Shown piece by piece: positions 1 to 35,421 of a DNA stretch of 35,421 bases. The stretch covers positions 1 to 35,421 of the forward strand of contig DXAB01000030.1 of NCBI GenBank assembly GCA_019117265.1. The letters run 5' to 3'. The position numbers and the translations under genes are program-made. This stretch comes from Candidatus Olsenella pullicola (GTDB taxonomy: Bacteria; Actinomycetota; Coriobacteriia; Coriobacteriales; Atopobiaceae). The notes beneath the pieces were generated by a model. The model saw nothing but the letters and a program-made list of their open reading frames with translations. It was not told the origin of the DNA and made no database searches. Numbering within the stretch: position 1 is the stretch's first letter; each line of letters begins with the position of its first letter.

Positions 1-1
1 C

Positions 2-130
2 GCCCTCATGGGCGCCGACATCGCCACCGTGCCCTTCGGCGCGCTCAAGAAGTGCCTCAAGCACCCGCTCACCGACCAGGGCATGGCCAGCTTCGACGCC
101 GACTGGGCCAAGGTCGTCGCCGCCCAGTAG
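2..130 (+). CDS. Transaldolase / fructose-6-phosphate aldolase family, C-terminal fragment (5' truncated by window)
   Basis: Open frame from base 2 reads [42 protein letters not shown]; typical C-terminus of small bacterial transaldolases; next to split transketolase. Confidence 0.85.
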
Positions 131-164
131 GCAGCGACGGACGAGAAGAACGGAGGAGACCCCA

Positions 165-995
165 ATGACAGACACCGAGCTGGCTCGCGTTGCGTGCGAG
201 ATCCGCAAGGGGATCATCGTGGGCACGCACGCGGCCAAGTCCGGCCACCCCGGAGGGTCGCTCTCGGCGGCGGACCTCTTCGCGTACCTCTACTTCGAGG
301 AGATGAACGTGCGCCCCGAGGAGCCCCGCTGGGACGGTCGCGACCGGTTCGTGCTCTCCAAGGGCCACACGGCGCCGGGGCTCTACGCCGCCCTCGCCGA
401 GCGCGGCTTCTTCCCCAAGGAGGACCTGGCGACGCTGCGCCACGTGGGCTCCCACCTGCAGGGCCACCCCAACATGAACGACACCCCGGGCGTGGACATG
501 TCCACCGGCTCGCTCGGCCAGGGCATCTCGGCCGCCGTGGGCATGGCGCTCTCCGCCAAGCACTGGGGCGACCCCTGGCGCGTCTACACGCTGCTCGGCG
601 ACGGCGAGGTCGAGGAGGGCCAGGTCTGGGAGGCGGCGATGTTCGCCGGCAACCACGCCCTCGACAACCTCGTCGTGATCGTGGACCACAACGGCCTGCA
701 GATCGACGGCACCATCGAGGAGGTCAACTCCGCGATGCCCATCGCCGACAAGTTCCGCGCCTTCAAGTTCCACGTGATCGAGCTCGCCGACGGAAACGAC
801 ATGGCGCAGATCCGCGCCGCCTTCGCCGAGGCCCGCGGGGTCGTGGGCAGGCCCGTGTGCATCGTCGCCGAGACCGTCAAGGGCAAGGGCGTCTCCTTCA
901 TGGAGGGCCAGGTCGGCTGGCACGGAAAGGCCCCCAACGACGAGCAGTACGAGCAGGCCATGGCCGAGCTCGAGGCCGCAGGGAAGGAGCTCTAG
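165..995 (+). CDS. Transketolase, N-terminal (TPP-binding) subunit
   Basis: 276 aa; GHPGGSLSAADLFAYLYF, LGDGEVEEGQVWEAAMFAGNH, VDHNGLQIDG; AGGAG upstream of ATG. Confidence 0.95.
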   Translation: MTDTELARVACEIRKGIIVGTHAAKSGHPGGSLSAADLFAYLYFEEMNVRPEEPRWDGRDRFVLSKGHTAPGLYAALAERGFFPKEDLATLRHVGSHLQGHPNMNDTPGVDMSTGSLGQGISAAVGMALSAKHWGDPWRVYTLLGDGEVEEGQVWEAAMFAGNHALDNLVVIVDHNGLQIDGTIEEVNSAMPIADKFRAFKFHVIELADGNDMAQIRAAFAEARGVVGRPVCIVAETVKGKGVSFMEGQVGWHGKAPNDEQYEQAMAELEAAGKEL

Positions 996-996
996 G

Positions 997-1935
997 ATGG
1001 CTGACGTCAAGAAGATCGCAACCCGCCAGAGCTACGGCGAGGCCCTCGTCGAGCTGGGCGCCGAGCACGACGACTTCGTCGTCCTGGACGCCGACCTCGC
1101 CGCGGCCACGCAGACCGGGAAGTTCAAGGCAGCCTACCCCGACCGCTTCTTCGACTGCGGCATCGCGGAGCAGAACCTCATGGGCGTCGCCGCCGGCATC
1201 GCCGCAACGGGCCGCGTGGCCTTCGCGAGCACCTTCGCGATGTTCGCTGCCGGCCGCGCGTTCGAGCAGGTCAGGAACTCCATCGGCTACCCGCACCTGG
1301 GCGTCAAGATCGGCGCCACGCACGCCGGCATCTCGGTGGGCGAGGACGGTGCCACCCACCAGTGCAACGAGGACATCGCCCTCATGCGCTCCATCCCGGG
1401 CATGACCGTGGTCGTCCCGGCCGACGACGTGGAGGCCCGCGCGGCCGTGCGCGCAGCCTACGAGACCGACGGACCCGTCTACCTGCGCCTCGGGCGACTC
1501 GCCGTGCCGGTGTTCAACGATCCGGCGACCTACGAGTTCCGGCTCGGTAAGGGCGTCCTGCTGCGCGAGGGCACCGACGTCACGATCGTGGCCTGCGGCC
1601 TCATGGTCCAGGCCGCCCTCGAGGCCGCGGGGACGCTGGCCGAGAGGGGCGTGTCGGCGGAGGTGATCAACATCCACACGGTCAAGCCGCTCGACGAGGA
1701 GCTCGTCCGCGCGAGCGCCGCCAAGACCGGCCGCGTGGTCACGTGCGAGGAGCACTCCGTGATCGGGGGTCTCGGCGACGCCGTCCTCTCCGCGCTTGCC
1801 GAGTGTCCCGTGCCGGTGCGCAAGCTCGGCGTGCGTGACGTCTTCGGCGAGTCCGGCCCGGCGGCGGACCTGCTCCACAAGTACGGCCTGGACGCCGAGG
1901 GGGTCGTCCGCGAGGTCGAGGCCCTTCTCGCCTAG
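997..1935 (+). CDS. Transketolase, C-terminal (pyrimidine-binding) subunit
   Basis: 312 aa; DADLAAATQTGKFKAAYPDRFFDCGIAEQNLMGVAAGIA; starts 1 nt after the upstream stop. Confidence 0.95.
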   Translation: MADVKKIATRQSYGEALVELGAEHDDFVVLDADLAAATQTGKFKAAYPDRFFDCGIAEQNLMGVAAGIAATGRVAFASTFAMFAAGRAFEQVRNSIGYPHLGVKIGATHAGISVGEDGATHQCNEDIALMRSIPGMTVVVPADDVEARAAVRAAYETDGPVYLRLGRLAVPVFNDPATYEFRLGKGVLLREGTDVTIVACGLMVQAALEAAGTLAERGVSAEVINIHTVKPLDEELVRASAAKTGRVVTCEEHSVIGGLGDAVLSALAECPVPVRKLGVRDVFGESGPAADLLHKYGLDAEGVVREVEALLA

Positions 1936-1957
1936 CCGCCAAGAACAACGAGCATCC

Positions 1958-1989
1958 GGGGCGGGGTCGCAAGCGAGCGGCCCCGCCCC
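1958..1989 (+). terminator. Hairpin GGGGCGGGG...CCCCGCCCC after transketolase
   Basis: 9-bp perfect GC-rich stem with additional TCGC/GCGA pairing inside, shortly after the stop codon; only a weak T-run follows. Confidence 0.6.
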
Positions 1990-2001
1990 CTTGTGTTCGC
2001 C

Positions 2002-2016
2002 TTGCACCCGGTACAA
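2002..2016. repeat. TTGCACCCGGTACAA palindromic repeat copy, intergenic
   Basis: Near-palindrome; second copy at 17868-17882. Confidence 0.6.
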
Positions 2017-2062
2017 AGTGGACCAAAGCTGACGCACATATGGGTTTTGACTGGAGCAAACG

Positions 2063-2090
2063 TTGACGAGCTGGCCTTTTGCTAGACTAT
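2063..2090 (+). promoter_or_regulatory. Candidate sigma70-type promoter for ftsEX
   Basis: TTGACG (2063-2068), 16-nt spacer, GACTAT (2085-2090), about 40 nt upstream of the GTG start. Confidence 0.4.
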
Positions 2091-2129
2091 GTGCGTATTT
2101 GTCCATCTTGAGCACAAGAAGGAGCTTCT

Positions 2130-3116
2130 GTGGCCAGTCATTTTCGCAGCACTGAGCGACAGGGTTCGGGGGACGCGACGCTCGATGCCGTGAGCGTTCC
2201 CGAGTCGGCTCCGCAGGACGAGCTCCCCACCCCAGAGGAGGTCGGCGCGCCCGCCGCCGCTGACGAGACCTCCCGGGCGGAGGAGACTGCCGAGGCCGTT
2301 CACGTGGTGACGGCGTCGGAGCCCGCGGATTCCGAGAGCCAGCCTGCGGCCGGCGGCAGCGTCTACGCGTCCCTTGCGGGGGATGACGCCCCGGCCGTCC
2401 AGCGCACCGGCACCCCGACCGTCTCGTTCAAAAACGTCACACTCATCTACCCGGCCCAGCCCAACAAGCCCGCCCTCGATGACGTGAGCCTCGACATCTA
2501 CCCCGGCGAGTTCGTCTTTGTCGTCGGCCACTCCGGCTCGGGCAAGTCGTCGCTTCTGCGTCTCATCACGCGCGAGCTGAAGGCCAGCTCCGGTCAGGTG
2601 ATCGTTGCCGGCCAGGACCTCACGAAGATGCGCAACAAGAAGGTTCCGTATCTCCGTCGCCAGATTGGCACTGTCTACCAGGACTTCAAGCTCCTGCCGG
2701 ACAAGACGGTCTACGAGAACGTCGCCTTTGCCCTCGAGTGCATCGGCAAGCCCAAGTCCGTCGTCAAGGCGCAGGTTCCCGAGGTGCTCCGTCTCGTCGG
2801 CCTTGCCGAGAGGATGCAGCACTTCCCCGACCAGCTCTCCGGCGGCGAGCAGCAGCGCGTCTCCGTTGCGCGCGCCATGGTCAACCGCCCGCCGCTGCTC
2901 GTCTGCGATGAGCCTACGGGCAACCTCGACCCGGCGATTTCGCTCGGCATCATGAAGCTGCTCGACCTCATCAACCGCGCCGGCACAACCGTCGTCATGG
3001 CGACGCACGACCGCGAGATGGTCGACTCCATGCGCAAGCGTGTCATCGCGCTCGAGGCGGGCCACGTGGTCCGCGACCAGGAGAAGGGAGGCTACGGCTA
3101 CTATGGCGCCCTCTAA
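2130..3116 (+). CDS. ftsE: Cell division ATP-binding protein FtsE with about 90-aa N-terminal extension
   Basis: GHSGSGKSSLLRLITRE (Walker A), LSGGEQQRVSVARAMVNRPPLLVCDEPTGNLDP; followed by ftsX with overlap. GTG start. Confidence 0.93.
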   Translation: MASHFRSTERQGSGDATLDAVSVPESAPQDELPTPEEVGAPAAADETSRAEETAEAVHVVTASEPADSESQPAAGGSVYASLAGDDAPAVQRTGTPTVSFKNVTLIYPAQPNKPALDDVSLDIYPGEFVFVVGHSGSGKSSLLRLITRELKASSGQVIVAGQDLTKMRNKKVPYLRRQIGTVYQDFKLLPDKTVYENVAFALECIGKPKSVVKAQVPEVLRLVGLAERMQHFPDQLSGGEQQRVSVARAMVNRPPLLVCDEPTGNLDPAISLGIMKLLDLINRAGTTVVMATHDREMVDSMRKRVIALEAGHVVRDQEKGGYGYYGAL

Positions 3117-4041
3117 CATTGGCTATTCCCTGCGCGAGGCGGGTCATCACTTTCGTCGCAACTGGACGACCGTCCTCGGCGCCATCGTGACGATCTTCCT
3201 CTCGCTCTTCATCATCGGTCTCTTCATCCTTGGCTCCGCCATGATCAACAGCGTGCTCGGCGGCGTTGAGGACAGCCTCACCATCCAGGCGTTCCTCTCC
3301 GACAACGCCGACCAGGCCTCTGTTGACGCCTTCAGGGCCGAGGTCGAGAGCTGGGACAACGTTGAGTCCGTGACCTACAAGTCCAAGGACGAGGCGCTCG
3401 AGGAGTACCGCACCTCGATGTCCAACCGCAACGCGAGCGACGCCGTCGCCGCGCTTGACGGCGAGAACCCCCTGCCCGCCTCCCTCGTCATTCGCCTGAC
3501 GGACGCACAGCAGGTCCAGGCCACCGCCGAGAAGGTTGCGTCTGACCCCACCTTCGCCCAGATTCGCGACGGCGCCGACGACCCCACGACCAGCGCCACC
3601 GAGGACGTCCTCTATGGCCAGGGAACCGTCGAGCGCCTGCTCGAGTTCACGAACTACATCCGCATCGGTGCGGTTATTCTCGTCGCCCTGCTCACGTTTG
3701 TTGCCTTCGTGTTCATCAACAACACGATTCGCCTCGCCATCACGGCGCGTCGTCGCGAAATCGCCATCATGCGCCTCGTCGGCGCGTCCAACGGCTTCAT
3801 CCGCGGGCCCTTCGTCATGGAGGGCACGCTCGAGGCCCTCATCGCCGCGCTTCTCGCCATCGCCGCTCTGGCCGGTGGCCTGAGCGTTGTGATGCCGGCG
3901 CTCGCGAGCAACCTGTCGTTCCTCTCGTTTGAGATTCCGCCCGCCACGCTCTATGCCACGTTTGGCATCCTGCTGGTGATTGGCGTTGTGATCGGCCTGT
4001 TTGGCTCTGCTATCGCCATGAGGCGCTACCTCAAGGTGTAG
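3103..4041 (+). CDS. ftsX: Cell division protein FtsX
   Basis: MAPSNIGYSLREAGHHFRRNW...; four-TM FtsX topology; INNTIRLAITARRREIAIMRLVGASNGFIRGPF. ATG at 3103 overlaps the ftsE stop (the track start at 3040 is upstream in frame). Confidence 0.95.
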   Translation: MAPSNIGYSLREAGHHFRRNWTTVLGAIVTIFLSLFIIGLFILGSAMINSVLGGVEDSLTIQAFLSDNADQASVDAFRAEVESWDNVESVTYKSKDEALEEYRTSMSNRNASDAVAALDGENPLPASLVIRLTDAQQVQATAEKVASDPTFAQIRDGADDPTTSATEDVLYGQGTVERLLEFTNYIRIGAVILVALLTFVAFVFINNTIRLAITARRREIAIMRLVGASNGFIRGPFVMEGTLEALIAALLAIAALAGGLSVVMPALASNLSFLSFEIPPATLYATFGILLVIGVVIGLFGSAIAMRRYLKV

Positions 4042-4070
4042 GCGCGGCCGATTGTGCTAGCGGCCCCGGG

Positions 4071-4126
4071 CCCCGGCATTCCTTCGAGAAGCGCTCCTTG
4101 CGAGGCTTCTTCCCGGAATGCCGGGG
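4071..4126 (+). terminator. Intrinsic-terminator-like hairpin after ftsX
   Basis: CCCCGGCATTCC (4071-4082) / GGAATGCCGGGG (4115-4126), 12-bp perfect stem with inner GAAGC/GCTTC pairing; followed by TCCTTTGC. Confidence 0.75.
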
Positions 4127-4205
4127 TCCTTTGCATGCGCGCGTTGCGCCGCCGTTTGTCCGGGTCATGCGATAAGCTGAGGGTAGGCGAGAAGGACGGA
4201 GGGGC

Positions 4206-6251
4206 ATGGGCCGCGGCAGACCTCATCACGGAAGCAGGAGACGTGGCCGTTCCGGCGGCGCCCGCGAGCGCAGCCATGCCCTCACGGGCACGCTCGTGGT
4301 CTCACGTCCCGGTGCGGCGCACGTGGAGACCCCGGAGGGGGACTTCGAGCTCGTGCGTCACGGTCAGCGCGAGGCAATGAACGGGGACGAGGTCGAGGTC
4401 GCGATCATCGAGCAGCGCGGTCGCGCGCCGCGCGCGGTGGTGCGCTCGGTGCTTTCACGTGCCGTGAGCGCGTTTCTCGGGCGCTACGCACAGGCGGGGC
4501 CGCTCGGTGCCGTCCGTCCGCTTGACGCGCGCATCGGGCACGACTTCTTTGTAGTGCCGGAGGACGAGAGCCCACGCAGGCTGGGGGTCGCGGACGGGGA
4601 CGTGGTGGTGGCGCGCATCACCGAGTACCCCACGCGCAAGAGCTCTCCCGTCGTGACGCTCGAGCGCCGCGTGGGTGCGGCGAACGAGGTGGACCTCAAC
4701 GTGGAGTCCGTGATCGCAAGCTTTGGGCTGCCCGGGGACTTCTCGCCAAGCGTGCTCGAGCAGGCCGAGAAGATCGTGGCGGACGTTGACGGCGCGCTGG
4801 CGCGGGAGCCCTCCCGTCGCGACCTGCGCGACGACCTCTGCGTGACCGTCGACCCCGCCGACGCGCGCGACTTTGACGACGCCGTGGCCGCGCGGCGCCT
4901 GCCGGACGGCGGCTACGAGCTCGCCGTTCACATTGCGGACGTCACCCACTACGTGGGCACGGACACGCCCATCGACAACGAGGCAAAGCGGCGCACCTGC
5001 TCCGCCTACCTTGTGGACCGCGTCATTCCCATGCTTCCCGAGCGCCTCTCAAATGACGTCTGCTCGCTGCGCCCGGGCGAGGACCGCCTGGCGATGAGCG
5101 TCCTCATGCGCCTGGACGCCCGCGGCAACGTGACGCGCGCCCGCATGTTTCCCTCGGCCATCCGCTCCGCCGCCCGCCTCTGCTACGACGAGGTTGACGC
5201 GCTTCTCGACGGCACGGGCATTGTGCCGGACGAGCGGGTTGCCGAGACGCTGCGCGCGCTCGACGAGATTCGGGCGCTGCGCGAGCGCGTGCGGCGCGAG
5301 CGAGGCGCCATCGACTTCGAGACCGTCGAGGCTCGCGTGACGCTCGACGACGCGGGGCGTCCCACGGGCGTCTCCGTGCGGCGGCGCACGCGCGCGACGG
5401 GCCTCATCGAGGAGGCCATGCTGCTCGCAAACGAGTGCGTGGCCTCGAAGCTGGCGGACGCGGAGGCGCCGGCGGCCTATCGCGTTCACGAGCCTCCCGC
5501 GCCCGACGACCTCAAGGCCTGCGCTCAACCGCTCCGGGAGCTGGGCGTGCTCGACGGGGAGGTGGCCTCGGGCCTTCTCTCCGGGAGCGCACGCGCCATC
5601 CAGGAGGTGCTCGGGCGCGCCCAGGGCGGACCGGCCGCCCCGATGGTGGGCGCGCTGCTCCTGCGCGCGCAGAGAAGGGCGGTCTACCTGCCGCAGAACC
5701 TGGGGCACTATGCCCTGGGGGCAAGCGCGTACTGCCACTTCACCTCGCCCATCAGGCGCTATCCGGATATGCTCGTGCATCGCGCGCTCAGGGCGCTTCT
5801 GTCCGGCCGCGTAGAGGGGCCCGAGATGCGCGCGCAGGCGGCCGTCCTGCCGCAGCTCTGCCGCACGTGCTCGGAGCGGGAGCGAGCGGCCGACGGTGCC
5901 GCCCGGGCCACGCAGAAGATCAAGATGGCTGAGCTCTTCTCCGATCGCGTGGGCGAGCGCTTCTCGGGGGTGGTCTCGGGCTGCGCGAGCTTTGGTCTGT
6001 TTGTGACGCTCGACGAGACGTATGCCGAGGGTCTCGTTCCCATCCGCGCGCTTGGGGACGAGTGGTTTTCCTTTGACGACGCGCGCCTCACGCTCACGGG
6101 CGAGGAGAGCGGCGAGGTGTGGCGGCTCGGCCGGCGCGTTGCCGTGGAGGTGACGGGGACAAACGTGACGCGGGGTCAGATTGACCTTGCGCTGGTGCGG
6201 GGAGGCCGCCCGCGAGGTACTTCTCGCCGTGCCGACACGCCTGCGCGATAA
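4206..6251 (+). CDS. rnr: Ribonuclease R (RNB domain exoribonuclease with S1 domain)
   Basis: VTVDPADARDFDDAVAA, YCHFTSPIRRYPDMLVHRAL, C-terminal S1-like GERFSGVVSGCASFGLFVTLDETYAEGLV. Confidence 0.95.
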   Translation: MGRGRPHHGSRRRGRSGGARERSHALTGTLVVSRPGAAHVETPEGDFELVRHGQREAMNGDEVEVAIIEQRGRAPRAVVRSVLSRAVSAFLGRYAQAGPLGAVRPLDARIGHDFFVVPEDESPRRLGVADGDVVVARITEYPTRKSSPVVTLERRVGAANEVDLNVESVIASFGLPGDFSPSVLEQAEKIVADVDGALAREPSRRDLRDDLCVTVDPADARDFDDAVAARRLPDGGYELAVHIADVTHYVGTDTPIDNEAKRRTCSAYLVDRVIPMLPERLSNDVCSLRPGEDRLAMSVLMRLDARGNVTRARMFPSAIRSAARLCYDEVDALLDGTGIVPDERVAETLRALDEIRALRERVRRERGAIDFETVEARVTLDDAGRPTGVSVRRRTRATGLIEEAMLLANECVASKLADAEAPAAYRVHEPPAPDDLKACAQPLRELGVLDGEVASGLLSGSARAIQEVLGRAQGGPAAPMVGALLLRAQRRAVYLPQNLGHYALGASAYCHFTSPIRRYPDMLVHRALRALLSGRVEGPEMRAQAAVLPQLCRTCSERERAADGAARATQKIKMAELFSDRVGERFSGVVSGCASFGLFVTLDETYAEGLVPIRALGDEWFSFDDARLTLTGEESGEVWRLGRRVAVEVTGTNVTRGQIDLALVRGGRPRGTSRRADTPAR

Positions 6252-6307
6252 TGGGAACACTAAGAACCTAGCCGTTTGACGGGCGGCGTGTGCCGCCGGG
6301 AGGTCAT

Positions 6308-7168
6308 ATGAACCAGACAACGCTGACGGACGAGCTCGAGCGCGCCGAGGGCCTCATGCTCCAGGGCGAGTCCGAGCAGGCCGCGGAGCTTCTCGCCCGC
6401 CTGGCGGAGGACGCCGAGGAGTACGTGGACAAGAACTGCCCCACCACCGACGAGGTGCAGTGGTTCAGCTTTCCCACGCTCTTTGAGCGCCTGGCGTATC
6501 GCCGCGTGGAGGACGACCCGCGAGAGCTGCGCGACGTGGGCGAGCCGCTCGACCGTCTCTACAACGACCTTGCCCTTGCGAGCGTTCAGGTGGGTGACTA
6601 CGACGAGGCCGCGGAGGCGCTCAAGCGCGCCGTGCGCTGGAACCCCATGGACTGCAGCTACCGCCTCAACCTGGCGGACCTCTTTCGCGTGGCGGGTGAC
6701 ATGCAGGAGTACCTGGCGCTCACCTACAGCGTCTTCGAGCGCGCGAGCGACGCGCGCCACCTGGTGAGGGCGTTCGTGAACTTCTCGGGGTACTTTGAGG
6801 TCTGCGAGAAGCCCCGCGCCGCCGCGGCCGCCCTGCGCGCCGCCCGCGCCTTCGGCATGCCCGACTCCACGCTCGATGCCGCGCTCAACCAGGCCGCGGG
6901 TACCGAGAGGGATCCTGACCTCGTGGACGACTCCGAGATGCGCGAGCTTCTGGCAGCCGAGGGCCTGCCGGATGGCGCCAACGCGGAGATTGCCGTCTGT
7001 CTGCTCATGTGCGCCGGGGACGCAGCCTCCGCCTGTGCCCGCGACGTTGCCGCCACGCTGACGCTGCGCGCCCGAGACCTGGTGGGCGAGGCCGCGTGCA
7101 AGGCGCTTCTCGAGCTCATCCACGAGACGGACGCGAGCCTTGAGGAGGCGGCCGATGGCAAAGAGTAA
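6308..7168 (+). CDS. TPR-like hypothetical protein
   Basis: ATG 6308 with GGGAGG SD; repeat-like helices (VQVGDYDEAAEALKRAVRWNPMDCSYRLNLADLFRVAGDMQEYLALTYSVF). Confidence 0.75.
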   Translation: MNQTTLTDELERAEGLMLQGESEQAAELLARLAEDAEEYVDKNCPTTDEVQWFSFPTLFERLAYRRVEDDPRELRDVGEPLDRLYNDLALASVQVGDYDEAAEALKRAVRWNPMDCSYRLNLADLFRVAGDMQEYLALTYSVFERASDARHLVRAFVNFSGYFEVCEKPRAAAAALRAARAFGMPDSTLDAALNQAAGTERDPDLVDDSEMRELLAAEGLPDGANAEIAVCLLMCAGDAASACARDVAATLTLRARDLVGEAACKALLELIHETDASLEEAADGKE

Positions 7169-7673
7169 GGTCGTGCGCCAGGTCGCTGCCGCCGCAAAGG
7201 CCAAGCAGGCGGGCCCCGGCAAGAAGACCATCGCCAAGAACCGCTCCGCGCGTCACGAGTACTTCATCGACGAGACTCTCGAGGCGGGCATCGAGCTCAC
7301 GGGAACCGAGGTCAAGAGCCTGCGCGAGCGCGCCTGCCAGCTCACGGACTGCTTCTGTCTCATCCGTGGGCGCGAGGCGTGGCTTCACGGCGTGCACATC
7401 CACCCCTACTCCAACGGCGGGGTGTGGAACGTGGACCCCGACCGCAAGCGACGCCTGCTGCTGCACCGCAGGCAGATCGACTACCTGGACGCCAAGCTGC
7501 GCCAGAAGGGCATGGCGCTCGTGCCGCTCGAGATCTACTTTGACGAGCGCAACCGCGTGAAGCTGGCCATTGGCCTCGCGCGCGGCAAGAAGCTCTACGA
7601 CAAGCGCGCGGACATGGCGCGGCGCGACTCCGACCGCGAGATCGCCCGCGCCCTCAAGGAGCTCAACCGGTAG
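7155..7673 (+). CDS. smpB: SsrA-binding protein SmpB
   Basis: IAKNRSARHEYFIDETLEAGIELTGTEVKSLRERACQLTDCFCLIRGREAWLHGVHIHPY...YDKRADMARRDSDREIARALK; ATG 7155 overlaps the upstream gene end. Confidence 0.97.
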   Translation: MAKSKVVRQVAAAAKAKQAGPGKKTIAKNRSARHEYFIDETLEAGIELTGTEVKSLRERACQLTDCFCLIRGREAWLHGVHIHPYSNGGVWNVDPDRKRRLLLHRRQIDYLDAKLRQKGMALVPLEIYFDERNRVKLAIGLARGKKLYDKRADMARRDSDREIARALKELNR

Positions 7674-7676
7674 CGG

Positions 7677-7695
7677 AAAGGGGACCGTCCCTTTT
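7677..7695. repeat. GGGGAC-type palindrome (AAAGGGGAC-C-GTCCCTTTT)
   Basis: 9-nt arms (one G-T mismatch) around a single C directly after the smpB stop. Confidence 0.55.
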
Positions 7696-7718
7696 TCGCG
7701 TCAGGAAAGGAGAGGGGC

Positions 7719-8237
7719 ATGGACGCAACGGCACTGTTCAAGTTTTCCTCGGGCCTCTATGTGGTCTCGGCGGATCCGGGGGAGGGCGAGCGCGTGGGCG
7801 CCTGCATCGTCAACACCGGGCTGCAGGTGACGGCCAGTCCGCTCCAGGTCTCGGTGACCGTGAACAAGGAGAACTTCACCTGCGGCGCCATCGAGCGTGC
7901 CGGGCACTTCTCGCTTGCCGTGGTCGACGAGTCCGCGGACATGCTCTTTGTGGGGCGCTTTGGCTTCCGTACGTCCGCGAGCGAGGACAAGTACGACGGC
8001 ATTGCCAGCGCCGTGGCCGCAACCGGAGACCCGTATCCCACCGAGCACGCGTGCTCCTTCGTGGCGTGCAACGTGGTCCAGACCGTTGACGTGGGAACGC
8101 ACCTCACCTTTGTGGGTGAGGTCGTGGACGCGGGCAACCTCTCCGGCGTGCCGCCTATGACGTATTCCTACTATCACACAACGCTCAAGGGCAAGACGCC
8201 GCCGAAAGCTTCTTCCTACATTGGGGGTATAAGTTAG
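7719..8237 (+). CDS. Flavin reductase-like domain protein (FMN-binding)
   Basis: FKFSSGLYVVSADPGEGERVGACIVNTGLQVTASPLQVSVTVNKENFTCGAIERAGHFSLAVVDESADMLFVGRFGFRTSASEDKY; typical of the flavoprotein half of high-molecular-weight rubredoxins. Confidence 0.88.
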   Translation: MDATALFKFSSGLYVVSADPGEGERVGACIVNTGLQVTASPLQVSVTVNKENFTCGAIERAGHFSLAVVDESADMLFVGRFGFRTSASEDKYDGIASAVAATGDPYPTEHACSFVACNVVQTVDVGTHLTFVGEVVDAGNLSGVPPMTYSYYHTTLKGKTPPKASSYIGGIS

Positions 8238-8279
8238 GTCAGGGCGAGAGGCGCCCTTCCAAGTTGAGAGGAGACACGC

Positions 8280-8420
8280 ATGTCCGAGGAGAAGAAGTAC
8301 ACCTTCCGCTGCACCGTCTGCGGCTGGGAGGTCACCGTCGACACCCCTGAGCTGCCCGAGGACTTTGTCTGTGAGGTCTGCGGCGTTGGCCCCGACATGT
8401 TCGAGCTCGTCGAGGAGTAA
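8280..8420 (+). CDS. Short rubredoxin-like protein (46 aa; below the ORF track cutoff)
   Basis: MSEEKKYTFRCTVCGWEVTVDTPELPEDFVCEVCGVGPDMFELVEE*; two CxxCG knuckles and LPEDFVC...C; AGGAG SD. Confidence 0.85.
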   Translation: MSEEKKYTFRCTVCGWEVTVDTPELPEDFVCEVCGVGPDMFELVEE

Positions 8421-8433
8421 CCTGACAAGGGTG

Positions 8434-8493
8434 ATGACAAGGGTGACAGGGTAACTTGTCATCATGACAAAGGTGACAGGGTAGTTTGTCATC
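8434..8493. repeat. Tandem pair of 30-bp TGAC-family palindromic units
   Basis: atgacaagggtgacagggtaacttgtcatc (8434-8463) and atgacaaaggtgacagggtagtttgtcatc (8464-8493), 27/30 identical; a partial copy (tgacaagggtg) precedes. Confidence 0.9.
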
Positions 8494-8504
8494 ATGTCGA
8501 CGCC

Positions 8505-8533
8505 GGGGCGGCCTTCCGCGGAGGGCCGTCCCC
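8505..8533 (+). terminator. GC-rich hairpin between rubredoxin and ssrA
   Basis: GGGGCGGCC (8505-8513) / GGCCGTCCCC (8524-8533) with a one-base bulge, followed by TCTTCTC. Confidence 0.5.
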
Positions 8534-8655
8534 TCTTCTCGCGATTCATGTCCGGGAAAACGGGTAGAATACCCCCACGGCCGCGCGAGCGGCTCGTACG
8601 TTGACAGCCGCATGGTGGGTGGTCCTTCTCGCCGCCCTAGCCTTGTCCGGCACCC

Positions 8656-9024
8656 GGGGGTGACTGGTTTCGACAGGGTGGGTCTGAGATGGGCAGCAGG
8701 CCGTGGTCTCCTCGCCACGTTAAACAGGGGTACCGTCAAATTGAATTGACGACAACAACTCTTTTGAGCCCCAGCTGGCTCTCGCTGCTTAATTAAATAG
8801 CGGCGCGTCAAAGCGGGAATCGCTCCCGTTCTCGCGGCGACGTCATTTGAGGGAGATGCTCGAGCGGACGTAGCCGGTATGCCGCTCGAAAAGACCGAAC
8901 CGGCTGGGACGCCAAGCGCGGGTTGCCGGGTGCGCGGCGTCCAAGACCCAACCGGTAACTGAGCCTGGAGACACCTGTCAGGGATCTGCTTTGGACCGGA
9001 GTTCGATTCTCCGCACCTCCACCA
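8656..9024 (+). ncRNA. ssrA: Transfer-messenger RNA (tmRNA)
   Basis: 5' GGGGGTGACTGGTTTCGACAGGGTGGG and 3' GGACCGGAGTTCGATTCTCCGCACCTCCACCA; 7-bp acceptor stem GGGGGTG/CACCTCC; tag frame GAC GAC AAC AAC TCT TTT GAG CCC CAG CTG GCT CTC GCT GCT TAA = DDNNSFEPQLALAA* (8748-8792). Confidence 0.97.
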
Positions 9025-9034
9025 TGCATGCTTT

Positions 9035-9068
9035 GCGGTCGCCGGCCCTTTGGTTGGCGGCCGCTTTT
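9035..9068 (+). terminator. Intrinsic terminator after ssrA
   Basis: GCGGTCGCC (9035-9043) / GGCGGCCGC (9056-9064) followed by TTTT. Confidence 0.8.
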
Positions 9069-9118
9069 GCTTCGCCCCCAGGGGCGTGCCGAGAAGAACG
9101 CGTGGGAAGGAAGCGCTC

Positions 9119-10030
9119 ATGTCAGCCCAGGCCCAGAAGACCAACGTACCCGCGCTCGTGCTGGAGGGCGGCGGGTTTCGTGGGATGTTCACCGCGGGCG
9201 TGCTCGACGTGCTGCAGGAGCGAGGGCTCACCGGCTTCTCGAGCATCTGGGGCGTCTCGGCCGGCGCCGTCAACGGCTCCAACTTCCGCTCGCGCCAGAT
9301 TGGCCGTACCATGCGCGACATTCTCGCCTTCCGCGATGACCGGCGCTTCATGTCGCTGTGGTCGTTTGCCACCACGGGCGACATTGCCGGCGTGGACTTC
9401 ATGTACGGCGAGGTCCAGGACCGCCTCGACCCATGCGACCTCGAGACGTTCAACGAGTCCGAGACCCCCTTCTATGTGGTGGTCTCCGATGTGACCTTTG
9501 GCACCCCTGACTACCTGCCCGTACGCCGCTATCCCGAGGATCTCGTGAAGGTGCGCGCCTCCGCCTCGCTGCCCACGGTCTCCCGCATCGTTGAGATTGA
9601 CGGTCATCGCTATCTTGACGGCGGAACCACGGACTCCATCCCGTTTGAGACGGCGATGGGCCTTTCCGGTGCGCGCGAGGTGAGGGGCCATGCCCCCGCG
9701 GAGCGCGCGCTCGTGGTGCTCACGCGTGACCGCGGCTACGTGCGCGGAGGTGGCTCCGAGGCCATCGCCCTCAAGTCCCACCTCTACGACGCCTACCCGT
9801 ATTACCTCGAGGCGCTCCGCACGCGCGGCGAGCGCTACAACGCGCAGCGCGAGCGCCTGTGGGAGCTCGAGCGCGAGGGGCGCTGCCTCGTGATCGCCCC
9901 CGAGGAGCCCGTGGAGGTGGGCTCGTCCACGCGCGACGGAGAGTCCCTGCTCACGCTCTACGTTGCGGGACGCCGCCAGACCGAGGCGCGCCTCGCCGAG
10001 ATTGACGCCTTCCTCTGCGAGGACTGTTAA
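9119..10030 (+). CDS. Patatin-like phospholipase family protein
   Basis: ALVLEGGGFRGMFTAGVLDVLQERG (oxyanion GGGxRG), GVSAGAVNG (GxSxG), YLDGGTTDSIPF (DGG); ATG 9119 preceded by GGAAGG. Confidence 0.92.
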   Translation: MSAQAQKTNVPALVLEGGGFRGMFTAGVLDVLQERGLTGFSSIWGVSAGAVNGSNFRSRQIGRTMRDILAFRDDRRFMSLWSFATTGDIAGVDFMYGEVQDRLDPCDLETFNESETPFYVVVSDVTFGTPDYLPVRRYPEDLVKVRASASLPTVSRIVEIDGHRYLDGGTTDSIPFETAMGLSGAREVRGHAPAERALVVLTRDRGYVRGGGSEAIALKSHLYDAYPYYLEALRTRGERYNAQRERLWELEREGRCLVIAPEEPVEVGSSTRDGESLLTLYVAGRRQTEARLAEIDAFLCEDC

Positions 10031-10032
10031 TT

Positions 10033-10119
10033 GGGGACGTGTTTTTCTGAACAGAGAAGATGGGACAGGTTTGCAATAATGACCTGTCCCGTTTTCTCTG
10101 AACAAAAAAACACGTCCCC
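10033..10119. repeat. Large imperfect inverted repeat (REP/MITE-like) with GGGGACGTG termini
   Basis: Arm 10033-10070 ggggacgtgtttttctgaacagagaagatgggacaggt; arm 10082-10119 reverse-complements to ggggacgtgtttttttgttcagagaaaacgggacaggt (5 mismatches over 38). Confidence 0.85.
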
Positions 10120-10139
10120 TTTTGCACGAGGAGCAGCCC

Positions 10140-12827
10140 GTGATTGAAGCTCGCGTGAGTCCGGAGCGTCCCTACCAGGCGCTCGTTACCCTTTGCGACG
10201 GCGAGAGGACCCTCCCGTGTCGCATTGCCTTTCTGGAGGAGAGCGTCGTTCGCGTGACGGTGGACCCGACGGGCGCGTTTGCCCCGTATGCCACGCCCGT
10301 CTCGCCGGACCACGTTGCGCGCATCCAGGCACAGCCCGACGAGTCCGGCACTTACGCCCACCCCGCCGTCACCGTCCGCGACGCCGGTGACGCGCTCTCG
10401 GTGCGCGCGGGCGGGACGGAGCTCCTTCTAGCCAAGGCGGACGGCCGCATGACGCTGCTCCGTCGCGATTGCGTCGTCGCGCGCGAGGCTGCGCCGCTGT
10501 CGCTCGCCGAGCGCGGCGCCACGCAGACGCTCGCGGTGCGCGCGGGCGAGCGCTTCTTCGGCGGCGGTACGCAGAACGGCCGCGCAGAGCACGCGGGGAG
10601 CGTCGTGCGCATCGTGACCACGCCCATGAACAGCAACCGGTGGGGAGACGGCGGCGTGGCGTCCCCAAGCCCGTTTTTCTGGTCGAGCGCGGGCTACGGC
10701 GTGCTGAGAAACACGTTTGCCCCCGGCTCGTACGACTTTGCCCGCACGGGGCCAGACCTCGTTGCCACCCACGAGGACGCCGTCTTTGACGCGTACCTTC
10801 TCGTTGCGGACCGCCCGGCGGCCGGCCTGCGCCGCGCTGCCCAGGACATCCTGCGCGCCTACTTCAAGGTGACGGGCGCGCCTGCGCTGCTCCCCGCGTT
10901 TGCCCTCTACCTGGGCCACCTCAACGCGTACAACCGCGACGCGTGGTCGCACGAGCTCGAGGAGGGCGCGCAGGCCTGGACGGTGCGCGGCTCCGCCCCC
11001 ACAGGCGCGCCGGGCGAGACGCGCTACGAGCTGGGACGCCGCCGCGGCTACGTGGTGCCCGCGGGGCACGACGCGGAGTCCCTCAACGGTCCCGACGAGG
11101 TGCTCACCACCGCTGCCGAGAACTACCTCGGGCGGACGCCCTACGAGTTCTCCGCCCGTGCCGTCATCGACGAGCACGCGCGCCACGACATGCCCCTCGG
11201 CTGGATTCTCCCCAACGACGGCTACGGTGCCGGCTACGGTCACAACGGCTACGAGCGCACGGGCGGCGTGGGCGCGGACGGGGCGAGCTCGCCCGAGCGC
11301 CTTGCTGCCATTGCGGCAAACGTGGACAACCTCGCGTCCTTCTCGGCCTATGCAAACGAGCGCGGCGTTGAGGTGGGCCTGTGGGCGCAGTCGCAGATCA
11401 CGCCGTCATCAGACCCGGACGTCACCTGGCAGAACCTGCGGGACTTCCGTGCCGAGGTGGCTCGCGCCGGCGTGCGTGCCCTCAAGACCGACGAGGAGTG
11501 GGTCGGCGACGGCTACTCCTTTGGCCTCAACGCCACCCAGCAGGGCTACCAGATCATGGCGGAGGAGACGGGCCGGCGCCCCTTTGTCCTCACGCTTGAC
11601 GGCTGGGCGGGCACGCAGCGCTTTGGCGCCGTATGGTCCGGCGACCAGGACGGCAGCGACTGGGAGTACATCCGCATGCACGTGCCCACCTACGTGGGAC
11701 AGGGCCTCTCGGGCAACCCCAACGTGGGCTCGGACCTGGACGGCATCTTTGGCGGCAACACCCTCGTGGCAACGCGCGACTTCCAGTGGAAGGCCCTCAC
11801 GCCCATCATGCTGGACATGGACGGCTGGGGGAGCCTGCCCAAGCTGCCCTACGCGGGCGGCGACCCGCACACGGGCATCTGCCGCATGTACCTCAAGCTC
11901 AAGAGCTGCCTCATGCCCTACATCTCCACCTGTGCGGCGTCGGCCTCGTGCGCGTGCGGCTGGGAGGGCAACAACGACCTCGGGCTGCCCATGGTGCGCT
12001 CCGTGCTGCTTGTGGACGAGGCCGCGCCGCGGGAGGCCGCGCGCTACGAGTTTCTTCTCGGCGATGACCTGCTCGTGGCGCCCGTCTACCAAAAGGCGCG
12101 CGCGGACGCGGTCGGAAACGACGTCCGCGACGGCATCTACCTGCCCGGCAGCTCAAGCGACGTCTGGATTGACCTCTTCACCGGCGAGCGCTTTGCCGGC
12201 GGCCGGGAACTCGACGGCTTTGACGCGCCGCTCTGGAAGCTGCCGCTCTTTGTGCGCGAGGGCGCCATCCTCCCGCGGTTTGCGCCGCACAACAACCCGC
12301 GCCCCGCGAGCGAGAAGAACCCGCGCGGGCTCGACCGCACCTGCCGCGTGGTGGACTTCTGGCCCGCGCCGGGCGAGAGCCGCTACGTGGCATACGAGGA
12401 CGACGGCGTCTCGTTTGACGGTCACGTTGCAACAACGTATGCGTGCTCGTCAGACGGGGAGGAGACGACCCTCCTGGCAGAGGCGTCGCGCGGGGGCTAT
12501 GACGGCTACGACCCGCTGCGCTCGACGACGCTCAGGGCAACCGTCTCAAGGCGCCCCCTCGCCCTGCGCGCCCAGTGCGGCGAGAAGGACCTGAGGCTCG
12601 TTGAGGTGCCGGACCGCGCGGCGCTCGAGGCGGCGGAGCCCGAGCCCGGCACGGCCACGTGGCTCTTCGAGGAGGCGCCCGCCGTTGAGACGTTTGCGCC
12701 GGCCGAAGAGCGCGTGCTGGCCGAGATGGTCGCCGGCGCTCACGGCGCCCCGCGCGTGAGCGTGCGGCTCCCGCGCGCCGACGTGAGCGAGGTGTCGCAG
12801 CGCGTGGTCCTTCTCGGCGCTCGGTAA
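10140..12827 (+). CDS. Glycoside hydrolase family 31 protein (alpha-glycosidase; substrate unknown)
   Basis: ALYLGHLNAYNRDAW, GWILPNDGYGAGYG, GVRALKTDEEWVGDGYSFG, RPFVLTLDGWAGTQRFGAVWSGDQDGSDWEYIRMHVPTYVGQGLSGNPNVGSDLDGIFGGN. GTG 10140 has the SD GAGGAG; the track start TTG 10122 abuts the repeat and is less likely. Confidence 0.88.
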   Translation: MIEARVSPERPYQALVTLCDGERTLPCRIAFLEESVVRVTVDPTGAFAPYATPVSPDHVARIQAQPDESGTYAHPAVTVRDAGDALSVRAGGTELLLAKADGRMTLLRRDCVVAREAAPLSLAERGATQTLAVRAGERFFGGGTQNGRAEHAGSVVRIVTTPMNSNRWGDGGVASPSPFFWSSAGYGVLRNTFAPGSYDFARTGPDLVATHEDAVFDAYLLVADRPAAGLRRAAQDILRAYFKVTGAPALLPAFALYLGHLNAYNRDAWSHELEEGAQAWTVRGSAPTGAPGETRYELGRRRGYVVPAGHDAESLNGPDEVLTTAAENYLGRTPYEFSARAVIDEHARHDMPLGWILPNDGYGAGYGHNGYERTGGVGADGASSPERLAAIAANVDNLASFSAYANERGVEVGLWAQSQITPSSDPDVTWQNLRDFRAEVARAGVRALKTDEEWVGDGYSFGLNATQQGYQIMAEETGRRPFVLTLDGWAGTQRFGAVWSGDQDGSDWEYIRMHVPTYVGQGLSGNPNVGSDLDGIFGGNTLVATRDFQWKALTPIMLDMDGWGSLPKLPYAGGDPHTGICRMYLKLKSCLMPYISTCAASASCACGWEGNNDLGLPMVRSVLLVDEAAPREAARYEFLLGDDLLVAPVYQKARADAVGNDVRDGIYLPGSSSDVWIDLFTGERFAGGRELDGFDAPLWKLPLFVREGAILPRFAPHNNPRPASEKNPRGLDRTCRVVDFWPAPGESRYVAYEDDGVSFDGHVATTYACSSDGEETTLLAEASRGGYDGYDPLRSTTLRATVSRRPLALRAQCGEKDLRLVEVPDRAALEAAEPEPGTATWLFEEAPAVETFAPAEERVLAEMVAGAHGAPRVSVRLPRADVSEVSQRVVLLGAR

Positions 12828-12981
12828 GCATTTGTGCGGCTTGTGGACGGAAAATTCACAGGTCGCGCCCGCTGTTGATGCGCTATACTCTTACAGCTTT
12901 TCCACAGAGCCCCGTAATCTCTGACAAAAGCACGGCGGTTTGTCCAGAAGCCGTCACTCGTAGGTATGTAGGAGGAGTCAA

Positions 12982-13422
12982 GTGAAGAAGTCGACTCAGT
13001 TCGCCAAGAACGGCGAAGTCGAGCGCAAGTGGGTGCTCATCGACGCTGAGGGCGCGACCCTTGGTCGTCTGGCCACCACGGCTGCCATGATTCTCCGTGG
13101 CAAGAACAAGCCCCAGTTCACCCCCAACGCCGACACCGGTGACTTCGTCGTCGTCATCAACGCCGACAAGGTCGTTCTCACCGGCGTCAAGGCCGATCAC
13201 AAGCAGTACTGGCGTTACTCCGGCTACCTCGGAGGTCTCAAGCTCGAGAGCTTCCGCGAGGCCATGGAGAAGCACCCCGAGCGCGTTGTCGAGCACGCCA
13301 TCAAGGGCATGCTGCCGAAGACCACCCTCGGCCGCAAGCAGGGCATGAAGCTCAAGGTCTACGCTGGCCCCGAGCACCCGCACACCGCCCAGAACCCCGT
13401 CCAGATTGATTGGAGGGCCTAA
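12982..13422 (+). CDS. rplM: 50S ribosomal protein L13
   Basis: [53 protein letters not shown] start with AGGAGG SD. Confidence 0.98.
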
Positions 13423-13425
13423 CCG

Positions 13426-13821
<396 letters not shown>

Positions 13822-13841
13822 GGCCAGCTCATCGCAGCTAT

Positions 13842-13874
13842 GGACCCGTCGAGTTCCTCTCGGCGGGTCCTTTT
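13842..13874 (+). terminator. Intrinsic terminator after rpsI
   Basis: GGACCCG-T-CGAG ... CTCG-G-CGGGTCC followed by TTTT. Confidence 0.9.
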
Positions 13875-14005
13875 GCGTTTGAGCACGCGCAACGAGGACT
13901 CCGCGCAGCCTTTCTGTGTTTACACAACCGTCATAGCCCTGCGCGCGCCATACGAGTAGGATGGTTCTGGTCTTTTGTTCTGATACCTCCCGAGAGGAGC
14001 GACTC

Positions 14006-15343
14006 ATGAAGTACTTTGGCACCGACGGCTTCCGCGGCCGCGCCAACGAGGGCCTTGACGTCGAGCACGCCTTCAAGATTGGCCGCTTTGTGGGCTGGTA
14101 CTATGGCACGCGCCAGGGGAAGAAGGCTCGCGTGGTGGTGGGCAAGGACACCCGTCGCTCGAGCTACATGTTTGAGTCCGCGCTCATCGCTGGCCTCGTG
14201 GCGTCCGGCGCCGACGCCTACATGCTGCACGTCATCCCCACGCCCGGCGTTGCGTACGAGACCGTGGACGGCCGCTTTGACTGCGGCATCATCATCTCCG
14301 CGAGCCACAACCCCTATACCGACAACGGGATCAAGCTCGTCAACGGCGAGGGCTTCAAGATGGACGAGGACGTCCTCGAGCAGATCGAGGACTACATTGA
14401 CGGCAAGCTCGAGGTGCCGCTGGCAACTGCCGACGCCATTGGCTGCACCGTCGACTACATGCAGGGCCGCAACCGCTACATTGCCCACCTCATCGCGAGC
14501 GCGAACTTCTCGCTGCAGGGCGTGAAGGTTGGCCTGGACTGTGCCAACGGCGCCGCCTCCTCTGTTGCCAAGCCCGTCTTTGACGCCCTTGGCGCGGACG
14601 TCCGCGTGATCAACAACGCTCCCGACGGCTTCAACATCAACGTGGACTGCGGCTCCACCCACATTGACCGCCTGCGCCGTCATGTGGTGGAGCAGGGCCT
14701 TGACGTGGGCTTTGCCTACGACGGCGACGCCGACCGCTGCATTGCCGTTGACGAGCGCGGCAACGTGGTTGACGGTGACCTCATCCTCTACGTGTGCGGC
14801 GTCTACCTCAACAAGCACGGCCGCCTCACCGCCGGCACCGTGGTTCCTACCGTCATGAGCAACTACGGCCTGTTCAAGGCCTTTGACGAGGCGAGCCTCT
14901 CCTACGAGACCACCGCGGTGGGCGACAAGAACGTCTACGCCTGCATGCGCGAGAACGGCTACAGCCTGGGCGGCGAGCAGTCCGGCCACATCATCTTTGG
15001 CGACATCGAGCGCACGGGCGACGGCATCATGACGAGCCTGCGCGTCATGGAGGTCATCCGCGCCGAGCGCGAGACCCTCTCGCAGCTCTGCGCGCCGGTG
15101 AAGCTCTACCCGCAGGAGCTCATCAACGTGCGCGTGACCGACAAGGACGCCGCGATGAGCGACCCCGGCGTGCTCGACGCCGTGAGGCAGGCCGAGGAGT
15201 TCCTCGCGGGCCAGGGCCGCGTGCTCGTGCGTGCCTCGGGAACCGAGCCGCTGGTGCGCACCCTCGCCGAGGCTCCCACCGACGAGCTCTGCAAGCAGGC
15301 CAACGCGATCGTCCTCAAGGCGCTCGATCCGTTCAAGGCGTAG
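14006..15343 (+). CDS. glmM: Phosphoglucosamine mutase
   Basis: MKYFGTDGFRGRANEGLD, GIIISASHNPYTDNGIKLVN, DGDADRCIAVDERG, GEQSGHIIF; ATG 14006 after GAGAGGAG. Confidence 0.96.
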   Translation: MKYFGTDGFRGRANEGLDVEHAFKIGRFVGWYYGTRQGKKARVVVGKDTRRSSYMFESALIAGLVASGADAYMLHVIPTPGVAYETVDGRFDCGIIISASHNPYTDNGIKLVNGEGFKMDEDVLEQIEDYIDGKLEVPLATADAIGCTVDYMQGRNRYIAHLIASANFSLQGVKVGLDCANGAASSVAKPVFDALGADVRVINNAPDGFNINVDCGSTHIDRLRRHVVEQGLDVGFAYDGDADRCIAVDERGNVVDGDLILYVCGVYLNKHGRLTAGTVVPTVMSNYGLFKAFDEASLSYETTAVGDKNVYACMRENGYSLGGEQSGHIIFGDIERTGDGIMTSLRVMEVIRAERETLSQLCAPVKLYPQELINVRVTDKDAAMSDPGVLDAVRQAEEFLAGQGRVLVRASGTEPLVRTLAEAPTDELCKQANAIVLKALDPFKA

Positions 15344-15364
15344 GGTTCAGATCCAAGAGTCTTC

Positions 15365-15416
15365 GCGGGCGGCTGCCGGACGTTCCTCTTGCCAGAAGCG
15401 TCCGGCAGCCGCCCGC
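15365..15416 (+). terminator. Strong hairpin after glmM
   Basis: GCGGGCGGCTGCCGGACG (15365-15382) / CGTCCGGCAGCCGCCCGC (15399-15416), 18-bp perfect stem; no T-run. Confidence 0.6.
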
Positions 15417-15507
15417 CCCCATTGGTCTATGGCGCGGGCGTCAGGGCTCATTGTCGTGCTGCGCTGGTACAATCGATGGCGCAGCTTAATCACACCAGGA
15501 GGCACGC

Positions 15508-17358
<1,851 letters not shown>

Positions 17359-17360
17359 AG

Positions 17361-17930
17361 ATGGCAACTGCGGGAATTGGCGTTGACATGCTCGAGATTA
17401 AGCGCATGGAGCGCGTGCTCGGGCGGCGCCCCAACTTTGCCCGACGCGTCTTCACCGACGAGGAGCGCGCCTACTGCGAGAGGTGCGCGCGGCCCGCGGA
17501 GCACTACGCCGCGCGCTTTGCCGCGCGCGAGGCGGTGGTGAAGGCGCTGGGCACGGGCTTCTCCGACGGCGTGAGCTTCCGCGACGTCTCCGTGGGGCGC
17601 GACGACTCGGGCCGTCCGCGCGCGATTCTCTCTGGTCGCGCCGCGCAGATCGCGCAGGAGCGAGGCATCCGCGAGATCGCACTCTCGATTTCCCACACCC
17701 ATGACGTGGCGGTGGCAAACGCCATTGCCGTGACCGATGACGTGCGCCCCGAGCCGGATGCGCGCCAGGATGCCGCCCGCGCTCTCGCGAGCTCGTTCAA
17801 GGAGGCCCGCTCCATCCTCGACGAGCTGGAGCGCGTCCAGGAGGACGAGCTCTCATCCGTGTCCACGTTGTGCCGGGTACAAGACGGACAGGGCGAGCAC
17901 GACGCGCCCGAGTCAGTTCCAAAGGAGTAG
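17361..17930 (+). CDS. acpS: Holo-[acyl-carrier-protein] synthase with about 60-aa C-terminal extension
   Basis: GIGVDMLEIKRMERVLGRRPNFARRVFTDEERAYC, AARFAAREAVVKALGTGF, ALSISHTHDVAVANAIA. Confidence 0.93.
   Translation: MATAGIGVDMLEIKRMERVLGRRPNFARRVFTDEERAYCERCARPAEHYAARFAAREAVVKALGTGFSDGVSFRDVSVGRDDSGRPRAILSGRAAQIAQERGIREIALSISHTHDVAVANAIAVTDDVRPEPDARQDAARALASSFKEARSILDELERVQEDELSSVSTLCRVQDGQGEHDAPESVPKE
17868..17882. repeat. TTGTGCCGGGTACAA palindromic repeat copy inside the acpS 3' end
   Basis: Matches TTGTACCGGGTGCAA (reverse complement of 2002-2016); the extended 22-mer GTCCACGTTGTGCCGGGTACAA vs GTCCACTTTGTACCGGGTGCAA is 19/22 identical. Confidence 0.6.
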
Positions 17931-17933
17931 AAC

Positions 17934-19547
17934 ATGCAGCCCGTTCTCAACATCAATGACGTGAGGTGCGTCGAGGTTGCCCTCACGCGCGAGGGCGTGA
18001 GCGTCTCCGAGCTCATGCACCGTGCCGGCTACGCCGCGGCACAGGAGGTGCTCGAGCTCGGGGACGTGGACAACGTCGTGATCCTCACCGGTCTGGGCAA
18101 CAACGGCGGCGACGGCTGGGTTGCCGCGGAGGCGCTTCACAGCCGCGGCGTCAACGTCAAGGTCGTGTGCCCCATTGAGCCCGACGGTCTGTCCGGGGAC
18201 CTTGCCCGCCAGGTGGCCCAGAGCGCCGTGCGCGCGGGCGTCTCTACCCTCGTGGGACCCCCGCGAGACGAGCTCGAGAGCCTGCTCGAGACGGCCGACG
18301 TCGTGCTCGACTGCATGCTGGGCACCGGCTTTCACGGAGAGGTGCGCGCTCCCTTTGACATCTGGATCGAGTGCGTGAACGCGTGCGGCGCGCGCGTCGT
18401 CTCCGTTGACGTGCCGAGCGGGCTCTCCGGGCAGACCGGCCACGCCGCGGGCGCGTGCGTGGTGGCCGACATGACCGTGACCATGCTCTCCCTCAAGCCG
18501 GGTCTTCTCTCCGACGACGGGCGCGACGTGTGCGGCGCCATTGTCGTGGCCCCGCTCGCCGAGCAGACCGAGCGGCTCGTGGTGGACGCGGACCCCGTTG
18601 CCTGGCGCACCGACCTCTCCGACTACCTCGAGGTGACCGCGCCCCGCTCCGCGGCCGTCGACAAGTTCTCGCGCGGCTCGGTGCTCGTGGTGGGCGGCTC
18701 CCGCCGCTTCCCCGGGGCAGCGATCATGGCCGCCCGCGCCGCCGCGCGCATGGGCGCGGGTTACGTGACGCTCGCCATGCCGGCCTCCGCCGCGGGTGTG
18801 GCCCAGGCGCACCTCCTCGAGATTCCCGTGGTCGCGCTGCCGGAGGATGCCGACGGCGTGATTACCTCCGACGCTCGCGACGTGGTCCTCAAGCTCGCAG
18901 AGCGCTCCTCGGCAGTGCTCGTGGGTCCCGGCATGCGCGTGAGCGGAGGCTCGTGCGCACTCGTCTCCGCGCTCCTCGGCTCATCGGCCCCGCTGGTCAT
19001 CGACGCCGACGGCCTCAACTGCCTTGCCCGCCTCACCAACGGCGAGCTCCCGGAGTTTCCCGAGGTGACGCGTCGCACGGCCCCGCTCATCCTCACGCCG
19101 CATCGCGGCGAGCTGGGGCGCCTCGTGAGTGCCACCACGCCCGTTCCGGACTCGCTCGTCTCGCAGCTTGAGGCCGCGCGCAAGGTCGTGTGGTCTGACG
19201 GCGGCTCCGAGCTCGTCATCGTCACCAAGAGCAACGCGACCGCCTGCGTGGGCGTGGAGCGCGCCGTGCTGCCCAAGCCGGGTCCTGCCGCGCTTGCGAC
19301 GGCAGGTTCGGGAGACGTGCTCTCGGGCATGATGGCGGCGGCACTTGCCACGCGCAGGGACGAGGACCCCGACCTTGCCCTTCTCGCCGCCTACGTGTGC
19401 GAGGTCCACGGCTATGCGGGATCACTCGCGGCCGAGCGGGTGGGGTCGCATGCCGTCATGGCCGGCGACCTCATCGACGTGATCGGACTTGCCGCGGACG
19501 CGGTTGACGAGCATGCGGCCTTTCCCGAAGTGCCCGACGAGGGGTAG
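17934..19547 (+). CDS. nnr: Bifunctional NAD(P)H-hydrate epimerase / ADP-dependent NAD(P)H-hydrate dehydratase
   Basis: N-terminal YjeF (TGLGNNGGDGWVAAEALHSRG) and C-terminal kinase-like domain (ILTPHRGELGRL, GSGDVLSGMMAAALA). Confidence 0.95.
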   Translation: MQPVLNINDVRCVEVALTREGVSVSELMHRAGYAAAQEVLELGDVDNVVILTGLGNNGGDGWVAAEALHSRGVNVKVVCPIEPDGLSGDLARQVAQSAVRAGVSTLVGPPRDELESLLETADVVLDCMLGTGFHGEVRAPFDIWIECVNACGARVVSVDVPSGLSGQTGHAAGACVVADMTVTMLSLKPGLLSDDGRDVCGAIVVAPLAEQTERLVVDADPVAWRTDLSDYLEVTAPRSAAVDKFSRGSVLVVGGSRRFPGAAIMAARAAARMGAGYVTLAMPASAAGVAQAHLLEIPVVALPEDADGVITSDARDVVLKLAERSSAVLVGPGMRVSGGSCALVSALLGSSAPLVIDADGLNCLARLTNGELPEFPEVTRRTAPLILTPHRGELGRLVSATTPVPDSLVSQLEAARKVVWSDGGSELVIVTKSNATACVGVERAVLPKPGPAALATAGSGDVLSGMMAAALATRRDEDPDLALLAAYVCEVHGYAGSLAAERVGSHAVMAGDLIDVIGLAADAVDEHAAFPEVPDEG

Positions 19548-19576
19548 ACTCGAGGGGTCGGGAGAGGGGGATTGCC

Positions 19577-20737
19577 GTGGAGAAGGTCATGAGTCCCGCT
19601 AACAGGTGGTCGTGGGTCGAGGTCAGCCTTGGCGCGCTGCGGCGCAACACCCAGGCGTTCAAGCGCCTGCTGGGCCGCGGCACCCAGATGATGTGCGTCG
19701 TCAAGGCAGACGCCTACGGCCATGGGGCCGTCCCCTGCGCAAAGACGATGCACGCAGCCGGCGCGAGCCAGTTTGCCGTTGCCACCGTTGACGAGGGCGT
19801 GGCGCTGCGCGAGGCGGGAATCGAGTGGCCGATCCTCATCCTCTCGGAGCCCCCCGTCGACTGCGTGCGCACGCTCGTGGAGCACGACCTCATGCCCGCC
19901 GTCTACACGGCCGACTTTGCCCTCGCCCTCGGAGAGGCGGCGGCCGCCGAGAACCGCGTGGCACGCTACCACCTTGCCGTTGACACCGGCATGACGCGCA
20001 TCGGCGTGCGTCGGGATGACGTCGTGGAGCTTCGCCGCACCATCGACTTCCATCGCGGCTTGGAGTGCGCGGGAACCTTCACGCACTTTGCCACGGCCGA
20101 CGTTCTGGACGACTGGGACTTTGCCCTGCAGCTCAATCGCTTCAAGGAGGCGGTCGAGGCGCTGCGCGGCGCCAACCTCGAGACGGGCCTCGTCCACTGC
20201 GACAACACGCCCGGCACCATCCTGCACCCCGAGTGCCGCTTCGACATGTGCCGCGTGGGCGTTGGCCTCTACGGGCTCCACCCGGCCGAGGCAACACGTC
20301 CCCGCATCTCGCTCGAGCCGGTCATGAGCGTGCGTGGACGCGTGGTTCGCGTCATCTACCCCAACGTGGGAGACGGCGTGGGCTACGGCCTCACGTGGCG
20401 CGTACCGAGGAAGAACATGCAGGTCGCCACCGTGCCCATCGGCTATGCCGACGGCCTGGCGCGCGAGCTCTCCAATCAGATGGACGTTCTCGTGGGCGGT
20501 GTGCGCTGCCGGCAGGTGGGCAACATCTGCATGGACCAGTTCATGTTTGCCGTGGATGTCAACAGCGCCCGCGCCTATCGTCCCTCACGGCCCGTCGAGT
20601 ACGGTGACGTGGTCACCATCCTCGGCGCAGACGGCGACGAGCGAATCACGGCCGAGGAGATGGCGGGGCTGAGAAACACGATCAACTACGAGGTTGTCTG
20701 CGACTTTGGGATGCGTCTTGAGAAGATCTACACGTAG
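19577..20737 (+). CDS. alr: Alanine racemase
   Basis: WVEVSLGALRRNTQAFKRLLG, VVKADAYGHGAVPCAKTMHAAGA, CRQVGNICMDQFMFAVD; GTG 19577 or ATG 19589 start. Confidence 0.95.
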   Translation: MEKVMSPANRWSWVEVSLGALRRNTQAFKRLLGRGTQMMCVVKADAYGHGAVPCAKTMHAAGASQFAVATVDEGVALREAGIEWPILILSEPPVDCVRTLVEHDLMPAVYTADFALALGEAAAAENRVARYHLAVDTGMTRIGVRRDDVVELRRTIDFHRGLECAGTFTHFATADVLDDWDFALQLNRFKEAVEALRGANLETGLVHCDNTPGTILHPECRFDMCRVGVGLYGLHPAEATRPRISLEPVMSVRGRVVRVIYPNVGDGVGYGLTWRVPRKNMQVATVPIGYADGLARELSNQMDVLVGGVRCRQVGNICMDQFMFAVDVNSARAYRPSRPVEYGDVVTILGADGDERITAEEMAGLRNTINYEVVCDFGMRLEKIYT

Positions 20738-20771
20738 GGGCTCCGCTGCGGAGCGAAGGGGGCTCGACCTC

Positions 20772-21383
20772 ATGTCCGTCATGCACATACCCGGCCACGA
20801 CCACCAGAAGCCGCGTGAGGTCACGCTCGAGGAGATTCGCGACCTCATGGGCAACTGCCAGCTCTGCCCGCTCGGCGCCACGCGCACCAACCTCGTCTTT
20901 GGCGTGGGCAACCCGCACGCGCGCGTGATGTTCGTGGGCGAGGGCCCCGGCCGCAACGAGGACCTCCAGGGCGAGCCCTTCGTGGGCGCGGCGGGACACA
21001 AGCTCGACGCCCTTCTCGGCTGCGCGGGCCTCACGCGCGACGAGATCTATATCGCCAACGTGGTGAAGTGCCGCCCGCCCGGAAACCGCAACCCCAAGCC
21101 GGACGAGATCGAGGCCTGCTCGCCGTTTTTGCGCGAGCAGATTCGCAGCATCTGGCCGGACGTCATCGTGTGTCTGGGCAACTTTGCCTCGCAGTTTGTG
21201 CTGCGCACCAACGCCGGCGTGACGTCGCTGCGCGGGCAGCTCTACCAGACGGGCCACTTTGTGGTGTGCCCGACCTTCCACCCGGCCGCCTGCATCTATC
21301 ACTCCGACTGGCAGCCGCTTCTTGAGGCTGACCTGCGCATGGTGGGTGCGTGGCTGGCCGAGCACCCCGCCAAGGAGGCGTAG
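20772..21383 (+). CDS. Uracil-DNA glycosylase, family 4 (Fe-S type)
   Basis: CQLCPLGATRTNLVFGVGNPHARVMFVGEGPGRNEDLQGEPFVGAAGHKLD, YIANVVKCRPPGNRNP, HPAACIY; the track start 20694 lies inside alr, so ATG 20772 is preferred. Confidence 0.92.
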   Translation: MSVMHIPGHDHQKPREVTLEEIRDLMGNCQLCPLGATRTNLVFGVGNPHARVMFVGEGPGRNEDLQGEPFVGAAGHKLDALLGCAGLTRDEIYIANVVKCRPPGNRNPKPDEIEACSPFLREQIRSIWPDVIVCLGNFASQFVLRTNAGVTSLRGQLYQTGHFVVCPTFHPAACIYHSDWQPLLEADLRMVGAWLAEHPAKEA

Positions 21384-21863
21384 ATGAGCGAGAAGAGCTT
21401 CCGCACGGCCTCGCGCGAGGAGACGATTGCCCTGGGCGAGCGCCTGGGCCGCGCGCTTGCCGCCGGCGACGTGCTGGTGCTGACGGGCGACCTTGGGGCG
21501 GGGAAGACCCAGCTCACCAAGGGCATTGCCGCCGGCATGGGCGTGACGGACGACGTCACGAGCCCCACCTTCACCATCGAGATGGTCTACGAGGGTGCCG
21601 AGATGCCGCTCTACCACTTTGACCTCTATCGTCTGGACAATCCGGACCAGCTGGAGGATACCGGGATCTTTGACGTGCTCGGCGCCGACGGCGTATGTTC
21701 CATCGAGTGGGGCGAGCAGTTTGTGGACGAGATCGGCGACGCCCGCGTGGACGTCTTCGTGACCCGTCTCGACGACGAGGCCGCACCGGGCGAGGAGCCC
21801 CCGCGCGAGGTGCGCCTGGTTGCCCACGACGCCCGCGGAGAGGCCCTTCTTACCGCCCTCTGA
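21384..21863 (+). CDS. tsaE: tRNA threonylcarbamoyladenosine biosynthesis ATPase TsaE
   Basis: VLVLTGDLGAGKTQLTKGIAAGMGVTDDVTSPTFTIEMVYEG, YHFDLYRL, IEWGEQF. Confidence 0.95.
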   Translation: MSEKSFRTASREETIALGERLGRALAAGDVLVLTGDLGAGKTQLTKGIAAGMGVTDDVTSPTFTIEMVYEGAEMPLYHFDLYRLDNPDQLEDTGIFDVLGADGVCSIEWGEQFVDEIGDARVDVFVTRLDDEAAPGEEPPREVRLVAHDARGEALLTAL

Positions 21864-21866
21864 TGA

Positions 21867-21923
21867 TGACAACCTACCCTGTCACCTTTGTCAGGATGAC
21901 AAAGGTGACAGGGTAGGTTGTCA
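21867..21923. repeat. TGAC-family inverted repeat, perfect 27-bp arms, 3-nt loop
   Basis: TGACAACCTACCCTGTCACCTTTGTCA (21867-21893) - gga - TGACAAAGGTGACAGGGTAGGTTGTCA (21897-21923). Confidence 0.95.
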
Positions 21924-21965
21924 TGTTGCGATGGCCGGCTCTTTCAAAATGAGAAAAAATCTCAC

Positions 21966-21993
21966 TTGATATTGATTCTCAATATGGTATGCT
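21966..21993 (+). promoter_or_regulatory. Promoter of the Fur/PerR-type gene with palindromic operator in the spacer
   Basis: TTGATA (21966-21971), 16-nt spacer, TATGCT (21988-21993); perfect 7-3-7 palindrome ATATTGA-TTC-TCAATAT at 21969-21985, resembling Fur/PerR boxes. Confidence 0.75.
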
Positions 21994-22019
21994 GTCTCCA
22001 GACACAAAGGAGGTGGGAC

Positions 22020-22433
22020 ATGCCGGCAAGAAACACCCTGCAGCGCGCGATCATTGAGGACGAGCTGCGACGCCTTGCCAACCATCCCACCGCCGACGAG
22101 GTCTATGAGGCCGTCCGCGCCGAACATCCCAGCATCGGCAAGGCGACGGTGTATCGTACCCTCAACCTCCTCTCCGACGAGGGCGAAATCGGTCGTGTGC
22201 GCATCAACAACGGTGCGGACCGCTTTGACCATCAGTCGTTTGCCCACTATCACGTGCGCTGCGTGAGCTGCGGCAAGGTGGACGACGTGATGATCCCCCT
22301 CCTGGGGGAGGGCATCAACGAGGCCGCTTCTAAGGCGTCGGGATACCAGGTCCTGGGCCATACGCTGCAGTTTGACGGCATCTGCCCCGCATGCCAGGAG
22401 GGCAAGAGGGGCAAGGAGGCATCAACGGCGTAG
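22020..22433 (+). CDS. Fur family transcriptional regulator (probably PerR-like)
   Basis: HPTADEVYEAVRAEHPSIGKATVYRTLNLLSDEGEI; RFDHQSFAHYHVRCVSCGKVDDV; C-terminal CPAC; ATG 22020 after AAAGGAGG. Confidence 0.93.
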   Translation: MPARNTLQRAIIEDELRRLANHPTADEVYEAVRAEHPSIGKATVYRTLNLLSDEGEIGRVRINNGADRFDHQSFAHYHVRCVSCGKVDDVMIPLLGEGINEAASKASGYQVLGHTLQFDGICPACQEGKRGKEASTA

Positions 22434-22514
22434 CGAGAGCGCGCCGCGTGCATAGGAGAGGATGGCGGGGCCGAGGGGGCCTCGCCACCTACGAGACAAC
22501 AAGGAGGCTTCACT

Positions 22515-23102
22515 ATGGACAAGTGGGTTTGCAAGGTCTGCGGTTACATCTACGAGGGCGCCGAGCCGCCGGCGGAGTGCCCGGTCTGCCACGCCCCGGC
22601 CAGCCAGTTCGAGAAGGTCGAGGGTGAGCTCAAGCTCGCCGCCGAGCACGAGTATGGCATCTACGGCAAGACCGTGAAGGACAACCCCGACATTTCCGAC
22701 GAGGACAAGGCCTACATCCTCGAGCAGCTCAAGGCCAACTTCACCGGCGAGTGCTCCGAGGTGGGCATGTACCTCTGCATGGCTCGCATCGCCCACCGCG
22801 AGGGCTATCCCGAGATCGGCCTCTACTGGGAGAAGGCTGCCTACGAGGAGGCCGAGCACGCCTCCAAGTTTGCCGAGCTGCTCGGCGAGGAGCTCGAGCC
22901 CAACATGAAGGCCTCCACCAAGGAGAACCTCGCCTGGCGCGTTGACTGCGAGTTTGGCGCCACGCAGGGCAAGGTCGAGCTTGCCACCTGCGCCAAGAAG
23001 AACAACCTCGACGCCATCCACGACACCGTCCACGAGATGGCGCGCGACGAGGCCCGTCACGGCAAGGCTCTCAAGGGCCTGCTCGAGCGCTACTTCGGCT
23101 AA
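22515..23102 (+). CDS. Reverse rubrerythrin (N-terminal rubredoxin domain plus ferritin-like di-iron domain; NADH peroxidase type)
   Basis: [36 protein letters not shown] then ferritin-like [41 protein letters not shown]...[13 protein letters not shown]. Confidence 0.94.
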
Positions 23103-23533
23103 TGGCTGGCAGGCCTAAGAAGAAGGCCGCCGGATCGAAGAAGGTCAAGCCCTCGGGGCCCGCGCCGTGCGCGGTGCTCTGGGGGCTTGACCCCTCTTCC
23201 GAGAAGGGCGCGGCGGTGCGGGCGGTGCTGCGCGAGATGGGCGTGGTCGCGCGCACGGCGCTGCCGGAGCGCCTGGGCGATCCGGCAGGCGCGTTTGCGC
23301 GGCTGCCGGGACTCAGACCCGCTCCGCTGCCGTATGCCGGGCCGGCGCCCGCGGTGGAGGAGTTTGTGCTGCTGTGCGGTCTCACCGACGCGCAGGTGAA
23401 CGAGTTTCTCGTCCGCTCGCGCGAGGCGGGGTGCGTGGTGGGGCCCAAGGCTCTGCTCACCAAGGTCAACCGCTCATGGCCGCTCGTGCGCCTGATCGAC
23501 GCCGTTGCCGCAGAGCACGCAGCCAACGCGTAG
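23102..23533 (+). CDS. DUF3783-like protein
   Basis: FVLLCGLTDAQVNEFLVRSREAGCVVGPKALLTKVNRSWPLVRLIDAVAAEH; start overlaps the rubrerythrin stop by 1 nt. Confidence 0.75.
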   Translation: MAGRPKKKAAGSKKVKPSGPAPCAVLWGLDPSSEKGAAVRAVLREMGVVARTALPERLGDPAGAFARLPGLRPAPLPYAGPAPAVEEFVLLCGLTDAQVNEFLVRSREAGCVVGPKALLTKVNRSWPLVRLIDAVAAEHAANA

Positions 23534-23539
23534 CCTCTT

Positions 23540-23632
23540 CATGACAAGGGAACATGACAAAGGTGACAGGGTTGTTTGTCAGGTTTTTTCTGACAAACAA
23601 CCCTGTCACCTTTGTCATGTTCCCCTGTCATG
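23540..23632. repeat. Long TGAC-family inverted repeat: 43-bp arms, 1 mismatch, GTTTTTT loop
   Basis: Arm 23540-23582 catgacaagggaacatgacaaaggtgacagggttgtttgtcag; loop gtttttt; arm 23590-23632 is its reverse complement except one position. Confidence 0.95.
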
Positions 23633-23725
23633 TTGTGGCGTAAACCGCGCCGGTTGTGCACGTGCCTGAAGTTGGGTTGCTCAGGTTACACTAAGCTGAC
23701 TGAAGTTCCGGCGCGAAGGACCTCC

Positions 23726-25048
23726 ATGGATGAGCTGCTACAGAGCTTTGCGACCACGTTTGGCGCGAGCATGGCCTCGCTCTACAACGCGTCCTTCGCG
23801 CTCTCCCTCGTGCTGTTACTCACGAAGTTTCACGGTGGCGGAAGACGTCTCGCCTGGCTTTTGCCGGTCAGGTTTGCGATTGCGCTGCCCGTCGTGTGGC
23901 TCCTCGGCACCATAAGCGACCTGATCTTTCCCAACTCCATCACGTGGACCGTTGCTCCCACCATCGTGTGCGGCCTCATCTTCTGGGATCGCAGCACCCC
24001 CGCCCAACTGGTGCGCATTGCGCTCGTCATGTGCTCGTGGCTCTACTCGCTCTCCGTTGCGGACATGCTCAACGTGGAGCTTCACGGCGGGATCGAGCTT
24101 GCGGCGGCCATCTCGCTCGCCTACATGCTGCTCCTGAGGGTCGTTCTCGTTCTTCTTGAGCGCCACAACTACCTTGACGGGGAGAACGTCTCGCTCTCCT
24201 TTGTGTTTCCCGTGCTCTTTGTGTGCGCCTCCGGGCTAGCGGAGCGCACCATCCTCTACCTGCGCTCGGACTTTGGCTTTGTCTACTACTCGGCAAGCAC
24301 GCTCGAGAGCTTCCTCACCTGCCTCAACGGTCAGCTCGCCCAGCTCGTGGTCTACTGGGCCGTGCTGCGCCTGGCGCGCGAGTTCAGGGACAAGGAGCGC
24401 ATCCAGGCCGAGCGCCACCTCATGGAGAGCCGCTACGAGGCGCTCGGCGTCTACCGCGAGAGCGGGGAGAGTCTGCGCCGCCTGCGCCACGAGGTGAAGA
24501 ACCAGTATGCCTACATCCGCATGTTGCTCGAGCAGAAGGACTACCGTCGCGCCGAGGAGTTCTTCGGCGAGATGTCCATGCGGGCAAACCCCACGTTCTC
24601 ATGGGTGAGCTCAGGAAACGACCTGGTGGACGACATCGTCAACCTCGAGGTCTCCAAGGCGCGCGCGGCAGGCGTGGAGATAAGCTCGCGCATTGCCGTG
24701 CCTGCCGAGCTGCCCTACGAGGAGATCGACCTCTGCAGCCTGCTCATGAACCTGCTGGACAACGCCATCGAGGCCTGCGAGGGCGCGGACGAGAAGAACG
24801 TGCGGCTGGGCATCGTGGCCGACCAGGGGGCGCTCGTGGTGACGGTGGTGAACCCGGCGACGCAACGTCCGCACTTCTCGGAGGAGGGGACTCCGGAGAC
24901 CACAAAGCGCGACAAGGAGAACCACGGTCTGGGCACCTCGATCGTGCGCTCCGTTGCCGAGAAGTACGACGGCGCCGCCGACTTCTCCTACGAGGAGGGG
25001 GAGTTCACCGCTCGGGTGATGCTCGCGCTGCCCGATGCGCCATCATGA
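23726..25048 (+). CDS. AgrC-like sensor histidine kinase (multi-TM N-terminus, GHKL ATPase)
   Basis: Hydrophobic N-terminal half; LRRLRHEVKNQYAYIRMLLEQKDY phosphoacceptor-like helix; LCSLLMNLLDNAIEACEG N-box; NHGLGTSIVRSVAEKYDG. ATG 23726. Confidence 0.9.
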   Translation: MDELLQSFATTFGASMASLYNASFALSLVLLLTKFHGGGRRLAWLLPVRFAIALPVVWLLGTISDLIFPNSITWTVAPTIVCGLIFWDRSTPAQLVRIALVMCSWLYSLSVADMLNVELHGGIELAAAISLAYMLLLRVVLVLLERHNYLDGENVSLSFVFPVLFVCASGLAERTILYLRSDFGFVYYSASTLESFLTCLNGQLAQLVVYWAVLRLAREFRDKERIQAERHLMESRYEALGVYRESGESLRRLRHEVKNQYAYIRMLLEQKDYRRAEEFFGEMSMRANPTFSWVSSGNDLVDDIVNLEVSKARAAGVEISSRIAVPAELPYEEIDLCSLLMNLLDNAIEACEGADEKNVRLGIVADQGALVVTVVNPATQRPHFSEEGTPETTKRDKENHGLGTSIVRSVAEKYDGAADFSYEEGEFTARVMLALPDAPS

Positions 25049-25072
25049 CAAAGGTGACAGGGTAATCTGTCA
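25046..25072. repeat. TGAC-family single unit overlapping the kinase stop codon
   Basis: TGACAAAGGTGACAGGGTAATCTGTCA; its first TGA (25046-25048) is the kinase stop. Confidence 0.92.
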
Positions 25073-25130
25073 TGAAATTGCCCGCGAGGGGCACGGGGCC
25101 GGGGAGGGCCCTCGAAACAGGGGGAAGGAC

Positions 25131-25865
25131 ATGCTTCAGTATCACGTTGCCGTCTGCGACGACGAGCGCTTTGCAGCGGACGCCATAGCCAGCGCCGCCG
25201 AGCGCGAGCTCTCGCGCCGGGGCGCCGAGGCCGAGATGGAGGTCTACACCGTCCTGGAGGATCTCGCCAAAAGGATGGACTCCGTAGGTTTTGACCTGGT
25301 GCTCCTTGACATTGAGATGCCTGGCATCGACGGCATCCAGTTTGGGCGCGCCCTGCGTGAGATTGGCTTTGGGACGGACATCATCTACGTCTCAAACAGC
25401 GAGGACCGCGTCTTTGAGTCCCTCTCGCTGCGACCCCTCGGCTTTGTGCGCAAGAGCCACTTCAACCAGGACATGGCCGACGCCATCGAGACCTTCGTGC
25501 GCGAGCGCCGCAAGACGAGCACCAACCGCACCATCACGCTCAAGATGGCGCACGCCATGGGAACCTTTGCCATCGACGAGATAGCCTACGTGGAGGCGCA
25601 CCGCCGCGACAAGGTCGTGCACCTGGCAAACGGCCGCACCGAGGAGGTCCTGACCACCCTCGACGAGATGGGCGAGAAGCTCGCGCCGTTTGGGTTCTTC
25701 CGCGTGCACAAGGGGTTTCTCGTCAACTTTGCCCACGTGCGGCAACTGACCTCCCAGGGCTTTGTGGTGGGAAAGGACCTCGTGCCCATCGGCCGCTCCA
25801 AGGTGGCCGAGGCTCGCCGTGCCTACATGGACTACCTGAGCAACAAGAACTCGATCATGCTCTGA
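25131..25865 (+). CDS. LytTR-family response regulator (AgrA/LytR type)
   Basis: VAVCDDERFAADAIA, FDLVLLDIEMPGIDGIQFGRALRE receiver; LytTR domain IDEIAYVEAHRRDKVVHLANGRTEEVLTTLDEM...FFRVHKGFLVNFAHVRQLT. ATG 25131 after GGGGGAAGG. Confidence 0.94.
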   Translation: MLQYHVAVCDDERFAADAIASAAERELSRRGAEAEMEVYTVLEDLAKRMDSVGFDLVLLDIEMPGIDGIQFGRALREIGFGTDIIYVSNSEDRVFESLSLRPLGFVRKSHFNQDMADAIETFVRERRKTSTNRTITLKMAHAMGTFAIDEIAYVEAHRRDKVVHLANGRTEEVLTTLDEMGEKLAPFGFFRVHKGFLVNFAHVRQLTSQGFVVGKDLVPIGRSKVAEARRAYMDYLSNKNSIML

Positions 25866-25867
25866 CC

Positions 25868-25890
25868 TGACGCTGGTGACACTGGCGTCA
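25868..25890. repeat. Divergent TGAC-type palindrome
   Basis: TGACGCTGGTGACACTGGCGTCA, TGACGC/GCGTCA ends around GGTGACA, 2 nt after the regulator stop. Confidence 0.6.
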
Positions 25891-25968
25891 GAGCAAATTG
25901 TCATGCGCGTCTTCCGCCAACCGCTCGCCGGCTCTTCCATACCGCTCACGACCAGTGCTTTATTGCAG

Positions 25969-26033
25969 TTGGTGACGAGAAAAACGCCATTGGTGCAACG
26001 CGTGCGCTTTGGTGCGACGCGTCCTGCTGTGTG
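25969..26033 (+). promoter_or_regulatory. Four direct repeats (TTGGTG-like), candidate LytTR regulator binding sites
   Basis: TTGGTG at 25969, 25990, 26009 and TGTGTG at 26028; spacing 21, 19, 19 bp; followed by ACG/ACGCG elements. Confidence 0.6.
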
Positions 26034-26217
26034 ACGCGCGCCCGCTCCAGCAACTTTTCAGCTTCCTATCGTTAACCGTGAGAGGTCTGGCCCCCGGCCG
26101 GCTCTCCCTCCCTTCCGGGGCCGGCCTCGTCCGGCCCTTTGAGGGGAGATTCGGTTAGGTCCCGCCAGCGCGCGGGTGAAACGCGCCCATACTGGGCGGC
26201 ATAGGGAAGGGAAGGAA

Positions 26218-29200
26218 ATGAGAAGCATGAGAAGTGGCATTACGCGCAGGGGCTTTGTCCTGGGCACCGCGGCCGCGGCCGTCATGGCCGGGCTCGCGGG
26301 CTGCGACAACGGCGGCGGCCAGGGTGCCGCGCCGAGCAAGGAGGAGTCTGTTGCCCCGGCGCTGCCGGAGGACAACCTCTATTACGAGAGCTCCTATGAA
26401 TATACCGCCGAAGGCGAGCAACAGCTCGTTGCCGACGAGATGGCGCTTGGCGCACGCATTGTCAACGAGGGCGTGGTCCTGCTCAAGAACGAGGCCGCGG
26501 CCCTTCCTCTTGTCACCTCCGACGGAACGGTGACCGCTTTCGGCAACGCCGGTCCCGCCTATCACTCGGGCTTTGACGAGGCCATGAAGGAGGCGGGCTT
26601 CTCCTTCAACGACGCCGCCTGGGAGTTCTACACCAACGGCACCCAAAACGTCCTCGGCTGGCAGGTCAACGAGAACCCGTGGGAGGATGTGCGGGCAGCT
26701 GGCTTTATCTCCGATGACGGCGGCGTGGCGATTGTCTTCCTGGGTCGCCGCGGACACGAGGGCTCTGATACCCAGTGGTATGAGGATCACGACTACCTTG
26801 CCCTCTCCCAGGAGGAGAAGGACATGCTGAACGGTGTGGCCGAGCTTCGTCGTTCGGGCGCCTTCTCCAAGATGGTCGTTGCGGTGAGCACCTCCAACAC
26901 CATCAGCTGGGAGGACGGCCCTTGGTCCGATGCCGTTGATGCCCTGCTCTGGTACGGCAACATCAGCTCTTCTGGCTACGGCGCCGCTCTTCCCTACGGC
27001 ATTCCGGCCTTTGTGCAGGTGCTGAGCGGCGAAGCTAACCCCTCTGGTCGTCTCTCTGACACCGTCTACAAGAACAACCGTCTGAACCCCGTCATGGCCA
27101 ACTTCGGCCGCGTTGACGCCGACCTCTCCGAGCTCTCCGATGGCAAGCTCGACGAGATCTCGCGCGAAAACGATGAGTGGCGCCCCTCCAACACCAAGGG
27201 CAACCACTGGCGCCATGACTACGTCTATGCCGAGGGCATTTACCTGGGTTATCGCTATCCCGAGACGCGCTATGAGGATAAGGTGCTCGGCCAGGGCAAC
27301 GCCGGCGACTTCGACTACAGCTCCTATGTGGCCTACCCGTTTGGCGCGGGCCTCTCCTACACAACCTTCTCGTACTCTGACTTTGCCGTCGAGGAGGCGG
27401 ACGACGCCTTCACCGTCACGGTGACCGTCACCAATGACGGAAAGGTTGCGGGCAAGCACGCCGCCTGCGTCTACGTGCAGACCCCCTACACCGACTACGA
27501 CGTCGAGAACGGCATCGAGAAGGCTTCCATCGAGCTCAAGGGCTACGAGAAGACCCAGGAGCTCGAGCCCGGTGCCTCCGAGACGCTCACCATCGCCGTC
27601 TCCAAGCACGAGCTCGCCGCCTATGACGCCAACAAGGCCAAGACCTACATCCTCGACGACGGCGACTACTACTTCACCGTTGCCGCCTCCGCGCACGACG
27701 CCATCAACAACGTGCTTGCCGCCAAGGGCATGACCACCGAGGACGGCATGACCGCCGATGGCGACGACTCCCTCATCTGGGTCTGGAACAACGGCACCTT
27801 CGATGACACCACGTATGCGGTCTCCGCGGTCACGGGCAACGCCATCACCAACCTCTTTGATGGCGTCGACCCCAACAAGAACCCGCTCATGAGCGACAAG
27901 AACGCCATCACCTGGCTCTCCCGCTCCGACTGGGAGGCGACGTTCCCGACTAAGCCCGCCAACCTGGTCTATACCGACGAGGTGGCCGACAAGGCAAAGC
28001 CCATCTCCTACCAGGCTGGTTCTGGCGACGCGAGCTCCGTACCCACTCACGAGTTTGGCAAGGACTCCGACCTCGTCCTCGTGGACATGCGCGAGAAGGA
28101 CTACGATGACGGCGACTGGGAGACCCTCGTCTCCAAGCTCACCTACGAGGAGATGGTGGACTTCATCAACGATCCGGAGAGCGCGATTGCCAAGATAGGC
28201 AAGCCCGAGACCGTTGCCGGCAACGGCTCGCAGGGCTGGACCCCGCTCTTTACCGTGTCTGGCCTCTCGGGCGTGACCTGGCCCTCCAAGGAGACCGTCA
28301 CCAACACCTACAGCACCGAGGTTCACGAGGGGGTCGGCCGCCTTACCGGCGAGAACCTCCTGCACTCCGCAACGGTGGAGAGCAAGAACGTCTCCCTTTA
28401 CGGTTGGAGCTGCAACGCCCATCGCTCCCCGTACTCGGGCCGCAACTTTGAGTACTACTCCGAGGACCCGTACCTGGGCGGTCGCGCCTGCGCCGAGGAG
28501 ACCCGCGGCATCATCGAGAAGGGCGCACTCGTCTACACCAAGCACTGCGCCGGGAACGACCAGGAGGAGTACCGCCACGGCGTGCCGTCCTGGGCCAACG
28601 AGCAGACGCTGCGCGAGATCTACCTCCGTCAGTTTGAGAAGGCCGTCGTCGAGGGTGGCGCCAACGGCATCATGAGCGGCTTCCACCGTCTGGGTATGGA
28701 CTGGTCTGGCGAGAACCACGCGCTGCTCGTCGACTGGCTCGAGGGCGAGCTTGGCTACACGGGCACCACGATCACCGACCAGTTTGAGGCGCCGCAGATG
28801 GACTCCGTCGACGGCCTGCTCAACGGCACGCACGTCTGGCTCGGCACCACGAGCGATAATGACGGGCGCAAGGTCTGCCATGCCGTCCTGCTTCAGGATG
28901 ACTACAAGAACGACCCGGTTATCCAGGACGCGCTCTTTGGTGCCGTGCACCGCGCCCTCTGCAACTACGCTCACTCGCTTGCCATGAACGGCCTTGCGCA
29001 CGACTACGTGTTCACTGGCAACCAGCCGCTGGTCACCGCAGTTGTCTCCACGGCCGAGGAGGGGACGATCGGCGCGCCGTGCGCCTTCTACGGCGACAAG
29101 ACCTATGTGGCGGAGCAGAGCGGCTTCTTCGGCTCCTCGCGCGGCACGGGCACGTGGGACTACGCCGAGGACAGCGGCCTCACGCTGACCGACTCCGAGG

Positions 29201-30027
29201 GCAACGCGATTGAGGTTTCCGATGACGGCGGCCTCCTGAGCTTTGACGTACCGGTTTCTGGCTCCGTGGCCCCCAACACGATTTCCAAGTACGAGCTGGT
29301 CACGGCCTACAACACGTGCTTCGGTACGAGCTTTGATGCTGGTTCTCAGCCGTCCTTCCAGCTTACGTTTGCCTCCGGCAACGAGGGCGCGACCGGCAAC
29401 GACCCGAGCTCCCTGGAAATTAAGCGCGGCGAGGCCGTCACGCTGCCCGACTGCCCGTACGAGCTCGAGCACATGACCTTTGACGGGTGGAGCATCGGTG
29501 GCACCGTCTATCCTGCTGGCTCCGAGTACGTGCCGGACGCTTACGACGATGCTACGGCAGAGGGGGCGTGGTCGGTTACGGTTGTTGCCACAGCAACCAC
29601 GTTTGACGACTACATCTACTCTTACATTCAGGACGCCGGCATCCCCATGGTCCTTCTCGCCGACGGGACCGTTGAGGTCGACCACTACAAGGGCTACGCC
29701 TGCATGGGCACCTGGGAGGTCGAGGGGTCCGGGTCTGGCGAGGGCACGCTCGTCATCAAGAACGAGTCCGGCGAGACGGTTGCCATCGAGCAGGATGGTG
29801 CGAGCGCGACGTATGCGCAGGAGGGCGTCTACTATGACTGGAACCAGCCTGACCAGGGCTACGGCTCCGGCATGTTCCTCGTGATGCTCACGCACACCCT
29901 TGACCTCGCTGCTTTTGCCGAGGCCTATAACGCGGAGTTTGGAACGAGTTACGACGCCGTGAGCGTGGAGACCGGCTCCGCCGAGTTTGCCCTGGAGGAG
30001 ACGGGCGAGCCCAAGTCCGTATTCTAG
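26218..30027 (+). CDS. Glycoside hydrolase family 3 protein, Tat-type lipoprotein, permuted domain order with C-terminal repeat-like extension
   Basis: MRSMRSGITRRGFVLGTAAAAVMAGLAGC (twin-Arg plus lipobox); VNEGVVLLKNEAAALPL; FnIII-like region; then catalytic part GRNFEYYSEDPYLGGRA, KHCAGNDQEEYRHG, GTTITDQFE; C-terminal FDGWSIGGTVYPAGSEYV. ATG 26218 with strong SD. Confidence 0.93.
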   Translation: MRSMRSGITRRGFVLGTAAAAVMAGLAGCDNGGGQGAAPSKEESVAPALPEDNLYYESSYEYTAEGEQQLVADEMALGARIVNEGVVLLKNEAAALPLVTSDGTVTAFGNAGPAYHSGFDEAMKEAGFSFNDAAWEFYTNGTQNVLGWQVNENPWEDVRAAGFISDDGGVAIVFLGRRGHEGSDTQWYEDHDYLALSQEEKDMLNGVAELRRSGAFSKMVVAVSTSNTISWEDGPWSDAVDALLWYGNISSSGYGAALPYGIPAFVQVLSGEANPSGRLSDTVYKNNRLNPVMANFGRVDADLSELSDGKLDEISRENDEWRPSNTKGNHWRHDYVYAEGIYLGYRYPETRYEDKVLGQGNAGDFDYSSYVAYPFGAGLSYTTFSYSDFAVEEADDAFTVTVTVTNDGKVAGKHAACVYVQTPYTDYDVENGIEKASIELKGYEKTQELEPGASETLTIAVSKHELAAYDANKAKTYILDDGDYYFTVAASAHDAINNVLAAKGMTTEDGMTADGDDSLIWVWNNGTFDDTTYAVSAVTGNAITNLFDGVDPNKNPLMSDKNAITWLSRSDWEATFPTKPANLVYTDEVADKAKPISYQAGSGDASSVPTHEFGKDSDLVLVDMREKDYDDGDWETLVSKLTYEEMVDFINDPESAIAKIGKPETVAGNGSQGWTPLFTVSGLSGVTWPSKETVTNTYSTEVHEGVGRLTGENLLHSATVESKNVSLYGWSCNAHRSPYSGRNFEYYSEDPYLGGRACAEETRGIIEKGALVYTKHCAGNDQEEYRHGVPSWANEQTLREIYLRQFEKAVVEGGANGIMSGFHRLGMDWSGENHALLVDWLEGELGYTGTTITDQFEAPQMDSVDGLLNGTHVWLGTTSDNDGRKVCHAVLLQDDYKNDPVIQDALFGAVHRALCNYAHSLAMNGLAHDYVFTGNQPLVTAVVSTAEEGTIGAPCAFYGDKTYVAEQSGFFGSSRGTGTWDYAEDSGLTLTDSEGNAIEVSDDGGLLSFDVPVSGSVAPNTISKYELVTAYNTCFGTSFDAGSQPSFQLTFASGNEGATGNDPSSLEIKRGEAVTLPDCPYELEHMTFDGWSIGGTVYPAGSEYVPDAYDDATAEGAWSVTVVATATTFDDYIYSYIQDAGIPMVLLADGTVEVDHYKGYACMGTWEVEGSGSGEGTLVIKNESGETVAIEQDGASATYAQEGVYYDWNQPDQGYGSGMFLVMLTHTLDLAAFAEAYNAEFGTSYDAVSVETGSAEFALEETGEPKSVF

Positions 30028-30042
30028 TCACGCTGCCTTTGC

Positions 30043-30071
30043 GGCCGGGCGGGCGCGATGCCCGCCCGGCC
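30043..30071 (+). terminator. GC-rich hairpin between the two GH3 genes (attenuator or processing element)
   Basis: GGCCGGGCGGGC (30043-30054) - gcgat - GCCCGCCCGGCC (30060-30071), 12-bp perfect stem, no T-run. Confidence 0.55.
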
Positions 30072-30092
30072 CCATGAACGGAGAAACACCCC

Positions 30093-33000
30093 ATGTCAGA
30101 CAAGCAATCAAAGAAGGGGCGCGCGGGTCGTATCGTCGGCCGGGCGATCGGCGCGGTGCTCGCCGTGGCGTTTGTCGCCCTCATCGTTGCGGCCAACGCC
30201 ATCCTTCCCAACTACACGCAGGTCATCAACTCATATCTTGGCGTCGAGCAGGGCTGGGACAACTCCGGGGCCAAGACCGTGGGCCTTGACCTCGAGTACA
30301 ACAAGGCCGACCACAAGTCCCGCGAGGAGCTGGCCGAGGCCGAGGCCGCGCTCGACGAGCAGATTGCCGGCGAGGGCATCGTCCTTCTTGAGAACGAGGA
30401 CGGCACGCTTCCGCTGGCCGAGGGCACGACGCTCTCCTTTGTGGGCGGCAACGCGCGCTCGCTCGGCGCCGGCTCGGCGGGCATCCTCGCGTCCACGATG
30501 GGCGTTGAGGGGGAGACCGTCGACGCCGTGACGCCCGCGATGGAGGCCGCCGGCCTCAAGGTCAACCAGGAGCTCGTCGAGTTCTACGCTTCCGGCGCGG
30601 GCTCCGAGTACGTGATGGGCCCGGGCTCGGTGAGCTACGGCGACGACGAGGACTTCTCGATCAACGAGTGTCCGCTCTCCGTGATGGAGGAGGCCGGCGT
30701 GCTCGACTCGTTCGAGGGCACCACGCCCGTCTTTGTGATGAGGCGCGTTGCCGGCGAGGGCCGAGACATGCCCCGCTCCATGTACAACCATGCGGACAAT
30801 CCCGAGGACCAGGCCAAGAGCTACCTCGAGCCTGATAGCACCGAGCTTGAGATCCTCAAGTACCTGAACGACAACTTCGACAACGTCATCCTGCTCATCA
30901 CGTCCAACAACGCCCTTGAGCTCGACTGGCTCGAGCAGTTCCCCAACATTAAGTCGGTGCTGTACGCGCCCTCGTTTGGCACATACGGCATCAACGCCCT
31001 GGGCAACGTGCTCACGGGCGCCGTGAACCCCTCCGGCCGCACCAAGGACACCTTTGCCGCGGACGCGCTTGCCGCGCCGGCCGCCCAGAACTTTGGCGAC
31101 TACCAGTACCTTGACGAGAGCGGAGAGCTCACCAAGTACAATTACGTCTCCTACGAGGAGGGCATCTACGTAGGCTATCGCTACTACGAGACCCGCTATG
31201 AGGACGCCGTGCTCGGTCAGGGCAACGCCGGCGAGTTCAGCTACGACGACGAGGTCTGCTACCCGCTGGGCTACGGTCTCTCCTACACCACCTTCGAGTG
31301 GTCGGACTTCTCGACCGCATGGTCCGGTGACGAGTGCACGGCCACGGTCACGGTGACCAACACCGGTGACGTGGCGGGCAAGGACGTCGTCGAGCTCTAC
31401 GCGCAGTCCCCCTACACGGACTACGACCGCGAGAACGGCGTGGAGAAGGCCTCCGTGGTGCTCGTGGGCTTTGCCAAGACGGGCCTGCTCGAGCCCGGCG
31501 AGTCCCAGACGGTGGAGATCACCTTCGACGAGTACCAGCTTGCCTCCTATGACTACCTGGGCGCCAAGACGTGGATTCTCGATGCGGGCACCTACTACGT
31601 GACCGCTGGCAAGAACGCGCACGACGCCGTGAACAACGTGCTTGCCGCCAAGGGCGCCTCCGTGGAGGGCAACACCGGCATGGTTGCCGAGTACGTGCCG
31701 GACAACACCGAGGTTGACGCCACCACCTACGCCACGGACACGCTCACCGGCGAGGAGATTACCAACCGTCTGGACGACGCCGCGGGCGACCTCACCTACC
31801 TCACGCGCTCCAACTGGGAGGGCACGTTCCCCACGCATGACGGAGAGCCCACCTCGCAGGTCTCCACCTGGGGCAACGAGATCAATGGCGAGGACGGCGT
31901 GAGCTACACCTACGGCAAGACGGCCTCCGCCGACCTTGTCGCCGAGCTCGACTCCACCGACTCCGGTAACCCCAACGTCGAGTCCTGGGACGGCGAGCTC
32001 GTGTACGGCGCCAAGAACGGCCTCACGCTCATCCAGATGCGCGGCCTTGAGTACGACGATCCACAGTGGGACGCCCTTCTTGACCAGCTGACCCCCGAGG
32101 ACTATGACATCCTCATCACCCAGGCCGGCTACGGCACGGACTACATCGCCTCCGTCGAGAAGCCGGCCGGCACCGATGCGGACTCCACCTCCGGCTGGAG
32201 CTGGGGCGGCATTGGCATGACCTTCTGCAACCCCGCCATGGTGGCGCAGACCTGGAACGTCGAGCTTGCCTACGAGCTGGGCATCTGCATTGGTGACGAG
32301 AGCCTCTACGGCGGCGCCACCGGCTGGTATGCCCCGGCCATGAACATCAACCGCACCGCCTTCTCCGGCCGCGCCGGCGAGTACTTCTCCGAGGACGGGT
32401 TCCTCTCCGGCGCGCTGGCCTCCCAGGAGGTCAAGGGCGCTGCCGAGAAGGGCGTCTACACCCTGATCAAGCACTTTGCCTTCAACGACCAGGAGAACCA
32501 CCGCGGCGACCGTTCCGGACAGTACTCCATGGCCACCTGGCTCAACGAGCAGTCCGCTCGCGAGATCTACCTGCGTCCCTTCGAGCTCTGCATGAAGGTG
32601 GGCGACGTCGACGTCAACTACGTCAAGGACAACGGCGACGGCACCTACGAGGCAGCCACCACGCAGATCGCCGCGTGCCAGGGTCTCATGACCGCCTTCA
32701 ACCGCATCGGCTCCACGTGGGTGGGCGGCGACTACGACCTTATCACCGGCATTGTGCGCAACGAGTGGGGCTTTGACGGCTGGATCATCACCGACAACGC
32801 CGACACGGGCGTCTTCATGAATGCCGGCCAGATGATCCAGGCGGGCGCCGACTCAAAGCTCACCGCGAGCGACCCCACGGACACCTGGACCTTCGACGAG
32901 AACGACCCCGTGTCCTACAACTACGCCCGCGACGCCGTGCACCACCTGCTCTACGTGATGGCCAACACGCACTGCATGAACGGCGCCATGCCCGGCAGCC

Positions 33001-33137
33001 ACTACACCTCCGGCGTGGGCGGCATGCAGAAGGCCGATCTCATCCGCTGGGGCATCACCGGCGTTGCCGCCGTGGGCCTCGTGGTGACGGGGGCCCTCCT
33101 CACTCGCAGCTTCCTCAAGTCCCACAACGCGTCATGA
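30093..33137 (+). CDS. Glycoside hydrolase family 3 protein, membrane-anchored, permuted domain order
   Basis: N-terminal TM (GRAIGAVLAVAFVALIVAANAIL), AGEGIVLLENEDGTLPL, GYRYYETRYEDAVLGQGNAGEF, GRAGEYFSEDGFLSG, IKHFAFNDQENHR, WGFDGWIITDNADTGVF, C-terminal TM (GITGVAAVGLVVTGALL). Confidence 0.94.
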   Translation: MSDKQSKKGRAGRIVGRAIGAVLAVAFVALIVAANAILPNYTQVINSYLGVEQGWDNSGAKTVGLDLEYNKADHKSREELAEAEAALDEQIAGEGIVLLENEDGTLPLAEGTTLSFVGGNARSLGAGSAGILASTMGVEGETVDAVTPAMEAAGLKVNQELVEFYASGAGSEYVMGPGSVSYGDDEDFSINECPLSVMEEAGVLDSFEGTTPVFVMRRVAGEGRDMPRSMYNHADNPEDQAKSYLEPDSTELEILKYLNDNFDNVILLITSNNALELDWLEQFPNIKSVLYAPSFGTYGINALGNVLTGAVNPSGRTKDTFAADALAAPAAQNFGDYQYLDESGELTKYNYVSYEEGIYVGYRYYETRYEDAVLGQGNAGEFSYDDEVCYPLGYGLSYTTFEWSDFSTAWSGDECTATVTVTNTGDVAGKDVVELYAQSPYTDYDRENGVEKASVVLVGFAKTGLLEPGESQTVEITFDEYQLASYDYLGAKTWILDAGTYYVTAGKNAHDAVNNVLAAKGASVEGNTGMVAEYVPDNTEVDATTYATDTLTGEEITNRLDDAAGDLTYLTRSNWEGTFPTHDGEPTSQVSTWGNEINGEDGVSYTYGKTASADLVAELDSTDSGNPNVESWDGELVYGAKNGLTLIQMRGLEYDDPQWDALLDQLTPEDYDILITQAGYGTDYIASVEKPAGTDADSTSGWSWGGIGMTFCNPAMVAQTWNVELAYELGICIGDESLYGGATGWYAPAMNINRTAFSGRAGEYFSEDGFLSGALASQEVKGAAEKGVYTLIKHFAFNDQENHRGDRSGQYSMATWLNEQSAREIYLRPFELCMKVGDVDVNYVKDNGDGTYEAATTQIAACQGLMTAFNRIGSTWVGGDYDLITGIVRNEWGFDGWIITDNADTGVFMNAGQMIQAGADSKLTASDPTDTWTFDENDPVSYNYARDAVHHLLYVMANTHCMNGAMPGSHYTSGVGGMQKADLIRWGITGVAAVGLVVTGALLTRSFLKSHNAS

Positions 33138-33161
33138 CAAAGGTGACAGGGTAAACTGTCA
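33135..33161. repeat. TGAC-family single unit overlapping the GH3 stop codon
   Basis: TGACAAAGGTGACAGGGTAAACTGTCA followed by GGTTTTTTC; the first TGA (33135-33137) is the stop codon. Confidence 0.92.
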
Positions 33162-33170
33162 GGTTTTTTC

Positions 33171-33196
33171 GGCGCCGGTCCGATTGGGCCGGCGCC
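33171..33196 (+). terminator. Hairpin after the second GH3 gene
   Basis: GGCGCCGG (33171-33178) / CCGGCGCC (33189-33196) followed by TTGCTT. Confidence 0.6.
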
Positions 33197-33291
33197 TTGC
33201 TTGCGGCGCCCGGTGCTTCTCTGCGCGGTATTCTCGAAGTGGTACAGTCGGCAGTGTTTCTCGGAAGGTCTCAGCTCAAGAGAGGAGTGCG

Positions 33292-34140
33292 GTGAGACGG
33301 CTCAAATTCATCGTGGCAATACTGGCCCCGCTGGCGTTGGCGTGCTGCCTCGCATGCTGCTCCGCTGCCCCCGCCGACACGTATCAGGTGAGGGAGCTCT
33401 CCTTTGAGCGTGATGGCGCCACCATTTACGGCAGGCTCTTCCGACCTCGGCCAACGCGGGCGGGGTCCCCGCTCGTGGTGATCTCGCACGGGTTTGGCGG
33501 GGCCCTCGACGGCACGTCCGAATATGCGCGCTGCCTTGCCGAGGCGGGCGTGGCGAGCTACGTCTTTGACTTCCGCGGTGGCTCGTCCTGGAGCAAGCGC
33601 GACGGCAGCATCCTGGACATGTCCGTGCTCACCGAGGCTGACGACCTCGAGGCAGTGATGGACGGCCTGCTGGATGGGGGCTACGTGGCCGAGGGCAACC
33701 TGTATCTCATGGGGGAGAGCCAGGGTGGGCTCGTCTCTGCCCTCGTGGCCGCGCGCCGTCCGGATGACGTTGCGGGGCTCGTGCTGTTTTACCCGGCGCT
33801 CAGCATCCCGGATGACGCTCGGGCGCGCTTCTCGGACGCCTCTGCCATCCCCGGAGACGAGGTCGTTGGCCTCTTTGGCGTGACGGTGGGGCGCCGCTAC
33901 TACGAGGACATCCTCGGCCTTGACCCGTTTGCCACAATCGGGGACTACAAGGGCCCGGTGACCATCTACCACGGCGACAAGGACGAGATTGTGCCCCTCG
34001 CCTATTCCCAGCGCGCCGTCGAGACGTACGAGAACGCCGAGCTCCACGTGGTGAGCGGCGCGGGCCACGGCTTTAGCGGCAACCAGCTCGACGAGGTCTG
34101 CGCCGCGGCCGCCGACTTTGTGCGGGGCGCGCGCCGCTGA
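33292..34140 (+). CDS. Alpha/beta hydrolase (dienelactone hydrolase/esterase-like), predicted lipoprotein
   Basis: Signal with lipobox-like LACCLACCS; VISHGFGGALDGTSEYARCLAEAG, GESQGG nucleophile elbow, YHGDKDEIVPLAYS, GAGHGF. GTG 33292 after GAGGAG. Confidence 0.88.
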   Translation: MRRLKFIVAILAPLALACCLACCSAAPADTYQVRELSFERDGATIYGRLFRPRPTRAGSPLVVISHGFGGALDGTSEYARCLAEAGVASYVFDFRGGSSWSKRDGSILDMSVLTEADDLEAVMDGLLDGGYVAEGNLYLMGESQGGLVSALVAARRPDDVAGLVLFYPALSIPDDARARFSDASAIPGDEVVGLFGVTVGRRYYEDILGLDPFATIGDYKGPVTIYHGDKDEIVPLAYSQRAVETYENAELHVVSGAGHGFSGNQLDEVCAAAADFVRGARR

Positions 34141-34159
34141 CACCGGCGTCACACTGTCA
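34138..34159. repeat. Divergent TGAC-type palindrome overlapping the hydrolase stop codon
   Basis: TGACACCGGCGTCACACTGTCA; TGACA/TGTCA ends; the first TGA is the stop. Confidence 0.45.
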
Positions 34160-34229
34160 CAGTGGCACGCCCTTCTCGCCGCGTGAGCGCTACACTGAAA
34201 AGGTTGCATCACAAGCGAGAAAGGCCGCC

Positions 34230-35421
34230 ATGAGCAAAGCTGCCGAGAAGATCATCCTTGCCGTAGACACGTCGACGGACATGCTTGCCTGCGCCGTCGG
34301 GCGCGTGCGGGAGACGGGCCACGCCCTGACGGTGCTGGCCGTGCGCGACCATATGTGCCGCCGTCAGGCCAACGTGGAGCTTGTGACCGCGGCGCAGGCT
34401 GCGCTTGCTGATTCCGGCCTTACGATGGGCGACATCGACGCCGTGCTCGTGGGCCGCGGTCCGGGCTCGTTCACGGGCGTGCGCATCGGCATCGCCACGG
34501 CCAAGGGCCTTGCGTGCGGGGCGGGGCTGCCCCTGTACGGCACCTCGGCGCTCGACGCGATGGCGTGGTCGGCGTGGGACGCTGGCGTTCGTGGCACGCT
34601 CGCGGTGGCTGGCGATGCCATGCGCGGCGAGGTCTACCCCGGCATCTACGAACTGGACGGCGACGGCGCGCACCGCACCTTCCCCGCCGAGACCGTCCTC
34701 AAGGCAGATGCCTGCGTTACCGCCTGGGCCGAGCGCGCGGATGCGTCCGAGCTCACGCTCACGGGAAACGGGCTGGTCAAGTATCGGGCGTACTTTGAGG
34801 CTGCGGGCTTTTCTCGCTTTGCCCCCGAGGACGCTTGGTACCCCACCGGCGAGGGGCTGCTTTGCGCTGCCGTGGAGGCTGGCGTGTTTGACGAGCAGCC
34901 CGGCGACCCGGCGCTGGTCCTGCCCATCTACACGCGCCTCTCTGACGCGGAGGAGGCCGAGCGCACGCGGCTGGGCCTCAAGAAGCCGGCGTCTGTGGAG
35001 CTCACCGGCGTCGACGACGCACTCGCGGGCATCCACCTGCAGCTGCGCCCCATGACGGTGAACGACACCGCCGCCGTGGCCGAGCTCGAGGCCGCCGCCT
35101 ATGCGGGGGCCGCGCACACGCCGTGGACGGAGAAGATGTTCTACGAGGAGCTCTCCCAGCCCGGTCGCAGCTGGTGGGTGGCGCACGACCAGGGACAGAT
35201 CATCGGCTTTGCGGGCGGCGTGCTCGCGGGGGCGGACTTCGAGGTCGAGGAGGTCGTCGTGGACGCGGCGCGCCGGCGCGAGGGCGTTGCCACGCGCCTC
35301 GCGGCCCGCGTGGCCTACGACGCTCAGATGCTCGGCGCGCAGACGGTCTCCCTTGAGGTTGACGAGAAGAACGAGGGCGCCCGAGCGCTCTACGGCGCGC
35401 TCGGCCTTGTGGAGGAGGGCC
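34230..35421 (+). CDS. tsaB: TsaB-RimI fusion: tRNA threonylcarbamoyladenosine protein TsaB plus GNAT N-acetyltransferase (3' truncated by window)
   Basis: MSKAAEKIILAVDTSTDMLACAVG...GRGPGSFTGVRIGIATAKGLA, then LQLRPMTVNDTAAVAELEAAAYAGAAHTPWTEKMFYEELSQPG...VVVDAARRREGVATRLAARV..VSLEVDEKNEGARALYGALGLVEEG. Open frame to the window end, so absent from the + track. Confidence 0.93.
   Translation, partial: MSKAAEKIILAVDTSTDMLACAVGRVRETGHALTVLAVRDHMCRRQANVELVTAAQAALADSGLTMGDIDAVLVGRGPGSFTGVRIGIATAKGLACGAGLPLYGTSALDAMAWSAWDAGVRGTLAVAGDAMRGEVYPGIYELDGDGAHRTFPAETVLKADACVTAWAERADASELTLTGNGLVKYRAYFEAAGFSRFAPEDAWYPTGEGLLCAAVEAGVFDEQPGDPALVLPIYTRLSDAEEAERTRLGLKKPASVELTGVDDALAGIHLQLRPMTVNDTAAVAELEAAAYAGAAHTPWTEKMFYEELSQPGRSWWVAHDQGQIIGFAGGVLAGADFEVEEVVVDAARRREGVATRLAARVAYDAQMLGAQTVSLEVDEKNEGARALYGALGLVEEG

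Follow-up and report, generated by a model that had tools for sequence, protein, structure and literature searches.

Gene organization and repeats of the locus

The window (the whole stretch of 35,421 nucleotides that was analysed) is contig C161. The genome measures 2.26 Mb and encodes 11 LytTR domains. The window carries, in this order, genes for a GHKL kinase and a LytTR response regulator, a set of short repeats, two GH3 glycoside hydrolase genes (GH3a and GH3b) and an alpha/beta hydrolase gene (Table 1). In both GH3 proteins the GH3 C domain and an Fn3-like domain precede the N domain (Pfam). The regulator ORF is readable from ATG 25035; relatives align from residue 28–33, which places the start at ATG 25131. 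The earlier note on this DNA had taken the gene adjacent to the repeats for a LytTR regulator, and the Pfam LytTR match bears this out. The matches listed for the full regulator in a search of PDB sequences were to receiver domains, with no LytTR–DNA complex among them, and the ORF list held no extra ORF in the interval covering the kinase, the regulator and GH3a.

Table 1. Features of the kinase–regulator–GH3 locus. Conservation is defined in the text.
Feature	Position	Strand	Sequence and remarks
Putative autoregulatory operator of the kinase–regulator operon	23627..23661	+	GTTGTGGCG / GGTTGTGC; TTGTG copies 21 bp apart
Sensor kinase, GHKL ATPase domain	23726..25048	+	Pfam HATPase_c_5 2.4e-20; ATG 23726 kept in relatives
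LytTR response regulator	25131..25865	+	Pfam Response_reg 3.6e-11, LytTR 8e-13
Half-site 1	25920..25928	+	ACCGCTCGC; conservation 0.93; CCGCTC unchanged in 8/8 genus genomes; present in G087 and G088, missing in G036
Half-site 2	25941..25949	+	ACCGCTCAC; conservation 0.86; 21 bp from half-site 1
Half-site 3 (earlier copy 1)	25965..25977	+	GCAGTTGGTGACG; conservation 0.96; in 11/11 genomes
Half-site 4 (earlier copy 2)	25986..25995	+	GCCATTGGTG; conservation 0.91; 21 bp from half-site 3; in 11/11 genomes
Half-site 5 (earlier copy 3)	26007..26018	+	CTTTGGTGCGAC; conservation 0.82; 19 bp after half-site 4
Half-site 6 (earlier copy 4)	26025..26037	+	holds TGTGTGACG; conservation 0.73, lowest of six
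Probable core promoter	26057..26072	+	TTCAGCTTCCTATCGT, TATCGT = -10; near-invariant in eight genus genomes
Conserved leader	26079..26217	+	hairpins and C/U-rich tract (26105-26116) complementary to ribosome-binding region (26205-26216)
GH3a, probable exported lipoprotein-like glycoside hydrolase	26218..30027	+	Pfam, sequence; GH3 C domain before N domain
GH3b, second glycoside hydrolase	30093..33137	+	Pfam, sequence; domain order as GH3a

A motif scan of the whole window located TTGGTG on the forward strand at 25969, 25990 and 26009 and TGTGTG at 26028, exactly reproducing the positions and the 21, 19 and 19 bp spacings reported earlier; the only other forward-strand copies of TTGGTG lie at 28937 and 32290. 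The earlier note had described four repeats on one face of the DNA. All four exist, but the array is larger and comprises six half-sites, the additional two forming a distal pair upstream (25920 and 25941) with the layout ACCGCTCGC-12 bp-ACCGCTCAC. The placement on one face holds for the 21 bp steps but not for the 19 bp steps, which amount to ~1.8 helical turns and therefore set copies 3 and 4 off the face of copies 1 and 2. All six half-sites run in the same direction and lie upstream of the -10-like sequence TTCAGCTTCCTATCGT.

Three or more identical hexamers at steps of 18–22 bp were obtained in four of 5000 dinucleotide shuffles of the regulator–GH3a intergenic region. Hexamer chains occur in 12 of 702 overlapping contig windows, a count that includes those holding the present array, and a second chain lies near 9530 on the same contig. 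Because of this further chain the repetition alone is just moderately unusual, and the case for an operator was therefore built on comparison across genomes.

Conservation within and beyond the genus

The genus set consisted of 31 Thermophilibacter/Olsenella genomes, the relatives including Thermophilibacter provencensis, Olsenella profusa and other Olsenella. Eight genomes, the window's included, have both the regulator and a full-length GH3a, and neither occurs alone in any of the 31. In the seven other bearers the identity is 89–99% for the regulator and 54–98% for GH3a, which is split over two contigs in G022. Conservation was expressed as the mean share of the commonest base in the eight genus genomes. 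The half-sites (Table 1) are conserved above the spacers that separate them (0.75, 0.78, 0.72, 0.65 and 0.58 from half-site 1 to half-site 6), and the array is thus more than chance; the value just upstream of the block is 0.50. The conserved block is near-gapless and extends from CCGCTC (25921) to TATCGT (26072). Variants of half-site 2 are ACCGTTTGCGACC in G022 and ACCGTCTGCGACC in G029.

Three genomes from two other genera (G087, G088 and G036) encode a regulator that is 61–64% identical and keep the kinase–regulator–GH3–GH3 order. Half-sites 3 and 4 are kept at 21 bp in the GH3 promoters of all three, the distal pair is kept in two of the three, and the gap from distal to proximal pair is constant at 24–25 bp. 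The TTGGTG of half-site 5 lies 21 bp from half-site 4 in G087 and G088, compared with 19 bp in the genus. Half-site 6 is weak in the window genome, whereas G087, G088 and G036 have a clear GTT-type copy; it reads CAGTTCGTACG, CAGTTCATGCG and GCGTTGGTGGC in the other-genus relatives. Phylogenetic footprinting had been named in the earlier note as a check, and loss of the repeats from relatives that keep the gene order as grounds for giving up the operator. Where the gene order is kept the repeats are conserved, in 11 genomes and three genera.

The DNA directly 3' of the regulator gene is variable and holds either dispersed palindromes or, in G022, an inserted gene. The G022 insert (C216:2643-4224; L011, L041) is ~1.6 kb long, ATPase-like by eye, and sits between the regulator and an intact GH3 promoter block. 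Related dispersed palindromes were found at 8423-8496, ~23550-23625 and 25866-25905 (TGACAAAGGTGACA...), along with a hairpin, CTGACGCTGGTGACACTGGCGTCAG, past the regulator stop codon; they have partial matches at many sites in G000 and G009, and one copy directly precedes the tmRNA gene at 8656. With such palindromes directly upstream of the array and hexamer chains elsewhere in the contig, the array might be taken for a chance repeat or a dispersed repetitive element with no regulatory role. This is extremely improbable and already contradicted by the footprints, as the array is conserved across three genera and the conserved block starts at the end of the variable palindromes and of the G022 insertion.

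A second site upstream of the kinase gene and its specificity

TTGTG-type repeats at 21 bp upstream of the kinase gene are common to the eight genus genomes, and the kinase-promoter repeat aligns without gaps to the GH3 promoter pair. A weight matrix trained on the genus GH3 promoters only picked ACAGTTGGTGACG-8-GCCGTTTGTAACC upstream of the kinase gene in G088 and TCCGGTGGTGACA-8-GCTGTTTGTGACG in G087 (0/2000 shuffles in each case), and the optimal spacing in both was 21 bp when 10–35 bp were tried. The kinase promoters of five genus representatives, pooled, gave 0/1000 shuffles; the window's own repeat taken alone was not significant (p 0.16), and the matrix search recognised no site in the kinase promoter of G036. 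Across both promoters, 21 sites align gaplessly over 35 columns, with eight columns invariant and a central AAA largely kept. The matching 21 bp repeat upstream of the kinase gene points to the autoregulation that the earlier note had offered together with, or in place of, control of the GH3 genes.

A sequence-only model of the site pair was run over the 31 genus genomes and the three other-genus genomes. In module-bearing genomes strong matches (E <= 7e-4) fall in the GH3 promoter and the kinase promoter only (in G036, the GH3 promoter only), and the next-best match in any genome has E 0.017. The window's kinase-promoter match (23629-23660) has E 4.1e-6 and belonged to the training set. Since the listed sites trained the model, their strength is partly by construction and it is the absence of other matches that is informative. 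The sole strong match outside the training set (G002, E 3.1e-6) is a kinase promoter in a deletion scar from which kinase, regulator and GH3a have been lost. At this scar (L273; G002 C9 near 335042) the 3' part of GH3b is fused, in another reading frame, to the kinase promoter and ~25 kinase codons. An exact search for GTTGGTG pairs was too strict, missing the window's own site, and also yielded chance matches.

As the genome has 11 LytTR domains and LytTR half-sites have just a loose common consensus (PMC4847170), a different cellular regulator, such as one of the ten other LytTR regulators, might bind the sites, the adjacent gene being incidental. We consider this improbable: the motif pair is limited to genomes that have the module (or, in the case of G002, had it), whereas other genus genomes also have LytTR/receiver-domain relatives, and the pair also precedes the kinase–regulator operon itself.

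A different LytTR regulator may bind the distal pair, because ACCGCTC pairs occur elsewhere and the matrix scores of the pair are poor. The array would then be mixed and would receive two inputs, with the proximal GTTGGTG sites bound by the neighbouring regulator and the distal ACCGCTC-21-ACCGCTC by the other. Genus genomes without the module regulator have similar ACCGCTC pairs, also 21 bp apart, upstream of GH35, ilvD and rnpB, and the kinase promoter is without such a pair. On the proximal-site matrix half-site 1 has low scores (-2.5 to -9) and half-site 2 comes close to zero. The G022 and G029 variants of half-site 2, however, are close to the proximal half-site GCCGTTCGCGACG of G036, and the constant distal-to-proximal spacing also speaks against two separate inputs, which we regard as possible but doubtful. 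The ACCGCTC-type pairs found before GH35 beta-galactosidase genes, ilvD leaders and rnpB (L181, L155, L157, L162, L165, L173, L154, L179) possibly form a second LytTR regulon.

Several further loci in these genomes (L208, L209, L210, L274-L281) also have a LytTR regulator/kinase pair in the neighbourhood of GH3 genes with this domain order. Three of the four other LytTR–GH3 intergenic regions examined are without a conserved 21 bp repeat and one has it. A divergent regulator/GH3 spacer (G000 C40, G022 C206) carries its own 21 bp repeat, CATCTCATG / CATCTCGTG.

Promoter context, known LytTR systems and interpretation

A sigma-70 and terminator scan of the region found no consensus sigma-70 site and no terminator. 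With TATCGT as the -10 (at 26067), a 17 bp spacer puts the -35 at 26044-26049, where none is recognisable. Half-site 6 ends ~7 bp before this -35 position, which is presumed from TATCGT; published LytTR repeats lie 4–11 bp upstream of the -35 (PMC6193735).

The leader contains four hairpins with compensatory changes between species, a count biased towards them as the stems were picked by eye. By folding energy the leader is no more stable than shuffled sequence, and only in two genomes did masking of the ribosome-binding site clearly surpass shuffles; a translational layer is therefore a lead and not a result. An Rfam search of the region gave no known RNA, RNAalifold on a MAFFT alignment of the leader gave a poor consensus, and a leader covariance model was set aside, the ribosome-binding region being out of register by one base. 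A two-layer switch, combining a cooperative transcription threshold set by six half-sites (at most three dimers, phase-shifted by the 19 bp steps) with a conserved structured leader whose C/U-rich tract would mask the GH3a ribosome-binding site and add translational control, and accompanied by at least one paralogous LytTR/GH3 module with its own diverged 21 bp repeat, seems unlikely.

LytTR operators consist of two repeats of 9–11 nt, direct or inverse (PMC4847170), with a spacer of 11–13 bp and a period of ~21 bp (PMC4847170, PMC6193735). Direct repeats with the 21 bp period make up half-sites 1/2, half-sites 3/4 and the kinase-promoter pair; in the genus, half-sites 5 and 6 follow at 19 bp steps, which differ from this usual spacing. 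A LytTR-domain regulator is genetically linked to the sites, as judged from Pfam, synteny and co-occurrence.

The AgrA half-site is [TA][AC][CA]GTTN[AG][TG], with a period of 21 bp, and we take GCAGTTGGT to fit it at eight of nine positions. AgrA (Staphylococcus aureus agr P2/P3) is a LytTR response regulator whose dimers bind direct repeats preceding a suboptimal promoter (PMC4227749). The present locus likewise combines a LytTR response regulator with direct repeats, and dimer binding is proposed here too; unlike in agr, the putative targets are GH3 genes and the kinase–regulator operon, and no signal-peptide gene was identified at the locus. Both proteins score far below the cut-offs of the agr equivalog models (regulator 23.9 bits versus 400 for AgrA; kinase 22.8 versus 500 for AgrC). 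The NCBIfam BtsR equivalog model gave the regulator 24.9 bits against a cut-off of 246. The BtsR half-site is ACCGCTCA; the distal pair had been considered as a BtsR site, which was dropped because the regulator falls so far below that cut-off.

The HdrR/BrsR-type LRS of Streptococcus mutans have 9 bp direct repeats with 12 bp spacers directly upstream of the promoter and show autoregulation, and the BrsR site ACCACTTAT-12-ACCGCTTAT resembles the distal pair (PMC6193735). In LRS a membrane inhibitor protein accompanies a regulator without a kinase pair, whereas the present system has a GHKL kinase and a regulator with a receiver domain. BtsR and YpdB of Escherichia coli, which are also LytTR response regulators, have operators made of direct repeats in pairs, comparable in length and spacing (PMC4847170), but their kinases are LytS-type and pyruvate-sensing and their targets transporters, compared with a GHKL-type kinase and putative GH3 targets here. 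The Ros-7 Gram-positive polysaccharide utilisation locus of the gut bacterium Roseburia also has a LytTR regulator and kinase beside glycoside hydrolases; it differs in phylum, in its GH25/GH43/GH51 enzymes and in its transporters, and the part of the source drawn on here describes no operator (PMC5320581). Within the literature collection searched, no full text paired LytTR with Olsenella.

An operator array is the best reading because same-direction repeats of ~9 nt, 12 bp spacers and the presence of sites at both promoters fit published LytTR operators. The conservation in 11 genomes, the half-site pattern and the 21 bp spacing argue for the LytTR operator suggested in the earlier note, and we put at roughly 85% the probability that the array is the operator of the neighbouring LytTR regulator, which would activate the GH3 pair and autoregulate the kinase–regulator operon. 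The adjacent GHKL-type kinase would receive a signal, leading to phosphorylation of the regulator, and the phosphorylated regulator would bind as dimers to the pairs 25920/25941, 25965/25986 and probably 26007/26025. Once bound, it would recruit RNA polymerase to the promoter with TATCGT at 26067 and no recognisable -35, and so switch on both GH3 genes; the repeat at 23627-23661 would let it autoregulate its own operon. We infer activation rather than repression because there is no recognisable -35, and by analogy; the neighbouring regulator is the presumptive binder, and the dimer number, start site and signal are likewise proposals.

The array is a well-supported fresh instance of an already known switch type. 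It provides a concrete candidate operator and a two-promoter regulon for an uncharacterised Atopobiaceae LytTR two-component system, together with a pattern by which the further LytTR/GH3 neighbourhoods recurring across the genus can be searched. The results suggest that LytTR kinase–regulator pairs, whose best-known roles are in peptide signalling and virulence control, serve here as dedicated controllers of GH3 glycosidases.
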